Shown: positions 1 through 64,000 of the stretch, one piece after another
How positions within the stretch are numbered: position 1 is the stretch's first letter
Layout: every line of letters starts with the position of its first letter
Assembly: GCA_018820925.1 (NCBI GenBank)
Contig: JAHJNJ010000003.1
Location: 1-64,000, forward strand
Direction of reading: 5' to 3'
From: Gammaproteobacteria bacterium
Lineage (GTDB): Bacteria > Pseudomonadota > Gammaproteobacteria > Burkholderiales > Gallionellaceae
DNA length: 64,000 nt
Made by a program: the position numbers and the translations under genes
The notes under the pieces: model-generated
What the model was told of the DNA's origin: nothing
Databases searched by the model: none
What the model saw: the letters and a program-made list of their open reading frames with translations, nothing else

Positions 1-255
1 AGCCGCCTGCTGCTGCGCGACGTGGCGCGCAAGATCGAGGTGGCGGGTTTTCATATCGGCAACGTGGACGCCACCATCATCGCGCAGGCGCCGAAGATGG
101 CGCCGTACATCCAGCAAATGATTGGCAACATCGCCGACGATCTCGGCATCGCGCGCCATTCCGTCAATGTGAAAGCGACCACCACCGAGCACCTCGGTTA
201 CACCGGGCGCGGCGAGGGCATCGCGGCGCAGGCGGTCGCGCTATTGCTGGTCTGA
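1..255 (+). CDS. ispF: 2-C-methyl-D-erythritol 2,4-cyclodiphosphate synthase, C-terminal part
   Basis: The frame is open from base 1, so the gene begins before the window. The 84 visible residues are the C-terminal half of IspF, the cyclase of the non-mevalonate isoprenoid pathway that makes MEcPP. Family-typical stretches are visible: [26 protein letters not shown] and the closing [18 protein letters not shown]. The stop codon overlaps the tsaB start (ATGA). The upstream part, including the metal-binding residues, cannot be seen. Confidence 0.95.
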
Positions 256-974
256 TGAAAATCCTCGCTGTAGAAACTTCCACCGAATATTGCTCCGTCG
301 CGCTGTGGCAGGACGGCACGGTGAGCGAACGTTGCGAGTTGGTCGGGCAGAAACATTCCGAAGTGCTGATGGAAATGCTGGATGCGCTGCTCAAGGAGGC
401 GGGCGTCACGGTCAAGCAGGTCGACGGCATCGCCTTCGGCAAGGGGCCAGGCTCGTTCACTGGTGTGCGCATCGCCTGCGGCGTGGCACAGGGGCTGGCG
501 CTGGGGGCGGACATCCCCGTGGTGGGCATCTGCACGCTGGAGGCTGTGGCCGAAACCAGCGGCAAGGAAAAAGTGCTCACCGCGCTGGATGCGCGCATGG
601 GCGAATTGTATTTGGCGGCATACGAAAGACGCGATGGCGGCTGGCGGGCGGCGATCGAACCTTGTCTGTGCAAGGCCGAGGAAGCACCCTTGCTCGAGGG
701 ACGCTGGTGCGGAGCCGGGAACGGCTTTGCCGTACTGGGTGCTGCCCTGCAGGCCAGGTACGACGGGCATCTTCGGGCGGATTGCCTGGAAAGCACCGTG
801 TTCCCGCGTGCTGCCGCAATTGCCATATTGGGTGCCGCCCAGTTTGCGCAGGGCAAGGGCGTGGATGCCGCGCTGGCCCTGCCGCTTTATCTGCGTGACA
901 AGGTGGCATTGAAAACCAGCGAACGAGACGCGGTACGTTCCACTTCGACAGGCTCAGTGCGAACGGGCATTTGA
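255..974 (+). CDS. tsaB: tRNA threonylcarbamoyladenosine biosynthesis protein TsaB
   Basis: TsaB (YeaZ) is the ASKHA-fold partner of TsaD in the complex that installs t6A at position 37 of ANN-decoding tRNAs. The start [17 protein letters not shown] and the GKGPGSFTGVRIACGVAQGLA segment are diagnostic. The 239 residues fit the usual 220-240. The start overlaps the ispF stop. The last 13 residues, from about V227, are encoded by a palindromic repeat (931-968) that also occurs elsewhere in the window, so the natural C-terminus was probably altered. The partner gene tsaC lies far away at 55873. Confidence 0.95.
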   Translation: MKILAVETSTEYCSVALWQDGTVSERCELVGQKHSEVLMEMLDALLKEAGVTVKQVDGIAFGKGPGSFTGVRIACGVAQGLALGADIPVVGICTLEAVAETSGKEKVLTALDARMGELYLAAYERRDGGWRAAIEPCLCKAEEAPLLEGRWCGAGNGFAVLGAALQARYDGHLRADCLESTVFPRAAAIAILGAAQFAQGKGVDAALALPLYLRDKVALKTSERDAVRSTSTGSVRTGI

Positions 975-976
975 AT

Positions 977-1417
977 ATGATCCTGCGCGACATGGCCGAA
1001 GCCGACCTTGATGCCGTGTTGCGCATCGAGCGCGAAGTGCACAGCCATCCCTGGACGCGCGGCAATTTCAGCGATGCGCTGCGCAGCAAATATCAATGCA
1101 AAGTGTATGAGTCGGAAACGGAAGGGATGCTTGGTTATGCAGTATTGATGCTGGCGGTGGACGAAGCCGAATTGCTGGATATCGCCATCGCTGCACAGCA
1201 GCAACGCCACGGCCGGGGACGCAAGTTGCTGGAGGAGATGATGGTGCTGGCGCGGCGCCACGGCATGGGGCGTGTGGTGCTGGAGGTACGCGCCTCCAAT
1301 ACGGCGGCAATTGGCCTTTATCGCAAGGCGGGTTTTGCGGATATCGGATTGCGCCGCGATTATTATCAGGCGGAAAATGGACGCGAAGATGCGATCCTGA
1401 TGGGACGGGAACTGTGA
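977..1417 (+). CDS. rimI: Ribosomal-protein-alanine N-acetyltransferase RimI
   Basis: GNAT-family acetyltransferase, about 146 residues, expected to acetylate the N-terminal alanine of ribosomal protein S18. The fold is visible as an N-terminal IEREVHSHPWTRGNF segment, the acetyl-CoA loop around QRHGRGRKLLEEM and the C-terminal EVRASNTAAIGLYRKAGF. The ATG at 977 is preferred. An in-frame TTG at 971 would add two residues and overlap the tsaB stop. Neither has a clear Shine-Dalgarno sequence, which suggests coupling to tsaB. tsaB-rimI adjacency is common in proteobacteria. Confidence 0.93.
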   Translation: MILRDMAEADLDAVLRIEREVHSHPWTRGNFSDALRSKYQCKVYESETEGMLGYAVLMLAVDEAELLDIAIAAQQQRHGRGRKLLEEMMVLARRHGMGRVVLEVRASNTAAIGLYRKAGFADIGLRRDYYQAENGREDAILMGREL

Positions 1418-2190
1418 ATATTCGAGACGACAATGTGCTGCGCGAACTTAATCTTTTTCCATTGTGGGTGCGGCGCGGCACGCCCGTCGCTGACGCACCT
1501 GAAGCATCTGCACCGGTAGCAGAAACTCAAGCGGCCTGTAGGTTGGGTGGAGGCGAAGCCGATACCCAACAGCCTGCGATGGGTATCGTGGAGCCTGTCC
1601 TGAGCCCGGTCGAAGGGCTTAACCCATCCCGCGTAGATACGTTGAACTGGGAAGAACTCAAACAGACGGTACATGACTGCACCGCCTGCAAATTGCGCGC
1701 GGGCTGCACGCAAACGGTATTCGGCGTGGGCGATGAAAATGCCGACTGGCTGTTCGTCGGCGAAGGGCCAGGTGCGGACGAGGATGCGCAAGGCGAACCG
1801 TTTGTGGGACAGGCGGGCAAATTGCTCGACAACATGCTGGCCGCAATCAAGCTCAAGCGCGGCAACAATGTGTACATCGCCAATATCGTCAAATGCCGCC
1901 CGCCCAGCAATCGCAACCCGGAGCCGGACGAGATCGCTACCTGCATGCCTTATTTGCAGCAGCAGATTGCATTGATCAAACCCAAGCTCATCGTCGCACT
2001 GGGCAAGGTTGCAGCGACTTCCCTGCTGGGACGCGAGGCTACGCTCGGTTCCCTGCGCGGCACGGTGCATGATCTCAAAGGTACTCCACTCATCGTTACT
2101 TATCACCCCGCCTATTTGCTGCGCAGTCCGGCCGAGAAAGCCAAGGCATGGCAGGACTTGTGTTTCGCCGTGCAGAGGATGACTGAATGA
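1414..2190 (+). CDS. Uracil-DNA glycosylase, family 4 (4Fe-4S)
   Basis: Base-excision repair glycosylase that removes uracil from DNA. The C-terminal two thirds carry the family-4/5 hallmarks: the cluster ligands CTAC, VKCRPP and ATCMPYL; the catalytic motif GEGPGADED with [13 protein letters not shown]; and the DNA-binding motif YHPAYLLR near the end. The GTG start at 1414 overlaps the rimI stop. Residues about 42-72 lie in the linker before the catalytic domain and are encoded by a repeat element (1538-1628), so the linker has been enlarged by a mobile palindrome without breaking the frame. The 3' end overlaps the next gene by 4 bp. Confidence 0.93.
1538..1628. repeat. REPIN-like palindromic repeat inside the uracil-DNA glycosylase gene
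   Basis: The left arm, GTAGGTTGGGTGGAGGCGAA, closely resembles the arm at 61850 (GTAGGATGGGTGGAGCGCAG). Both continue into GATACCCA. The right arm begins with GATGGGTATCG but is interrupted by a second repeat type (GCCTGTCCTGAGC...GTCGAAGGG) before the closing AACCCATCC. The element therefore looks like one repeat nested in another. It is read in frame as glycosylase residues 42-72. Confidence 0.75.
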
Positions 2191-5054
2191 GATACGGCAT
2201 CGGCCTGTCAACGCGCATTACCTTCGGGGTGTTGCTGCTGTTGGTGGCCGGGGCGGTGCTGTGGATCGACAACGCGAACAACCGCCTGCGCGATTCCTAT
2301 ATGAGCGAACGCAGCGTCGACCTGGAAGCGGCGCTGCGTGTCGACCAACAGCGTCTGGGGCGCGATATCGAGACCCTGCGCAAGGATGTATTGTTTCTTG
2401 CCAACACGCCGCCGGTCTCGGGCATGGTGCGCGCCAGCATGAACCGCGGGGTCGATCCCCGCGACAGGATTTCCCATGCCACCTGGGAAACGCAACTGCA
2501 GGAAACCTTTGCCGCATTCTTGCGCGCGCACCCGGACTATTACCAGGCGCGCTTTATCGGCGCGGCCGGCGAGGGGCCGGAACTGGTGCGCGTCGAGAAA
2601 CGCGAAGGCCGGATAGATATTGTTCCGCGCGAAGCGTTGCAGGCGCAAGGTGGCCAGGATTTCTTCAAAGTCGGGTTGACGATGACGGTCGGGCGCGTGC
2701 ATCTCTCCGAATTCACGCTCAATCAGGAACGGGGCAAAATCGAGGCGCCGCATCGTCCCGTACTGCGCGCAGTCACGACTGTGTTCGACGCGGGCGGTCG
2801 CGTGTTCGGCATGGTGGTGATCAGCAAGGATGTGCTCCCGCTGTTTTCTTCTTCCCTGGCGGGGCTGCCGCACGGCGTGCTGGGTTATATCGCCGATCAA
2901 CGCGGGCATTACCTGTCCCATCCGGATGCCAAACATGCATTCACATTCGAGTTCGGGAACAAGGAAACGATCACCGACGATTTTCCCTCGCTCAAGCCGA
3001 TGCTGGAAGCGCAGGCAACGCGCAACGAAATGCCTTTCCATGCCGTGAAAGGCAGGATGAAGGGCTACCTGGCGGCGGAACGGGTATTTTTCGATATCGG
3101 CGATCCGTCGCGCTATTTATTGCTGGCCTATTTCATTCCCGCGCAGATGGTGGACAAGCAGGCGTCCGGTATTCCCTTGCCGAACATCGTCGATATCATA
3201 TTGGCGATGCTGGTGGTGGGCGTCGCGTTCATGCTGCTGTTGCGCTATACCTTTTCCCCGCTCAAACGCATCACCGCAGACGCGCGCGAAATCGCAGCGG
3301 GAAACCGCAAGACCCGTCTCAAGGAGAAGGCGGGCGGCGAGGTCGGCGAAATCACCGGCGCGTTCAACGTCATGCTGGACAAGCTGTCGGATAGCGACCA
3401 GGTCGGGAAGGAAAACGCATTCCGCAAGGAAATGATCGCATCCCTGCCGGGGATTTTCTGCATGATCGATATGCAGGGGCATTTCCTGATGTGGAACCGC
3501 CACCTGGAACAGGTGTTGCAGCGCAAGAAAGGCGAGGTGGCGGCCAGTCACCCGCTGGATTACTTCGAGGGCGAGGATAAAGTCAGTATCGAGAACGCGA
3601 TTCGCCAGGTCTTCGACACGGGCGAAGCGGAGCTTGATGCGTGGTTGCTGGCGAAAGACGGCAGCAAAACCCTGTATCGTCTCAACGGCCGGCGCATCCT
3701 GTACGACGGCAAGCCGGTGCTGGTCGGTTTGGGGGTCGATATCTCCTCGCATTTGCAGGCCGAGTCGGTACTCAGGCGGCACAAGGCGGTGATCGAGATC
3801 GCACATGACGGATACTGGCTGGCCGATATGCAGGGCTATCTGCTGGAAGCCAACCAGGCCTATGCCAATATCTCCGGCTACTCGCTGGACGAATTGGCGG
3901 GGATGCACATCAGCCAACTGGAAGCGCTGGAGAAATCGCCGGAAGAAGTGCAATTGCATATCGCCAGGATCAAAGAACGGGGTTTTGACGTCTTCGAAAC
4001 GCGCCACCGCCACAAGGATGGCCATGAGATCGATATCGAAGTGTCGGTCAGCCTGATGCGCGAGGCACAACAGATGGTGGCGTTCTGCCGCGACATTTCG
4101 GCGCGCAAAAACAGCGAAGAGGCATTGCGTGTGGCGGCTGCGACTTTTGAAACGCAGGATGCCATTCTCATCACCGATGCCCAGGCCAATATCATGCGCG
4201 TCAACCGCGCCTTCAGCGAAATTACCGGCTATAGCGCCGAGGAAGTGATCGGCAAGAATCCGCGCATCATGAGTTCCGGGCGGCAGGACAAGGCCTTCTA
4301 TACGGCGATGTGGCAGCAGATCCTGGAGACGGGTTCGTGGGCGGGAGAAATCTGGGACCGGCGCAAGAACGGCGAGATCTACCCGAAGTGGCTGACCATC
4401 ACCGCGGTGAGAAACGAGCACGGCGAAACCACCCGCTACGTGGCGATTTTCAGCGATATCACGGCGCGCAAACAGGAGGAGGAAACGATACGCGGCATGG
4501 CGTTCTACGACGCGCTGACGCAGTTGCCCAACCGGCGTTTGTTCCTGGAGCGCCTGCAAACGGCGCTGCTGGCTTCGGAGCGTTACCGGGACTACGGGGC
4601 GATCTTGTTCATTGATCTGGATCGTTTCAAAGTACTGAACGATACGCACGGGCACGACTACGGAGATCTGCTGCTGGTGGAATTGGCGGCGCGCGTCAAA
4701 TCCTGCGTACGCGAAATCGACACGGTGGCGCGCCTGGGGGGTGACGAATTCGTGGTGCTGCTGGAGAGTTCCAGCAGCAATTGCGAAGCAGCCGCACACA
4801 ATGCCGGACTGGTGGCCGAAAAAATACGTGAAACGTTATCGCATCCCTATCAACTCAAGGAACATGAGCACTGCTGCTCGCCCAGCATCGGTATCGCCCT
4901 GTACCAGGGCAACACCGAGACCATGGACGTCCTGCTCAAACAGGCCGATGCCGCCATGTATCAATCCAAGGATAAGGGGGGGAATTGTGTGCGTTATTAC
5001 GATGTCGGCTTGCAGGAGAAATGGGAGACTGGGACACTGAACCAATCCCGGTAA
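2187..5054 (+). CDS. Membrane diguanylate cyclase with periplasmic sensor, HAMP, three PAS domains and GGDEF
   Basis: 955-residue c-di-GMP synthase. A first membrane helix (about 10-27) and a second (335-354) bracket a roughly 300-residue periplasmic sensor of double-Cache type. A HAMP linker (355-405) follows, then three PAS regions (about 415-525, 530-645, 650-765) and a GGDEF domain (775-945). The catalytic motif GGDEF is at 851-855. The inhibitory site RxxD (R842-D845) is intact, so product inhibition is expected. There is no EAL domain. The start overlaps the glycosylase stop by 4 bp. The next gene is another diguanylate cyclase. The signal sensed is unknown. Confidence 0.93.
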   Translation: MRYGIGLSTRITFGVLLLLVAGAVLWIDNANNRLRDSYMSERSVDLEAALRVDQQRLGRDIETLRKDVLFLANTPPVSGMVRASMNRGVDPRDRISHATWETQLQETFAAFLRAHPDYYQARFIGAAGEGPELVRVEKREGRIDIVPREALQAQGGQDFFKVGLTMTVGRVHLSEFTLNQERGKIEAPHRPVLRAVTTVFDAGGRVFGMVVISKDVLPLFSSSLAGLPHGVLGYIADQRGHYLSHPDAKHAFTFEFGNKETITDDFPSLKPMLEAQATRNEMPFHAVKGRMKGYLAAERVFFDIGDPSRYLLLAYFIPAQMVDKQASGIPLPNIVDIILAMLVVGVAFMLLLRYTFSPLKRITADAREIAAGNRKTRLKEKAGGEVGEITGAFNVMLDKLSDSDQVGKENAFRKEMIASLPGIFCMIDMQGHFLMWNRHLEQVLQRKKGEVAASHPLDYFEGEDKVSIENAIRQVFDTGEAELDAWLLAKDGSKTLYRLNGRRILYDGKPVLVGLGVDISSHLQAESVLRRHKAVIEIAHDGYWLADMQGYLLEANQAYANISGYSLDELAGMHISQLEALEKSPEEVQLHIARIKERGFDVFETRHRHKDGHEIDIEVSVSLMREAQQMVAFCRDISARKNSEEALRVAAATFETQDAILITDAQANIMRVNRAFSEITGYSAEEVIGKNPRIMSSGRQDKAFYTAMWQQILETGSWAGEIWDRRKNGEIYPKWLTITAVRNEHGETTRYVAIFSDITARKQEEETIRGMAFYDALTQLPNRRLFLERLQTALLASERYRDYGAILFIDLDRFKVLNDTHGHDYGDLLLVELAARVKSCVREIDTVARLGGDEFVVLLESSSSNCEAAAHNAGLVAEKIRETLSHPYQLKEHEHCCSPSIGIALYQGNTETMDVLLKQADAAMYQSKDKGGNCVRYYDVGLQEKWETGTLNQSR

Positions 5055-5133
5055 TGTCCGGATAAGTGCATGAAACAACAAGGTGGGCGGTATTTTGGAT
5101 TTATAATGCCCCGAAATTCCCGAACAACCAAAA

Positions 5134-6105
5134 ATGAGAAAACGAGCAGACGCAATCAAAGTGCTGGTAGTGGAAGACAGCAAGGTCACCCTGAAAGTCT
5201 TGTGCAATTTTCTCGAACGCATGGATATCAGGAATCCGCTGACCGCCGAAACCGGCGCTGCCGCCATCGAGTTGTATCGCAAGGAACGCCCGGACATCAT
5301 CCTGCTGGATGCGCAATTGCCCGATATCGACGGTTTCGAGATCGCCGAACAGATCCGGGCGACCGAACAAAAAGACGATTGGACGGCGATCATTTTCCTG
5401 ACCAGCATGACCAAGGATGAAGACCTTGCGCGCGGCATCCGGGCCGGCGGCGACGATTACCTGTTGAAGCCGGTCAGCGAAGTGGTGTTGCAGGCCAAGA
5501 TGCGCGCCATGCAGCGCCTGGTGGAGATGCAGCGCTCGCTGGTGGATGTGTCGCATCAATTGAATGCGGCCAACAAGGAACTGCAACGTCTTTCCACCAC
5601 GGACGGTCTGACCGGCATTCCCAACCGCCGCATGTTCGACGAATTGTCCATCCGCGAGTGGCGGCGCTGCGAGCGCATGAAGAAACCCATCGCGCTGGTC
5701 ATGCTGGACATCGACAATTTCAAACTGTTCAACGATGAGTACGGCCACCGCGCCGGAGACGAGTGCCTGCGCGCCGTGGCGACCCAGGTGGCGCGCGCCG
5801 CGCCGCGCGCGGCCGATCTGGCGGCGCGTTACGGCGGCGAGGAATTCGTGCTGGTGTTGGGCGAGACGGATGCCGACGGTGCGCGCTGGGTGGCGGAAAA
5901 TGTGCGCCAGCATGTGAACGAACTTGCCATCCCGCATGCCACGCCATCGCGGCGCGTGACGATCAGTTGCGGGGTTGCTTCCGCCATGCCGCGTAGCGGC
6001 TTGTCACTGGATGTGTTGCTGAGATCGGCCGATCACGCTCTGTATGAGGCCAAGGCGGCAGGGCGCGATCTGGTGGTGGTGGGCAAGTACGGAAAAGTGC
6101 AGTAA
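5134..6105 (+). CDS. Response regulator with REC and GGDEF domains (diguanylate cyclase)
   Basis: 323 residues: a receiver domain (about 8-125), a short coiled linker and a GGDEF domain (about 150-315), the PleD/WspR-like layout. The receiver has the acidic pair E14-D15, phospho-acceptor D59 in IILLDAQLPDIDG, and the conserved lysine in LLKPVS. The active site reads GGEEF and the preceding RAAD is an intact I-site, so phosphorylation-dependent, product-inhibited synthesis is likely. No histidine kinase lies beside it. The preceding membrane diguanylate cyclase may share its regulation. A TATAAT at 5102-5107 could be a -10 box, but no matching -35 is visible. Confidence 0.93.
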   Translation: MRKRADAIKVLVVEDSKVTLKVLCNFLERMDIRNPLTAETGAAAIELYRKERPDIILLDAQLPDIDGFEIAEQIRATEQKDDWTAIIFLTSMTKDEDLARGIRAGGDDYLLKPVSEVVLQAKMRAMQRLVEMQRSLVDVSHQLNAANKELQRLSTTDGLTGIPNRRMFDELSIREWRRCERMKKPIALVMLDIDNFKLFNDEYGHRAGDECLRAVATQVARAAPRAADLAARYGGEEFVLVLGETDADGARWVAENVRQHVNELAIPHATPSRRVTISCGVASAMPRSGLSLDVLLRSADHALYEAKAAGRDLVVVGKYGKVQ

Positions 6106-6119
6106 TTCTCAACGGTCTG

Positions 6120-6560
6120 TCAGCGCGTGTGATCGGCCCAGTTGTTGGGCGTCTCGTACAGGCGCACGCGTTCCAATCGCAGATGGTTGCCGTAGGTGTC
6201 GTGGTAGGCATCCTGCAGCAAATCAAACGCAACCTTCGCCAGATTCTCCGCCGTCGGGATTACGTCCAGTACTACCGTTTTATGGCCGGGCAAGGTATTC
6301 AGAAAATCCAGCACGACCTTGTCGCCGCGATACACGATAAAAGCGTGATCCCACTTGTCGACCACGCGCTCCTTGGCGATGTGCTTCACATCCGAAAAAT
6401 CCATCACCATGCCTTGTTCCGAAACGCCCTCGGTGGTAATGACGTCGCCCGACAGTGTGATCTCGATGATGTAGCGGTGGCCGTGCAGGTGCTTGCATTG
6501 GCTGTTGTGGTTGGGGATGCGGTGTCCGGCATCGAATTCCAGGCGGCGGGTGATTTGCAT
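6120..6560 (-). CDS. queD: 6-carboxy-5,6,7,8-tetrahydropterin synthase QueD
   Basis: 146-residue member of the PTPS fold that converts dihydroneopterin triphosphate to 6-carboxytetrahydropterin in queuosine/7-deazaguanine synthesis. Zinc ligands appear in FDAGHRIP and in the CKHLHGHRY motif, whose cysteine is the catalytic thiol of the QueD class. VDKWDHAFI and the PTAENLA segment complete the active-site set. It lies tail to tail with the response-regulator cyclase. The other que genes are not in the window. Confidence 0.95.
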   Translation of the reverse strand: MQITRRLEFDAGHRIPNHNSQCKHLHGHRYIIEITLSGDVITTEGVSEQGMVMDFSDVKHIAKERVVDKWDHAFIVYRGDKVVLDFLNTLPGHKTVVLDVIPTAENLAKVAFDLLQDAYHDTYGNHLRLERVRLYETPNNWADHTR

Positions 6561-6590
6561 GATCGTTTGCTTAAATGAACGTGGCGCGGA

Positions 6591-8525
6591 TTATAGCTTG
6601 AAGGCATGTACTGCATTCTTTAAAGCGGCCAAGCCGTCTTTTTCAGCTTCGCCGCCGTATCGCAGCGACGCATAGCGCGCGGCAATGTCGTAGATGTCTT
6701 CGGCCAGGTCGGGACGGGCGGCGGCAATGCGCTCGGCATAATCCATGGCGCCTTCATGCGGCGCCCTCGGCAGACCGGCTTTTTCCAGCTTGCGGCAGGC
6801 CTTCAGCCAGGCGGCTTGTACCGCATCGGTGCGCCGTACGACCAGACGGCGCAGCATGATGAGAGTAAAAATGCCCGTCAACAATGCAACGCCTGCCAGC
6901 ATATTGAGCGCCAGTTTCTGCCAGGTGATGTCTTCCATACCCATGCGGGTGAGGAAGGCGAACTGGCGTTCGGTGTCGTAGCCCAGCACCCACTGGTTCC
7001 ACTCGTTGGTCAGCGCATCGAGATTGAAGCGCAGCTTGAGCAGGAACGGCGATTGCGTGCGCGCGAGGAAAGGCAATGCAATGTTGCCGGGCAGGGCGGC
7101 ATTCAGGCCGTCCTGGATTCTGGTCGGCGAGATGGCGGCAGTGGGGTCGATACGTACCCAACCCCGGTCGCGCAACCACACTTCCGCCCAGGCATGCGCA
7201 TCGTATTGGCGCAATATGTAATAGCCGCCGAGTTCGTTGTATTCGCCGCCCTGATATCCGGTCACCACACGCGCCGGAATACCGGCTGCGCGCATGAGCA
7301 CCACAAAGCTGCCGGCGTAGTGTTCGCAGAATCCCTTTTTGGTCCCGAATAGAAATTCATCCACGCCGTTCAATCCGAGCAAAGGCGGTTCCAGCGTGTA
7401 CTCGAAGCCGTTCTGGTTGAAATAGGCGAGTGCGGTGTTGATCACCGCGACGTCGCTGTTGCTGCTTGCGCGCCATTCTGCCGCGAGCTTCCTTGCCTGC
7501 GGGTTGTAGCCTTGCGGCAAGGCGAGCGCGCGCTGCAGTTGTTGCGGCGGTTCGTTGAGGCTGGCGCGATAAGAAAGCAGCGAGGTGGCGCTGTAGCGGA
7601 TGCGCGAGGATACCGGTTTCTGGCTGAGTTCCTGGAAATCCGGGGCAAGATCGGCGGGTATGGAAATTTTTTCGGGCAGGTCCAGCACGAACAGCCAGCG
7701 CTTGTTGTGTGGTTCCAGCGTTACGGTGTAGTCCACCGGGTTGCCTGCATCGGTCAGCACGGGGCGTTGCAGGGTGGCGTTGCGTCCGCGTTTCCAGGTC
7801 GTTCCGTCGTAATCCCATAACACCGGGCCGCGCCAGTACATCTGTTCGCGTGTCGGCACCTTGTCGTTGAAAGTAACGCGGAATGTCACCGCATCGGACA
7901 GCGACAATCTGCTCATCGTGCCTGGCGCCATCGTGTCGGACAAACCGCTGCTGGCATAGGCATCCTGGGGCATACCCCACAGCGGCCCCTGCACGCGCGG
8001 GAACAGCACGAAGATGATGAGCGACAGCGGAATGGCTTGCAGCAACAACACTCCCGCGATACGCAGGCGCGGCTTGAACGCGAGCGTTCCCGTCTGCATT
8101 TGCACCCAGGTCGCCATGATCACCAGCAAAGTGAACAGCATGTACAGCGCGGTGGGGATGCTCTGCGAGTAGAAGAAGTTGGTGATGATGATGAAACAGG
8201 ACAAATAGATCAGCACCGTCGCATCGCGTACCGTGCGCAGTTCCAGCAACTTGAGCGTAATGAGCAGGATCAGCAGCGTGACGCCGACCTCGCGGCCGAA
8301 CAGCCTGTGGTAAGAAACCGCGATGCCCAGCACGCACACAACGGTGATGCCGAGCAAGAGCCAGCGCGCGGGCAACGGGTTGCCGCTGTAGGTGAGGTAG
8401 GCGCGCCATGCCAGCAGGGCGATGCACACCGCGCTTACCCACAACGGCAGGTGCTCGGCATGCGGCGCACTGACCAGCAGGATGCAGGCAGTCAGTCCGT
8501 AAATGAGCGGGGCGGTGAGTTTCAT
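6591..8525 (-). CDS. TgpA-type membrane transglutaminase-like protein (DUF3488/DUF4129)
   Basis: 644 residues from the ATG at 8525, which overlaps the stop of the DUF58 gene. Five to six N-terminal membrane helices precede a large periplasmic transglutaminase-like domain, and another helix leads into a C-terminal cytoplasmic DUF4129-like tail. The Cys-His-Asp triad is visible in KKGFCEHYAG, QYDAHAWAEVW and VRIDPTAA. In Pseudomonas the homologue TgpA is an essential periplasmic transglutaminase-like protein. The set moxR-DUF58-transglutaminase is conserved in proteobacteria and is linked to envelope functions. Confidence 0.92.
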   Translation of the reverse strand: MKLTAPLIYGLTACILLVSAPHAEHLPLWVSAVCIALLAWRAYLTYSGNPLPARWLLLGITVVCVLGIAVSYHRLFGREVGVTLLILLITLKLLELRTVRDATVLIYLSCFIIITNFFYSQSIPTALYMLFTLLVIMATWVQMQTGTLAFKPRLRIAGVLLLQAIPLSLIIFVLFPRVQGPLWGMPQDAYASSGLSDTMAPGTMSRLSLSDAVTFRVTFNDKVPTREQMYWRGPVLWDYDGTTWKRGRNATLQRPVLTDAGNPVDYTVTLEPHNKRWLFVLDLPEKISIPADLAPDFQELSQKPVSSRIRYSATSLLSYRASLNEPPQQLQRALALPQGYNPQARKLAAEWRASSNSDVAVINTALAYFNQNGFEYTLEPPLLGLNGVDEFLFGTKKGFCEHYAGSFVVLMRAAGIPARVVTGYQGGEYNELGGYYILRQYDAHAWAEVWLRDRGWVRIDPTAAISPTRIQDGLNAALPGNIALPFLARTQSPFLLKLRFNLDALTNEWNQWVLGYDTERQFAFLTRMGMEDITWQKLALNMLAGVALLTGIFTLIMLRRLVVRRTDAVQAAWLKACRKLEKAGLPRAPHEGAMDYAERIAAARPDLAEDIYDIAARYASLRYGGEAEKDGLAALKNAVHAFKL

Positions 8526-9475
8526 GTCTCGGCCACGCCGAACAGTGCCAGCCTGCGCAGGCATTCCGCGCGGTGCGTCGGATTGTGTTGTGGGGCAATC
8601 TCGATGCCCGGCAGGCGCAGGCCGTACATAAGCCCGTGCGTATCCGCATCCAGCACCCAGCGCGTGAGCAATTCCAGTTTTCGTTCCGGTGCGATATCCG
8701 GCATCAAAGACCAGTCCAGCCAGAGTTCCTGCCCCTGAAACGCGGAGAACTGCTTCACCTGCAAACCCTGTTCGCGCGCCAGCGCTTTCCACGCGATGCG
8801 CGGCATCGCATCGCCTGTCACATAATTGCGCAGACCGGCAAAATCCTCGTCACCCGCCGCAGTTACCTTGCCTGCGCCGTTTTCGGCGGAGGCGGCGGGC
8901 AGCGGTTGTGCTGCGGCTGGTTTGGGATAGACCAGACCACGCACTTCAAAGTGGATATACGACCAGGCACGGAACAGACCGAGCGGGAAACGCGTGTACA
9001 GCGTCAGGCGCCCGCTATCCAGCCAGCCGCGTTGTGTGGCAGGGATGGCGATCTCAACCGGTGTCGAACGTTGTTCCGGCAGGTCGAATACGGTGTGGTG
9101 ACCATCGTCATCGTGCAGATGGATCTGATAGCGGGGCAACTTGCCCGGGTTGTTGAAGTGGAACACAAATTTTGCCTGCTCTCCGGCAAACACCGGTTCG
9201 ACATAGCCCGCGTGTATCTCCAGTTGCGCCAGGTTGCGGAAGGCATGCAGCATGGTCATGCCGGCCGTGGTCGCGAGCAGGAAGGTGAGCACATAGCCCA
9301 GGCTCAGGTTGTAGTTGATGTCGCCCAGCAGCATCAGCACCAGCACAAAGGCGAATCCGAATCCCTGTCGCGAGGGGAGGATGTAAATGCGGCGCTGGTT
9401 GAGCACCACCGTGCCGCTTTCGACGGTGCGGCGGAGGGCCCAGTTGCGGAATTTTTGTTTGAATGAGGCGAACAC
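8522..9475 (-). CDS. DUF58 domain-containing protein
   Basis: 317 residues with two N-terminal membrane helices (around 38-75) and a C-terminal DUF58/vWA-like part that includes the typical GDEDFAGLRNYVTGDAMPRIAWKA region. Its role is unknown. Members are almost always encoded beside a MoxR ATPase, and a MoxR gene does lie upstream. Here the link is interrupted by a two-gene toxin-antitoxin cassette. The 3' end overlaps the transglutaminase start by 4 bp, so the two are translated together. Confidence 0.9.
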   Translation of the reverse strand: MFASFKQKFRNWALRRTVESGTVVLNQRRIYILPSRQGFGFAFVLVLMLLGDINYNLSLGYVLTFLLATTAGMTMLHAFRNLAQLEIHAGYVEPVFAGEQAKFVFHFNNPGKLPRYQIHLHDDDGHHTVFDLPEQRSTPVEIAIPATQRGWLDSGRLTLYTRFPLGLFRAWSYIHFEVRGLVYPKPAAAQPLPAASAENGAGKVTAAGDEDFAGLRNYVTGDAMPRIAWKALAREQGLQVKQFSAFQGQELWLDWSLMPDIAPERKLELLTRWVLDADTHGLMYGLRLPGIEIAPQHNPTHRAECLRRLALFGVAET

Positions 9476-9487
9476 AGACGGAGACCG

Positions 9488-9733
9488 TCACTTTCCGAAC
9501 ATTTTCTGGATCAATCTGTCTTTTGTCATGTCGTGATGTGTAGCAACGTCAGCGAGGATGGATGCCAGAGTGCCGATGCGTAGCGGGTCATGCAATGGTA
9601 CTGTGATGTGATGCTCTTTGGGGTGATTGCAGGTCAAGCGCACATGGCTGCCGGCTTGGCGAGTGGCTTGATAGCCGAGTTGCTGCAGGGCTGTGATAAG
9701 TTGTGCGCCGGTCAAATTGCGTGGCAGCTTCAT
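9488..9733 (-). CDS. hicA: HicA-family toxin (mRNA interferase)
   Basis: 81 residues starting at the ATG at 9733, which overlaps the upstream antitoxin stop. The small dsRBD-like HicA fold is clear: an N-terminal LTGAQLITALQQLGYQATRQ helix, the catalytic-histidine motif GSHVRLT, and HHITVPLHDPLRIGTLASIL. A longer reading from 9805 would run back through the antitoxin gene and is not supported. HicA toxins cleave mRNA. The cassette sits between moxR and the DUF58 gene, 12 bp before the latter. Confidence 0.9.
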   Translation of the reverse strand: MKLPRNLTGAQLITALQQLGYQATRQAGSHVRLTCNHPKEHHITVPLHDPLRIGTLASILADVATHHDMTKDRLIQKMFGK

Positions 9734-9936
9734 ACTGCCAGTACTTCCTCGCGGGTGAAATGCAGCCGGATGATCTTGGGGGCTTTGCCTTCGTCGAAAT
9801 GACAATGCACCGCATCGCGAACTTGCTGATGCAGGCTTTCAATGTCATCCGCTTCCGTAAAAATCGATTCACCGAGAGCACGGGCAATCAATCCACCTTC
9901 CGGTGCTTCCTCTACTACAAACATGATCTCATTCAT
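9730..9936 (-). CDS. HicB-like short antitoxin
   Basis: 68 residues with the partial RNase H-like HicB fold: EIMFVVEEAPEGGLIARALG followed by an IESLHQQVRDAVHCHF helix. The usual C-terminal DNA-binding (ribbon-helix-helix or HTH) domain is absent. Close relatives are often misannotated as 2-oxoisovalerate dehydrogenase, but nothing of that enzyme is present. It is encoded first and overlaps hicA by 4 bp, which supports an antitoxin role. How a protein without a DNA-binding part would autoregulate the operon is unclear. Confidence 0.82.
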   Translation of the reverse strand: MNEIMFVVEEAPEGGLIARALGESIFTEADDIESLHQQVRDAVHCHFDEGKAPKIIRLHFTREEVLAV

Positions 9937-10032
9937 GGTCGGCCTTTCAATGAGGTTCTGTCGTCATTCTAGCACTGCCGGGCAACGGTGGATGGTGGCG
10001 CAGAGTCGGTGTCAGTTTTAAAGAAACGACTG

Positions 10033-10950
10033 TTATGGAATCGCCACCGCTTCGATCAACTCGCGCGCAAGCTTGTCGCCATCGGAGATTTGCACATCCT
10101 GCACGCTTTGCAGGCGGTGGCTGGCAACGCCCTGCAATACCGCCTGGATGTCCTCCGGAATGGTGGCATTGCGGCCGTCGAGCAAGGCCCAGGCGCGGGC
10201 GGCGGCAAGCAGGGAAAGACCGGCGCGCGGCGACAGACCGTGCACATAACGCGCCGATTCGCGGGTGTGGCGCAGGATGGCCTGCACGTAGTCGAGCAGG
10301 GCGGGAGAGACGAATACTTGCCGGACTTGCTGCTGCAGCGCCATCAGTTCGGCGATTTCCATTTGCGGAGTAAGTTGGGCGATAAGGTCGCGCCGTTCCA
10401 CGCCCGCCAGCAGGCCCCGTTCCGCCTGCGAATCGGGATAGCCGAGCTGGATACGCATCAGGAAACGGTCGAGTTGCGATTCCGGCAGCGGGAAGGTGCC
10501 GATCTGGTTGGTGGGGTTCTGCGTGGCGATGACGAAGAACGGCGTCGGCAACGGACGTGTCTCGCCCTCGCTGGTCACCTGGTGTTCTTCCATCGCTTCC
10601 AGCAGGGCGCTCTGGGTCTTGGGGGTGGCGCGGTTCACTTCATCGGCCAGGATCATCTGCGCGAAGATCGGTCCCGCATGGAACTTGAATTCGCTGCTCT
10701 CGCGCTGATAGATGGAGACGCCGAGGATGTCGGCGGGCAGCATGTCGCTGGTGAACTGGATGCGCTGGAACTGCAAGCCGAGCGTCTTCGCCAGCACATG
10801 CGCCAGCGTGGTTTTGCCGACGCCGGGCAAATCCTCGATCAACAAATGCCCGCGCGCCAGCAGGCAAGTGAGCGCCAGCCTGATCTGGCGCGGTTTGCCG
10901 AGAATGACTTGTTCGGTCTGGGTGATGACGGCGTGTAGTGGGTGGGTCAT
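10033..10950 (-). CDS. MoxR-family AAA+ ATPase
   Basis: 305-residue AAA+ ATPase. Walker A is GVGKTT in LIEDLPGVGKTTLAHVLA, Walker B is ILADEVNRATPKTQSALLEAM, sensor 1 is FFVIATQNPTNQIG, and a C-terminal lid with GLSPRAGLSLLAAARAWA follows. MoxR proteins act as chaperone-like ATPases, usually with vWA/DUF58 partners. Such a partner and a TgpA-like protein follow on the same strand after the inserted toxin-antitoxin pair. A repeat element lies immediately upstream of the start. Confidence 0.94.
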   Translation of the reverse strand: MTHPLHAVITQTEQVILGKPRQIRLALTCLLARGHLLIEDLPGVGKTTLAHVLAKTLGLQFQRIQFTSDMLPADILGVSIYQRESSEFKFHAGPIFAQMILADEVNRATPKTQSALLEAMEEHQVTSEGETRPLPTPFFVIATQNPTNQIGTFPLPESQLDRFLMRIQLGYPDSQAERGLLAGVERRDLIAQLTPQMEIAELMALQQQVRQVFVSPALLDYVQAILRHTRESARYVHGLSPRAGLSLLAAARAWALLDGRNATIPEDIQAVLQGVASHRLQSVQDVQISDGDKLARELIEAVAIP

Positions 10951-10969
10951 GGCGTTCCGCGAAATCTAG

Positions 10970-11018
10970 CCCGTTCGTCCTGAGTAGGCGCGTAGCGCCG
11001 TATCGAAGGGTGAGCGGG
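10970..11018. repeat. REP-like palindrome between the GIY-YIG gene and moxR
   Basis: Contains CCGTTCGTCCTGAGTAGG, an internal hairpin GGCGCGTAGCGCC, and TATCGAAGGG. The core is shared in inverse orientation with the element at 11350-11424, so the short GIY-YIG gene lies between two copies. Confidence 0.75.
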
Positions 11019-11029
11019 CGGGTTGAGGA

Positions 11030-11334
11030 TCAATATTTCCGTTTGTTGTATTTACCAAAGTCCTTCTTGGCCAACTGTACGACATCGGCCCATGCGCCGC
11101 GCATCATGGCTTCTTTTTTCTTGCGGCTCCAGCCCTTGATTTGTAATTCGGCAGCCAGAGCTTCCTCTCGGGTCGTGCATTCCTGCGACCAGACAAGTTC
11201 AACAGGCTGACGGCTGGAAGTATAACTGCTGCCAAGGCCGGACTGATGCTCGCCGATACGTTTATCGAGGTTGTCGGTATGGCCTGAGTAGTAGGAGTCA
11301 TCGCTACAGCGCAAGATATATACCAGAAAGCCAT
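11030..11334 (-). pseudogene. GIY-YIG nuclease-like gene with an apparent 2-bp frameshift near its start
   Basis: The ATG at 11334 begins MAFW and the main frame, entered after a TA-dinucleotide tract (11316-11322), reads YILRCSDDSYYSGHTDNLDKR. Removing one TA would join these into a normal single-domain GIY-YIG protein of about 100 residues (UvrC-type N-terminal nuclease fold). As it stands, the 94-residue open frame can only use a TTG at 11314, which drops the first strand carrying the GIY-equivalent residues. It could be a pseudogene, a slippage-controlled gene or a base-calling error. The gene is flanked by inverted repeat elements. Confidence 0.75.
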
Positions 11335-11349
11335 TTTGGAGGTCCCATG

Positions 11350-11424
11350 CCCTTCGATACGGCTTCGCCTACTCGGCCTGTTCTGAGTAGCCCGCGCAGC
11401 GGGTGTATCGAAGGGGGCGAACGG
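11350..11424. repeat. REPIN-like element upstream of the GIY-YIG gene
   Basis: Two inverted arms: CCCTTCGATACGGCTTCGCC at the left and GTGTATCGAAGGG at the right, with a CCCGCGCAGCGGG hairpin between. It shares its core with the element at 10970. It ends about 16 bp before the frameshifted GIY-YIG start and replaces the usual upstream region. Confidence 0.75.
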
Positions 11425-11436
11425 TCAGAAATAATT

Positions 11437-11805
11437 TCATAGCAAAACCGCCGCGACCACTTTCCGGTCTTCGGCCACGAGGATGTTGTAGGTGCGGCAG
11501 GCGGCGGGGGTATCCATGAATTCAATGCCGATGCGGGCTTCGATGAGTCCCCGGTACAGTTCGGGGCGGGCAAATTGCTGTTTTGCGCCGGTTCCGAAAA
11601 GAACGACATCCGGCTTGAATTCAAGGAAGTATTCAAAGTGTGCCGCGTCCAGGCTGGCGAAATCCGTGGCTGTCCAGTCGGTACGCACCTCGGCGGCCGT
11701 CACCACCAGGGGCTGGTGGTAGCGCTTGCCGTTGATGGAGACATAGCCTTCCCCATGGCCGGTGAATAAATACTGATCGGGATTGATATGCAGTTGCAGT
11801 GTCAA
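11437..11805 (-). CDS. Mth938-like domain protein (DUF498 family)
   Basis: 122 residues of the Mth938/NDUFAF3 fold. The central FLEFKPDVVLFGTGAKQQFARPELY segment and the following IEFMDTPAACRTYNILVAEDRKVVAAVLL are typical of bacterial members. The biochemical role in bacteria is not established; eukaryotic relatives (NDUFAF3) assist respiratory complex I assembly. It is divergent from alaA with a 122-bp shared spacer. A TAGAAT at 11844-11849 may be an alaA -10 box. Confidence 0.85.
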   Translation of the reverse strand: MTLQLHINPDQYLFTGHGEGYVSINGKRYHQPLVVTAAEVRTDWTATDFASLDAAHFEYFLEFKPDVVLFGTGAKQQFARPELYRGLIEARIGIEFMDTPAACRTYNILVAEDRKVVAAVLL

Positions 11806-11927
11806 AGCGGAGTCTCCATTTGCGGCGGGTAGCGGCGGCGCGGTAGAATCGCGGCCTTTGCAACGCCTTGTCTGTATGCGGTGGATTCTACCATTCGCGC
11901 CAGCCCGGCAGATTAGGAAGCACTCAA

Positions 11928-13187
11928 GTGAAATCCGAAAAAGATACCCCCTCGCCCAAGCCGGTTTTGAAATCGGCCAAACTGGCCAACGTCTGCTACG
12001 ACATTCGCGGCCCGGTGATGGCGCGTTCCAAGCAGATGGAGGAAGAGGGCCAGCGCATCATCAAACTGAACATCGGCAACCTGGCGCCGTTCGGCTTCGA
12101 CGCGCCGGAAGAAGTGCAGCAGGACGTGATCCTCAATCTGCCGAATTCGTCCGGCTATTCCGATTCCAAGGGCCTGTTCGCCGCGCGCAAGGCGATCATG
12201 CATTACACCCAGTTAAAGAGGATACCCGGCGTCACCATCGACGATATATATATCGGCAACGGTGCGTCCGAACTCATCGTCATGTGCATGCAGGGTCTGC
12301 TCAATCCGGGCGACGAGGTGCTGGTGCCCGCCCCCGACTATCCGCTGTGGACGGCGGCAGTCGCACTGGCGACCGGCACACCGCGCCACTACTTGTGCGA
12401 CGAGGCCAACGAATGGAATCCCGACCTCAAGGATATACGCAAAAAGATCACGCCAAATACCAAGGCGATCGTCGTCATCAACCCGAACAATCCGACCGGC
12501 GCGGTGTATTCCGACGAGATACTGAAAGAGATCATCCAGATCGCGCGCGAACACAATCTCATCATCTTCGCCGACGAGATCTACGACAAGGTGCTGTATG
12601 ACGGCGTGACGCACACTTCCATTGCCTCGCTGGCGGACGATGTGCTGTTCGTCACGCTCAACGGCCTGTCCAAGAACTACCGCGCCTGCGGCTACCGTTC
12701 CGGCTGGATGGTCGTCTCCGGTGACAAGAAACATGCCCAGGATTACATGGACGGCCTGAATATCCTTGCTTCGATGCGCCTGTGTTCCAACGTGCCGGGG
12801 CAATACGCGATCCAGACCGCGCTCGGCGGCTACCAGAGCATCAACGATCTGGTCGCGCCCGGGGGCAGGTTGTTCAAACAGCGCGAACTCGCCTACAACC
12901 TGCTCACCGCGATTCCCGGTGTGACCTGCGTCAAACCGAAAGCGGCGCTGTACCTGTTCCCGAAACTCGACCACAAGATGTACCCGATCAAGGACGACCA
13001 GAAGTTCATCCTCGAACTGCTGGAGGCGGAAAAAGTACTGGTGGTGCAGGGCAGCGGTTTCAACTGGAAACATCCGGATCATTTGCGCATCGTGTTCCTG
13101 CCCAATGCAGACGACCTGACCGAGGCTATCGGGCGTATCGCGCGTTTCTTGGAACACTATCGCAAGCAACATGAAACCAGTCGTTAG
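11928..13187 (+). CDS. alaA: Alanine transaminase AlaA (class I aminotransferase)
   Basis: 419 residues from a GTG at 11928 that is preceded by AGGAAG seven bases upstream; a reading from 11868 lacks such a site. It is a PLP-dependent fold-type I aminotransferase making alanine from pyruvate. Visible motifs are LNIGNLAPFGFDAPEE, the NPNNPTGAVYS substrate loop, the YDKV cofactor tyrosine and the Schiff-base lysine in NGLSKNYRACGYRSGW. The last two codons and the stop are supplied by an intergenic CGTTAGT repeat. hom and thrC follow on the same strand. Confidence 0.93.
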   Translation: MKSEKDTPSPKPVLKSAKLANVCYDIRGPVMARSKQMEEEGQRIIKLNIGNLAPFGFDAPEEVQQDVILNLPNSSGYSDSKGLFAARKAIMHYTQLKRIPGVTIDDIYIGNGASELIVMCMQGLLNPGDEVLVPAPDYPLWTAAVALATGTPRHYLCDEANEWNPDLKDIRKKITPNTKAIVVINPNNPTGAVYSDEILKEIIQIAREHNLIIFADEIYDKVLYDGVTHTSIASLADDVLFVTLNGLSKNYRACGYRSGWMVVSGDKKHAQDYMDGLNILASMRLCSNVPGQYAIQTALGGYQSINDLVAPGGRLFKQRELAYNLLTAIPGVTCVKPKAALYLFPKLDHKMYPIKDDQKFILELLEAEKVLVVQGSGFNWKHPDHLRIVFLPNADDLTEAIGRIARFLEHYRKQHETSR

Positions 13188-13267
13188 ACGTTAGTCGTTA
13201 GTGGCTAGTTAAACCCGCTAAGCGGACAACGCCAACTAACGACTAACGACTAATGACTAACGACTAG
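13179..13267. repeat. Inverted CGTTAGT-type repeat between alaA and hom
   Basis: The left arm is a run of degenerate CGTTAGT units and the right arm its complement (ACTAACG units), separated by about 24 bases. The left arm supplies the final Ser-Arg-stop codons of alaA. The right arm ends 10 bp before the hom start. The same units occur on both sides of the dnaK-dnaJ spacer at 61799 and 61940, so this is a dispersed family. Confidence 0.85.
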
Positions 13268-13277
13268 GATTAAACAC

Positions 13278-14591
13278 ATGAAACCAATCAACGTAGGACT
13301 CCTCGGCATCGGCACCGTCGGCGGCGGCACTTTCACCGTATTGCAACGCAACGCGGAAGAGATCACGCGCCGCGCCGGTCGTCCTATCCGCATCACCGTG
13401 GTGGCGGACAAAAATGTGGAACTCGCCAAGAAAGTCACGGGCGGAGCCTGTCGCGTGACGGATGATGCATTCGCGGTGGTGTCCGATCCCGAAGTTGACA
13501 TCGTCATTGAACTCATTGGCGGCTACGGCGTGGCGAAAGAGCTGGTCCTGAAAGCCATCGCCAACGGCAAGCATGTGGTCACCGCCAACAAGGCGCTGCT
13601 GGCCGTGCATGGCAACGAGATATTCAAGGCCGCGCAGGACAAGGGCGTGATGGTCGCGTTCGAGGCGGCAGTGGCGGGCGGTATCCCCATCATCAAGGCA
13701 GTGCGCGAGGGACTGACCGCGAACCGTATCGAATGGATCGCCGGGATCATTAACGGTACCACCAACTTCATCCTGTCCGAAATGCGCGACAAGGGCTCGA
13801 GCTTCGACAGCGTGCTCAAGGAAGCGCAGCGTCTGGGCTACGCCGAGGCCGATCCGACTTTCGATATCGAGGGCGTGGATGCGGCGCACAAGATCACCAT
13901 CCTGGCCTCGCTGGCGTTCGGCATCCCCATGCAGTTCGACAAGGCACACGTGGAAGGCATCTCCAAACTGGACGCGGTCGACATCAAATACGCCGAACAA
14001 CTCGGCTATCGCATCAAGCTGCTGGGTATCACCCGGCGCACTGCAGAGGGTGTGGAGTTGCGCGTGCATCCCACGCTGATTCCGGCGAAACGCCTGATCG
14101 CCAATGTGGAAGGCGCGATGAACGCGGTGCTGGTGCAGGGCGATGCCGTGGGTGCCACGCTGTACTACGGCAAGGGCGCCGGGGCGGAACCGACCGCCAG
14201 CGCGGTGATCGCCGACCTGGTGGATGTGACGCGCATGGCGACTTCCGATCCGGAGAATCGCGTGCCGCATCTGGCGTTCCAGCCGAACGCGATGGCCGAC
14301 CTCAAGATATTGCCGATGGACGAGGTCATCACCAGCTACTACCTGCGCCTGCGCGTGCAGGACAAGCCGGGCGTGCTGGCCGACATCACGCGCATCCTGG
14401 CGGACGAGCAGATATCCATCGACGCCGTGATCCAGAAGGAGCCGGAAGAAGGCGAAGAGCAGACCGACCTCATCATGCTCACGCACCAGACGCGCGAGAA
14501 GCGTATCAATGCTGCGCTGACGAAGATCGAGGCATTGAGCGTGGTGGCCGGCAAGGTGACCAAGTTGCGGATGGAAGAGTTGGGGAAATAA
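13278..14591 (+). CDS. hom: Homoserine dehydrogenase
   Basis: 437 residues. It converts aspartate semialdehyde to homoserine, the branch to threonine and methionine. An N-terminal Rossmann fold (VGLLGIGTVGGGTF) is followed by the catalytic region with IAGIINGTTNFIL and GYAEADPTFDIEGVDAAHK. A C-terminal ACT domain (about 350-430, RVQDKPGVLADITRILADEQ) should confer feedback control by threonine. It is monofunctional, with no aspartokinase fusion. thrC follows after a repeat-filled spacer of about 120 bp. Confidence 0.96.
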   Translation: MKPINVGLLGIGTVGGGTFTVLQRNAEEITRRAGRPIRITVVADKNVELAKKVTGGACRVTDDAFAVVSDPEVDIVIELIGGYGVAKELVLKAIANGKHVVTANKALLAVHGNEIFKAAQDKGVMVAFEAAVAGGIPIIKAVREGLTANRIEWIAGIINGTTNFILSEMRDKGSSFDSVLKEAQRLGYAEADPTFDIEGVDAAHKITILASLAFGIPMQFDKAHVEGISKLDAVDIKYAEQLGYRIKLLGITRRTAEGVELRVHPTLIPAKRLIANVEGAMNAVLVQGDAVGATLYYGKGAGAEPTASAVIADLVDVTRMATSDPENRVPHLAFQPNAMADLKILPMDEVITSYYLRLRVQDKPGVLADITRILADEQISIDAVIQKEPEEGEEQTDLIMLTHQTREKRINAALTKIEALSVVAGKVTKLRMEELGK

Positions 14592-14600
14592 ATCGCTGCT

Positions 14601-14691
14601 CCCTCCCCCATGCAGGGGGAGGGCTGGGGTGGGGGTAGAAGTTTGAGATTTTCACCCCCATCCTGACCTTCCCCCTTCAAGGGGAAGGAAC
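14601..14691. repeat. Palindromic CCCTCCCC-type repeat between hom and thrC
   Basis: Hairpin CCCTCCCCC-ATGCA-GGGGGAGGG followed by GCTGGGGTGGGGGTAGAA. The complement appears as TTCACCCCCATCCTGACC and CCCCCTTCAAGGGG. A related element lies after purD at 55791. The hairpins could dampen readthrough into thrC, but no T-run makes them a standard terminator. Confidence 0.7.
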
Positions 14692-14713
14692 TGAGAGTTT
14701 GAGGATACTTGAA

Positions 14714-16147
14714 ATGAAATACATCTCCACCCGTGGCAATGCGCCCGCCAAAACCTTCACCGAAATCCTGCTGGGCGGCCTCGCGCCGGACGGCGGCTTG
14801 TACCTGCCGGAGCAATACCCGCAAGTGACGCGCGCCGAGCTGGAAGCCTGGCGCAAGTTGTCGTATGCCGATCTCGCGTATGCGGTGCTGTCGAAATTCA
14901 TCACTGATATTCCAGCGGCCGATCTCAAGGCGATCATCGACAAGACCTACACCGCGCAGGTCTACAGCAACGGCCGCGCAGACAGCGATGCCACGCAGAT
15001 CACGCCCTTGCGCAAACTGAGCGAGGGTGTGTTCATCCAGGAACTCTCCAACGGCCCGACGCTGGCGTTCAAGGACATGGCCATGCAGTTGCTGGGCAAC
15101 CTGTTCGAATACGCGCTGGCGAAACAGCACGAAGAGCTGAACATCCTCGGCGCGACTTCGGGCGACACCGGTTCCGCCGCGGAATACGCGATGCGCGGCA
15201 AGCGCGGCATCCGCGTTTTCATGCTGTCGCCCAACGGCAAGATGTCTGCCTTCCAGCGCGCGCAGATGTATTCGCTGCAGGACCCCAACATCTTCAACAT
15301 CGCCATCAATGGTTTCTTCGATGACGCGCAGGATATGGTGAAGGCCGTCTCCAACGACCACGCGTTCAAGGCCAAATACAAGATTGGTACGGTCAACTCA
15401 ATCAACTGGGGACGCGTCTCGGCGCAGATCGTGTACTACTTCAAGGGCTACTTCGCAGCGACCCAGTCCAACGACGAGCAGGTCGCGTTCGCTGTGCCGT
15501 CCGGCAACTTCGGCAACATCTGCGCGGGCCACATCGCGCGCATGATGGGCCTGCCCATTGGGCAGTTGATACTGGCGACGAATGAAAACGACGTGCTGGA
15601 CGAATTCTTCCGCACTGGCGTGTATCGCCCGCGTGGTACCGACCATACCTATGAGACCAGCAGCCCGTCGATGGATATCAGCAAGGCCTCCAACTTCGAA
15701 CGTTTCGTGTTCGACCTGGTCGGGCGCGACGGTGCCAAGGTGCGTGAGTTCTGGAGCAAGGTGGATGCGGGTGGTTCGTTCGACATCAAGGGGACTGATT
15801 ACTGGCATGCGCTGTCCAGGTTCGATTTTGCCTCCGGCAAAAGCACGCATCAGGATCGACTCAAGACGATCCGCGAGGTGTGGCAGGAATACGGCGTGAT
15901 GATAGACACGCACACCGCCGATGGACTGAAGGTCGGCCTGGAACAGCGCCGCCCCAGTTTGCCGCTGATTTGTCTGGAAACCGCGCTTCCAGCCAAGTTT
16001 GCCGAAACAATACAGGAAGCGCTGGGCCGTCTTCCGGAACGTCCCGCCGCAATGGAGGGGATCGAAAATCTGCCGCAACGCTGCGAAGTGATGGAGGCGG
16101 ATGTGGTGAAGCTCAAGGCGTTTATTGCGGCGAACGTGCCTTTGTAG
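14714..16147 (+). CDS. thrC: Threonine synthase
   Basis: 477 residues from the ATG at 14714, chosen over a TTG at 14699 because a GAGG lies nine bases upstream and MKYISTRGNAPAKTF is the family N-terminus. The PLP enzyme converts phosphohomoserine to threonine. The Schiff-base lysine is in NGPTLAFKDMAMQLLGN, the phosphate loop in GATSGDTGSAAEYAM and a further cofactor loop in VPSGNFGNICAGHIA. This is the long, E. coli/yeast-type synthase. Homoserine kinase is not nearby. Confidence 0.95.
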   Translation: MKYISTRGNAPAKTFTEILLGGLAPDGGLYLPEQYPQVTRAELEAWRKLSYADLAYAVLSKFITDIPAADLKAIIDKTYTAQVYSNGRADSDATQITPLRKLSEGVFIQELSNGPTLAFKDMAMQLLGNLFEYALAKQHEELNILGATSGDTGSAAEYAMRGKRGIRVFMLSPNGKMSAFQRAQMYSLQDPNIFNIAINGFFDDAQDMVKAVSNDHAFKAKYKIGTVNSINWGRVSAQIVYYFKGYFAATQSNDEQVAFAVPSGNFGNICAGHIARMMGLPIGQLILATNENDVLDEFFRTGVYRPRGTDHTYETSSPSMDISKASNFERFVFDLVGRDGAKVREFWSKVDAGGSFDIKGTDYWHALSRFDFASGKSTHQDRLKTIREVWQEYGVMIDTHTADGLKVGLEQRRPSLPLICLETALPAKFAETIQEALGRLPERPAAMEGIENLPQRCEVMEADVVKLKAFIAANVPL

Positions 16148-16410
16148 TCCGCTGTTCAACTGCATACCATCGACTGTCTGCGCAGGGCGGCTTGGTCGTG
16201 GGGTTGCAATGAAGAGTTTTCCGCATTGGAGATATGGTTATCCCTTTGCCCGAGGAGGCCGTTTTATATTGATATGCGGGATGGATAGTTGTACATTTTT
16301 GACCTGTTTACATTATTCCAGTCAGCATATTCATCGATACCAGAATTTGGCTAACCCGAATGGATGATGAGTGCTTGCAATACACATTGGGACGACGAAG
16401 AGGGGGAACA

Positions 16411-17805
16411 ATGAAATTTTCCAAGTTGCCATTAGTGGCATTGACCGGACTGGCACTGGTGGCGGGCGTAGCGCATGCTGAAAAAGCGATCAATCAGAAT
16501 GACAACCCCAGGGCGGGAGCATCGGCAGATACTGCCGGCGCCCGGCAGAAACTGCTTCAGGATGCGGACAAACTGATCAAATCGGGCAAAGCGGCGGAAG
16601 CGTATGCTTTGCTGGCGCCGGAGCAGTCCAGACGTGCCGGTGATCCGGATTATGATTACCTGCTGGGTATCGCGGCACTGGATAGCGGCAGGCCGACCGA
16701 AGCGATCTTTGCGCTGGAGCGGGTTCTGGCTGTCAAACCCAACCATTTGCAGGCGCGCGCCGAAATTGCCCGGGCCTATTTGGCCAGCGGCGAGAAGGCC
16801 GCCGCGAAACAGGAATTTGAAGCCGTCCAGAGCCGGAATCCTCCCAGGGAAGTCAATGCCACCATCCAGAAATTCCTGGATGCCATCAATCAGGGGCAGG
16901 GCGGCAAGAGCACGATGCTGAACGGTTATCTCGAAGCCTCCATTGGTAACGACAGCAATGTCAACAGCGCGACCGGCAGCAATCAGGTTGCGATCCCTGC
17001 GTTTGGCGGAGCGGTTGCGACGCTGGATGCCACCGGCGTTCAGACGAGGGATACTTTTGCGACGGTCAGCGGCGGCGCCAGTGTCCGTCATGCCCTGTCG
17101 GCGGAGTGGTCGGTATTTGGCGGCGTGAACCTTAACCAGCGCAAGAATTCGTCGCAGCATATTTTCAACACCGGCGGGGTGGACGGTAATGTCGGCCTCA
17201 GCCTGGTCCAGGCTGAAGACAGCTATTCTGCTGCACTGCAACTGCAAGGCTTCAATGTTGACAACGAGCGTTATCGCGACGCCTCGGGCATGACTTTGCA
17301 GTGGCAACGCGACTTGAAGAAAAGCAGCAGCCAGGCCAGCAGCTATTTCCAGTACACCAGTTTGAAGTATCCGGGCCAGTCATTGCGTGACGCCAATCGC
17401 TATGTGCTGGGTGCGGCTTACGCCAGCGTGTTGAGCGGCGACTATGCGCCCGTGGTCTATGGTGGCCTGTACGTCGGCCAGGAAAAGGTGAAGGACTCCA
17501 GCAGGCCCGAACTGGGGCATAAGCTCTTCGGTTTGAGGACGGGCGGCGAATGGAATATTTATGCCCAGACCAAACTGTTTGGCTCGCTGAGCATCGAGTC
17601 ACGCAGTTACGGCGGCGAAGACACTATCTTCCTGGTCACGCGCAAAGATACCCAGACTGACCTGAAAGTGGGTCTCAACTACGTGATGGACAAACTATGG
17701 ACGCTGACGCCCCAGATCAGCTATACCAAAAACAAATCCAATATCGTCATCAACGACTACAAGCGCAACATGATCAGTATCGGTCTGCGCCGCGATTTCA
17801 ACTAA
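16411..17805 (+). CDS. Slam-like outer-membrane translocon (DUF560, N-terminal TPR)
   Basis: 464 residues from an ATG behind AGGGGG. A signal peptide (cleavage after VAHA, about residue 24) is followed by TPR-like helices (about 40-150, including YLLGIAALDSGRPTEAIFAL and LQARAEIARAYLASGEKAAA). A C-terminal half rich in alternating beta strands (about 165-464) ends in the barrel-like NMISIGLRRDFN. This is the layout of surface lipoprotein assembly modifiers (type 11 secretion), which move cargo to the cell surface. The next gene, 33 bp downstream, encodes a protein with a TbpB-like barrel end and is the obvious cargo candidate. The 263-bp upstream spacer shows no firm promoter. Confidence 0.82.
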   Translation: MKFSKLPLVALTGLALVAGVAHAEKAINQNDNPRAGASADTAGARQKLLQDADKLIKSGKAAEAYALLAPEQSRRAGDPDYDYLLGIAALDSGRPTEAIFALERVLAVKPNHLQARAEIARAYLASGEKAAAKQEFEAVQSRNPPREVNATIQKFLDAINQGQGGKSTMLNGYLEASIGNDSNVNSATGSNQVAIPAFGGAVATLDATGVQTRDTFATVSGGASVRHALSAEWSVFGGVNLNQRKNSSQHIFNTGGVDGNVGLSLVQAEDSYSAALQLQGFNVDNERYRDASGMTLQWQRDLKKSSSQASSYFQYTSLKYPGQSLRDANRYVLGAAYASVLSGDYAPVVYGGLYVGQEKVKDSSRPELGHKLFGLRTGGEWNIYAQTKLFGSLSIESRSYGGEDTIFLVTRKDTQTDLKVGLNYVMDKLWTLTPQISYTKNKSNIVINDYKRNMISIGLRRDFN

Positions 17806-17838
17806 ACCGTGCCGTACTTTGCATAGCGGAGAGAAAAC

Positions 17839-19200
17839 ATGATCCCAAAAAATCGTTTCAAATTGACCCGCCAGGCGATGTTGCTGGCCACGATCTCGGC
17901 CGCTTTTCCGGTCACGGCATATTGCGCCGCAGGCCGCGTGGATTTCGCGATCGGCAAAGTGGAGTCGGTAGCGGCGAATGGCAGTCGGCGTCCGCTCGCC
18001 AAAGGTGCCGATATCGATGCCGGCGAGACGATCAGTACCGCAAATGGTGCGCGCGCCCAGGTTCGCTTTGCCGACGGCGGTTTCATTTCTCTCCAGCCCA
18101 ACACCCAGTTCCGCGTGGATGAATTCAACTACAAGAATAAAGCGGATGGCGGGGAAAAAGGCTTTTTCAGTCTGCTGAAAGGCGGCTTCAGGGCGATCAC
18201 CGGTGCGATCGGTCATGTCAACAAGAATACCTATCGGGTCAAGACCCCTGCGGCTACGCTCGGCATTCGCGGCACCGGCTACAACATGGCGCTGCGTGAT
18301 GACGGTTTGTTTGTGAATGTCGGGGAAGGTGCGATCTCGCTGAGCAATAAAGCGGGGCTTCTGGTGGTTACTGCCGGTGGCGCGGCATTCGTCGCCAATT
18401 TCAATACGGCCCCCGTTCCCACCAACGTGCAACCACAGACGCCACCGGCCGGTCTGCAGGAACCCACTTTCTCCGTGGCGGATAATCGCGACAGTTCGGG
18501 CAATCTGGATATCGTGCCCGGTTTGGCATCCGGGCCCGGTTATGCTTTGGCTTATGCATATACTGCAGCTGGACCTTCTGTTTATGCCGAAGTGCTAACG
18601 GACGTTACCGCCACGTTTGGTAATGCAAGCCAACTGCTCGTTTACGATTGGGTAAATGTCGACTTTACGCCGCAAACCGGTGCGCTTGGCGGGGCCGCTG
18701 TCGCTTTTTCCGCGACAGATGGCATCATCGGATGGGGGCGCTGGGTGGGTGATACAGCGGGTTCATTCCCCTTGACGAATGGCGTTTTCGATTATGTGAC
18801 GGGTATCCCGACCGCAGTCATGCCTACAACAGGTACCGCCACTTACAGCCTGATGGGATACACCAGCCCGACGGCGACCGATAACTCGACCGGTTATGCC
18901 GTTAATGGCAGCCTTGCAGTCGATTTTGCTGGAACCTCAGCGCAAGTCGGGGTGAATATGACGGTGGCGAATGTCACGGCCTCATATGGGATCAGTGGGT
19001 TTGCAACGATAGGCTCGGGGGCGACCTTCACGGGAAGTTTTCTCAACTACGATCTGGGCGACTGCACTCAGGGTTGTAATACATCGATCAACGGTTTCTT
19101 TGCCGGAACCAACGCGTCCAGGGCAGGACTGTCCTACTCGGTTCACAACAACCTGACAAGCAATGACATCCAAGGAGTCGCGGTTTTCACCAAGGACTAA
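17839..19200 (+). CDS. FecR-domain protein with C-terminal TbpB-like barrel, candidate Slam cargo
   Basis: 453 residues with a signal peptide (about 1-31) and a FecR domain (about 32-175: GKVESVAANGSRRPL, GARAQVRFADGGFISLQPNT, VKTPAATLGIRGTGYNM). A glycine/alanine/threonine-rich C-terminal region follows (about 230-453). Its end (GYAVNGSLAVDFAG, ATFTGSFLNYDL, SINGFFAGTNASRAGLSYSV, IQGVAVFTK) has the strand pattern of the barrel domain of transferrin-binding-protein-like, Slam-dependent proteins. There is no lipobox, so it is probably not a lipoprotein. A GAGAG Shine-Dalgarno precedes the ATG. Start, FecR assignment and export are well supported; the cargo role is inference. Confidence 0.8.
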   Translation: MIPKNRFKLTRQAMLLATISAAFPVTAYCAAGRVDFAIGKVESVAANGSRRPLAKGADIDAGETISTANGARAQVRFADGGFISLQPNTQFRVDEFNYKNKADGGEKGFFSLLKGGFRAITGAIGHVNKNTYRVKTPAATLGIRGTGYNMALRDDGLFVNVGEGAISLSNKAGLLVVTAGGAAFVANFNTAPVPTNVQPQTPPAGLQEPTFSVADNRDSSGNLDIVPGLASGPGYALAYAYTAAGPSVYAEVLTDVTATFGNASQLLVYDWVNVDFTPQTGALGGAAVAFSATDGIIGWGRWVGDTAGSFPLTNGVFDYVTGIPTAVMPTTGTATYSLMGYTSPTATDNSTGYAVNGSLAVDFAGTSAQVGVNMTVANVTASYGISGFATIGSGATFTGSFLNYDLGDCTQGCNTSINGFFAGTNASRAGLSYSVHNNLTSNDIQGVAVFTKD

Positions 19201-19236
19201 GGTGCAACGCTGACCCGCACCTTGGACTATATCTGA

Positions 19237-21408
19237 ATGTCGAACCTTGCCTTGCAACTACTGGAACAGGGCAAGGTGCAGCAGGCATTGCTCCTCCTTG
19301 CCGAGCAGTGTGAAACATCCCCCCGCGATGCGCATGCCTGGTTTCTGCTGGGCGCATGCAACCACCAAGCCAATAAACTGGAAGAGGCTCTGCAGGCGCT
19401 AGAGCGAGCGCTTTCCATAGAACCACGCCATATCCAGGCCAGGTGCGCCAAAGGCGCAGTGCTATTCGATATGGGGCGTCAGCAAGATGCGCTGCATGTC
19501 TACCGCAAGGCGTTGCATCTGGCACCTACCGATGCGCAGTTGCTGTTGAATATGGGTGTCGTGCTGGAGCAAACGGGAGATTTGCGTGCGGCGCTCGAAC
19601 GCTACGATCTGGCGCTCAAGCATCATCCGGAATTTGCGTCTGCACTGCTTAATCGTGGTGCCCTGCTGATCGGTCTGGGCAGGTTGGAAGAAGCACTGAG
19701 CAATAACCAACGATTGGCGGAATTGCATCCGGAATGGGAGCATGCCCAGTTCAATCTGGGTGAAATCCTGCTGACGATGGGCCGTTGGGACGAAGCGCTT
19801 GCCGCCTATGAACATGCAGTGGCGATCAATCCCGCTTTCGCCAAAGCCCACTTCGCCAGCGGACTTGCACTTTCCATGCTGAAACGGTTCGATCAGGCAC
19901 GACAGGAATTTCGGGCCACCCAAGCCCTGGATCCGGCTGTATATGAGCAGTGCCTGCGCGATGCCGCTGCATCGACCGGGGCGGAGCGGCTGCGCGAGTT
20001 CACCCCCGAGGTGATCTATCTGCTCAGGGAAGCTACACGGCTGGATGCCTGCGATTGGGGGAGTTGGGACAGGTTGGTGAAGGACCTGCAATATCTGGTT
20101 GAAAGCTTGCTCGGTCAGCCTGGAGAAATCGTTGAGCCGGCATTATTGTTCAGCGCGAGCGCATTGCCGGTTTCCAGTGCTGTCAGCCTGGCACTCGCAA
20201 AAAGTGTTTCCGCACGGGTTGCAGCCAGGACCGGGAATTACACCGCATTTACCCATGGCAATAAGCACACCGGCAAATTGCGGATAGGCTATGTTTCACC
20301 CGACTTCAGGATTCACCCGATCGCTACCGTGACACGCCGTCTGTATGCGTTGCATGACCGGGATAAATTCGAAGTCTATGGCTACTCGTTGCATCCCGGC
20401 GATGGCAGCGATATCCGGCGCGACATTGAAAATGGCTGCAATGTGTTCAGGGAGCTCAGCGGACTGGATGACCGTGCGGCTGCCGAGATCATTCATCACG
20501 ATGGCATCGATATCCTGGTCGACCTGGCGGGCTACACAAAAACTTCCCGCCCTGAAATTTTCGCCATGCGCCCATCTCCGCTGCAAGTCAGTTATCTGGG
20601 ATTCCTGCATACAATGGGTGCGGATTTCATCGACTACCTGGTGGCCGATCCGGTGGTTGTTCCTGTCGCCAATGCCGGTTTTTTTACCGAAAAGATTGCG
20701 TACCTGCCCAACAGTTATTTCATGTTCGATAACCGGCTAGAGATATCGGCGCAGAAATTTTCGCGTGAAGAATTGGGCTTGCCTGCGCAGGGCTTCGTCT
20801 TCTGTTGCCACAACGCCAGCTACAAGATCACCCCCGTGGATTTCGATGTCTGGATGCGCTTGCTGAAACGGGTTGCAGGCAGCGTTCTGTGGCTATACAA
20901 AAGCAGCGAGGCCGTTGCCGCCAATCTGCGCAAGGAAGCCGAGGTGCGCGGGGTGAGTCCGGATCGCCTGGTGTTTGCAACCCTGACCCCCAATGCAGAG
21001 TATCTGGCGCGCTACCGCATGGCAGACCTGTTTCTGGACACCGCTTTCTACAATGCGCAAACCACGGCAGCCGAAGCGCTGTGGACGGGCCTGCCGGTAT
21101 TGACCTGTCCGGGTAAAACGATGACTTCGCGCGTTGCCGCCGGGTTGTTGACGGCTGCAGGCCTGGAAGAGTTGATCGCCGGCAGCCCGCAGGAATATGA
21201 AGAACGCGCATTCCACCTTGCCACCCATCCAGATGAATTGCAGCAGATCAGGGAGAAACTTGGCGCGAATCGTCTTTCCCTGTCGATATTCGATACCGCG
21301 CGGCAAGTGCGCAATCTGGAGGCGGCCTTCCAGATGATGTGGCAACGGCACGAGGCAGGGCAGGCGCCCGAAACATTTCAAGTCGTTATCCGGGATGCCG
21401 ATTCCTGA
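19237..21408 (+). CDS. TPR-containing O-linked N-acetylglucosaminyltransferase-like glycosyltransferase (GT41)
   Basis: 723 residues: about six TPRs (1-235) and a SPINDLY/OGT-type catalytic half (about 340-705). Catalytic-half motifs match the family: GYVSPDFRIHPIA with the conserved histidine, DILVDLAGYTKTSRPEIFAMRP, QVSYLGFLHTMGADFIDYLVAD, and the nucleotide-sugar region NAQTTAAEALWTGLPVLT followed by MTSRVAAGLL. No signal peptide, so it acts in the cytoplasm. It follows the FecR-barrel gene by 36 bp, suggesting it glycosylates that protein or another envelope protein before export. Sugar and acceptor are unknown. Confidence 0.88.
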   Translation: MSNLALQLLEQGKVQQALLLLAEQCETSPRDAHAWFLLGACNHQANKLEEALQALERALSIEPRHIQARCAKGAVLFDMGRQQDALHVYRKALHLAPTDAQLLLNMGVVLEQTGDLRAALERYDLALKHHPEFASALLNRGALLIGLGRLEEALSNNQRLAELHPEWEHAQFNLGEILLTMGRWDEALAAYEHAVAINPAFAKAHFASGLALSMLKRFDQARQEFRATQALDPAVYEQCLRDAAASTGAERLREFTPEVIYLLREATRLDACDWGSWDRLVKDLQYLVESLLGQPGEIVEPALLFSASALPVSSAVSLALAKSVSARVAARTGNYTAFTHGNKHTGKLRIGYVSPDFRIHPIATVTRRLYALHDRDKFEVYGYSLHPGDGSDIRRDIENGCNVFRELSGLDDRAAAEIIHHDGIDILVDLAGYTKTSRPEIFAMRPSPLQVSYLGFLHTMGADFIDYLVADPVVVPVANAGFFTEKIAYLPNSYFMFDNRLEISAQKFSREELGLPAQGFVFCCHNASYKITPVDFDVWMRLLKRVAGSVLWLYKSSEAVAANLRKEAEVRGVSPDRLVFATLTPNAEYLARYRMADLFLDTAFYNAQTTAAEALWTGLPVLTCPGKTMTSRVAAGLLTAAGLEELIAGSPQEYEERAFHLATHPDELQQIREKLGANRLSLSIFDTARQVRNLEAAFQMMWQRHEAGQAPETFQVVIRDADS

Positions 21409-21503
21409 ATTTCGAAACGTTACAAATATTCGAGCGTGAATTCATAAATTTGTGTGAGGCTGCTTTGTCTTGAGCAGGTCAGCCTGTGTCAAAATGACGC
21501 ACC

Positions 21504-22409
21504 ATGAATAATCTTCTTTTGCTCATCCTTTGTTTCATTGCGGGCATGCTGTTGCGCCGCTTCAAGCGCATGCCGGACAATGCGCCCGCCGCGCTCAACA
21601 GTTTCATCATCCACATTTCGCTGCCCGCGCTGGCGCTGTTGTATATCCACGAAATGCACATCTCGAGCGACATCGTATTGATCGCGTTGATGGCATGGCT
21701 GGTATTCGGTCTGTCGGCGGGTTTTTTCTGGCTGGCCGGCCGCTGGCTGAATCTGCCGCGCGCCACGACAGGCGCACTGATTCTGGTGGGCGGCCTGGGG
21801 AATACGTCGTTCTTCGGTGTGCCTATGGTCGAGGCGTTCTACGGCAAAAGCGGAATCGCCACCGCCATCATGGTCGATCAACTCGGCTCGTTCTTTGCGC
21901 TTTCGGTGCTCGGCATCACCGTGGCGGGCATCTATTCGTCGGGCCGTCCGACGGCGGCGGAGATCGTCAAGCGCATCGCCCTGTTTCCGCCGTTCATCGC
22001 GCTCGTCATTTCCCTGCTGCTCATCCCGGTCGAGTACGCCGAATGGTTTTCCGTCTTGCTGAAGCGCCTTGGAGACACACTTGCCCCCATGGCGCTGCTT
22101 TCGGTTGGCATGCAATTGCGCCTCGGACATGTCGCCGAACTTAAACGCAACCTCGCGTTGGGCCTGGTTTTCAAACTGGTGCTCGCACCGCTGGCAATCT
22201 ACCTGCTCTACGTGAAATTGCTTGGCGCACACGGCCAGGCTATTCAGGTCACCCTGTTCGAGGCGGCGATGCCACCGATGATTACGGCCGCAATCGTGGC
22301 AACCGAACACGACCTTGATCCGGCGCTGGCGAACGTGATGGTGGCGGTCGGGATCATTCTCTCTTTCTTCACGCTGAGTGCGTGGTGGTTTTTCTGGAGA
22401 ACAGTGTGA
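21504..22409 (+). CDS. AEC-family permease
   Basis: 301-residue integral membrane protein with about ten helices and the auxin-efflux-carrier fold. Family features are an N-terminal FIAGMLLRRFKRMPDNAPAALN, the central LVGGLGNTSFFGVPMVEAFYG crossover and the C-terminal TLFEAAMPPMITAAIVA repeat. Such carriers export or exchange organic anions, but the substrate cannot be predicted here. The stop overlaps the following methyltransferase start. Confidence 0.88.
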   Translation: MNNLLLLILCFIAGMLLRRFKRMPDNAPAALNSFIIHISLPALALLYIHEMHISSDIVLIALMAWLVFGLSAGFFWLAGRWLNLPRATTGALILVGGLGNTSFFGVPMVEAFYGKSGIATAIMVDQLGSFFALSVLGITVAGIYSSGRPTAAEIVKRIALFPPFIALVISLLLIPVEYAEWFSVLLKRLGDTLAPMALLSVGMQLRLGHVAELKRNLALGLVFKLVLAPLAIYLLYVKLLGAHGQAIQVTLFEAAMPPMITAAIVATEHDLDPALANVMVAVGIILSFFTLSAWWFFWRTV

Positions 22410-23011
22410 GCGTGTGGAACGAGCGTTATGCGGGCGAGGAATATCACTTCGGCACCGAGCCGAATGCTTTTCTGGTTTCTCAGCGAGATTTGCTCAGACC
22501 GGGGATGACATGTCTTGCGGTGGCCGACGGCGAAGGGCGCAACGGCGTGTGGCTGGCACAACAAGGTCTGGACGTTCTGTCGGTCGATTCTTCACCGGTC
22601 GCACTGGAAAAAGCCGCGAAGCTGGCACAACTGCGCGGCGTTACGGTGAAATTCGAGCAGGTGGATTTGTTGCACTGGAATTGGGGTGCAGACAGGTTCG
22701 ACGCGGTCGCGGCCATTTTCATCCAGTTCGTTACCTCGCCGCTGCGCGAGCAGATGTTTGCCTCTATCAAGCACTGCCTCAAACCGGGTGGATTGCTGTT
22801 CCTGCAGGGCTACACGCCGCGCCAGCTCGAGTTCAAAACCGGCGGGCCGTCGCAGGCCGAAAATCTGTATACCGAAACGATGTTGCGCAAGGAATTCCAC
22901 GACATGGAGATTCTGCATCTGCGCGAACACGACGATGTCATCCGCGAAGGGGCGGGTCACAGCGGTATGTCGGCATTGATCGATCTGGTCGCGCGCAAAC
23001 CAGGCAGATAA
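22406..23011 (+). CDS. Class I SAM-dependent methyltransferase (TehB-like)
   Basis: 201 residues from a GTG at 22406 behind CTGGAGA, overlapping the permease stop. A Rossmann methyltransferase: the motif I region is AVADGEGRNGVWLAQQG, motif II is VLSVDSS and the post-I motif is FEQVDLLHW. It resembles TehB/thiopurine-type methyltransferases, which act on small hydrophobic or metalloid substrates. The actual substrate is unknown. Translational coupling to a carrier suggests a shared small-molecule function. Confidence 0.85.
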   Translation: MSVWNERYAGEEYHFGTEPNAFLVSQRDLLRPGMTCLAVADGEGRNGVWLAQQGLDVLSVDSSPVALEKAAKLAQLRGVTVKFEQVDLLHWNWGADRFDAVAAIFIQFVTSPLREQMFASIKHCLKPGGLLFLQGYTPRQLEFKTGGPSQAENLYTETMLRKEFHDMEILHLREHDDVIREGAGHSGMSALIDLVARKPGR

Positions 23012-23017
23012 CCCAAA

Positions 23018-24046
23018 CTATTGGCAGCCAAAGATCGAGGTTCTGTTTCTTCCGTTTTGTTTGGCGGCATACAGCGCTTTGTCGGCCTGATCCAATAGTG
23101 CTTCCAGATTGCATCCCTCCGTGTGCGAAGCGACGCCAATCGAAATTGAAATGCCCCCGATTTGCTCATCCGAATCGAGGCGGCGAATTTTTCCGTTCTC
23201 GACGGCTTGCCGGATCTGCTCGGCAACAGCGAGGGCGCCTTTGATATTGGTTTCCGGCAGCAACACGGCAAATTCCTCGCCGCCTATTCTCGCAATGGCA
23301 TCCTGACCCTTCACCTTGGACTTGAGCGTGTTGGCAATGGCGCAGATGACTTTGTCGCCAAACAGGTGACCGTAAGTATCGTTGACCTTCTTGAAGTGAT
23401 CGATATCGAGCATCAGCATGCAGAAGCCGTTTCTTTTCGACGCCGGGTCGGTAAAGACCGGCAGCGCCTTGCTTTCGAAACCGCGGCGGTTGAGCAGGCT
23501 TGTCAACGGGTCGGTCAGTGCCTGTGCGCGCGCAGATTCGATCTCCTGGTTCAGCTTTTCCACTTCCTGCTTGCTGGTCTGCAACTGTGCTTCCAGGGTC
23601 TGCATCGAACCGTGCATCTTGCCGGTGTCGCCAGCCAGGTTATTGATCAAGGTATTCAGCTCCGACGAATCAAGGCCGCCCTTCAGAGCATCGCCGTGGG
23701 TCTGCAAGCGGTGACCAAATTGGAGAGCCTCTCTTGTGGCTTCTGCGGTGGAAACTGATAATTTGTTCAGCAGCTGTTTGATCCCGCCGCGCAATACTTT
23801 CTGAATGTCCGAACTGCATTCGGATACATGCTGTGTATAGAATTTCCGGATGGTGTCGTCATCGAGTTTGGCATCGCTGTCCAGCAGCTTGTTCATCGCT
23901 TCGCTTAACGGGGGATTGATTCCCGCCAGATGCTCATACCATACGGCATAATTTGGCGGCGTGAACGTGGCCGGTTGGCTTACCATTTTCTGAAGCGTCA
24001 GGCGCAGCAACTCGGCGCTTTCGGCAGTGCCTTGCGAATATTTCAT
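23018..24046 (-). CDS. Soluble diguanylate cyclase with N-terminal helical domain
   Basis: 342 residues. The N-terminal half (about 1-170) is helical with a coiled coil (SKQEVEKLNQEIESARAQA) feeding a GGDEF domain (175-340). The active site reads GGEEF with the LTDPLTSLLNRRGF and LDIDHFKKVNDTYGH segments intact, so activity is expected. The I-site position is KGQD rather than RxxD, so product inhibition may be weak. The N-terminal part resembles the YeaJ/DgcB-type helical domain and has no recognised sensor. It is convergent with the methyltransferase, 6 bp away. Confidence 0.92.
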   Translation of the reverse strand: MKYSQGTAESAELLRLTLQKMVSQPATFTPPNYAVWYEHLAGINPPLSEAMNKLLDSDAKLDDDTIRKFYTQHVSECSSDIQKVLRGGIKQLLNKLSVSTAEATREALQFGHRLQTHGDALKGGLDSSELNTLINNLAGDTGKMHGSMQTLEAQLQTSKQEVEKLNQEIESARAQALTDPLTSLLNRRGFESKALPVFTDPASKRNGFCMLMLDIDHFKKVNDTYGHLFGDKVICAIANTLKSKVKGQDAIARIGGEEFAVLLPETNIKGALAVAEQIRQAVENGKIRRLDSDEQIGGISISIGVASHTEGCNLEALLDQADKALYAAKQNGRNRTSIFGCQ

Positions 24047-24177
24047 AGAGAACTCTCCACCAGACTTGCCCTTTATTGAAGTAGGGCAATTATTTTGGTG
24101 GCACTGTATATATGATTTGGCGGCAAGTAAAGACGTTTTCCGCCAGTGGATGGATGGGGACTCTCAAGCAGAACTGG

Positions 24178-24921
24178 CTAATCCACCTTGCCGGCGTGCA
24201 TGAACAACGGCCACTCTATCCAGTACGATTTTTTTTGCGGCCAGTACAACTTGATTTCCTTTTCGAGTGCATCGACCGGATCGAATCCGTTTGCGGCCTG
24301 AAAACGCCCGACCGCCGACCAGCTGCGCAGATAACCCAGCAAGTGTTCGCGCGACCATTCCTTGTGCAAGGAGAAACGCGGAGCAAAGAGGCGGGAGAAT
24401 GGAAATGGCAGGTGCAGATAATCGTTCTCGACGTGTATGCGCTCTGCAGGCCAATAAATACCGATCGTATCTTCATAAAAGTGATCGATGATTCTCTGCA
24501 ACTCGGGATGGCCGATGATTAGCCGGTTATAACCCCACACCGCAATCACGCCCTGCGGTTTCAGTACCCGCCTGACTTCGTCATAGAACTGCGGCAAGTC
24601 GAACCAGTGCAATGCCTGCGCGACGGTGATGAGGTCCGCCGAGTGATCCGGCAGGCCGCTGGTTTCGGCGGGTGTCACCCGGTATTCGACATTGGACAAG
24701 ACTGGCGCAGAGGCCAGTTGCGCGGCACTGATATCCGTTCCCAATACCTGCGTGAAACGCGCGGCGAGTGCGGCCGTCGCCTGCCCGCTCCCCGCGCCGC
24801 AATCCCAGGCAAACTTGCACTGCGGTGCGACGCTCGCCAGCCAATTGAACAACTCGTCCGGATAGGAGGGACGGAACGAAGCATACTGTTCGGCAAGCGG
24901 CGAGAAATGGTCTGAACTCAT
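24178..24921 (-). CDS. Class I SAM-dependent methyltransferase
   Basis: 247 residues from the ATG at 24921; upstream in-frame codons read through the small lipoprotein gene and are rejected. Motif I is FAWDCGAGSGQATAAL, motif II VLGTDIS, and ITVAQALHWFDLPQFYDEVRRVLKPQG covers motifs IV-V. This is the UbiE/Tam-like subgroup with a YASFRPSYPDELFNWL N-terminus. Substrate unknown. It is the last gene of a minus-strand run trxC-lipoprotein-methyltransferase. Confidence 0.87.
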   Translation of the reverse strand: MSSDHFSPLAEQYASFRPSYPDELFNWLASVAPQCKFAWDCGAGSGQATAALAARFTQVLGTDISAAQLASAPVLSNVEYRVTPAETSGLPDHSADLITVAQALHWFDLPQFYDEVRRVLKPQGVIAVWGYNRLIIGHPELQRIIDHFYEDTIGIYWPAERIHVENDYLHLPFPFSRLFAPRFSLHKEWSREHLLGYLRSWSAVGRFQAANGFDPVDALEKEIKLYWPQKKSYWIEWPLFMHAGKVD

Positions 24922-24937
24922 CGGGGATTGTCCGCAG

Positions 24938-25123
24938 TCATTCTGCGGGCTTGCCTTCCCGTTCCTTCTTGTACTCGTCGTAGCTCGGGGCCGGTGAAAT
25001 GGCGCGCTCGGTCGGCGAGCGCTTGGCATCGTTGTTGGTCTGGATGCCGTCGTACAAATTCCGGTACGGATCGGCACATGCCGCCAGCCACAGAACAGTC
25101 AACAGCATGAACAGGTATTTCAT
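24938..25123 (-). CDS. Small lipoprotein of unknown function
   Basis: 61 residues beginning MKYLFMLLTVLWLAACADP, with a clear lipobox (LAAC) for lipidation at about Cys16 and a GGAG site upstream of the ATG at 25123. The mature part is short and charged (NDAKRSPTERAISPAPSYDEYKKERE). It lies 11 bp after trxC and 16 bp before the methyltransferase gene. No family was recognised. Confidence 0.8.
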   Translation of the reverse strand: MKYLFMLLTVLWLAACADPYRNLYDGIQTNNDAKRSPTERAISPAPSYDEYKKEREGKPAE

Positions 25124-25134
25124 ATGTTCTCCAT

Positions 25135-25569
25135 TCAGGATTTCGACTTCGCCCATGCCACGATATTGGCCGCATCCATCGCGCCGGCCTGGCGTGCCAC
25201 TTCGCGGCCGCCCTTGAATAATGCCAGAGTCGGGATGCTGCGTATATTGAATTGCGCGGCGAGCTGTTGTGCCTCTTCCGTGTTCAGCTTGACCACGCGC
25301 ATTTCCGGCTCCAGGCGTTGCGCCGCCTGGGCGTAGGCAGGGGTCATCATTTTGCACGGCCCGCACCAGGGCGCCCAGAAATCCACCAGTACCGGGATGT
25401 CGCTGCGCGAAATGTGCTGCATGAAATTGTTGCCGTTCAATTCGACGGGGTGGGCTTCGAACAGCGCTTTCTTGCACTTGCCGCAGGTGGGTTGTTCGGC
25501 CAGTTTGTCCGATGGAACGCGGTTCACCGCATCGCAATGCGGGCAGACGATATGTTTGGGGTCGCTCAT
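25135..25569 (-). CDS. trxC: Thioredoxin 2 (TrxC)
   Basis: 144 residues: an N-terminal zinc-binding segment with two CxxC pairs (CPHC, CGKC) and a thioredoxin domain with active site WCGPC in LVDFWAPWCGPCKMMTP. The cis-proline IPT loop is present. It is a cytoplasmic disulfide reductase, induced by oxidative stress (OxyR) in other bacteria; no such site was identified here. Confidence 0.95.
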   Translation of the reverse strand: MSDPKHIVCPHCDAVNRVPSDKLAEQPTCGKCKKALFEAHPVELNGNNFMQHISRSDIPVLVDFWAPWCGPCKMMTPAYAQAAQRLEPEMRVVKLNTEEAQQLAAQFNIRSIPTLALFKGGREVARQAGAMDAANIVAWAKSKS

Positions 25570-25624
25570 GGCAGTAATCTCAATAAATCAGGAGATTCTA
25601 ATATATGGGTTGCGCATGAAGATT

Positions 25625-26470
25625 TCAAGAGAGCGACAAACGCATCGACAGATCGACCGCCTTCACATCCTTGGTCAGCGCGCCGATGGAAATGCGGTCC
25701 ACACCGGTCGCGGCGACGAGGCGCACATCCTCCAGCGTGATCCCTCCCGAAGCCTCCAGTTCGGCGCGTTTCGCGGCATGCTTCACCGCGAGCCGCATAT
25801 CTTCCAGCGAGAAATTGTCGAGCAGGATCAATTGCGCACCGGCAAGCAATGCCTCATCCAGCTCTGCCAGGGTTTCGACTTCGATCTGTATGGAGACACC
25901 CGGCGGGGTGATCCGGAATGCGTGTTCCAGCACCTTGCCGATACCGCCTGCGGCAGCGATATGGTTTTCCTTGATCAGCACGCCGTCAAACAGGCCGATG
26001 CGCTGGTTGTGGCCGCCGCCCACCTTCACCGCATGTTTCAGCGCCATGCGCAGGCCGGGCAGGGTTTTGCGCGTGTCCATGATTTTGGCCTGCGTACCGC
26101 GAGTTGCCTCAACATAATGACGTGTCTGCGTGGCGACGGCAGAAAGGGTTTGCAAAAAATTCAGCGCCGGACGCTCGGCGGAAAGCAGCGCCCGCGCATT
26201 GCCGTTAATTTCGCACAAGGTCTGGCCTGCTGCGGCAAGATCCCCCTCTTTCAATTTCCAGATGATTTTGCAATTCTGGTCCAGCGTCAGGAAACACTCC
26301 TCGAACCACAGCGTCCCGCACAGCACCGCGGCCTCGCGCGTGATGACGGTGGCGTGCGCTTGTTTCGATTCCGGGATGAGTTGCGCGGTGAGATCGTGGT
26401 CGCAGCCATCCTCGGCCAGGGCGGCGGCAACGTTGGCGCGGATATGGTGGGCGAGCGTGGTGTGGGGCAT
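25625..26470 (-). CDS. nadC: Nicotinate-nucleotide pyrophosphorylase (carboxylating)
   Basis: 281 residues from the ATG at 26470. Quinolinate phosphoribosyltransferase of de novo NAD synthesis. Diagnostic stretches are RPALNFLQTLSAVATQT, the DTRKTLPGLR substrate site, KVGGGHNQRIGLFDGVLIKENH and the phosphate-binding end ASGGI plus GVDRISIGALTK. It is divergent from clpB. Confidence 0.95.
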   Translation of the reverse strand: MPHTTLAHHIRANVAAALAEDGCDHDLTAQLIPESKQAHATVITREAAVLCGTLWFEECFLTLDQNCKIIWKLKEGDLAAAGQTLCEINGNARALLSAERPALNFLQTLSAVATQTRHYVEATRGTQAKIMDTRKTLPGLRMALKHAVKVGGGHNQRIGLFDGVLIKENHIAAAGGIGKVLEHAFRITPPGVSIQIEVETLAELDEALLAGAQLILLDNFSLEDMRLAVKHAAKRAELEASGGITLEDVRLVAATGVDRISIGALTKDVKAVDLSMRLSLS

Positions 26471-26517
26471 GGCACATTTCCTTGAATGGAGGCGTAGTAT
26501 AAGGGAAGGCGCCGGGG

Positions 26518-26546
26518 CTTGAAATTGTTGCTGCATGCCCCATCTA
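26518..26546 (+). promoter_or_regulatory. Sigma-32 heat-shock promoter of clpB
   Basis: CTTGAAA (26518-26524), 13 bases, then CCCCATCTA (26538-26546). This is very close to the RpoH consensus (CTTGAAA-N11-16-CCCCATnT), and it lies 34 bp before the clpB start. The gene content and orientation fit. Confidence 0.9.
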
Positions 26547-26580
26547 CCCTGCAGTCAGAGATTCCACTGAGGAGTGCACC

Positions 26581-29163
26581 ATGCGTTTCGACAAATTCAC
26601 AACCAAATTGCAGCAAGCCCTGTCCGACGCCCAAAGCCTGGCGGTGGGCAACGACAGCCAGTTCATCGAGCCGCAGCACCTGCTGCTGGCCTTGCTCAAC
26701 GATGCCGACAGCGGGGCAGGCTCGTTGCTGGCCCGCGCCGGGGGTAATGTCAACGCGCTCAAGACCGCGCTGAATGATGCCGTGTCGCGCCTGCCCAAAG
26801 TGGAAGGCCATAGCGGCGAGGTGCAGGTCGGGCGCGATCTTTCCAACCTGTTCAATCTCACCGACAAGGAAGCGCAGAAGCGCGGCGACCAGTTCATTGC
26901 CTCCGAAATGTTTCTGCTGGCGCTCACCAACGACAAAGGGGAATGCGGGCGATTGCTCAAGCAGCACGGCGTGACCCGCGCTCCGCTGGAAACGGCCATC
27001 AACGCCGTGCGCGGCGGCGAGTCTGTGGGTTCGCAGGAAGCCGAAGGCCAGCGCGAATCGCTGAAAAAGTACTGTCTCGACCTGACCGAACGCGCACGCC
27101 AGGGCAAGCTCGACCCGGTGATCGGTCGCGACGACGAAATCCGTCGCGCCATCCAGGTGCTGCAACGCCGCACCAAGAATAACCCGGTGCTGATCGGTGA
27201 GCCCGGTGTGGGCAAGACCGCGATTGTGGAAGGCCTGGCACAGCGCATCATCAACGGCGAAGTGCCGGAATCGCTGAAGAACAAGAAAGTATTGAGCCTG
27301 GATATGGCCGCCTTGCTGGCCGGGGCGAAATATCGCGGCGAATTCGAAGAACGCCTGAAAAACGTGCTCAAGGAAATCGCCCAGGAAGAAGGGCGCATCA
27401 TCGTCTTCATCGACGAACTGCACACCATGGTTGGCGCGGGCAAGGCCGAAGGGGCGATGGATGCGGGCAACATGCTCAAACCGGCATTGGCGCGCGGCGA
27501 ACTGCACTGCATCGGCGCGACCACGCTGGACGAATACAGGAAATATATCGAGAAAGATGCCGCGCTGGAACGCCGCTTCCAGAAAGTGCTGGTGGACGAA
27601 CCCTCGGTGGAATCCACTATCGCCATCCTGCGCGGCCTGCAGGAAAAATATGAACTGCACCACGGCGTCGAGATCACCGACCCGGCCATCGTGGCGGCTG
27701 CGGAACTTTCGCATCGCTATATTACTGACCGTTTCCTGCCGGACAAGGCCATCGACCTGATCGACGAGGCCGCCGCGCGCATCAAGATGGAAATCGACTC
27801 CAAACCGGAAGTGATGGACAAGCTCGACCGCCGTTTGATCCAGTTGAAGATCGAACGCGAAGCGGTGAAGAAAGAGAAGGACGAAGCCTCGCGCAAGCGC
27901 ACGGGGCTGATCGAGGAAGAGATCAAAAAACTGGAACGCGAATACGCCGACCTCGAGGAAATCTGGAAAGCAGAGAAAGGCGCCGCCCAGGGCGCGGCCA
28001 ACGTGAAGGAAGAGATCGACCACGTGCGCGCCGAGATGATCTCCCTGCAGCGCGAAGGCAAGCTGGAGAAAGTAGCCGAGCTGCAATACGGCAAGCTGCC
28101 GCAACTCGAAGCCAAATTGAAGGAAGCCGCGCAGCGCGAAGCCGAAGGCGGGCACAAGAACAAGCTGTTGCGTACCCAGGTCGGCGCGGAGGAAATCGCC
28201 GAAGTGGTGAGTCGCGCCACCGGCATTCCGGTTTCCAAGATGATGCAGGGCGAGCGCGACAAGCTGCTCAAGATGGAAGACAAGTTGCACGAGCGCGTGG
28301 TGGGGCAGGACGAGGCAGTGCGTCTGGTGTCCGATGCGATCCGCCGTTCGCGTTCCGGCCTGTCCGATCCGAACCGGCCCTACGGGTCGTTCCTGTTCCT
28401 GGGCCCCACGGGCGTGGGCAAGACCGAGCTGTGCAAGGCGCTGGCGAATTTCATGTTCGATTCCGAAGATCACCTGATCCGTATCGACATGAGCGAATAC
28501 ATGGAGAAACATTCCGTGGCGCGCCTGATCGGTGCACCACCCGGCTATGTGGGTTACGAAGAAGGCGGCGGCTTGACCGAAGCCGTGCGCCGCAAACCGT
28601 ACAGCGTCATCCTGCTGGATGAAGTGGAAAAGGCGCACCCGGATGTGTTCAACGTGCTGTTGCAGGCGCTGGACGACGGCCGCATGACCGACGGTCAGGG
28701 GCGCACCGTGGACTTCAAGAACACCGTGATCGTGATGACCTCCAACCTGGGTTCGCAGATGATCCAGCAGATGTCCGGCGACGATTACCAGGTCATCAAA
28801 CTGGCGGTGATGGGCGAGGTGAAGAGCTACTTCCGTCCCGAGTTCATCAACCGTATCGACGAAGTGGTGGTGTTCCACGCGCTGGACGAGAAGAACATCA
28901 AATCCATCGCGCGCATCCAGTTGCAGTACCTGGAGAAGCGCCTGGCCGCGATGGAAATGAAACTGACCATCAGCGATGCCGCGCTGTCCGAGATCGCCAA
29001 TGCGGGCTTCGACCCGGTGTATGGAGCGCGACCGCTGAAGCGTGCCATCCAGGCACAACTGGAAAACCCGCTGGCGAAACAGATTCTTGAGGGCCACTTT
29101 GCCGCCAAGGACACCATCAAGGTGGACTGCAAAGGCGGGGTGATGCGGTTCGACAAGGGTTAA
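26581..29163 (+). CDS. clpB: ATP-dependent disaggregase ClpB
   Basis: 860-residue Hsp100 chaperone that works with DnaK/DnaJ to dissolve aggregates. Order: N domain (1-145), NBD1 (Walker [14 protein letters not shown], Walker [14 protein letters not shown]), coiled-coil middle domain (about 405-530), NBD2 (Walker [14 protein letters not shown], Walker [15 protein letters not shown]), sensor 2 in [10 protein letters not shown]. Length and both ATPase sites are standard. ATG preceded by GAGGAG. Transcription from the sigma-32 promoter and a rho-independent terminator right after the gene make it monocistronic. Confidence 0.97.
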
Positions 29164-29171
29164 TCGCTACC

Positions 29172-29219
29172 AAAAGCAGGTCGGGTAAAATGCAGCATGC
29201 CCAACCTGCTTGATTTTTT
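29172..29219 (+). terminator. Rho-independent terminator of clpB
   Basis: Stem AAGCAGGT-C-GGG pairs with CCC-A-ACCTGCTT across a 14-base loop, followed by GATTTTTT. It lies directly after the clpB stop and before the next gene's Shine-Dalgarno region. Confidence 0.82.
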
Positions 29220-29237
29220 ACTTCACGGACAAACCCA

Positions 29238-29549
29238 ATGCAAATGAAATATGAATACTTGACTTCGGAAAAGCCGCCCAGCCTGTTGCGCAAATTGGCG
29301 GCCTTGGTGGTCACTGCGACACTGATCGGCCTGGTGCTGATGTTTTCGGTGGTGTTGTTCGCGATCATTGTGGTTGTCGGCATGATCGCCTGGGCTTATC
29401 TGTGGTGGAAGACACGGGAACTGCGCAAGCAGATGCGCAATTTCGTCCCGCCGCCGGGAACGGAGCAGGAACAAAAAGTGAGCGAAGAAGAAGTGTTCGA
29501 GGGCGAAGTGATCCGGGTGGTGGAATCGCGGCGCGAGCACAACGAATGA
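29238..29549 (+). CDS. Small single- or double-pass membrane protein, unknown function
   Basis: 103 residues. A basic N-terminus (SEKPPSLLRKLAAL) leads into a long hydrophobic stretch (about 22-57) able to form two helices. A basic WKTRELRKQMRN segment and an acidic C-terminus follow. No conserved family was recognised. It overlaps the following methyltransferase by 4 bp, so the two are co-translated. Confidence 0.7.
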   Translation: MQMKYEYLTSEKPPSLLRKLAALVVTATLIGLVLMFSVVLFAIIVVVGMIAWAYLWWKTRELRKQMRNFVPPPGTEQEQKVSEEEVFEGEVIRVVESRREHNE

Positions 29550-30259
29550 AGAGCGGAAGCGGCATGCGCATATCAAATCCGCAAGCCGTCCTTGTGGCAA
29601 ACGAGGCGGAGATCATCGACCGGCTCCTGCATCTGGAAGGCGCAACAATTCTTGAACTGGGATGCGGCAAGGCGGAGAAGACCCGCAGCATCGCCCAACA
29701 GGCGGCCGCAGTGCTGGCCCTGGAAGTGGACGAGACCCAACTCGCAAAGAACCTCGCCATCACCGACCTGCCCAATGTGCGTTTCGCGCATGGCGGCGCG
29801 GAGAAAATTCCGGCTGACGATTCGAGTTTCGGCATCGTGCTGATGTTCAAATCCCTGCACCACGTGCCGATTGAGCTGATGGACAGCACATTCTCGGAAA
29901 TTCGGCGGGTGCTGAAACCGGGCGGGGTGGCCTGTATCTCGGAGCCGGTTTATGCGGGAAGCTTCAATGAAGTCCTTAAGCTATTTCACGACGAGCGGGC
30001 TGTGCGCGAGGCGGCATTCGCGGCCGAGCAACGCGCGGTCGCGTCGGGACTGCTGACGCTTGTTTCGCAGACGTTCTTTCTGCAACCGGCACACTTCGCA
30101 GACTTCCGGCAATTTGAAGATCAAGTAATCAATGTGACCCATACCGATCACATGCTGTCTGCCGGGACACTTGAACAAGTGCATTCCAAATTCAACGAGC
30201 ATATGACCCGGGAAGGCGTGACTCTTTACACGCCGATGCGCGTCGATCTGTTTTCATAA
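29546..30259 (+). CDS. Class I SAM-dependent methyltransferase
   Basis: 237 residues from the ATG at 29546, which overlaps the upstream stop; an internal ATG at 29564 is an alternative. Motif I is ILELGCGKAEKTRSIAQ, the acidic motif II ALEVDE, and LMFKSLHHVPIELMDSTFSEIRRVLKPGG covers motifs IV-V. A UbiE/Methyltransf_11-type enzyme. Substrate unknown. Confidence 0.85.
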   Translation: MKSGSGMRISNPQAVLVANEAEIIDRLLHLEGATILELGCGKAEKTRSIAQQAAAVLALEVDETQLAKNLAITDLPNVRFAHGGAEKIPADDSSFGIVLMFKSLHHVPIELMDSTFSEIRRVLKPGGVACISEPVYAGSFNEVLKLFHDERAVREAAFAAEQRAVASGLLTLVSQTFFLQPAHFADFRQFEDQVINVTHTDHMLSAGTLEQVHSKFNEHMTREGVTLYTPMRVDLFS

Positions 30260-30330
30260 CCAAATAGTTCCGATTCGAGCAGGTTTTGTGTCATGCCGGA
30301 GCAATCCTGGCTGAGCCTGCTTGGCAGTTT

Positions 30331-30344
30331 TGACAAATTTGTCA
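30331..30344. promoter_or_regulatory. Perfect palindrome, candidate enhancer-binding-protein site
   Basis: TGACAAATTTGTCA is an exact inverted repeat. A second one (CTGCCAG-GCAG-CTGGCAG) follows at about 30349-30366. Both lie 65-105 bp before the -24 element at 30432, the usual distance for upstream activator sites of sigma-54 promoters. The activator is unknown. The sequence does not match the NifA site TGT-N10-ACA. Confidence 0.55.
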
Positions 30345-30430
30345 GGCACTGCCAGGCAGCTGGCAGCAGTTTGCTCATGATGCTCTTCCGGAACGGGCAC
30401 GGATAAAGAGTCTGCAGCGATGCGACGATT

Positions 30431-30447
30431 CTGGCACGCACCTTGCT
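30431..30447 (+). promoter_or_regulatory. Sigma-54 (RpoN) promoter
   Basis: CTGGCACGCACCTTGCT matches the YTGGCACGrNNNTTGCW consensus, with GG-N10-GC spacing exactly kept; only the purine position differs. It lies 136 bp before the NifX-like gene, in the otherwise gene-free stretch 30260-30582, with palindromes upstream. Confidence 0.75.
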
Positions 30448-30582
30448 GATATGTCAGATGAAAGTAATATCGAGTTTCTCCATCATGTTGGCCCTTGCAT
30501 GTCCGTGCTGCCCACCGTGCTCAATGGCACGTAGTACGAAGTCCGGGAACCCACTCCGAAAACGATGAAAACGAGGAATGAA

Positions 30583-30957
30583 ATGAAGATTGCCGTCACC
30601 AGTCAAAACCGCAAGACCATCACCGGGCACGGCGGCAAATGCCGCAAGTTCTGGATTTACGAAATCGATGGCAGAAACAATATCGCCAACAAGACCCTGC
30701 TCGAACTGGCGCTGGAACAGACTTTTCATGAGAGCCATGGCGCTGGCGCGCACCCGCTCGACGGGACCGATGTGCTGATTTGCGGCGGCGCCGGGCAGGG
30801 ACTGATCCGGCGTCTCGACAAGATGGGCATAAAGGGTCTCGTGACGCCGGAAACCGATCCCGACACGGCCGTGGCCGCTTACCTCGACGGTACGCTGAGA
30901 CTGGGACAGGCCGAGTCGCACGAGGGGCATGGTGACCACCACCATGGCCACCACTGA
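30583..30957 (+). CDS. NifX/NafY-like dinitrogenase cofactor-domain protein
   Basis: 124 residues from the ATG at 30583, preceded by GAGGAATGAA; an in-frame ATG at 30565 is less likely. The fold is the small FeMo-cofactor-binding domain shared by NifX, NifB C-termini and NafY: MKIAVTSQNRKTITGHGGKC, a central DVLICGGAGQGLIRRL loop and GIKGLVTPETDPDTAVAAYL. A histidine-rich tail (HEGHGDHHHGHH) may bind metal. No nitrogenase gene is present, so this is probably one of the free-standing cofactor- or cluster-binding members. First gene after the sigma-54 promoter. Confidence 0.85.
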   Translation: MKIAVTSQNRKTITGHGGKCRKFWIYEIDGRNNIANKTLLELALEQTFHESHGAGAHPLDGTDVLICGGAGQGLIRRLDKMGIKGLVTPETDPDTAVAAYLDGTLRLGQAESHEGHGDHHHGHH

Positions 30958-30990
30958 TACTGAATTTCAATTAGGCTATAAAGGAGAAGT

Positions 30991-31383
30991 ATGAAACAAA
31001 CCCTGTTGCATGAAAAATATCCCGTCCTTGTTTCGGAGATCGGCAAGAATGAAACTGCCTGCCGGAACGTGGACGACGTGGCGGCATATTTCAAGGCGAA
31101 GATCGCCGAGAATCCCAGGGTGCAGTTCATCGGCGTGTTCGATCATTATGCGCACACCAGCAATATCAACGGCGAGATCGCTCCCGACATTCGCGGCGCG
31201 CTTGACGTAATATTCTGCTTCGGTTTCGTCCTGCCCAATCCGCAGGTGCTGGCCGTGCGGCCGCGTTCCATCGGCGTGGCCGATATGGGCGACAAATTCG
31301 TGGTGAGCTTTCTGGAAGCGCCCATGAAACCCGCCAACGAGGCCATGGAAGCGTGGGTGAAAGGATTGCGGAAGCAGGCCTGA
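30991..31383 (+). CDS. Conserved protein of unknown function (possibly DUF6858)
   Basis: 130 residues, soluble, with AAGGAGAAGT before the ATG. Striking segments are QFIGVFDHYAHTSNINGEI, DVIFCFGFVLPNPQVLAVRPRSIGV and FVVSFLEAPMKPANEAMEAW. The pattern resembles a small alpha/beta family (DUF6858, from memory). The function is unknown. It lies 33 bp after the NifX-like gene and is probably cotranscribed from the RpoN promoter. Confidence 0.75.
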   Translation: MKQTLLHEKYPVLVSEIGKNETACRNVDDVAAYFKAKIAENPRVQFIGVFDHYAHTSNINGEIAPDIRGALDVIFCFGFVLPNPQVLAVRPRSIGVADMGDKFVVSFLEAPMKPANEAMEAWVKGLRKQA

Positions 31384-31448
31384 GCTTGCGAGCCCCCCAT
31401 CTGTTTATTCAACAGAACCGTAAATAGTCACAACTCCAGGGAAATGAC

Positions 31449-31889
31449 ATGCAAGAAGAATTTGAACAACCCGACGTAACCCAACCCGAGGTAACCCCGT
31501 ACCAACTCATTGGCGGCGATGCCTCTATTCGCAAACTGGTCGACCGCTTCTACGTATTGATGGACGAACTGCCGGAGGCATACACCGCGCGTAAAATTCA
31601 TCCGGCCGACCTCACCGAATCCGGCAACAAGTTTTTCGATTTTCTCTCCGGCTGGCTGGGCGGTCCGCAGCGCTTCGTGGAAAAGTACGGCCATCCCATG
31701 CTGCGCCGTCGCCATATGCCATATGCCATCGGCCCGGAAGAACGCGACCAGTGGCTCATGTGCATGAAGCAGGCGCTGGAAGAAACGGTGGAGGATGTCA
31801 ATTTGCGCGATTTTCTGTACGCACAGTTTGTCCAGATCGGTGAAAGCATGCGCAATCGCGGTGATAATATTCAGGGCTGCTGCCACTGA
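31449..31889 (+). CDS. Group II truncated haemoglobin
   Basis: 146 residues. The 2/2 globin fold is marked by GGDASIRKLVDRFYVLMDE, FDFLSGWLGGPQRFVEKYGHPMLR, the proximal histidine in RRRHMPYAIG and the group II tryptophan in EERDQWLMCM. Such globins bind O2 or NO and may detoxify NO or peroxide. It is the third gene behind the sigma-54 promoter. A long hairpin follows before the haem-binding lipoprotein gene. The C-terminal CC pair in GCCH is unusual. Confidence 0.92.
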   Translation: MQEEFEQPDVTQPEVTPYQLIGGDASIRKLVDRFYVLMDELPEAYTARKIHPADLTESGNKFFDFLSGWLGGPQRFVEKYGHPMLRRRHMPYAIGPEERDQWLMCMKQALEETVEDVNLRDFLYAQFVQIGESMRNRGDNIQGCCH

Positions 31890-31919
31890 CGCCGGACCAT
31901 ACGGTCAATACATCAAATT

Positions 31920-31976
31920 CCAGTTTGTCCCGGCCGCGCGCAGGTGAAGCATTGCCTGCGCACGGTCGGGAACTGG
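31920..31976. other. Long stem-loop between the globin and haem-lipoprotein genes
   Basis: An imperfect stem of about 23 bp: CCAGTT..CCCG.CCG.GCGCAGG pairs with CCTGCGC.CGG.CGGG.AACTGG around a ten-base loop. No U-run follows, so it is not a standard terminator. It may set transcript stability or be another palindromic repeat; no second copy was noticed. Confidence 0.6.
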
Positions 31977-32012
31977 ACACTTGAATCCACTCACTCACAA
32001 CAGGAAACCATT

Positions 32013-32594
32013 ATGAAAAAATCACTGATTCTTGCCTTGCTGCTCGCCGGCTGCGCTACACCCGCTACAGAAACCGCCAAGCCCGACCCCAAACAACTCG
32101 ACGAAATGCGTGGTACCGCCAAGGCCTTGCTCACCCAGCTCGGCGGCAAGCTCAAGGCGGAAATTACAGCCAACGGCCGCGAAGCCGCTGTTGGCGTCTG
32201 CAAGCAAGCGGCGCCGCAAATTGCCGCTGACTTGTCCGGCCAGACCGGCTGGAAAGTGGGCAGGGTCGGAACCCGTGCGCGCAATGCCGAATCGGGCACG
32301 CCCGACGCATGGAATGCCAAGGCGCTGGCCGCATTCTCCGAACGCCTGATGCAGGGCGAAAAACCCGATGCGATGGAAATGGCCGAAGTGGTCACCGCGC
32401 CTTCCGGACGGAGCTCTCTGCGTTATGCCAAAGCCATCGTTACGCAGCCCATGTGCCTCGCCTGTCATGGCTCGGCCAACGACATACCGGAAGGCGTAAA
32501 AGCGCGTTTGCAGACCGAATATCCCATGGATAAGGCTACGGGATACAGCGCGGGAGAGTTGCGCGGTGCCGTGGTCATCGAGCGTCCGCTATAA
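32013..32594 (+). CDS. DUF3365 (Tll0287-like) haem-binding lipoprotein
   Basis: 193 residues from an ATG behind CAGGAAACC. The lipobox LAGC gives a lipidated Cys at about residue 14. The remainder matches the DUF3365 family: VGVCKQAAPQIA, GWKVGRVGTRARN, and a single c-type haem motif CLACH with the nearby QTEYPMDKATGYSAGELRGAV end. It should be a periplasmic or outer-membrane monohaem protein, possibly a redox or gas sensor. Likely last member of the sigma-54 cluster, though the hairpin before it may separate expression. Confidence 0.85.
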   Translation: MKKSLILALLLAGCATPATETAKPDPKQLDEMRGTAKALLTQLGGKLKAEITANGREAAVGVCKQAAPQIAADLSGQTGWKVGRVGTRARNAESGTPDAWNAKALAAFSERLMQGEKPDAMEMAEVVTAPSGRSSLRYAKAIVTQPMCLACHGSANDIPEGVKARLQTEYPMDKATGYSAGELRGAVVIERPL

Positions 32595-32606
32595 GATTCG
32601 TTGCTG

Positions 32607-32670
32607 TCGGGTTGAACGCGTGGCGCCAGTTTGATCCTGCACAGGATCGCCAATACGCGTTTCGACCCGC
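32607..32670. other. Nested stem-loop in a convergent intergenic region
   Basis: Outer arms CGGGTTGAACGCGT and ACGCGTTTCGACCCG pair with two defects. Inside lies the perfect hairpin GATCCTG-CA-CAGGATC. It is located between the haem-lipoprotein gene and the convergent DUF2007 gene. Without a T-run it is not a canonical terminator; it could be a repeat or a structured RNA. Confidence 0.5.
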
Positions 32671-32777
32671 TGCCGGGGCGAAGTTTCGTGTGATTGAGTC
32701 TCGGGATGGAAAATGAGCACAGTGAGAGAAAAGCGGGGGATGAAACGAACCGTCACAATCCGCATGCGCAGCCGAAA

Positions 32778-33107
32778 TCAGGCTGCGACTGCTTTCAATA
32801 GCCAATACATGATTGCCGCACCGAAAAACATGCCGGCAATGAATATCTGGATGCCTCCATCGGTGCGTTCTTTTGGCTGGTTGCCTTCATCCGGCGGTTG
32901 CAGCGTTTCCCATTCGCCGATGATCTGCCGCGCTGCGGCATAGTCTTCTTCCCCGACAAGTACCCGCACAAAGCCCATCGCCTGCAGTTCGCCGATGCCG
33001 CCCTGCAAATACTCGCCTTCGATGCGCCCTGAAATGCCGCGCTGCTCAAGCAGGTTCAGGACCATGTGTGCGTCCAGGCCATTGGAGGCTTCGAATACAC
33101 TTTTCAT
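32778..33107 (-). CDS. DUF2007 domain protein with C-terminal membrane helix
   Basis: 109 residues. The N-terminal 70 residues fit DUF2007, a small PII-like alpha/beta domain (FEASNGLDAHMVLNLLEQRGI, GGIGELQAMGFVRVLVGEEDYAAARQII). A C-terminal helix (about 87-105) anchors it. Function unknown; often called a putative signal-transducing protein. It runs with the following membrane-anchored gene on the minus strand. Confidence 0.82.
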   Translation of the reverse strand: MKSVFEASNGLDAHMVLNLLEQRGISGRIEGEYLQGGIGELQAMGFVRVLVGEEDYAAARQIIGEWETLQPPDEGNQPKERTDGGIQIFIAGMFFGAAIMYWLLKAVAA

Positions 33108-33131
33108 ATATTGCTCATGTTTTGTTTGGCC

Positions 33132-33470
33132 TTACTTGAGCCACAGGTACAGCACAAGACACAGCGCAGCGGCGGAAATGGCGAATGACGATATGCCGAG
33201 AACCATTGCGCGCCGGTAATTCTTTTCCGCAAGTGCAGTTCCCTTCTCCAGCGCCTCAACCGCATTCTGCATTTGCACGGCAAGCGCCTTGATGTGGACA
33301 TCGTTTTCGGATGCCGCCGCCTGCAGTTCGGTGATCTGCTGCTGCAGCAATGCCGCCTGATTGGCGGCGGCATCGGTATTCTTCTTGGTAAATACCGGCG
33401 CTGCCGCCGATACGATCGTGCCGACATGCGGCAGGATGGATTTGAGCACGGGAATGAGCCAGGCCGGCAT
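33132..33470 (-). CDS. Small coiled-coil membrane protein, unknown function
   Basis: 112 residues. An N-terminal hydrophobic segment, a coiled coil (about 38-80, NQAALLQQQITELQAAASEN) and a strong C-terminal transmembrane helix (about 88-110). No family was recognised. It is encoded 24 bp upstream of the DUF2007 gene, so both may form an operon. Confidence 0.65.
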   Translation of the reverse strand: MPAWLIPVLKSILPHVGTIVSAAAPVFTKKNTDAAANQAALLQQQITELQAAASENDVHIKALAVQMQNAVEALEKGTALAEKNYRRAMVLGISSFAISAAALCLVLYLWLK

Positions 33471-33673
33471 GAATGTATGACTCCTGTGTGAGGGCGCAGA
33501 CCAAGCGGTCGGCGCTGGTAAAATCGGGGCGAATTCGAATCAAGTGCTTGCGGCAGAGACATGGTAAAACAGAAAGGAGCCGTCTGCATCCTGGATTGTG
33601 CAGCGGTGGTCGATCATTTGTGGATAATATATCGCAAGCCTTCCGATCAACCCGAACCGGACGACGCGCCGAA

Positions 33674-34093
33674 ATGTGGATACAAAAAGAGATACACCTG
33701 AAACCGAAACCCCGAGGCTTTCATCTGATCACGGATGAGTTGCTGCGCGAGCTGCCGGAGCTGCGCAATTTCAAAATCGGCATAATGAATGTTTTTATCA
33801 TGCACACCTCTGCGTCACTGACGATCAACGAGAATGCCGACCCTGCCGTGCGCCAGGATTTTGAAAGTTACTTCAGCCGCGCCGTTCCCGAAGACGAGCC
33901 CTGGTACCGCCACCAGGATGAAGGTGCCGACGACTTGCCCGCACATTTGAAATCCAGCCTTCTCGGCAACAGCCTGAACATTCCGGTTGCCGACGGGCAG
34001 CCAAAACTGGGGACATGGCAGGGGATATACCTGTGCGAACACCGGAACCACGGCGGCAACCGGCGTATCATAGTCACTGTCCACGGCGAATAA
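33674..34093 (+). CDS. YjbQ/UPF0047 family protein (secondary thiamine-phosphate synthase type)
   Basis: 139 residues from the ATG at 33674; upstream in-frame codons back to 33473 look non-coding. Family signature residues are in FIMHTSASLTINENADPAV, the acidic SYFSRAVPEDEPWYRHQDEGADD, and LCEHRNHGGNRRIIVT. Some members can substitute weakly for ThiE, but the true function is uncertain. A thioredoxin-fold/HEAT protein gene follows 14 bp later. Confidence 0.9.
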   Translation: MWIQKEIHLKPKPRGFHLITDELLRELPELRNFKIGIMNVFIMHTSASLTINENADPAVRQDFESYFSRAVPEDEPWYRHQDEGADDLPAHLKSSLLGNSLNIPVADGQPKLGTWQGIYLCEHRNHGGNRRIIVTVHGE

Positions 34094-34107
34094 CTGAAGG
34101 ATAAACC

Positions 34108-34749
34108 ATGTCTCCCACGCCACCCGATGCCCTGCTTTTCATCACGCCCGTCTGCACGCATTGCCCGGCCGTTTTGCAGTCGCTGAGCGAACTGGTCAAA
34201 CAGGCGCAGATCGGAAAACTGACGGTAGTCAATATCGCCGCGCATCCGGAACAGGCTGCGGAATATGAAGTGCGTAGCGCGCCCTGGGTGCGCCTGGGTG
34301 CGTTTACACTCACCGGCGCGCAGAGCATTGCCGAACTCAGGCAATGGGCGGAGTGGGCAAGCGGGGAAGAGGGGACCGCGCATTATGTCGAGCATATGCT
34401 GAGGGAAGGCGGCTACAAGCATGCCGTGGCTTTCATCGCCGGGGACACGCATCGTCTCAAATCCCTGCTTGCCATCGTTGCCAATCCGGAAGCCAACATC
34501 TCGGTGCGTCTCGGCGTCAGTGCGCTGCTGGAAGCCTATGCCAACACGCCCGAACTGCAGGCGATGCTGCCGCAACTGGCCGAGCTGACTTTTCATACCG
34601 ACCATCGCGTGCGCGCAGATGCATGTCACCTGCTCGGCCTCACCGGCAGCGCCAGCGCGTGTTCCTATGTTGCGGCATGTCTAAAAGATGCCAATGAAGA
34701 AGTGCGCGAAATTGCGCAAGAGGCGCTGCAGGAACTGACAGCGAAGTAG
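34108..34749 (+). CDS. Thioredoxin-fold protein fused to HEAT-like repeats
   Basis: 213 residues. The N-terminal 75 residues form a minimal thioredoxin-like fold with the redox motif CTHC in FITPVCTHCPAVLQSL and the cis-proline loop RSAPWVRLG. The C-terminal part (about 95-213) is helical, with at least two HEAT/PBS-lyase-like repeats (DHRVRADACHLLGLTGSASA, DANEEVREIAQEALQEL). The fusion suggests a redox activity on a protein held by the helical scaffold. No signal peptide, so it is cytoplasmic. Confidence 0.78.
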   Translation: MSPTPPDALLFITPVCTHCPAVLQSLSELVKQAQIGKLTVVNIAAHPEQAAEYEVRSAPWVRLGAFTLTGAQSIAELRQWAEWASGEEGTAHYVEHMLREGGYKHAVAFIAGDTHRLKSLLAIVANPEANISVRLGVSALLEAYANTPELQAMLPQLAELTFHTDHRVRADACHLLGLTGSASACSYVAACLKDANEEVREIAQEALQELTAK

Positions 34750-34783
34750 CATGCGCATGTGCTAACCCGCATTAGCTGTTCGG

Positions 34784-36145
34784 TCATTCGATGAGGACTG
34801 ACTGCGTGTGTCTTTCCATATTGATGGTTTCATCGTACTGATGCCGATCGTGCCGAATTGCCCGGTTGCCACTCGGCAATTCACTGTTGCGCTCGATTTG
34901 TTTGCGAAATGCCGGTTGGCCAACGCGGCCAAATAGCGTGTCATCCGGCTCCCAAAGAATCTGGAATACCGCGAAGGAATCCTGCTTGCCCCTGAATGCG
35001 GCGCGCATGACGGGGCGCGTTTTGTCTGCAAACCCGGCCGGCAATGCTTCAACAACGGTTTGTGTGGTCAGGATTTGCCGGGCTCTTGTGACAGCCGTTA
35101 CCCGCGCGGCGATATTCACGGCATCTCCAAACACATCGTTATCTTTGCGAATGACTTCGCCGTAATGGAAGCCGATTCGTACAAAAATCGGATTTTCGCC
35201 GCCCGGTTGCTGCGCCTCAATGGCGCGCTGCATGGCACTGGCCGCCAGGGTTGCCTGGGCGATGCTCGGGAACGAGCACATGATCTCGTCACCGATGGTC
35301 TTGATCAGGGTGCCTTTATGCGCGGCGACTTCCCTGGCCAGGATGTTCAAGGTATGAGAAACGACATGCAACGCGGAATCGTTGCCCAATTTGTCGTACA
35401 GCGCGGTACTTCCGCTGATGTCCGCGAACAGGATGACCATCTTGCCCTTCTGCGGAACCGGAAAGGTTGTTTTGGCATGACCGGCAAGGTTCTGTTTGGC
35501 TGCGTAGCGGATGATTTCCGCAATGCGCATATCGTTGTTCAGCAAGGCCAACTCAATGGGCGTTTTCCCGTCCTTGTTCCTGATGCGGAGTGTCGCACCA
35601 AAAAACAGCAACAACAGCACCAGATCGGCATGGCCATTCTCGATGGCCAGGATGAGCGGAATCTCGCCATCCTGGCGAAAATTGACTTCGGCACCGGTTA
35701 TCAGCGATTGATGCAGCGTAGCGAAATCGCCATTGCGTATTGCGGTGAGGATACCGGTTCTGGATTCAATGGAGTCGAGCTTGGGACTGGTCTCTTGGGC
35801 ATCGTCTTTGTGAATTTTGCGCGGCTTCAGGTGGTACATCTTGTATAGCAAGGCAACACAAACGAGCATGCCGGACGCCGCAATCATTGCGGTTTGGCTG
35901 ATGCCCAACTGGTTTGCCAATTGCGCCGGCAGGTTTGCGCCAATGGCCAAAACCGAAACCGTGAGGAACAGCATCAGTTTGAGATAACGGAACAGAGAGA
36001 TAACGACCGTCGCTACCAGTGTGACCAATAACAGGTTGCGGTCGACAACGTTTCCAACTGCGCCTTCGGGCAAATTGGCAGCAAGCGCCATCAGGGAAAC
36101 AATTACCAGGATGACAACTTCGCTGTTTGATATTCTGATTTGCAT
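34784..36145 (-). CDS. Class III adenylate cyclase with N-terminal membrane and ankyrin-repeat domains
   Basis: 453 residues. Four hydrophobic helices (about 9-24, 36-53, 56-71, 84-103) are followed by ankyrin-like repeats (about 127-220) and a class III cyclase catalytic domain (about 232-400). Metal-binding aspartates are in ILFADISGSTALYDKLG and TIGDEIMCSF. The lysine of LIKTIGDE and the DVFGDAVNIAARV region fit ATP specificity. The last 50 residues are polar and unassigned. AAGGAAGGAGG precedes the ATG. A c-di-GMP-I riboswitch lies about 100 bp upstream on the same strand, so cAMP output should respond to c-di-GMP. Confidence 0.9.
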   Translation of the reverse strand: MQIRISNSEVVILVIVSLMALAANLPEGAVGNVVDRNLLLVTLVATVVISLFRYLKLMLFLTVSVLAIGANLPAQLANQLGISQTAMIAASGMLVCVALLYKMYHLKPRKIHKDDAQETSPKLDSIESRTGILTAIRNGDFATLHQSLITGAEVNFRQDGEIPLILAIENGHADLVLLLLFFGATLRIRNKDGKTPIELALLNNDMRIAEIIRYAAKQNLAGHAKTTFPVPQKGKMVILFADISGSTALYDKLGNDSALHVVSHTLNILAREVAAHKGTLIKTIGDEIMCSFPSIAQATLAASAMQRAIEAQQPGGENPIFVRIGFHYGEVIRKDNDVFGDAVNIAARVTAVTRARQILTTQTVVEALPAGFADKTRPVMRAAFRGKQDSFAVFQILWEPDDTLFGRVGQPAFRKQIERNSELPSGNRAIRHDRHQYDETINMERHTQSVLIE

Positions 36146-36241
36146 TTGCTCGCCTCCTTCCTTGAGCGCATTCGCTATCGGAAAAGGGGCTGCAAATATA
36201 TCGGTGGGACAATACTTGGGAGGTAACGGATTCCAATCGAT

Positions 36242-36341
36242 GCCTGCATGGAAACCGGCAATCCCGCTGTCGTAGAACCGTGAAGTTCCTTAGACCGGTA
36301 ACTTTGCGTCCCTATTTTTCAATAGGTTTGCTTTTGTAGGC
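36242..36341 (-). promoter_or_regulatory. c-di-GMP-I (GEMM-I) riboswitch
   Basis: Read on the minus strand: GCAAACC, a short hairpin, GGGACGCAAAG, then ACCGGTCTAAGG, ACGGTTCTACGACAGCGGG and ATTGCCGG. Order and spacing match the GEMM-I aptamer (Vc2: GCAAACC, GGGACGCAAAGC, CCGGCCUAA, GGUAGGUAGCGGGGUUACCG). GCCTAC (36336-36341) and GCAGGC (36242-36247) can close P1. The downstream leader contains ACCTCCC, which could pair with the AGGAGG ribosome site of the cyclase gene, suggesting translational control. Whether ligand turns expression on or off cannot be told. Confidence 0.9.
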
Positions 36342-36421
36342 GTTAATTTACTCCAGAATAACGCGGTTTCATAGATATTTCAGGGGCGCGCCCCTGCTAA
36401 CCCTACCAATTTACGCATGTT

Positions 36422-37099
36422 TCAGATTGTCCACCGGGCTGGTTGTGTTTCGCAGATATCCGGTTTGGCGGGCGATTCAGCACTCAAGCCCATGATGGGC
36501 AATTCTTCGCGCGGCAGGTCAAGTGCTTCCAGCACTTTCAGTGCCGCATAGGCATCGTTTGCCGCGTAGAGCATTTGTTGTTGGGTGAGTTCATGTTGCG
36601 ACCAGTCGGTGGTGGTGATCTTCTTCGATTTGGCAAAGCGCTGCTTGAAGACCAGGCCCACCGCCGCCCGTGCGCCCATTTCCCTGCGGTAGCCCTGCAT
36701 GCTGAACACCGTATTCAGATCCACCACGCCGCCGAATTTGACGCCCAGTTTCCTGAAGATATGCCCGCCGTCCGACCTGAGGCCGAAGCCAACCTTGAGT
36801 ACCTCGTCCGACTGCAGCAACTCGAGCAGAAACGGCAATCCATCAGTGCGATACACCTGAAACAAGTAGGCCTTGTCGTGCAGGGCGAACTGCACCAGGT
36901 GCGGTCCTTCACTCACATCACCGACTACAAACGTCGGCCTGGATTCGGTATCGAAACCGACGATGCCCGCTGCCTTGATCTCGGCACAGGCGGAAGCAAA
37001 TTGATCTGCGCTTGTCGGCACATGGATGTGTTGCAACGTGAGGCCCGCAAACGGCTCCATCAAGGCGATTTCATCTTTGGTGGGGGCGAGTTTTTTCAT
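36422..37099 (-). CDS. RNase D-like 3'-5' exonuclease
   Basis: 225 residues from the ATG at 37099. DEDD-superfamily exonuclease fold: Exo I is IVGFDTESRPTF, Exo II lies around LKVGFGLRSDGGHIFRKLG with VDLNTVF, and Exo III is YAANDAYAALKVLEAL, the DEDDy type. No HRDC domain is visible, unlike full RNase D. It probably trims RNA or DNA 3' ends. Confidence 0.85.
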   Translation of the reverse strand: MKKLAPTKDEIALMEPFAGLTLQHIHVPTSADQFASACAEIKAAGIVGFDTESRPTFVVGDVSEGPHLVQFALHDKAYLFQVYRTDGLPFLLELLQSDEVLKVGFGLRSDGGHIFRKLGVKFGGVVDLNTVFSMQGYRREMGARAAVGLVFKQRFAKSKKITTTDWSQHELTQQQMLYAANDAYAALKVLEALDLPREELPIMGLSAESPAKPDICETQPARWTI

Positions 37100-37586
37100 A
37101 TGAAGTAAGAGAGGGTATTTGAATTGAAGCGGGCGCTTTGACACGGTCATCCCCGCAGGTGAAATTAACACAGAATCGGCGCGGCGCCGAACTTCGAATG
37201 ACTGACGGAACATCAAACCAGGTTAATAACCGGAAAATTTCCATGGCTTTTCCCGGGGAATTAAGGGTTGCACATTAGAACATGCTTATATTATGATATT
37301 CCGGTTCGGCAGTTGCAGCATCAGCGCGGTGGTTCTACGGATGAGTTTTTGTTGATCATCCTCCGGCTATAACTCTGGTTAAAAACAATCACGATCGGGA
37401 CTATTTTCAAACGGCCCGGCATGTCGGGCGTTCGCCTGCCTGTCAAGCGGGCAAGGTGATTGCAGTTTTGCGTCGGTTGGGGGGCAGGGCGGATTACGAA
37501 TCCGGCAACCCGCAACACAACAACATGGAGATAAAAATTCAATGGATGGTTCGGTTGAATTTGCAGCACTACAAAGGGAGAAATAA
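37100..37586. other. 487-bp intergenic region upstream of the SQR-like gene
   Basis: The divergent region between the exonuclease and SQR-like genes. Apart from a promoter candidate at 37268 and a ribosome-binding AAAGGGAG just before 37587, no convincing gene, tRNA or repeat was seen. A 90-codon open frame on the minus strand (37321-37593) runs into the SQR-like start and has no coding features. Confidence 0.6.
37268..37297 (+). promoter_or_regulatory. Candidate sigma-70 promoter of the SQR-like gene
   Basis: TTGCAC (37268-37273) and TATGAT (37292-37297) are separated by 18 bp in an AT-rich patch. It would give a leader of about 285 nt before the ATG at 37587. Supported by similarity to consensus only. 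Confidence 0.35.
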
Positions 37587-39044
37587 ATGTCACGAATCGT
37601 AATTCTGGGTGCGGGTATATCCGGTCATACCGCTGCCCGCTACCTCAACAAATGGGTGGGCAAAGAGCACGAGATTGTCGTCGTGTCGCCCAATGCAAAA
37701 TGGAACTGGATTCCGTCCAACATCTGGGTGGGCGTGGGCCAGATGACCGAGAACGATGTCACCTTCGATCTCGCCAGGCTGTACGGCAAAACCAACATGG
37801 AATTCCGCCAGGCCAGGGCATTGTCCATCCATCCGGAAGGCAATGCGCAACACGCCAATCCGTTTGTAACGGTCGAATACACCCACCCGGAAAAAATCGG
37901 CATGCAGGAAGACATCGCGTACGATTTCCTGATCAACGCCACCGGCCCCAAATTGAATTTTGGCGCCACCGAAGGGCTGGGGCCCGATCACGGCCATACG
38001 GTTTCCGTCTGTACCGTCAGCCACGCGCAGGAAGCCAATTTCAAGCTGCAGGCCTGCATCGAAAAAATGCGCGCCGGTGTGCCGCAAACTGTCGTGATCG
38101 GCACCGGACACGGCATGTGTACCTGTCAGGGCGCCGCGTTCGAATACATTTACAACGTCGACCACGTATTGCGCGAAGCAGGCGTGCGCAATATGGCGCG
38201 CATCGTCTGGATCAGCAACGAGTACGAACTCGGCGATTTCGGCATGGGCGGCGTGCATATCAGGCGCGGCGGCTACATCACCAACGGCAAAACATTCGCC
38301 GAGTCGCTGATGGTCGAGCGCGGCATCGAATGGATCACCCGCGCCCACGTCAAAAAAGTCGAAGCCGGCAAAATCCACTACGAAACCCTGGACGGCCAGT
38401 TCCACGAACTGGGATTCGATTTCTCCATGCTGATTCCGCCGTTCGCGGGCGTCGGCCTGAAAGCCTACAACAAGGCGGACGAAGACATCACCAGCCAAGT
38501 GTTTGCGCCCAACGGCTTCATGAAAGTGGATGCCGACTACACGCAGCGTCCCTATCTGGAATGGAGCGCCCAGGATTGGCCCAGGACCTACCAGACACCG
38601 GCTTATCGCAATATTTTCGCGGTCGGCATCGCCTTCGCCCCCCCGCATTTGATCAGCAAGCCGATGCAAAGCGCCAACGGCACGCCGATCAACCCGACCG
38701 CACCCAGAACCGGCATGCCTTCCGCCGCCATGGCAAAGGCCGTCGCCATGAGTATCCGCGACATGCTGAACGGTTCTGATAAGGCGACCCATACCGCCTC
38801 GATGGCCGAAATGGGCGCGGCCTGCGTCGCCTCCACCGGCTCGCACATCTTAAAGGGCACCGCGGCAACCATGACCGTATTCCCGGTCGTGCCCGACTAT
38901 GAAAAATATCCCGAGTTCGGCCGTGACATCGACCTGACCTTCGGCGAAATCGGGCTGGCTGGCCACTGGATGAAATACCTGTTGCACCACACCTTCATCT
39001 ATCAGGCGAAGTTGCGTCCGGGCTGGTCGCTGCTGCCGGATTGA
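37587..39044 (+). CDS. FAD-dependent oxidoreductase, sulfide:quinone-oxidoreductase-like
   Basis: 485 residues with an N-terminal FAD dinucleotide fold (ILGAGISGHTAARYL), an FNINATGP-type second loop (FLINATGPKLNF) and a C-terminal FAD contact in NIFAVGIAFAPP. Cysteines at about C142, C178, C180 and C413 include candidates for the redox pair of SQR enzymes. The C-terminal 30 residues may anchor it to the membrane. It should pass electrons from sulfide, or a related reduced sulfur compound, to quinone. SQR versus flavocytochrome-c type cannot be settled by eye. A 53-residue gene follows. Confidence 0.8.
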   Translation: MSRIVILGAGISGHTAARYLNKWVGKEHEIVVVSPNAKWNWIPSNIWVGVGQMTENDVTFDLARLYGKTNMEFRQARALSIHPEGNAQHANPFVTVEYTHPEKIGMQEDIAYDFLINATGPKLNFGATEGLGPDHGHTVSVCTVSHAQEANFKLQACIEKMRAGVPQTVVIGTGHGMCTCQGAAFEYIYNVDHVLREAGVRNMARIVWISNEYELGDFGMGGVHIRRGGYITNGKTFAESLMVERGIEWITRAHVKKVEAGKIHYETLDGQFHELGFDFSMLIPPFAGVGLKAYNKADEDITSQVFAPNGFMKVDADYTQRPYLEWSAQDWPRTYQTPAYRNIFAVGIAFAPPHLISKPMQSANGTPINPTAPRTGMPSAAMAKAVAMSIRDMLNGSDKATHTASMAEMGAACVASTGSHILKGTAATMTVFPVVPDYEKYPEFGRDIDLTFGEIGLAGHWMKYLLHHTFIYQAKLRPGWSLLPD

Positions 39045-39072
39045 TCAACCACAAACAGACAAGGAGCAGAGC

Positions 39073-39234
39073 ATGGGCAAGATCACCAACAGGGAACCGT
39101 ACCAGCAGGCCTACTATCCGCCGGCGCCGACGGGATTCACACGCTTCATGCGGACATGCATCCTGTGGCAGCTTTGGCGCTTCGTTGCAATCAACTACAA
39201 GATGGTCAAGTTGTTGGCAAAGTCGCATCACTGA
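39073..39234 (+). CDS. 53-residue protein encoded behind the SQR-like gene
   Basis: Begins MGKITNREPYQQAYYPPAP and has a strong AAGGAG seven bases before the ATG, 28 bp after the SQR-like stop. The second half (FTRFMRTCILWQLWRFVAIN) is aromatic, amphipathic and basic, able to lie on or cross the membrane. A terminator follows at 39297, so it is the last gene of a two-gene unit. No family recognised. It may be a membrane anchor or accessory of the oxidoreductase. Confidence 0.75.
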   Translation: MGKITNREPYQQAYYPPAPTGFTRFMRTCILWQLWRFVAINYKMVKLLAKSHH

Positions 39235-39296
39235 TATTGGCAATGCACGGGCAGCCGGTGCAGTACGAGGCCGGTTCCCGAATTGAGCGCACGAAG

Positions 39297-39325
39297 AAAG
39301 CCCGGCATGCCGGGTTTTTCTTTTT
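39297..39325 (+). terminator. Rho-independent terminator after the SQR-like operon
   Basis: The self-complementary CCCGGCATGCCGGG (39301-39314), extended by AAA/TTT flanks, is followed by TTTTTCTTTTT. It ends the SQR-like/53-residue unit. Confidence 0.88.
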
Positions 39326-39434
39326 CCGCATCGCTCCTGATACGGAATATTTCCCGTCCCCGATTTGATTCATTCGCGATGTCTGGCATTATCGGGTTGA
39401 ACCCGATAGTGCAGAATGACCGGAAGGCTTAATC

Positions 39435-40868
39435 ATGGCAATGACAAACCCGGAAAAAACAATGTTCATCTTCATCAGCGTGGTCGCCGCGGTATTTGTT
39501 CTTTGTGTGGCGGCCGTACTGTTGCTGGTGGATGCCAATGCCTACAAGTCCCGCCTGGAAGCCGCAGCGTCGGCGGCGCTGGGGATGGATGTCCGCATCG
39601 GCGGACAACTCCGCATTGCGCTCTTCCCGGGCCTGCTGGTCACGGCGGAGGACGTGCATATTCGCAACATGGAGAAAAGCGTCGTCTCGGCCAAAGAGGT
39701 CACGCTCGGGTTCGAGCTGCTGCCGCTGCTGCGGAATGAATTCCTCATGACGAACATCTCGCTGGTCCACCCCGAAATCACCATCGAGCGGAACGCCGGC
39801 GGCAAATACAATTTCGAGAAACCGCAAACGGCCGCCGCAATATTGCCGAGCGGGGATTTGCCGCAAATATCGCTTTCCGGCGGCATGCTCCATTACACGG
39901 ACCGGAAGACCGGAAAAGGATTCGAGGCCGCTGCCTGCAAAGCGGATGTGCGCAATCTGCAGTATGCGGATGAAGAAAGCACATTCCCGGCCAGGCAACT
40001 TTCTTTCGCCGCAGATATTGCCTGTGCAAATATTCAGGCCCGGGATATCGCCGTGTCCGGTTTGAGACTGTCAGTCACCGGGAAAAAAGGCGTCTTCGAT
40101 TTCAAGTCGGTCAAGATGAACATTTTCGGCGGACGCGGAACGGGGAGTATCCGCGCGGACTATTCCGGTGCGATGCCCGCCTACCAGATTCATTATTCCC
40201 TGCCGCAGTTGCGCATCGAGGAGTTTCTAAAAACCCAATCGCCGCAAAAGATCGCGGAAGGCCCGATGGATTTCTCGGTGAATCTGTCGATGCAAGGCAA
40301 GACCGCAAGCGAGTTGAAGCGGAGTGCAAGCGGAGATGCCTCCCTGCGCGGAAAGAACCTCACGCTCAATGGCCACGACCTCGATCTGGAGTTCGCCCGC
40401 TTTGAGTCCAGCCAGAATTTCAACCTTGTGGATGTGGGCGCCTATTTCTTTGCCGGGCCTGTCGGTCTGGCGGTTACCAAAGGCTACGACTTTGCGAAAG
40501 TGCTGAAAGGCTCGGGTGGTGCCAGCGCCATCCGCACTTTCGTCTCCCAATGGAAGATTGAGAGCGGCGTGCTGCATGCGCAGGACGTGGCCATGGCAAC
40601 CAGCGCACATCGTGTCGCCGTCCTGGGCGGGCTCGATCTCGCCAACGCGGAGTTTGTGGGCGTGACGGTGGCGCTGATCGATTCCAAAGGATGTGCAGAA
40701 GTGGAACAGAAGATTCGCGGCTCTTTCCGGAAACCGGTAATCGAACAGCCGAACATCCTGAAGTCCCTTGCCGGACCTGCGATCAAATTGCTCAAGAAGG
40801 GAAGAAAACTCCTGCCCGGCGGAGAGTGCAATGTGATCTACACGGGCTCGGTGGCATCGCCGAATTGA
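39435..40868 (+). CDS. AsmA-family envelope protein
   Basis: 477 residues. One N-terminal membrane helix (about 10-32) is followed by the AsmA N-domain (VDANAYKSRLEAAASAALGMDVRIGG, IRNMEKSVVSAKEVTLGFELLPLL) and repeated beta segments typical of the family. AsmA-like proteins belong to the bridge-like lipid-transport superfamily and influence outer-membrane assembly. The stop codon abuts that of the convergent RlmN-like gene (TGA|TCA). Confidence 0.85.
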   Translation: MAMTNPEKTMFIFISVVAAVFVLCVAAVLLLVDANAYKSRLEAAASAALGMDVRIGGQLRIALFPGLLVTAEDVHIRNMEKSVVSAKEVTLGFELLPLLRNEFLMTNISLVHPEITIERNAGGKYNFEKPQTAAAILPSGDLPQISLSGGMLHYTDRKTGKGFEAAACKADVRNLQYADEESTFPARQLSFAADIACANIQARDIAVSGLRLSVTGKKGVFDFKSVKMNIFGGRGTGSIRADYSGAMPAYQIHYSLPQLRIEEFLKTQSPQKIAEGPMDFSVNLSMQGKTASELKRSASGDASLRGKNLTLNGHDLDLEFARFESSQNFNLVDVGAYFFAGPVGLAVTKGYDFAKVLKGSGGASAIRTFVSQWKIESGVLHAQDVAMATSAHRVAVLGGLDLANAEFVGVTVALIDSKGCAEVEQKIRGSFRKPVIEQPNILKSLAGPAIKLLKKGRKLLPGGECNVIYTGSVASPN

Positions 40869-41897
40869 TCAGGAAAATCCTTCTTGAAGTGCATCCTGCC
40901 GGACGGCCCGCGCCCGCAACTGCCCGCACGCACCCTCAACTTCCTGCCCCGCCGAATCGCGCACCCTGGAATAAATGCCCCGCCCGTTAAGCGCATACGC
41001 CATCGCCGCAATCCGTTCCGCCGGGGGGCGGAGATAGGCCAGTCCGTCGACTTCATTGAAAGGAATGAAATTCATGATCGCGTATTTGCCGGAGAGGAGC
41101 TGCGTTATGCGTTCCAGCTCGGCATCAGTGTCGTTCACCCCCTCGATCAGCGTCCATTGATATTGCACCGGATAACCCGTGGCGCGCGCATACACCTCGG
41201 CATGTTCCACCAGTTCTTCCACGGGAATGCGCGGCGCGTGCGGCAGCAGCTTTGCGCGCAATGCGGCGTCGGTGGAGTGCAGCGAAAGCGCGAGCGCGGG
41301 CTTGACTGATTCCTTTGGCAAACGTTCGAACACCCGCAAATCTCCCACCGTAGAAAACACCAGATTTTTGTGGCCGATGTTTCCCTGCATCCCCAGCACC
41401 TGAATCGCTTCCAGCACGTTATCCAGATTGTGCGCCGGCTCGCCCATCCCCATGAATACCACCTTGCTCACCGCGCGGCGTTTGCGCGCGAGCACCACCT
41501 GCGCGACGATCTCGGCGCTGCCGAGCTGGCGCAGCAAACCGGTTCGGCCACTCATGCAGAAGACACACCCCACGGCACAACCCACCTGCGTCGATATGCA
41601 CAGGCCGCCACGCGGCAGCAGTACGCTCTCCACCATCTGGCCATCGGCCAGTTTCACCAGCAATCGTGCAATCTCATCGGCGGCGGGATATTCGCGATGC
41701 AGGTGCGCCAGCCCATCCAGTTCCGCCTCGATGATGGGCAACTCATTGCGCAGCGCTGCCGGAAAAAAAGTCTCGGCAGGGCTGCCCTTCCTGTCATATG
41801 AACAGACCTGAATCCACCCGCGCAGCAGGCGCTCGGTGTGGCATGGCTTGGCGCCGAGATCATGCAGGCGCTGGCGGAGATAGGAAATGCGCATCAT
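40869..41897 (-). CDS. RlmN/Cfr-like radical SAM methyltransferase paralogue
   Basis: 342 residues. The radical SAM cluster motif CAVGCVFC (C107, C111, C114) sits in a GGLCISTQVGCAVGCVFCMSG context typical of RlmN. GMGEPAHNLDNVLEAI, SLHSTDAALRAKLLPHAP and the C-terminal methyl-carrying cysteine region EGACGQLRA are present, so the dual-cysteine chemistry should be intact. N-terminal sequence is shorter and more divergent than in housekeeping RlmN, so this is probably a paralogue acting on another RNA position. Confidence 0.85.
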   Translation of the reverse strand: MMRISYLRQRLHDLGAKPCHTERLLRGWIQVCSYDRKGSPAETFFPAALRNELPIIEAELDGLAHLHREYPAADEIARLLVKLADGQMVESVLLPRGGLCISTQVGCAVGCVFCMSGRTGLLRQLGSAEIVAQVVLARKRRAVSKVVFMGMGEPAHNLDNVLEAIQVLGMQGNIGHKNLVFSTVGDLRVFERLPKESVKPALALSLHSTDAALRAKLLPHAPRIPVEELVEHAEVYARATGYPVQYQWTLIEGVNDTDAELERITQLLSGKYAIMNFIPFNEVDGLAYLRPPAERIAAMAYALNGRGIYSRVRDSAGQEVEGACGQLRARAVRQDALQEGFS

Positions 41898-42267
41898 GCC
41901 GGGGAAAGCGGGATTTACGGCGAGCTTGGAATAATTTACGGAGAACCCGCTTGAATTTTAACCCAAGCTCAGTCCCGATGCTTGGCGCGCGTGCCATATT
42001 TCTTTCGGCATCTGCTGCAAATAAAGAAGTCAGGGAGGATATACGATGCCCCTGTTCATTCTCGCCTCGATAGGGTATTTTGGATACAAGCGAAGTTGAC
42101 GTTTGGGGCTATCTGTTTACCATGACGGCAGCAATCACTTATGCATTTGCCCCTATTGACTGCCAGGGGATCGGCACGTAGTGTGCATGCCCTGTTTGAG
42201 ATCAAGGTTGACGGGCACATTGAATGGAACGCGCTGTTGCGCACGATAATCTAGGAAAGGGGCAATT
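41898..42267. other. 370-bp intergenic region with a possible promoter and a 17-codon frame
   Basis: A possible sigma-70 promoter is TTGACT (42156-42161), 17 bp, TAGTGT (42179-42184), reading toward the 42268 gene. A 17-codon frame (42046-42099, MPLFILASIGYFGYKRS) follows GGGAGG at good spacing, but it is too short to judge. Nothing else recognised. Confidence 0.4.
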
Positions 42268-43368
42268 GTGTCAGAAACACAAGAAGAAAACCGTTTACAG
42301 TTTGCGCATCATCGGGTCCAGGACCAAAGCCATTTTCAGGGTGCCGACCGGGACTGCGCTGCTTCTGCAAACGGAGTATTTGAGGCGCTTGGATTTGCAG
42401 CGAATACGTTTCGCATACAACTCGGGAAAATCGGAATCTTGCCGGCAACTTTATGCCTGGCACTGCTTCTTGTCAGCGGCCTTGCGCACGCAAACGACCG
42501 CCTCCTTATCAAGGAAGCAAATGCCGCCCTGTCCCACAAGGATTACAGCACGGCATTTTCCAAATTCTCAATCCTGGCACAACATGGAAACGCAGCAGCC
42601 CAATTTAACCTGGGCGCCTTTTACTTGAATGGACAGGGTGTTCGGAAAGACGAAAAAAAGGCTTATGAGTGGTTTGAAAAATCAGCGGCACAGGGGAATG
42701 CCCGTGCGGCAAAAATTTTGAAAAAAATGGATGAAAAAAAGCAGGCGGCCGCAAAGGAACAGGCGGTTGCAAAAGAAAAAACGGCAGCTCCGTTAAGTGT
42801 CCCCGCGTCCAAATCCTATCCGACTGCCGCCGCGTCCCGTGCCAAGCCGGAACGTTCGAGCAAGCCTTCCAGATCCCGCTTTTCTTCGCCTGAATATTAC
42901 GTTGGCGTAAGCCTGGGGGGAACGGGGAAACTGAGCGGGATAAAAAACTCGTCTTCGTTGGGTTTGCTCGGGGGCTACAAATTCAATTCGAGCTTCGGTG
43001 TTGAGCTGGCCTATAACTCGCTTTACCGGAATGCCAATGCAGACAGCTTGATATCCGCAACTTATCCGGGAACGACCGGAACCTTTGATCTAACCTCCTT
43101 CAGTGTGGCGGGTCAATATACATATGGTCTGGGAAACAATATTTTCCTGCTTGGAAATCTCGGACTCCACTCGTCAAGCTTCAAAATCAAAAGCGCGGGC
43201 AATGGTTCGGCGACGGGAAGTTCCAGCGGTTTGGTAGTTGGTGTAAAGGTTCAATACGATCTAAGCAGGAACATTGGCATACGTGGCGGGTTTGATACAT
43301 ATACCGAAAGCGGCGGGATAACAGGAAATATCACTGAAGTCGGGGTAGCAGTGATTGCCATGTTTTAA
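42268..43368 (+). CDS. Sel1-repeat protein with C-terminal outer-membrane beta-barrel
   Basis: 366 residues from a GTG with AGGAAAGGGG upstream. A signal-peptide-like helix (LPATLCLALLLVSGLAHA) ends near residue 75, after an unusual hydrophilic leader of about 55 residues. Sel1-like repeats follow (about 80-150, HGNAAAQFNLGAFYLNGQGV and AYEWFEKSAAQGNARAAKIL), then a Lys/Ala/Ser-rich linker and an OmpA-like eight-stranded barrel (about 205-366, YYVGVSLGGTGKLSG to VGVAVIAMF). No internal ATG that would give a conventional signal peptide was found, so the true start is uncertain. Confidence 0.78.
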   Translation: MSETQEENRLQFAHHRVQDQSHFQGADRDCAASANGVFEALGFAANTFRIQLGKIGILPATLCLALLLVSGLAHANDRLLIKEANAALSHKDYSTAFSKFSILAQHGNAAAQFNLGAFYLNGQGVRKDEKKAYEWFEKSAAQGNARAAKILKKMDEKKQAAAKEQAVAKEKTAAPLSVPASKSYPTAAASRAKPERSSKPSRSRFSSPEYYVGVSLGGTGKLSGIKNSSSLGLLGGYKFNSSFGVELAYNSLYRNANADSLISATYPGTTGTFDLTSFSVAGQYTYGLGNNIFLLGNLGLHSSSFKIKSAGNGSATGSSSGLVVGVKVQYDLSRNIGIRGGFDTYTESGGITGNITEVGVAVIAMF

Positions 43369-43575
43369 ACCTGGTAAGTTACGTCGGCATCCCGGCATCT
43401 TGCCTCAACGATTGCTTAGGCGCGATGTGCGACCCGGGTAATGATGAAGGTGCCTGCCGGATGGACATCCGCGCCACGGTTGAAATCAACGAAGCCTTCC
43501 TGGTTCCCCGCGCATACATGTCAAGATCGAAATCGGCTGCATCCGGTGCCATGCTGAACAGGTGTTGTTGCAGCC

Positions 43576-44988
43576 CTAGCCTCTACCGCGCCGCTCAAGC
43601 GGCGCATTGAATTTTTCGATATTTTCCTCGGCCTGTTTGCGCGCGGTGATGTCCTGGACGATGGCCATGAATCTTTCACCATCATCTTCCGATTTGATCA
43701 ATTGCAGGTTTACCTCCACCGGATAGGTGCTCCCGTTCGCGCGCGCCTGCACTGTCTGGTAGCTGATCGCTTCCCGCTCGCCGCGGCGCAGTTGTTCGAT
43801 CATCGTCCCGAAAGATTCGATACCCGTTTCCGGATGCAGGGAGAGTATGGTTTTCTTTTGCAGTTGCTCCAGCGTATAGCCGAGATTTTCCAGTGCAGTG
43901 TCGTTGGCGAAGGTGATTTGCAGTGTGCCGGTATCGAACATGAAGATTTCGTTCGGGCTGCGTTCGCGCAGGACCTGTTCGTAATGGCGCCGCAATTCCT
44001 TGCGGCGCTTTTCCACGGTCCACGCGCGGCGATGGAGGCGCAGGCTGAAAAAGCCAAAGACGCATGCCAGCACCAGTGCCATTGCGAAGTAGGGCGCGTG
44101 CATGTCGTGCCGCCATGCCGTCCTGACCTCGGTCACGGGCATTTCGACAAACAGCGTGAGCGGATAGTGGCGCAGGCGGCGTACCGCCAGTAAACCCGTG
44201 ATTTTGCCCTTGCCGTTGCGCAATTCGACCAGCCCCTGTTGCGGGTGGTCGTTGGCGCGCAGATATTCGGCCATCGCCCCCTCGGACGGTTTGTCATACA
44301 ACTTGTCCATGCTGTCGGCATCCGGCTCGGGGTAGCGGCTCACCAGATAGCCATCGTCGCGCACCAGGCCCAGCGCGGTAATGTTGGGCGTGATCGAGTC
44401 GATCCAGTAACGCTGCAACATATCGACCGGCAGGTTGGCACTGATGATGTAGGCCAGCCTGCCGGCACGGTCGGCAACGGCATAGCGGGCAGAGACAATC
44501 CAGCTTTTGTCTATATGTCCAGCACCAGGCCGCCCGACAGCGAAGGGCGAACCCCGCTGCAACTCGTCGCGAAAAGTGTTGAATGCGGGATCATCGGCGA
44601 GCGTAGGCAGATCGGGCCGGTTGGGCGTGTCACCGGTCAGTAAAATCCGGCCATCGGCGCGGATCAGCATGACATTGCGCAGCTCGGTATGCAGCCCCTG
44701 AAACCGGTTGACCAGTTTGAACGCACGGTTGAGATCGGGTTTCCCGGCCGGGTCGGCCAGATCCGCGCCCAGATTCTGCATGCCGATCCTGAGCTGGGTG
44801 AAGTAAATGTCGATCGAGTTCTCGCTCAGCGCGGCAATCGTTGCCAACTGTTCGGCTTGCTCGGACTTCGCCTCCCGCCAGGACTGCGAGATCAGGAAGA
44901 CGGCGTAGGCAAGCAGCACAAACACCAGCACCGTTGCGGAATATTTCAGAGTCCGTTCGTGGCGAAGTTCACTGCGTGTGTCCGGCAT
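43576..44988 (-). CDS. Membrane sensor with Cache and PAS domains but no output domain
   Basis: 470 residues. A membrane helix (about 17-35), a periplasmic double-Cache-like sensor (about 45-285), a second helix (about 298-318), a coiled segment and one PAS/PAC domain (about 335-455). The protein ends IEKFNAPLERRGRG, exactly where a GGDEF or kinase domain would normally begin. The last residues fall in a GC-rich hairpin, so the gene may be truncated. It could still act by pairing with another protein. Confidence 0.8.
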   Translation of the reverse strand: MPDTRSELRHERTLKYSATVLVFVLLAYAVFLISQSWREAKSEQAEQLATIAALSENSIDIYFTQLRIGMQNLGADLADPAGKPDLNRAFKLVNRFQGLHTELRNVMLIRADGRILLTGDTPNRPDLPTLADDPAFNTFRDELQRGSPFAVGRPGAGHIDKSWIVSARYAVADRAGRLAYIISANLPVDMLQRYWIDSITPNITALGLVRDDGYLVSRYPEPDADSMDKLYDKPSEGAMAEYLRANDHPQQGLVELRNGKGKITGLLAVRRLRHYPLTLFVEMPVTEVRTAWRHDMHAPYFAMALVLACVFGFFSLRLHRRAWTVEKRRKELRRHYEQVLRERSPNEIFMFDTGTLQITFANDTALENLGYTLEQLQKKTILSLHPETGIESFGTMIEQLRRGEREAISYQTVQARANGSTYPVEVNLQLIKSEDDGERFMAIVQDITARKQAEENIEKFNAPLERRGRG

Positions 44989-45158
44989 GTGAGTTCCTTA
45001 TGTAATGGCCTGTGGCGGAGGCGACCCCATTCGTGCTGAATCCGTCGAAGCATGTGCGGGATGCGAGCAGGGCAAATTCTACCCCAGGCTCCGGCTCCAT
45101 ACCCCTTGCTGTTTGGCATAAAATCTGCCCCACCTCGTTCCCTTCAAAGCCCACCATC

Positions 45159-45854
45159 ATGAAATACCTGTTTCCCCCGCCCCCAGTCCCATCCGTGCCA
45201 GTCCTGGGCCGCGACGAGCAATTCCCCCTGCGGCGCATCTTCTGCGTGGGCCGCAATTACGAGGCGCATGCCAGGGAATTGGGGAATGAAGTGAACCGGG
45301 AGACACCTTTCTATTTCACCAAAGCTGCGACCCATTATGTACCATCAGGCGCAACCGTTCCCTATCCGCCGGGTACCGCCAACTATCATCACGAATTGGA
45401 GCTGGTGGTGGCGATCGGCAAGGCGGGATTCCAGATTCCCGAGGCTCAGGCGCTGGCGCATGTCTTCGGCTATGCATGCGGTCTCGACATGACCCGCCGC
45501 GACTTGCAAGCGACGTTGCGTGAAAAGAAATTGCCCTGGGACCTGGCCAAGGATTTCGAGAATGCGGCGGTGGTTTCGGCGCTGGCGCCCGCTGCGGCAA
45601 TCGGGCATCCGGCCAGAGGAAAGATCGAACTCAAGGTCAACGGCGACATCCGGCAGTCTTCCGACCTGGGCCTGATGATCCATCCCGTTCCGGGCCTCAT
45701 TGCCCACCTGTCCCGCTTTTACCACCTGCAACCCGGCGATCTGATCTTTACCGGTACGCCGGAAGGCGTCGGTCCCGTGATTGTCGGCGACCGCATCGAA
45801 GGGATGATCGAAGGCGTGGGCGAGATTGAGCTGAACATCAACGCGGAAGAATAG
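45159..45854 (+). CDS. Fumarylacetoacetate hydrolase family protein
   Basis: 231 residues from the ATG at 45159. FAH-fold hydrolase/decarboxylase: substrate-loop FCVGRNYEAHARELG, metal ligands in YHHELELVVAIG and CGLDMTRRDLQ, and the closing LIFTGTPEGVGPV. Relatives include fumarylpyruvate hydrolase and oxaloacetate decarboxylase (FAHD1-like). The specific substrate cannot be assigned. Confidence 0.9.
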   Translation: MKYLFPPPPVPSVPVLGRDEQFPLRRIFCVGRNYEAHARELGNEVNRETPFYFTKAATHYVPSGATVPYPPGTANYHHELELVVAIGKAGFQIPEAQALAHVFGYACGLDMTRRDLQATLREKKLPWDLAKDFENAAVVSALAPAAAIGHPARGKIELKVNGDIRQSSDLGLMIHPVPGLIAHLSRFYHLQPGDLIFTGTPEGVGPVIVGDRIEGMIEGVGEIELNINAEE

Positions 45855-45953
45855 TTATAGGTGCGATTCATTCGGGCAATATCCCCGTGAGCCGGTTCAT
45901 CCGCTACCGATTTGGCGCTATCATCCAGCCCCTTCAACTTGGAATTTCATCTC

Positions 45954-46358
45954 ATGCATACGCGCAAGCCGATCAACATCCCCGTCGTTTCCGCCACCCC
46001 GCAGGAAGATGCCATGACCGACAGCAGTTGTTCCGGCACCGAGATGACCGCGCTGATGGTGTTGGGTGACAGCATGGAACCGGAATTCATCGAAGGCGAG
46101 ATCATCGTCATCGAGATGGGGGCACCCGCAACGGATGGCGCGTTCGTGATCGGCTGGGCGAACGAGGAAGCCATCTTCCGGCAGCTCAAGCGCGACGGGC
46201 AGGGCGGCTGGCGGTTGCATGCGCTCAACCCCGCTTATCCCGATATTGCCATCTCCGGTCCGGATGCAATCCGCGGCGTGATCACCCACAAGAAAAAGCC
46301 CGGCTCGCGCAAGTCTGTCAAATATTACGACGAGCCGCATTCGGCGTCACTGACGTAA
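45954..46358 (+). CDS. S24/LexA-like peptidase-fold protein without HTH domain
   Basis: 134 residues from the ATG at 45954. The LexA/signal-peptidase-like core is visible: nucleophile serine in LGDSMEPEFIEGEIIVIE and the general-base lysine in AIFRQLKRDG, with HALNPAYPDIAIS. No N-terminal DNA-binding domain exists, so it is not a repressor on its own. It might be a UmuD-like or adaptor protein. No UmuC gene is nearby. Confidence 0.82.
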   Translation: MHTRKPINIPVVSATPQEDAMTDSSCSGTEMTALMVLGDSMEPEFIEGEIIVIEMGAPATDGAFVIGWANEEAIFRQLKRDGQGGWRLHALNPAYPDIAISGPDAIRGVITHKKKPGSRKSVKYYDEPHSASLT

Positions 46359-46491
46359 CTTTGCTGGACGAGGGCAGTCATCGCGCCGGAAAGAAATTCG
46401 GACTCTTTAGGTTGTGGTGGTGTGAACCCGGAGCCATTCGTCCGGAGCAGGCGCAGCCGTACGGAAGGATGGGCGAAGCCCGCAACACCGG

Positions 46492-46524
46492 CCGTTCGTG
46501 CTTCGACAAGCTCAGCACGAACGG
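46492..46524. repeat. REP palindrome
   Basis: A near-perfect hairpin with arms CCGTTCGTGCT and AGCACGAACGG around TCGACAAGCTC. The same family, degenerate, forms the tsaB C-terminal coding end (931-968) and part of the elements at 1597, 10970 and 56440. Confidence 0.88.
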
Positions 46525-46540
46525 GTTAATTGTGCGCTAC

Positions 46541-47686
46541 CTAAATACTCTTCATCGAAGCCGGCTTCCCGAACAACCACCCCTGCCCGTAATCACACCC
46601 AAGCTCCAGCAACGCCAACCGTTCATCTTCAATCTCGATTCCCTCCGCCACCACATCCATCTTGAGCGAGTGGGCGAGGTCGATGGAGGTCTGGACGATT
46701 TGGGCGTTGGGCGGGGAAGAAAGCATCTGGCTGACGAAAGAGCGGTCTATCTTCATGGTGCCGATGGGGTAGCGTTGCAGGGACTCCAGGCCGGAGTGGC
46801 CAGTGCCGAAGTCGTCCAGCGCGAGGGTGTTGCCGGCTGCGGTGAGTGTGGCCAGCAGTTGCAGGGCGAGATCGGGATTGTTGATGATGACGGTTTCGGT
46901 CAGTTCAAGTTTGAGTTCTGCGGCGGGCATGTGGTGGCGGCTGACGATGGATTTCACGCTTTCCACGAAGCCGTCGCCGGAAAGCTGCGAGGGCGACAGG
47001 TTGACGCTCACGAAGGGCTTGGGATGATTGATGCGTTCGCGCAATACCGGCCAGTCGATGCAGGCGCGCTCCAGCGTCCACAGGCCGATCTCGCGTATCT
47101 GCCCGGTCTGTTCCGCGACCCACAGGAAATCCAGCGGCGGGATCAGGCCTTCTGCCGGATGATGCCAGCGGATCAGTGCCTCGTATCCCGCGATGCGTCC
47201 GCTGGAAAGGTCGCAGATCGGCTGGTAATACATTTCGAACTGCTCTTCCCGCAGGGCTTCCGCCAAGTCGTGCGCCAGGCGCAGTTGATGGGTGGCATCG
47301 CCGCGCGTCATGTCGCGCCTGAAGGTGGTTGAGCGCGTCGGTTCAAAGGCGGGCTGGCTGCGCGTGGAGCGGTAGCGTTCGAGGATGGTCAGCAGCAAAT
47401 GGCGCACCACCGGGTCGGTTTTTTCCAGTCGCTCCTTGACCAGTTGGCGCGGAATGGGGATGAGTACGGTGTCTTCGATGGCGCGCACGGTGGCGGTACG
47501 CGGTTGCTGGTCGATCAGCGCGATCTCGCCGAACAATTCGCCCTTGTTGAGGCGCGTGTATTGCGTGCTGCTGACTTTGACCTCAACGCATCCTTCCTCG
47601 ATCAGGTAGGCACTGTTTCCGGGATCGCCTTCCTTGAAGATGATCTCTCCGGCGGAAAAGTTTTCACGATGCAGATTGTTTAGCAT
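46541..47686 (-). CDS. c-di-GMP phosphodiesterase with cyclic-nucleotide-binding domain (CRP-EAL)
   Basis: 381 residues from the ATG at 47686. The N-terminal cyclic-nucleotide-binding domain (about 1-115) has a full phosphate-binding cassette, FGEIAL (52-57) and PRTATVRA (from 62). An EAL domain (about 140-375) has all usual catalytic residues: YEALIRWHHP, SVNLSPSQL, LELTETV, LDDFGTG, MKIDRSFV, VAEGIE and QGWLFGKP. It should hydrolyse c-di-GMP under control of cAMP or cGMP. It is last in a minus-strand run after DUF4149, 28 bp away. Confidence 0.93.
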   Translation of the reverse strand: MLNNLHRENFSAGEIIFKEGDPGNSAYLIEEGCVEVKVSSTQYTRLNKGELFGEIALIDQQPRTATVRAIEDTVLIPIPRQLVKERLEKTDPVVRHLLLTILERYRSTRSQPAFEPTRSTTFRRDMTRGDATHQLRLAHDLAEALREEQFEMYYQPICDLSSGRIAGYEALIRWHHPAEGLIPPLDFLWVAEQTGQIREIGLWTLERACIDWPVLRERINHPKPFVSVNLSPSQLSGDGFVESVKSIVSRHHMPAAELKLELTETVIINNPDLALQLLATLTAAGNTLALDDFGTGHSGLESLQRYPIGTMKIDRSFVSQMLSSPPNAQIVQTSIDLAHSLKMDVVAEGIEIEDERLALLELGCDYGQGWLFGKPASMKSI

Positions 47687-47714
47687 GCCGCCCCCAGGTT
47701 TAAGTACGCCTACG

Positions 47715-48227
47715 CTAACTGCGCATTGCGGTTGCGTCAATATGCTCCGACGTTCGGGGCGGCAAGGTTTTTGGTTTGCTTGGCAAGAGCACCAGCGCAA
47801 TACCCAGCATGCTCTGTATCAGGAAGAGGATCTCGGAGATGATATGCCAGGTTTTGAACCGGGGAGCGAAAGCGCTGTTCATCACGTCCAGCGGCAGCGC
47901 CTGCAGCTTGAGACCGGCGAGGATGGGTTGCAGGATGAATTCTCCGGCAAGCACGAGCAGGAGCATCGCCACGGTGACGCGGAAGGCGTTGAGCCGCAAT
48001 GCCGCGCGTCCGGATTGCTGCAGTTGATAAATGATCAGGTAAAGCGCGCAGGCAATGCCGATATAAGCCAGCACGGTGAACAACTGGCCCGCCACCATCC
48101 CGGCCAACTGGCGATCCGGCAGCGCCTTGAACAGTACGGGTACGACGACATAACCGAGCAGCCACATGCCGCCCACCCAGAGCGTGACGCCCAGCGCGGC
48201 GAAATGGCGGGGAAGATCACGCATCAT
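47715..48227 (-). CDS. DUF4149 membrane protein
   Basis: 170 residues with four membrane helices and the family N-terminus GVTLWVGGMWLLGYVVVPVLFKAL (TMEM205-like). The function is unknown. It overlaps the dsbC stop by 4 bp and precedes the EAL gene. Confidence 0.85.
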   Translation of the reverse strand: MMRDLPRHFAALGVTLWVGGMWLLGYVVVPVLFKALPDRQLAGMVAGQLFTVLAYIGIACALYLIIYQLQQSGRAALRLNAFRVTVAMLLLVLAGEFILQPILAGLKLQALPLDVMNSAFAPRFKTWHIISEILFLIQSMLGIALVLLPSKPKTLPPRTSEHIDATAMRS

Positions 48228-48937
48228 TTTTTGTTGTTGTCATTCAGGGCTTTGTTCAGCGCGTCGGCAGGCATGTAGCCGGGATTGATCACGCCATTGG
48301 CAAAGACCAGTGCGGGCGTACCGTTCACGCGGAGTTTCTTGCCCAGTGCCAGCACCTGGTTGCTGGGCACATCGCATTTGCCTGCGGCTGGCGACACGTT
48401 GTTCAGCATCAGGTTATCCCATGCTTTGATCTTGTCGTCGCTGCACCAGATGTTCTGCACTTTTTCCGCCGAACCTTCAAACATGGGGTAAAGGAAGAGA
48501 TACAGGGTGACATCCGTCACGTTCTGCAACTCCTGTTCCAGCTTCTTGCAGTAGCCGCAATTCGGGTCGGTGAAATAGGCCATCTTGCGGCTGCCGTTGC
48601 CTTTGACTTTCTTCACGGCAAGATCCAGCGGCAATTTGCTGAAATCCACGGCAAACAATTGCCGCGCACGCGCCTCGGTCAGGTTCTGGCGTCCTTTCAG
48701 ATCGAACATGTTGCCGTCGATCAGGTATTGCGCTTTCTTGTCGGTGTAAAAGATATGGTCGCCAGTGACCACTTCGTACAAACCCGGAATGGGCGATTGG
48801 TTGACCTGGTCTACCGGGCCGATGAGTTGCGCGTAGTTCTTCAGCAGCGTGTCTTTGATGGCGGCAGCGGTTTTATCGGTTTCGGCAGCATGGGCCAGGG
48901 AAACGGAGAGCAGCAGTAACAGCAGAGTCTTGAACAT
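48224..48937 (-). CDS. dsbC: Thiol:disulfide interchange protein DsbC
   Basis: 237 residues. Signal peptide (cleavage after LAHA), an N-terminal dimerisation domain with VVTGDHIFYTDKKAQYLIDGNMFDL, and a thioredoxin-fold domain with active site CGYC in YFTDPNCGYCKKLEQEL. A second cysteine pair (IWCSD, GKCDVPS) is as in DsbC. It isomerises wrong disulfides in the periplasm. The cis-proline GTPALVF loop is present. Encoded after the Ubi hydroxylase. Confidence 0.93.
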   Translation of the reverse strand: MFKTLLLLLLSVSLAHAAETDKTAAAIKDTLLKNYAQLIGPVDQVNQSPIPGLYEVVTGDHIFYTDKKAQYLIDGNMFDLKGRQNLTEARARQLFAVDFSKLPLDLAVKKVKGNGSRKMAYFTDPNCGYCKKLEQELQNVTDVTLYLFLYPMFEGSAEKVQNIWCSDDKIKAWDNLMLNNVSPAAGKCDVPSNQVLALGKKLRVNGTPALVFANGVINPGYMPADALNKALNDNNKK

Positions 48938-48959
48938 GATTAAAGTCCTTGGGAGAAGA

Positions 48960-50114
48960 TCAGTTGAGGGCGTGGCGCACCAGCATTTTTTTCAGCGGCA
49001 CAAGCTTGTTGGTAAGGCCGAGTCCGAAATTACGCAAGGTGCGCAGCAGCGGGTTGTCGTTGATGAACAGGTGTTTCAGCGTGTCGGTAGTGAGTTGCAT
49101 GGACATGATGTCGTTGCGCCGCGCATCCTCATAGCGGCGCAGCAGGCGCAGGTCGCCGCAATCCAGTCCACCGCGCTGTTGCAGCACTTGTACCAGTTCG
49201 CGCACATCGTGCAGGCCGAGGTTCACGCCATGGCCGGACAGCGGATGGATGTTGTGCGCGGCATCGCCGACCAGGGCCAGACGCGGTTTGGCGAGATGCG
49301 CCAGGTTAAGCACACGCAGCGCGAACGAGGCGGGCGGGGTGATGACCTGCAACTCGCCCAGCGTGTGGTACGACGCCTCGGAAACGCGCACGCTGAATTC
49401 TTCGTGAGTGAGCGCCAGCAGTTCGGCCGATTTTTCCGGGCTGACCGACCACACGATGGAAATGCGTTTGCCCGGCAGCGGCAGCAGCGCGAGGATGCCG
49501 TCCGGGGTGAACCATTGGTATGCGATGCCGCGGTGCGCTTTGCCGATATTGAAGTTGGCGACCACGCCGTGCTGGTGATAGGGGGTGGGCACTTCCGGCA
49601 TGTTGGCTTGCCGGCGCACCCAGGAATCGCGGCCGTCGGCACCGACGATAAGCCTGGCGCGCAACTCGCGGCCGTCTGTCAATTTCAAATGAGCGGCGTC
49701 TTCCTGTACCGACAATTCCGCGCATTGCGCCGGTTGCAGCAGCGTGACGTTGTCCTGTTCCTGTAACCCTAGCCACAGTGCGTGTTGCAGCAGACGGCTT
49801 TCCATGATGAAGGCCAGTTCGGGTGCGCCGATTTCATAAGCACTGAAATTCAGTCTGGATCCGGCATCGCCGAAAACACGCATTTCTTCCACCTGCTGCA
49901 CGCGCGACGCATCCAGCCGCTGCCATGCACCACATTCGTGCAGAAAGTCCACATTGCCGGGAGTGAATGCGTATATACGACTATCCCACTCGGAATCGAG
50001 GCTGGGCAAGGGCTGGCCTTCGATTAATGCCAAGCGCAGCCCGCTGTGCTTGAGGGCGGAAGCGAGACTGGCGCCCACCAAGCCGCCGCCGATAATGATG
50101 ATGTCGAATTCCAT
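48960..50114 (-). CDS. Ubiquinone-biosynthesis FAD monooxygenase (UbiH/UbiF/UbiI family)
   Basis: 384-residue class A flavoprotein hydroxylase. FAD fold IIIGGGLVGASLASALKHSG, the DG motif in LIVGADGRDSWVR, and the GD motif ALVGDAAHNIHPLSGHGVNLGL. It hydroxylates the ubiquinone ring. Which carbon it acts on cannot be read from sequence alone, because betaproteobacteria use various combinations. It is divergent from dusB. Confidence 0.9.
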   Translation of the reverse strand: MEFDIIIIGGGLVGASLASALKHSGLRLALIEGQPLPSLDSEWDSRIYAFTPGNVDFLHECGAWQRLDASRVQQVEEMRVFGDAGSRLNFSAYEIGAPELAFIMESRLLQHALWLGLQEQDNVTLLQPAQCAELSVQEDAAHLKLTDGRELRARLIVGADGRDSWVRRQANMPEVPTPYHQHGVVANFNIGKAHRGIAYQWFTPDGILALLPLPGKRISIVWSVSPEKSAELLALTHEEFSVRVSEASYHTLGELQVITPPASFALRVLNLAHLAKPRLALVGDAAHNIHPLSGHGVNLGLHDVRELVQVLQQRGGLDCGDLRLLRRYEDARRNDIMSMQLTTDTLKHLFINDNPLLRTLRNFGLGLTNKLVPLKKMLVRHALN

Positions 50115-50210
50115 ATCGAAACTTTGCAGAAAAATTCATGAGCATCATAGCATGGGCGAGTTGATTAATTTATAATCGCCGCCCCCTTCGAAAACCAACA
50201 CTACTGGTTC

Positions 50211-51218
50211 ATGCAAATCGGCCGCTACAAGCTCAAGAATAACCTCATCGTTGCTCCCATGGCGGGTGTGACCGACAGGCCGTTCCGCATGCTGTGCAAA
50301 CGCATGGGCGCGGGCATGGCGGTATCCGAAATGGTGGCCTCCAACTCTTTGTTATACGGCTCCGAAAAAACCAAACGCCGCGCCAACCATGCGGGCGAGG
50401 TCGATCCCATTTCGGTACAAATTGTCGGCGCCGACCCGAAGATGCTGGCACAGGCGGCTCAGTACAATGTGGACAACGGCGCGCAAATCATCGACATCAA
50501 CATGGGCTGCCCGGCCAAGAAGATCTGCAACGTGATGGCGGGTTCCGCATTGATGCAAAATGAAACGCTGGTGGCTCAGATTCTGGAAGCGGTGGTCGGT
50601 TCCGTGGACGTGCCGGTCACCTTGAAAATACGCACTGGCTGGGACAAGGCCAATCGCAACGCGGTAAACATCGCCCGCATTGCGGAGTCCAGCGGCATCC
50701 AGGCGCTGGCCATCCATGGTCGCACCCGCGCCTGCGCCTACACCGGCGATGCCGAATACGACACCATCCGCGCCGTGAAAGCGCAAGTGAACATTCCCAT
50801 CATCGCCAACGGCGACATCACCACACCGGAAAAAGCGAAGTTCGTGCTGGACCACACCGGCGCCGACGCCGTAATGATTGGCCGCGCAGCCCAGGGCCGC
50901 CCCTGGCTGTTTCGCGAGATTGAACACTATTTGCAGACCGGCACGCATCTGCTGTCGCCGCATGTGGACGATATTCATGGCGTGCTGCTCGAGCACATGA
51001 CAGACCTTTACGATTTTTACGGCGAACACACCGGGTTGCGCGTGGCGCGCAAGCATATCTCCTGGTACACGAAGGGGTTACCGGGCTCGGCCGTGTTCAG
51101 GCATCGCATGAACCAGCTGGAAAGCGTGGATGCGCAGATGCACGCCGTGACGGAATTTTTCGAAGAACAAAAAGCAGGCAGCGCGAGACTGCATTACGAG
51201 GGAGGGCTTGCAGCATGA
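50211..51218 (+). CDS. dusB: tRNA-dihydrouridine synthase B
   Basis: 335 residues. FMN-dependent TIM-barrel enzyme that reduces specific uridines in tRNA. Diagnostic: VAPMAGVTDRPFRMLCKRMGAG, DINMGCPAKKICNV with the catalytic cysteine, TLKIRTGWD, AIHGRTRACAYTG and GADAVMIGRAAQGRPWLF. A TATAAT at 50171-50176 could serve as a -10 box, but no good -35 was seen. The stop overlaps fis by 4 bp, the classical dusB-fis operon. Confidence 0.96.
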   Translation: MQIGRYKLKNNLIVAPMAGVTDRPFRMLCKRMGAGMAVSEMVASNSLLYGSEKTKRRANHAGEVDPISVQIVGADPKMLAQAAQYNVDNGAQIIDINMGCPAKKICNVMAGSALMQNETLVAQILEAVVGSVDVPVTLKIRTGWDKANRNAVNIARIAESSGIQALAIHGRTRACAYTGDAEYDTIRAVKAQVNIPIIANGDITTPEKAKFVLDHTGADAVMIGRAAQGRPWLFREIEHYLQTGTHLLSPHVDDIHGVLLEHMTDLYDFYGEHTGLRVARKHISWYTKGLPGSAVFRHRMNQLESVDAQMHAVTEFFEEQKAGSARLHYEGGLAA

Positions 51219-51469
51219 CAGAAGATTGCGGGATCAACGAGAACGACATTGCCAAGCATGTGCGCAAGGCCGTGAACGACTATTTCAAGGATTTGGACGG
51301 CGAAGAACCCTCTTGCGGGATATACGACATGGTGATCTGTTGCGCGGAAAAGCCGCTGATCGAAACCGTGCTGCACCATGCGGGCGGCAACCAGACGCGC
51401 GCCGCAGAATTGCTCGGCATCAACCGCAATACGTTACGCAAGAAGATGCAGGACCATCGGATCAAATAA
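51215..51469 (+). CDS. fis: Fis-family nucleoid-associated regulator
   Basis: 84 residues. The C-terminal helix-turn-helix ([22 protein letters not shown]) is unmistakable. The N-terminal half (about 20-50) holds the dimer and activation region. It shapes chromosome structure and activates stable-RNA promoters in enterics. Here it lies between dusB and purH as in most betaproteobacteria. Confidence 0.93.
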
Positions 51470-51497
51470 TCAAATTTTCAAAAAGGGGAAATCAAGC

Positions 51498-53060
51498 ATG
51501 GCTATCAAGCAAGCACTCATCAGCGTGTCGGACAAGTCCGGCGTCCTCGAATTCGCCAAGGGATTGCACGACCTCGGCGTGAAGCTCCTGTCCACCGGTG
51601 GTACCGCCAAGCTGCTCGCCGACAACAAGATTCCTGTTACCGAAGTGGCCGACTACACCGGCTTTCCCGAGATGCTGGACGGGCGCGTGAAAACGCTGCA
51701 ACCGAAAGTGCATGCGGGCATCCTGGCGCGCCGCGACCTGCCCGAGCATGTTGCCACGCTGAAGAAGCACGACATCCCGACCATCGACCTCGTCGTGGTG
51801 AACCTGTATCCGTTCGCGGCCACCATCGCCAAACCCGGCTGCACACTGGAAGACGCCATCGAGAACATCGACATTGGCGGCCCGACCATGGTGCGTTCCG
51901 CCGCCAAGAACCACGCGCATGTTGCCATCATCACCGACCCGGCCGATTACGCCGACGTGCTGGCCGAGATGCAGACCAACCAGGGCGAAGTCTCATCCGC
52001 CACCAAGTTCGACCTGGCGAAAAAGGCGTTCTCGCACACTGCCGCCTACGACAGCATGATCAGCAACTACCTCACCGCCATCAACAGCGACGGCAGCAAG
52101 AGCGACTTCCCGGCGCAGATCAATTTCAACTTCGCCAAGGTGCAGGAAATGCGCTACGGCGAGAACCCACACCAGAAGGCCGCGTTCTACCGCGACCTTG
52201 TGCCGCTGGTGGGCGGCATTTCCGGCTACACCCAGTTGCAGGGCAAGGAACTCTCGTACAACAACATCGGTGACGCCGATGCAGCATGGGAACTGGTAAA
52301 GACTTTCGACCAACCGGCCTGCGTCATCGTCAAGCACGCCAACCCCTGCGGCGTGGCGATCGCCGATACTGCGCTGAACGCCTACAAGCTGGCCTACTCC
52401 ACCGATACCACTTCCGCGTTCGGCGGCATCATCGCCTTCAACCGCGAACTGGATGCCGAGAGCGCCACACAGATCACCGCCAACCAGTTCGTCGAACTCA
52501 TCATCGCGCCTTCCGCGTCCGAAGCTGCACTGAAAGTCACCGCTGCCAAACAGAACGTGCGCGTACTGACCCTGCCGTTGTCCAATGCGCATAACCAGTT
52601 CGACTTCAAACGCGTGGGCGGCGGTCTGCTGGTGCAGACACCGGATGTGCTTAACGTTCAGGCAGCGCAATTGAAGATCGTGAGCAAGGTGCAACCGACC
52701 AAGGAACAACTGACCGACCTGCTGTTCGCCTGGCGGGTGGCCAAGTATGTGAAATCCAATGCCATCGTATTCTGCAAGGGCGGCCAGACACTGGGCGTGG
52801 GCGCGGGACAAATGAGCCGCGTGGACAGCACGCGCATCGCCAGCATCAAGGCGCAGAACGCAGGACTGAGCCTGTCCGGTTCCGTGGTGTCGTCCGATGC
52901 CTTCTTCCCGTTCCGCGACGGTATCGATGTGCTGGCAACAGCGGGTGCCACGGCGGTGATCCAGCCGGGCGGCTCGATGCGCGACGAGGAAGTCATCGCT
53001 GCGGCGGACGAGCATGGGTTGGCGATGGTGTTCACTGGCTACCGTCACTTTAGGCACTAA
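51498..53060 (+). CDS. purH: Bifunctional AICAR formyltransferase/IMP cyclohydrolase
   Basis: 520 residues from the ATG at 51498, behind AAGGGGAAA. It catalyses the last two steps of purine synthesis. The N-terminal cyclohydrolase domain ([28 protein letters not shown]) and the C-terminal formyltransferase domain ([41 protein letters not shown]) are complete. purD follows only after a three-gene insertion. Confidence 0.97.
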
Positions 53061-53087
53061 ACTCAATCCAAATATGCGGAGGTAGAT

Positions 53088-53357
53088 ATGCCAACAATCA
53101 GCATGTTCTACGGCATCCTGGTGTTGATGTTTTACCGGGATAACCGGCGGCATCATCTTCCGCACATTCATGTGCGTTATCAGGATAGCGAGGCCGCAGT
53201 GTCGATTGACGACGGCAGTATCCTGGAAGGCAAGATACCTCCCAAGCAGCATAAAATGGTGCAGGCCTGGATCGAGATTCATAAGGAAGAGTTGATGGTG
53301 GATTGGGAACTCGCCGTGAATGGCGAAGACCCGTTCAGGATTGCCCCGCTTCAGTGA
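53088..53357 (+). CDS. DUF4160 domain protein
   Basis: 89 residues with the DUF4160 signature: an aromatic N-terminus, HHLPHIHVRYQDSEAAVSIDDGSILEG and VQAWIEIHKEELMVDWELAVNGE. The function is not established. Members are commonly encoded next to DUF2442 genes, as here (8-bp gap), and the pair has been suspected to be a toxin-antitoxin-like module. Confidence 0.85.
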   Translation: MPTISMFYGILVLMFYRDNRRHHLPHIHVRYQDSEAAVSIDDGSILEGKIPPKQHKMVQAWIEIHKEELMVDWELAVNGEDPFRIAPLQ

Positions 53358-53365
53358 GGTGAAAA

Positions 53366-53602
53366 ATGTCGCTTGATGTCGTGCAAGTTAAAACCACCCC
53401 GGACTTCCAACTGGATTTGGATTTCAAGAACGGGGAACATCGGCGCTTTGATATGCGCCCCTTGCTGACTATGCGTCCTTGGGATCGAATTGCCTCGGAA
53501 CAATTGTTCCATCGCGCCACAGTGGCTTATGGAACCGTGATTTGGCCGGGCGAAATCGACATCGCGCCGGAAACGCTTTATGACGACTCGGTTCCGTTAT
53601 GA
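53366..53602 (+). CDS. DUF2442 domain protein
   Basis: 78 residues fitting DUF2442 (VQVKTTPDFQLDLDFKNGEHRRFDMRPLL ... GTVIWPGEIDIAPETLYDDS), a compact NE0471-N-terminal-like fold. It is encoded 8 bp after the DUF4160 gene with GAGGTGAAAA before the ATG. Probable partner of the DUF4160 protein. Confidence 0.82.
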   Translation: MSLDVVQVKTTPDFQLDLDFKNGEHRRFDMRPLLTMRPWDRIASEQLFHRATVAYGTVIWPGEIDIAPETLYDDSVPL

Positions 53603-53699
53603 GTGAGTTAGGTCACGCGACATACGGCGCAATACCGATTGCGCTGCGGGCTGGCTTGTCGATCCCGCATTGCAGGTATCCCCATATAAAGGGCATTGA

Positions 53700-54434
53700 A
53701 TGAAACGAATACCAACAGTACTGTTTATGTGCATTTTGGGAGCATGTTCCGGAAAGGAGCATGAAGCGGAAAAAGTCAAGTCGGATAAGATGCAAGTATC
53801 TTCCAAAGTGGCTACTTCAGGGAATCAACCCGCACTAAGCGAACCAGGGATGACAGAGGGAAAAGAATCGGACGCGATAGCAAATAGCGGGGGCATCGTT
53901 GAGCGAAAGGAACAATTGCTGCTCCTGCATCTTTCCAGCGGAAAGATGAAAGAGCTCAGGGATGAGGGGGACTGCAAGTCTTACGAGAATTGCAAGCGGT
54001 ATGTCTATCGGGGCTTGGTGGCTGATAAGCAATTTTTTCTGATCACTGTAGGTCTTTATGAAGGTGGAGGTACGCTTCTTTACTCCAGAAAAACAGGGGA
54101 GGAAGTGGATGTTTTCAGTACACCTCATGTTTCTCCGGATGGGAGATTTGTCGTATCAGCTAGTGAGGCCGAGGCATATGGGGATGCTGGGGTTTTCTTA
54201 TGGGAAGTTCGAGACGGCGCTTTAGTGACACGCTTTAGCTATGTGCCAAGTGAATATCAATTGTTCAGATTTGTGCGCTGGACCGATTCCGCCAAAGTAG
54301 AAATGATCAAAACAACTTGGCCACCAAAAGATCTGTGCGCAACTAGGACACTTGCGGAATATCAAATGGAGTTGATTGCAAAAGGCGATGAATGGGTTCT
54401 GGAAGCAAAGCCGCAAGCTGGTAAATGTTTGTAA
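53700..54434 (+). CDS. Putative lipoprotein, unknown function
   Basis: 244 residues. Signal sequence with lipobox LGAC (Cys at about 16), a charged linker, then a beta-rich domain with VSPDGRFVVSASEAEAYGDAGVFLWEV, which resembles a single WD/TolB-like blade. Base composition is visibly more AT-rich than in the neighbours. It sits between purH and purD, so it is likely acquired. No known family was assigned. Confidence 0.7.
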   Translation: MKRIPTVLFMCILGACSGKEHEAEKVKSDKMQVSSKVATSGNQPALSEPGMTEGKESDAIANSGGIVERKEQLLLLHLSSGKMKELRDEGDCKSYENCKRYVYRGLVADKQFFLITVGLYEGGGTLLYSRKTGEEVDVFSTPHVSPDGRFVVSASEAEAYGDAGVFLWEVRDGALVTRFSYVPSEYQLFRFVRWTDSAKVEMIKTTWPPKDLCATRTLAEYQMELIAKGDEWVLEAKPQAGKCL

Positions 54435-54513
54435 TTTGTAATGGCTGTAGCAGGATTAAGCCTGCAAGATTTAATCAGTGGGCAACTCTAGTTTTACGCA
54501 ACATGAGGCAAAT

Positions 54514-55785
54514 ATGAAAATCCTAGTAATCGGTAACGGCGGTCGCGAACACGCACTGGCCTGGCGTCTGGCGCAAGGCGCAAAAGTACAGAAGGTATAC
54601 GTCGCGCCGGGCAATGCGGGCACAGCGCTGGAAGAGGGCGTAGAGAACGTCGCCATTACCGCCATTCCCGAACTCATCGAATTCGTGAAGCGCGAGAACA
54701 TTGAGCTCACCGTGGTCGGTCCGGAAGCGCCTCTGGCGGCGGGCATCGTGGATGCGTTCCGTGCCGCTGGCCTGAAAATATTCGGCCCGACTAAAGCAGC
54801 AGCGCAACTGGAATCCTCCAAAGATTTCGCCAAGCGTTTCATGACGCGCCACAACATCGCTACTGCGTTCTTTGAGACCTTCAGCGACATCGCTCCGGCT
54901 AAGGCCTACGTTGAGAAGCACGGCGCGCCAATCGTCATCAAGGCCGACGGTCTTGCTGCGGGCAAGGGCGTGGTAGTGGCGATGAGCAAGGATGAAGCGT
55001 TCGCTGCCATCGACATGATGCTGTCCGACAACAAGCTTGGCGATGCCGGTGCGCGCGTGGTGGTCGAAGAATTTCTCGAAGGCGAAGAAGCCAGTTTTAT
55101 TGTCATGGTCGACGGCAAGAACGTGCTGGCGATGGCTACCAGCCAGGATCACAAGCGCCTCAAGGACAACGACGAAGGCCCCAACACCGGCGGCATGGGC
55201 GCGTATTCTCCCGCGCCTGTCGTTACGCCGACCATCCATGCGAAGGTATTGCGCGAAGTCATCCAGCCGGTGGTGCGCGGCATGGAAAGTGAAGGCATCA
55301 CATTTACCGGATTCCTTTATGCAGGACTGATGATCTCGCCGGACGGCGGACTCAAGGTGCTGGAATTCAACTGCCGCATGGGTGATCCCGAGACGCAGCC
55401 CATCATGATGCGTCTGAAGAGCGACTTTGCCGCCATCGTCGAGCATGCCATCAACGGCACGCTGGATAAAGTGGAAGCGGAATGGGACCGGCGCACCGCA
55501 CTCGGTGTGGTGATGGCTGCGGCAAACTATCCCGACACGCCGCGCAAGGGGGATGTCATTACCGGCCTGCCCAAGAAACTGGAAGATGCGCATGTGTTCC
55601 ATGCGGGTACGACCATGCAGGACGGCAAAGTCGTCACCAACGGCGGACGCGTGCTGTGCGTCGTGGCCCTTGGCGACATGGTGAGGCATGCTCAGAAAAA
55701 TGCGTATGACATTGCCAATACGATTCATTTCGACGGCCAGCAGATGCGCCGCGATATCGGCTATCGCGCGATCGGCAGGAAATAA
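54514..55785 (+). CDS. purD: Phosphoribosylamine-glycine ligase
   Basis: 423 residues from the ATG at 54514. ATP-grasp enzyme of purine synthesis. The signature IGNGGREHALAWRL, the ATP-binding VIKADGLAAGKGVVVA and VVVEEFLEGEEASFIVMVDG, and the GLKVLEFNCRMGDPETQPI metal site are all present. An upstream extension to 54478 lacks a ribosome site. It is followed by a repeat and tsaC. Confidence 0.96.
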   Translation: MKILVIGNGGREHALAWRLAQGAKVQKVYVAPGNAGTALEEGVENVAITAIPELIEFVKRENIELTVVGPEAPLAAGIVDAFRAAGLKIFGPTKAAAQLESSKDFAKRFMTRHNIATAFFETFSDIAPAKAYVEKHGAPIVIKADGLAAGKGVVVAMSKDEAFAAIDMMLSDNKLGDAGARVVVEEFLEGEEASFIVMVDGKNVLAMATSQDHKRLKDNDEGPNTGGMGAYSPAPVVTPTIHAKVLREVIQPVVRGMESEGITFTGFLYAGLMISPDGGLKVLEFNCRMGDPETQPIMMRLKSDFAAIVEHAINGTLDKVEAEWDRRTALGVVMAAANYPDTPRKGDVITGLPKKLEDAHVFHAGTTMQDGKVVTNGGRVLCVVALGDMVRHAQKNAYDIANTIHFDGQQMRRDIGYRAIGRK

Positions 55786-55790
55786 TTCGC

Positions 55791-55852
55791 TCCCTCTCCC
55801 GCGCTTTCGCGCACCCCTCTCCCGTAGGCGTGAGAGGGGTTGGGGGGAGGGA
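55791..55852. repeat. CCCTCTCCC-type palindrome between purD and tsaC
   Basis: Arms TCCCTCTCCCGCGC and CCCTCTCCCGTAGGCGTGAGAGGGG end in TTGGGGGGAGGGA. It belongs to the same general family as 14601-14691 and ends 21 bp before the tsaC start. Confidence 0.75.
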
Positions 55853-55872
55853 CTTTGATCGGAGAGTTCCGC

Positions 55873-56430
55873 TTGCAACGATCAATCACTTCTTCCAGAA
55901 GTCTTGCCGCCCATCTCAAACGCGGCGGCCTCATCGCTTATCCCACCGAATCCTGCTATGGGCTGGGCTGCGATCCTGACAATCGCAACGCGGTTTTGCG
56001 TATCCTCAAACTCAAGCGGCGACCGCAAAACAAAGGTCTCATTCTCATCGCGTCGAACTTTCTGCAAGTTGCACGTTATCTGCAGCCGCTTGATCCTGCG
56101 GATCAAGCCAGGCTGCAGAACGACGCTACGCAAGCGATTACCTACCTGATGCCCGCAAAACCTTCCTGCCCCCGCTGGCTGCGCGGCGCGCACGACACTC
56201 TGGCGGTGCGCCTGACTGCGCATCCGCTTGCCAAACAACTCTGCCGCAGCGCGGGCAGCGCGCTGGTTTCCACCAGCGCAAATCGCAGCGGGCAACGCCC
56301 CGCAAAAACCAGCGCAGATTGCCGGCGAATGTTCGGAGATAAAGTGTGGGTATTGCCTGGCAGAATCGGAAAATGCAGGCAACCGTCGACGATACGGGCG
56401 TGGTCGGATGGTAAAATCATCCGCAAATAA
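55873..56430 (+). CDS. tsaC: L-threonylcarbamoyladenylate synthase TsaC
   Basis: 185 residues from a TTG at 55873 preceded by GGAGAG at six bases; earlier in-frame codons lie in a repeat. YrdC-fold enzyme that makes threonylcarbamoyl-AMP from threonine, bicarbonate and ATP for tRNA t6A. Visible: RGGLIAYPTESCYGLGCDPDN, the KRRPQNKGLILIA loop, LAVRLTAHPLAKQLC and STSANRSGQRPAKT. The short TsaC form, without the Sua5 C-terminal domain. tsaB is at the other end of the window. Confidence 0.93.
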   Translation: MQRSITSSRSLAAHLKRGGLIAYPTESCYGLGCDPDNRNAVLRILKLKRRPQNKGLILIASNFLQVARYLQPLDPADQARLQNDATQAITYLMPAKPSCPRWLRGAHDTLAVRLTAHPLAKQLCRSAGSALVSTSANRSGQRPAKTSADCRRMFGDKVWVLPGRIGKCRQPSTIRAWSDGKIIRK

Positions 56431-56439
56431 TATTTAGCC

Positions 56440-56588
56440 CGTCATTCCGGCCCTTCGGCAAGCTCAGGATAAACTGACCTGCGGTCAGGCCGGAATCCAG
56501 TGTTTGTATTGACATGCAGTTTGACTTTGTCCCCGCGATGCGGAGTGATTTCTGACTAACTGGATTCCGGCCTGCGCCGGAATGACGT
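56440..56588. repeat. REPIN-like element (GTCATTCCGGC/GCCGGAATGAC) upstream of hemF
   Basis: Outer arms CGTCATTCCGG and CCGGAATGACG. Inner arms GGCCGGAATCCAG and CTGGATTCCGGCC. The left half also contains the CCTTCGGCAAGCTCAGGA type, so one family is nested in another. It ends 16 bp before hemF. Confidence 0.85.
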
Positions 56589-56604
56589 AGCCACTGGAGA
56601 AAAA

Positions 56605-57519
56605 ATGGATAGCGCCCCCGTCAAACAATACCTGTTGCAGTTGCAGGAACGCATCGTCGACCGTCTCGAACAAATCGACGGCAAAAAATTCCTGCGCGAC
56701 AAGTGGGAGCGTGCCACCGGCAGCGGCGGCATCGGCAAGGGTGAAGGCCTCAGCTGCATTATCGAGGAAGGCAATGTGCTGGAGCGCGGCGGTGTGGCGT
56801 TCTCGCACGTGCAGGGCGACAAAATGCCGGTCTCTGCAACGCAACACCGTCCCGAACTGGCCGGTTGCAGTTGGGAAGCAATGGGCGTGTCGCTGGTGAT
56901 GCACCCGCGCAATCCTTACGCGCCCACCTCGCATTGCAACGTACGCATGTTCATGGCGCACAAACCTGACGGCGAGAAGGTGTTCTGGTTCGGCGGCGGC
57001 ATGGATCTCACGCCGTATTACGGCTTCGAGGAAGACGCCAAACACTTCCACCAGATCTGTAAAAATTCGCTGGCGCCGTTCGATCCGTCGCTGCACCCGA
57101 AACTGAAAAAATGGTGCGACGAATACTTCTTCCTCAAACATCGCAACGAGCCGCGCGGGGTGGGCGGCATCTTCTTCGACGACATGAGCGAACCGGATTT
57201 CGACAGTTGCTTCGCCATCCAGCAAAGCGTGGGCGACCACTACTTGTCGGCTTATGCGCCCATCCTGGAAAAGCGCAAAGACACGCCGTATACCGAACGC
57301 GAGCGCGATTTCCAGCTCTACCGGCGCGGGCGCTATGTCGAGTTCAACCTGGTCGTCGACCGCGGCACCATCTTCGGCCTGCAGTCCAACGGCCGCACCG
57401 AATCCATCCTGCTGTCCATGCCGCCGCTGGTGAAGTGGCGTTATGACTGGCATCCGGAGAAGGGTACGCCGGAAGCAGAGTTGTATGAGAAGTATCTTGT
57501 GCCGAAAGATTGGATATAA
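56605..57519 (+). CDS. hemF: Oxygen-dependent coproporphyrinogen III oxidase
   Basis: 304 residues, the normal HemF length. It decarboxylates coproporphyrinogen III to protoporphyrinogen IX using O2. Typical stretches: GGGISCIIEEG-like ([18 protein letters not shown]), [57 protein letters not shown] and [23 protein letters not shown]. Its presence shows the organism meets oxygen. Confidence 0.97.
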
Positions 57520-57523
57520 ACAG

Positions 57524-57603
57524 GTAGGGTGGGCACGTTTCTTGTGCCCACGCGGTTTGCGGCAATTGTTTCAGCGTGGGCACAAAAAACGTGCCCACCC
57601 TAC
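57524..57603. repeat. REPIN-like element after hemF
   Basis: Two 30-base inverted arms (GTAGGGTGGGCACGTTTCTT... and ...ACGTGCCCACCCTAC) around a 20-base spacer. Each arm folds on itself (GTGGGCAC with GTGCCCAC). It has the same architecture as 61850-61930, with a different core. Confidence 0.9.
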
Positions 57604-57624
57604 GCGCCGTAACGGGAGATCAAC

Positions 57625-58245
57625 ATGCAATCCAAAGATCATTGGGAAAAAGTCTATTCAAGCAAGGCGACCGATGCGGTGAGCTGGTTCCAGCCGCATG
57701 CCGACCTCTCGCTCGATATCATCCGTGCGACGCGTCAGGGTCTGGATGTGGGCATCATCGATGTCGGCGGCGGTGCATCCACGCTGGTCGATGATCTGGC
57801 GGCCAATGGTTACACCGACCTGACGGTGCTTGATCTGTCCGGGGCGGCACTGAATGCGGCGCGCAAGCGCCTTGGCGAACAGGCGCGCAAAGTGTGCTGG
57901 ATGGAAGCGGACATCACCAGGGCGGATTTGCCGGCCAACCGTTACGATATCTGGCACGACCGCGCCGTGTTCCACTTTCTCACCGACCCGGCGGATCGTG
58001 CGGCCTATGTGCAGACGGTGTTGCGCGCGGTGAAGCCGGGCGGTCATGTGATCGTTGCCACTTTTGCCGAAGATGGCCCGTTGCAATGCAGCGGCCTGCC
58101 GGTGATGCGCTACAGCGCGGACGAGTTGCACGACCAGTTCGGCGCGGCGTTCCAATTGCTGGATCACCGCAGGGAAGAACATCACACGCCTTCCGGGGCG
58201 GTGCAGCAATTCGTTTATTGTTACTGCCGCCGCATCAGCTCCTGA
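57625..58245 (+). CDS. Class I SAM-dependent methyltransferase
   Basis: 206 residues. N-terminal KDHWEKVYSSKATDAVSWFQP is typical of a family often found near heavy-metal or thiol genes. Motif I is IIDVGGGASTLVDDL, then LTVLDLSGAALNAARKRL and IWHDRAVFHFLTDPADRAAY. Substrate unknown. A repeat separates it from hemF. Confidence 0.87.
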   Translation: MQSKDHWEKVYSSKATDAVSWFQPHADLSLDIIRATRQGLDVGIIDVGGGASTLVDDLAANGYTDLTVLDLSGAALNAARKRLGEQARKVCWMEADITRADLPANRYDIWHDRAVFHFLTDPADRAAYVQTVLRAVKPGGHVIVATFAEDGPLQCSGLPVMRYSADELHDQFGAAFQLLDHRREEHHTPSGAVQQFVYCYCRRISS

Positions 58246-58263
58246 TTCCCGATCGGGCACGTC

Positions 58264-59163
58264 TCAGAACGCGGGTACCTGCAATAGCCAGGTGATGCCG
58301 AGCAGCGCGCCGAAGAAGATGACGACATGCGCCCAGGCCCAGAGCTTGTAGCGCAACGCGAGCTTGTCCTGATCGAGGTTGCTGATGAGGAACAGCCGTC
58401 CGTTGTGCGGGCGCAGCATGAAGTGGGTGTCGGGTTCGGCGAACGCTTCGATCAGGCGTTTTTCCGCTTCACGCCTGGCGGCGGAGCGCGCCAGTATCCA
58501 TTCGCGCATGTCGAGCACGCCGTTGTTGTCCAGGTCGAAACGCTTGAGCAAGTCGGCGTTGTCCATTTTCCATTCCGACAACACCTGCTTTACCAAATCG
58601 TCATGCGTGAGTGAGGTATTGCTGCCGCCCACGGTCTTGAATTCGCCGATGACGTAGAGATAATCGTCCTGGATGAGTTTCCATTCGGTGTAGCGGTAAC
58701 TGCCGTCCGTCCATTCGTCGCGATGCTTGGTAATGATCTCGGCCTGCTCCGGATCGACGATGCAGTCGCCGCTATCGTCGCGCAGCACGAAATAGTCGCT
58801 GCTCTCGCCCTTGTCCAGCGTGCTCCACTGATTTTTCGAGTTGCGCTGTTCCACCTTCCAGCGATACCACAGGCAAGGCAATACACGCAGTTTGCTGATG
58901 AGCGGGGTGGCCCCGGGCCTGCCGCGCCCGATCAGTTCGACATAACCCTGCGCCGCGGAGGCGATGCGTGAAGTCGGTGTGGCGCTGATAGTGCGCAGTC
59001 TGCGCAGCGCCGAATACCAGGCAAACAGGCTGACGATAGACATGATGCCAAGACACCACAGCCAGCCGGTGCGCGATTCGAGTTTGATGCCGACGAACAG
59101 TAGCAGCAGTTGCGCGCCGGAGGTGACGAGCTGCACGTACCCGCGGCGAAGGGTGGTCAGCAT
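58264..59163 (-). CDS. GIDE-domain membrane protein with an EF-hand
   Basis: 299 residues. Two N-terminal membrane helices (about 15-52), a GIDE-like beta-rich domain (about 70-185, GRPGATPLISKLRVLPCLWYRW and KLIQDDYLYVIGEF), one canonical EF-hand loop DLDNNGVLDMRE (D210-E221), and a C-terminal helix (about 275-295). GIDE domains occur in eukaryotic MUL1-type ligases; the bacterial forms lack the RING. Bacterial members are frequently encoded near LemA, as here. Calcium binding is predicted from the loop only. Confidence 0.82.
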   Translation of the reverse strand: MLTTLRRGYVQLVTSGAQLLLLFVGIKLESRTGWLWCLGIMSIVSLFAWYSALRRLRTISATPTSRIASAAQGYVELIGRGRPGATPLISKLRVLPCLWYRWKVEQRNSKNQWSTLDKGESSDYFVLRDDSGDCIVDPEQAEIITKHRDEWTDGSYRYTEWKLIQDDYLYVIGEFKTVGGSNTSLTHDDLVKQVLSEWKMDNADLLKRFDLDNNGVLDMREWILARSAARREAEKRLIEAFAEPDTHFMLRPHNGRLFLISNLDQDKLALRYKLWAWAHVVIFFGALLGITWLLQVPAF

Positions 59164-59197
59164 CGACGTCCTCTTCGGGCTACGCGCAGGCGGGAAG

Positions 59198-59926
59198 TTA
59201 GAAGCGGAAACCCAGTTTCAGGCTGACCGACTGGATGCCGCCGGTCTTGTCTACTTCGGCAGCGATGTTGGTGAGGCCGAGGTTCAGGTTGGCACCGACG
59301 AAAACTTTGCTTTGGGTGAAATTCTCCGACAAGGTGACGTTGCCGACGCCATTGACGTTTGCGGAGCTGTTGACCCATACCTGCCCCACGCCCGCATAAG
59401 GCGTGAGCATGGCGAAACCTTTGGAAATGGAAATATCCAGCCCTTTGGTATTCAGTGCCAGTTGATCCACCCCGCCCAGTTTGGTATAGGAGCCGCGGAC
59501 AGCAATTGCCGGTGTGGCGATACCGCCTTCAACAATGGCGTAGCGCAATTCGGCACCGACCAGCGAGATGTTGGTGCTGGGGATTTTGGAATAGAAGGCG
59601 GCGACATCGATGCCGAAGGGCAGGCCCTTGGCGATGTGCAGTCTGGGTACGTACACTTTGCTGACGCTGTCCCCGCCGCCGGTCGCCGTACTCCATATTT
59701 GCGCGCTCTTGGAGGTGTCGGTCTGGGTGACTTCGATACCCATGTCGAAACCGGTGGTGCCGAGCGCTTCTGCCGGGGTAATGGGTTTGTAGCTGAGTGC
59801 GGCGCCGAGGTCTTCGGAAAGTGTTCTGAATTCCGCCTGGTTCAAGGCGCCCAGAGTGGTGATGCTGGCTGCCATGGCAGGTTGAGCGATACCCAGCGTG
59901 CAGAGCAGTGCGAGCAGTTTCTTCAT
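59198..59926 (-). CDS. Outer-membrane beta-barrel protein, unknown function
   Basis: 242 residues with a signal peptide (cleavage after PAMA, about residue 19). The mature part alternates strands throughout and ends in VSLKLGFRF, a C-terminal aromatic signal for BAM insertion. No precise family was assigned. It lies between the lemA and GIDE genes on the same strand with short gaps, suggesting a three-gene unit. Confidence 0.8.
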   Translation of the reverse strand: MKKLLALLCTLGIAQPAMAASITTLGALNQAEFRTLSEDLGAALSYKPITPAEALGTTGFDMGIEVTQTDTSKSAQIWSTATGGGDSVSKVYVPRLHIAKGLPFGIDVAAFYSKIPSTNISLVGAELRYAIVEGGIATPAIAVRGSYTKLGGVDQLALNTKGLDISISKGFAMLTPYAGVGQVWVNSSANVNGVGNVTLSENFTQSKVFVGANLNLGLTNIAAEVDKTGGIQSVSLKLGFRF

Positions 59927-60019
59927 GGTGTTGTTTCCTTGTATGGGTTAATCATTATGGTCGTTCGTGAGAAACACGAAGGACTCGCGTTGGGCGTGTC
60001 CAAGTCTACTTAAGTTTCC

Positions 60020-60589
60020 TTAGCCGAACAGCGATTTCATGTCCACATCCGTTTTTTCGGCAGTGGAAAATTCCAGCAGGGGCTTTTCGGTATAAGCAAA
60101 CATATTGGCGATGAGTACGGCGGGGAATTGCTCGATACCGACGTTGTAGATGTTGACCGATTCGTTATACAACTCGCGCCGGTCGGCGATGCCGTTCTCC
60201 AGCCCGGTGATGCGGGTTTGCAGTTGCATGAAATTCTGGTTGGTTTTCAATTCCGGATAGGCTTCGGCCACGGCGAAGATGTTGCCCAGTCCCATGCGCA
60301 ACATGCCCTCGGCCTTGCCCAGCGCCTCGATGTCCTGTCCCTGGCGCGCGGTCTGCACCATGGAACGCGCCTCGATCACGCGCTGCAAGGTCTCCTGTTC
60401 GAACTGCTTGTATTGTTTGCACACCTCGACCAGCTTGGGCAGTTCGTCGTGGCGCTGTTTGAGCAGCACATCGATGTTGGCCCAGGCTTTGGAAACGCCG
60501 TGTTTGAGGCTGACCAGGGTGTTGTACAGGCTGACGCTGTAGATCAGCGCGACGAGGCAGATGCCGAGCAGGATAAGCGTGGTGCTCAT
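60020..60589 (-). CDS. lemA: LemA family protein
   Basis: 189 residues from the ATG at 60589 with AGGAG six bases upstream. One N-terminal membrane helix, then the LemA helical bundle: LVSLKHGVSKAWANIDVLLKQRHDELPKLVEVCKQY, NFMQLQTRITGLENGIADRRELYNESVNIYNVGIEQFPAVL. It is a membrane-anchored protein of unknown mechanism, encoded downstream of dnaJ and upstream of an outer-membrane protein and a GIDE protein. Confidence 0.92.
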   Translation of the reverse strand: MSTTLILLGICLVALIYSVSLYNTLVSLKHGVSKAWANIDVLLKQRHDELPKLVEVCKQYKQFEQETLQRVIEARSMVQTARQGQDIEALGKAEGMLRMGLGNIFAVAEAYPELKTNQNFMQLQTRITGLENGIADRRELYNESVNIYNVGIEQFPAVLIANMFAYTEKPLLEFSTAEKTDVDMKSLFG

Positions 60590-60599
60590 GTGAGGCTCC

Positions 60600-60659
60600 T
60601 TGTGCAATTGAGTGGGCGACGCGGCGAATCATAAAACAAATCGCCGCGCCGTTGCACAA
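60600..60659. other. Inverted repeat between dnaJ and lemA
   Basis: Outer arms TTGTGCAA and TTGCACAA, inner arms GCGGCGA and TCGCCGC, around an AT-rich loop. It lies in the 84-bp dnaJ-lemA gap. No T-run follows, so it is more likely an RNA-processing or stability hairpin than a terminator. Confidence 0.6.
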
Positions 60660-60673
60660 GATTACATGGAGGA

Positions 60674-61798
60674 TTACTGACCGAAGAAGTCTTTTACCTT
60701 GCCCATCCACGACTTGGCGCGCGGATTATGGCGTCCGGCATCCTGCTGGCTGATGGTCTCGAATTCGCGCAGCAATTCCTTCTGGCGTTCGGTGAGGTTG
60801 GCGGGCGTTTCCACCACGACATGGCAATGCAAGTCGCCGTGCACGTGGGTGCGCATGCCCTTGATGCCCTTGCCGCGCAAACGGAATATCTTGCCGCTTT
60901 GCGTTTCGGCCGGAATCTTGATGCGTGCCGAGCCGTCCAGTGTCGGGATCTCGATTTCGCCGCCCAGGGCCGCCGTGGAGAAGCTGATGGGCATTTCGCA
61001 ATGCAGATCGTCGCCGTCGCGCTGGAACACGCTGTGCTGCTTGATGTGGATTTCCACATACAGGTCGCCGTGCGGTGCGCCGTGGCTGCCCGCTTCGCCA
61101 TGCCCGCTGTGGCGCAAGCGCATGCCGGTGTCGATACCGGCCGGTATCTTGATTTCCAGCGTTTTCTGTTTCTTTACGCGGCCCGTGCCGTGGCAGGTGC
61201 CGCACGGTGAGCTGATCTGCTTGCCGCTGCCGTGGCAGCGCGGACAGGTTTGCTGTACCGAGAAGAAGCCCTGCTGCATGCGCACCTGGCCGTGGCCGCC
61301 GCAAGTGGTGCAGGTGCTCGCCGAGGTGCCGGGTTTGGCGCCGGAGCCGCTGCAGGTTTCGCACTCGTCCATGACCGGGATGCGGATCTGTTTTTCCGTG
61401 CCGCGCGCCGCTTCTTCCAGCGTGATCTCCATGTTGTAGCGCAGGTCGGCACCGCGATGCGCCTGGCTGCGACCACCGCGTCCGCCGCCGAAGATGTCGC
61501 CAAAGATGTCGCCGAAGTCGAAGCCCTGAGCTCCAGCCCCGCCAAAAGGATTGCCGCCGCCCATGCCGCCCGCCTCGAACGCAGAGTGGCCGTACTGGTC
61601 ATAGGCTGCGCGTTTCTGTCCGTCGGACAGGGTCTCGTAGGCTTCCTTGGCTTCCTTGAAATGCTCTTCCGCTTTCGGGTTGTCCGGATTGCGGTCGGGG
61701 TGGTGCTTCATCGCCAGCTTGCGATAAGCCTTCTTGATGTCTTCCTCGGAGGCGTCGCGATTGACGCCGAGGACTTCGTAGTAGTCTTTTTTAGACAT
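60674..61798 (-). CDS. dnaJ: Chaperone protein DnaJ
   Basis: 374-residue type I Hsp40. J domain with HPD ([20 protein letters not shown]), a Gly/Phe-rich linker (about 75-115), four zinc motifs ([32 protein letters not shown]) and C-terminal substrate domains. It stimulates DnaK. The ATG at 61798 is preceded immediately by an ACTAACG-type repeat and no Shine-Dalgarno sequence is visible, which is unusual for a highly expressed chaperone gene. Confidence 0.97.
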
Positions 61799-61831
61799 AG
61801 TCGTTAGTAGTTAGTCGCTAGTCGTTAGTTG
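61799..61831. repeat. CGTTAGT-type repeat abutting the dnaJ start
   Basis: Units TCGTTAGTAG, TTAGTCGCTAG, TCGTTAGTT start one base from the dnaJ ATG. They are the same units as in the alaA-hom spacer, and the complementary arm lies near dnaK at about 61990-62016. Confidence 0.85.
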
Positions 61832-61849
61832 AAAAGCGAACCGGTTTTT

Positions 61850-61930
61850 GTAGGATGGGTGGAGCGCAGCGATACCCATCAATACGCATTAAAAGCAAAG
61901 ATGGGTATCGCTGCGCTCCACCCATCCTAC
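61850..61930. repeat. REPIN-like element in the dnaK-dnaJ spacer
   Basis: Arms of about 32 bases (GTAGGATGGGTGGAGCGCAG... and ...CTGCGCTCCACCCATCCTAC) around a 17-base AT-rich spacer, nearly perfectly complementary. Nested between two CGTTAGT-type arms. A degenerate relative is inside the glycosylase gene at 1538. Confidence 0.92.
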
Positions 61931-61937
61931 GGCCTTG

Positions 61938-62016
61938 GTCGTTAGTTCATTGTCGCCAGTCGTTTAGTAGAAAGCGAACCCAAGGGGTTAACTAACGACT
62001 AACGTCTAGCGACTAG
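61938..62016. repeat. CGTTAGT-type repeat downstream of dnaK
   Basis: GTCGTTAGTTCATTGTCG and GTCGTTTAGT units, an AAGCGAACCC spacer also seen after the dnaJ-side arm, then complementary AACTAACGACTAACG units ending just after the dnaK stop. With the dnaJ-side arm it forms a composite in which a REPIN has landed. Confidence 0.82.
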
Positions 62017-62023
62017 TAACTTA

Positions 62024-63949
62024 TTATTTGTCCTTCACTTCGGTGAACTCGGCATCGACCACATCGGCATCGTCTGCCTTGGCTTCGTTGCCGGGCTGGG
62101 CGCCGCCTTGCGCGGCCTGCGCCTTGGCCTGCTCGGCGGCGTACATCTTCTCGCCCAGTTTTTGCGCGGCCGTGGCCAGGGCTTCGGTCTTGGCGTCGAT
62201 GGCTTCCTTGTCGTCACCCTTCACCACCCCTTCGGCATCCTTCAGCGCGGCTTCGATGGCGGACTTCTCGTCGGCAGACAATTGCTCGCCGTATTCCTTC
62301 ATCGACTTGTTGGTGGAGTGGATCAGTGCGTCCAGCTGGTTGCGGGCGGTCACCAGTTCCATCGCCTTCTTGTCTTCGTCGGCGTGCGCCTCGGCGTCCG
62401 CCACCATGCGGTTGATCTCTTCCTCGCTCAAGCCGGAGCTGGCCTTGATGGTGATATTGGCTTCCTTGTTGGTGGCCTTGTCCTTGGCGCTCACGTGCAA
62501 AATGCCGTTGGCGTCGATGTTGAAGGTCACTTCGATCTGCGGCATGCCGCGCGGTGCGGGCGGGATGTCGGACAGGTTGAACTGGCCCAGGCTCTTGTTG
62601 CCGGACGACATCTCGCGCTCGCCTTGCAGCACGTGGATGGTCACGGCATTCTGGTTGTCTTCGGCGGTGGAGAACACTTGCGAAGCTTTTGTAGGAATCG
62701 TGGTGTTCTTCTTGATGAGCTTGGTCATCACGCCGCCCATGGTCTCGATACCCAGAGACAACGGCGTCACGTCCAGCAACAGCACGTCCTTCACTTCGCC
62801 CTGCAGCACGCCGCCCTGGATGGCCGCGCCGACCGCCACGGCTTCGTCCGGGTTCACGTCCTTGCGCGCTTCCTTGCCGAAGAACGCCTTGACCTTCTCC
62901 TGCACCATCGGCATGCGCGTCTGGCCACCGACCAGGATCACGTCGGCGATGTCGGCATTCGACACGCCTGCATCCTTCATCGCGATCTTGCACGGCTCGA
63001 TGGTGCGCGCGACCAGGTCTTCCACGATGCTTTCCAGCTTGGCGCGGGTGATCTTCACGGCCAGGTGTTTCGGGCCGGTCGCGTCTGCAGTGATGTAGGG
63101 CAGGTTCACTTCGGTCTGCTGTGCGGAAGACAGTTCGATCTTGGCTTTTTCCGCCGCGTCCTTCAGGCGTTGCAAGGCCAGCATGTCCTTCTTCAGGTCA
63201 ACGCCGCTTTCCTTCTTGAATTCTTCCACCAGGAACTCGATCACGCGCATGTCGAAGTCTTCGCCGCCCAGGAAGGTGTCGCCATTGGTGGACAACACTT
63301 CGAACTGGTGTTCGCCGTCGATTTCGGCGATGTCGATGATGGAGATGTCGAACGTGCCGCCGCCCAGGTCATACACCGCGATCTTGCGGTCGCCTTCCTG
63401 CTTGTCCAGGCCGAAAGCCAGTGCGGCTGCGGTCGGTTCGTTGATGATGCGCTTCACGTCCAGACCGGCGATGCGACCGGCGTCCTTGGTGGCCTGGCGC
63501 TGCGAGTCGTTGAAGTAGGCCGGAACGGTGATGACGGCTTCGGTGACGGGCTCGCCCAGGTAGTCCTCGGCGGTCTTCTTCATCTTGGCCAGCACTTGCG
63601 CGGAGATTTCCGGTGCGGAGATTTCCTTGTCGCGCACCTTCACCCATGCGTCGCCGTTCTTGGCCTTGACGATGGTGTAGGGAACCATGTTGATGTCTTT
63701 CTGCACCATCGGCTCCTCGAAACGGCGGCCGATCAGGCGCTTCACGCCGTACAGGGTGTTCTTGGGGTTGGTTACGGCCTGACGTTTGGCGGGCGCGCCC
63801 ACCAGCACTTCACCATCTTCCATGTAGGCGATGATGGACGGTGTCGTGCGCGTGCCTTCCGCGTTCTCGATCACCTTGGTCTTGCCGTTTTCCATGATGG
63901 CCACGCAGGAGTTGGTCGTGCCCAGGTCAATGCCGATAATCTTTCCCAT
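62024..63949 (-). CDS. dnaK: Chaperone protein DnaK
   Basis: 641-residue Hsp70. The ATPase domain starts [20 protein letters not shown] and includes [16 protein letters not shown] and [13 protein letters not shown]. The substrate-binding domain holds [20 protein letters not shown] and the tail ends [10 protein letters not shown]. Length and motifs are normal. dnaJ follows after a 225-bp repeat-filled spacer, unusually long for this pair. grpE is expected upstream beyond the window edge; the 51 bp before the start show an AAAGGAAAG ribosome site but no sigma-32 promoter. Confidence 0.98.
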
Positions 63950-64000
63950 GATGCTTTCCTTTCAGTTGAATTCGTCAGTGTTGAATACTGTTACTGCCTT

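Follow-up and report, generated by a model that had tools for sequence, protein, structure and literature searches.

Can a cyclic dinucleotide control the synthesis of cAMP directly at the level of RNA? The question is raised by a 64-kb stretch of DNA (the window) in which an earlier note, made from the letters alone, had placed a c-di-GMP-I (GEMM-I) aptamer in the minus-strand leader of a membrane/ankyrin adenylate cyclase gene. The window represents contig 33 of a genome of 3.44 Mb. Most of the named relatives of the cyclase come from the Gallionellaceae (Gallionella, Sideroxydans, Sideroxyarcus), which makes an iron oxidiser of this family the most likely host.

A GEMM-I aptamer in the leader of a class III cyclase gene

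The proposed aptamer was borne out by cmscan at the gathering threshold, which identified RF01051 as the sole Rfam match in the window. The match is significant and full-length, extending over model positions 1-87 of 87 with a score of 79.1 bits against a gathering value of 35 (E 6.7e-14; Table 1). The aptamer is located upstream of the cyclase ATG, as claimed, but the two are separated by 108 nt and not by the ~97 nt given previously. Judged from this match, the RNA belongs to the GEMM-I fold class. It shares with Vc2-type c-di-GMP-I riboswitches (RF01051) the core, the helices and the position in the leader, and differs from them by an A replacing the G at the G20 position and by the class III adenylate cyclase gene that lies downstream. 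In an alignment of 18 leaders, 96.5% of the cells in the aptamer helices hold standard pairs, a share that falls to 33-47% in slid controls. Three pairs display changes on both sides, a number that is itself not above that of shuffles (258/500), and the P3 hairpin shows some compensatory change with pairing retained. Two positions of the alignment, C80 and A33 in first-row numbering, are invariant and are taken to be the equivalents of C92 and A47 of the known aptamer.

The genome carries one further RF01051 match (L002; G000:C31:4386-4467, minus strand), which has G20 and a flipped P1b pair (GGCCAAACC with GACGG). The gene that follows it presumably encodes a PEP-CTERM-like protein.

Table 1. 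Position of the features of the window discussed in the text.
Feature	Position	Strand	Basis or remark
c-di-GMP-I (GEMM-I) riboswitch aptamer	36254..36342	-	RF01051, 79.1 bits, full length
A at the Vc2 G20 equivalent (ligand-selectivity position)	36332..36332	-	cmscan alignment, model position 11
Aptamer strand UAGGGACGCAAAG, predicted to form one half of the anti-aptamer helix	36302..36314	-	
Platform strand UUUGCAGCCCC, predicted anti-aptamer partner; its C-rich portion would act as the anti-Shine-Dalgarno tract	36186..36196	-	
CCTCCC, earlier-proposed ribosome-site mask	36218..36223	-	present; kept only in some relatives
AGGAGG ribosome-binding site	36153..36158	-	sequence
TATTCT, possible -10 element	36355..36360	-	by position only; in 12 of 19 relatives the corresponding site is [GC]ATAATG
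Membrane/ankyrin/class III adenylate cyclase, 453 aa	34784..36145	-	PF12796 at 134-213, PF00211 at 231-377
cNMP-binding + EAL protein, Bd1971 relative	46541..47686	-	PF00027 + PF00563

No promoter was returned by a sigma-70 consensus scan of positions 36100-36600, and no intrinsic terminator was found in the same interval. In 12 of 19 relatives, as counted by eye, a conserved [GC]ATAATG element stands just upstream of the aptamer and suggests that transcription begins ahead of it. A start downstream of it, named in the earlier note as a finding that would speak against a riboswitch, is thus less likely, although the window itself lacks the element.

The cyclase displays a PF00211 domain scoring 60.1 bits (cut-off 21.9) and an N terminus that is hydrophobic as judged by eye. 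Asp-242, Lys-282, Asp-286, Asp-337, Asn-344 and Arg-348 are all present. Their presumed roles are metal binding (D242 and D286), adenine recognition (K282 and D337) and stabilisation of the transition state (N344 and R348). Since all six adenylate cyclase residues are present, cAMP is the expected product. The nearest solved cyclase is Ma1120 (PDB code 4wp3), and the protein has the same metal, adenine-selecting and transition-state residues as class III adenylate cyclases (PF00211, Ma1120); in contrast to these, it is fused to a hydrophobic N-terminal region and ankyrin repeats and is preceded by a riboswitch. The genome contains nine PF00211 matches and two RF01051 matches, the other aptamer preceding the PEP-CTERM-like gene; thus, one of the nine class III cyclases would be under GEMM-I control. 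It also contains 19 cNMP-binding domains and three HTH_Crp_2 matches over the cut-off, which could receive the cAMP. Three other proteins of this genome (L394, L396 and L400) are Ser/Thr-type protein kinases with a C-terminal cNMP-binding domain.

Recurrence of the arrangement in the family

The cyclase (E<=1e-60) and RF01051 were searched in the same 158 genomes of the family. Near-full-length cyclase matches, starting at query residues 1-5, were identified in 20 genomes, one of them (L182) truncated by a contig end. In 19 of these 20 homologs the aptamer is found on the same strand, 95-108 nt before the start codon, and all six catalytic and specificity residues are kept in all 19 GEMM-linked cyclases. 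The only homolog without an aptamer (L190, genome G874) occupies a long branch in the cyclase tree, and a Gly replaces the metal Asp at the position of D286. A contig search of genomes revealed RF01051 upstream of all 11 near-full-length relatives among the first 11 of 80 matches listed, although these 11 probably overlap in species with the 158 family genomes. The arrangement that the earlier note had proposed to look for in related genomes therefore recurs, and the RF01051 match together with the 19 of 20 homologs supports a GEMM-I-led gene of the adenylate cyclase type.

Predicted switch mechanism

The switch is visible only as complementarity of the platform with the aptamer, the platform alone displaying almost no consensus structure (RNAalifold). 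Over 18 leaders, the complementarity between aptamer strand UAGGGACGCAAAG and the platform has a mean energy of -13.84, compared with -10.11 in permuted alignments, and 0 of 500 column permutations were as low. Among 13 aptamer segments tested, UAGGGACGCAAAG is set apart from the rest (z -6.0, the next value being -2.6), and in 19/19 leaders the site that pairs best with it is located at ATG-44 to -56. Taken leader by leader, the z value of the anti-aptamer pairing is negative in 17/19 (p<0.05 in 6/19) and positive in L178 and L179; the pairing of the window itself is weak (z -0.4, p 0.35). A second candidate contact, CCGUU with AGCGGG, was traced by eye. Its CCGU is invariant, but the contact was rejected, as its pairing does not rise above permutations (segment starting at column 72, z -0.9) and few folds populate it.

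CCTCC and the AGGAGG ribosome site are both present in the leader, as had been noted. However, the masking of the ribosome site by CCTCC proposed on that basis is not conserved, many relatives lacking CCTCC, and the alternative partner that is conserved lies in another tract, around ATG-40 to -56. The best Shine-Dalgarno (SD) partner overlaps this platform tract in 14/19 leaders and lies elsewhere in 5/19, and by itself the SD-platform pairing does not reach significance (matched in strength by 25 of 300 permutations). When the anti-aptamer helix is enforced, the mean unpaired probability of the SD is 0.46, compared with 0.22 when the aptamer is enforced (0.55 and 0.18 in the window), and is higher in 16/19 leaders and lower in 0/19, a release that arises partly by construction. 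In ensembles computed without ligand, the anti-aptamer state is the more stable in 17/19 leaders; the window is one of the two exceptions, with an aptamer-constrained ensemble (-59.7) that has a slight advantage in stability over its anti-aptamer ensemble (-58.0). Unconstrained folding gives an SD accessibility of 0.34, against 0.22 with the aptamer constrained, and both values are 0.18 in the window.

The conserved complementarity of the platform to the aptamer, the overlap with the SD-complementary tract and the SD accessibility lead to the prediction, made with moderate confidence, of a translational OFF switch; the earlier note had not committed itself to a sign. In the modelled mechanism, the platform strand UUUGyGUCyCU would pair in the absence of ligand with aptamer strand UAGGGACGCAAAG, thereby breaking the aptamer and occupying the pyrimidine tract. 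A cyclic dinucleotide, most likely c-di-GMP, would bind and fold the aptamer, freeing the pyrimidine tract, which could then pair with the Shine-Dalgarno sequence, so that less cyclase and less cAMP would be made. Computation shows the aptamer, its retention with the cyclase gene, the conserved complementarity and the cyclase residues, whereas ligand binding, the sign of the switch and its effect on cAMP are what we infer.

Position 20 and the identity of the ligand

The window aptamer has an A at model position 11, which is taken to be Vc2 position 20 and corresponds to column 6 of the alignment of 18 leaders. An A at position 20 is a hallmark of the cGAMP-sensing GEMM-Ib riboswitches of Geobacter. 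This cGAMP (GEMM-Ib) class is described in PMC6456294 and PMC8835794. PMC9262584 equates Cd1 G11 with Vc2 G20 and treats the G20 equivalent as a selectivity factor and not as a hard filter, and PMC10333796 attributes the preference for c-di-GMP or cAMP-GMP to G20 plus further nucleotides. The A at this selectivity position therefore makes the identity of the ligand uncertain.

Among the cyclase-linked aptamers, A20 is found in 12/19 and G20 in 7/19. The comparison set comprised 90 other family loci (89 fetched plus the second aptamer of the window genome), of which seven proved cyclase-linked and 83 were counted (71 parsed by script and 12 by eye). A20 occurs in 0 of these 83 aptamers, all of which have G, the loci having been taken from the top of score-ranked lists, which possibly favours the consensus G. 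The Fisher value of the difference is 3.7e-11, with relatedness ignored, and A20 is a feature of the cyclase leader type. On the cyclase tree, the A20/G20 label needs four changes by parsimony, at least two of which are forced by well-supported branches. Outside the family, G was found in 56/59 loci and A in 3/59 (L051, L056 and L057). The A20 GEMM-I aptamer of L056 leads a GGDEF protein with the canonical Asp.

The synthases encoded by the genome bear on the same question. The guanine-selecting Asp is kept in 51 of its 54 GGDEF domains, which makes c-di-GMP synthesis plausible; one of the others has Asn and two have Ser. The two Ser-type domains (L260 and L263) are regarded as degenerate, being devoid of both the metal aspartate and a proper GGDEF motif, so that no plausible Hypr candidate was found among the 54 domains. 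A strict S/T-type motif, applied without a positive control and directed at synthases of the GGDEF type, gave 32 matches in 30 of the 158 family genomes, and 0 of the 30 translated are in a GGDEF frame. A Hypr GGDEF that could supply cGAMP was found neither among the 54 domains of the genome nor among the 30 translated family matches. As no plausible cGAMP-making GGDEF was found, c-di-GMP is retained as the likelier ligand over cGAMP. At 4500-6069 (plus strand), the window also displays two GGDEF domain matches ~600 bases apart.

A putative phosphodiesterase related to Bd1971

A further gene of the window codes for a protein with an N-terminal cNMP-binding domain and a C-terminal EAL domain, whose best solved matches are the Bd1971 chains 6hq5 and 6hq4 (E ~3e-72, residues 13-378); Bd1971 can be aligned over both domains. 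According to PMC6717892, Bd1971, an EAL phosphodiesterase of Bdellovibrio, turns over c-di-GMP ~8-fold faster with cAMP or cGMP, and a Sideroxydans homolog is listed there. The window protein, a putative phosphodiesterase, shares both domains with Bd1971; it is encoded by a separate gene ~10 kb from the riboswitch. The gene (E<=1e-90) is present in 61/158 family genomes, that is, in 10 of the 20 with a near-full-length cyclase and in 51 of the 138 others, and in several relatives it is far from the cyclase. With these frequencies, its nearness to the cyclase in the window is probably incidental, and the notion of a gene tied to the cyclase was dropped, as half of the cyclase genomes lack it. 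The window genome also encodes two cNMP-binding-GGDEF fusions, of which one is canonical and the other degenerate; they are further possible links from cAMP to c-di-GMP (L397, G000:C34 near 227372-228205; L395, G000:C6 near 5585-6409).

If the window protein acts like Bd1971, c-di-GMP would lower cAMP and thereby its own breakdown. In this scheme c-di-GMP (or cGAMP) would repress the adenylate cyclase via the riboswitch, and cAMP would activate the Bd1971-like phosphodiesterase, which removes c-di-GMP; the two negatives would amount to a positive loop, potentially a bistable surface/planktonic switch. Such a two-messenger loop closed by RNA, together with a back-and-forth between A20 and G20 in the riboswitch of a single orthologous gene, is a tentative proposal, and on balance a doubtful one.

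Alternative explanations

The reading of the locus as a GEMM-I riboswitch that controls translation of the cyclase as an OFF switch, with c-di-GMP as the most likely ligand, is given a probability of about 0.55. A different ligand is unlikely, although several observations point to it: A20 aptamers, that of the window included, might be GEMM-Ib-like for 3',3'-cGAMP or relaxed for both dinucleotides, in which case the cyclase would in some species respond to cGAMP or to the sum of cyclic dinucleotides, and in others to c-di-GMP. The A in the window aptamer, the role in c-di-GMP selectivity given to G20 in PMC10333796 and PMC9262584, the restriction of A20 to cyclase-linked aptamers among those examined in the family and its repeated changes on the cyclase tree are all in line with such a ligand. 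In contrast, no Hypr-type GGDEF was found among the 54 domains of the genome or, with the strict motif, among the 30 translated family matches, and the A20 homologs do not precede cytochrome or pilus genes. Compared with the Geobacter GEMM-Ib riboswitches, the window RNA has the A at position 20 in common, and differs in the cyclase downstream in place of cytochrome or pilus genes and in that no Hypr GGDEF candidate was found. The sign and level of control could also be otherwise, and an ON switch, or action on transcription through Rho or RNA stability instead of the ribosome site, is similarly improbable. Both ON and OFF switches occur among GEMM-I riboswitches (PMC9262584), SD accessibility in the window is the same in free and aptamer-constrained folding, and the interval without an intrinsic terminator leaves room for Rho; against an ON switch, no leader of the 19 has an SD more accessible (by >0.05) under the aptamer than under the anti-aptamer.

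The target of the riboswitch may be not the cyclase as such but the module to which it is fused. The membrane-ankyrin module was matched in 48 of the 158 family genomes (E<=1e-8, cyclase forms counted in). Five complete module genes devoid of a cyclase follow GEMM-I aptamers with G20 (L213, L228, L268, L271 and L306), as does a fragment at a contig end (L211, also G20). The link between riboswitch and module may therefore be older than that with the cyclase, or separate from it. That the riboswitch primarily serves the module, the cyclase being a later fusion and the control of cAMP secondary, is a somewhat less remote reading than either of the preceding two, and still an improbable one: many module-only copies have no listed GEMM-I, including the paralog of the window genome at C15, whereas 19 of the 20 cyclase forms have it and these 19 keep the catalytic residues. 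Least probable by far is that the aptamer is a non-functional relic. Its ligand pocket carries a change at position 20, and homolog L173 also deviates in the conserved GCAAACC, but the aptamer, its spacing and the platform are strongly conserved across divergent relatives. A short GEMM-I form was also observed in many family genomes, before a gene that resembles one for bacteriohemerythrin (L305, L308-L310, L312, L315-L318 and L322).

Significance

The GEMM-I class, class III cyclases, ankyrin fusions and Bd1971-like enzymes are all known already. In the open-access PMC literature, to which subscription papers are mostly external, no report was found of an adenylate cyclase led by a GEMM-I riboswitch, nor of A20/G20 alternation within one orthologous leader. 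The locus thus presents a known riboswitch class before a target for which no report was found, with an unusual selectivity pattern. In a known case, c-di-GMP and cAMP meet on one gene, with an effect reported as independent of the Vc1 riboswitch (PMC4545359, in the part available). The two systems have in common two messengers acting on one gene, and differ in that the available part of that report places no cyclase under riboswitch control.

In the Gallionellaceae leaders, as far as sequence allows, the amount of one messenger that is made is probably governed by the other, directly via RNA. If so, the riboswitch would constitute a direct RNA wire from a cyclic dinucleotide to cAMP synthesis, with no intervening protein receptor, and the conserved leader offers a switching mechanism that can be tested. 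The A20/G20 variation, confined to the cyclase leader type among the family aptamers examined, provides orthologous natural variants for a change in riboswitch specificity; if the back-and-forth between A20 and G20 is true, the lineage would form a natural series for such a change in ligand. With a Bd1971-like enzyme encoded in the same window, a two-messenger feedback loop becomes testable in iron-oxidising bacteria.
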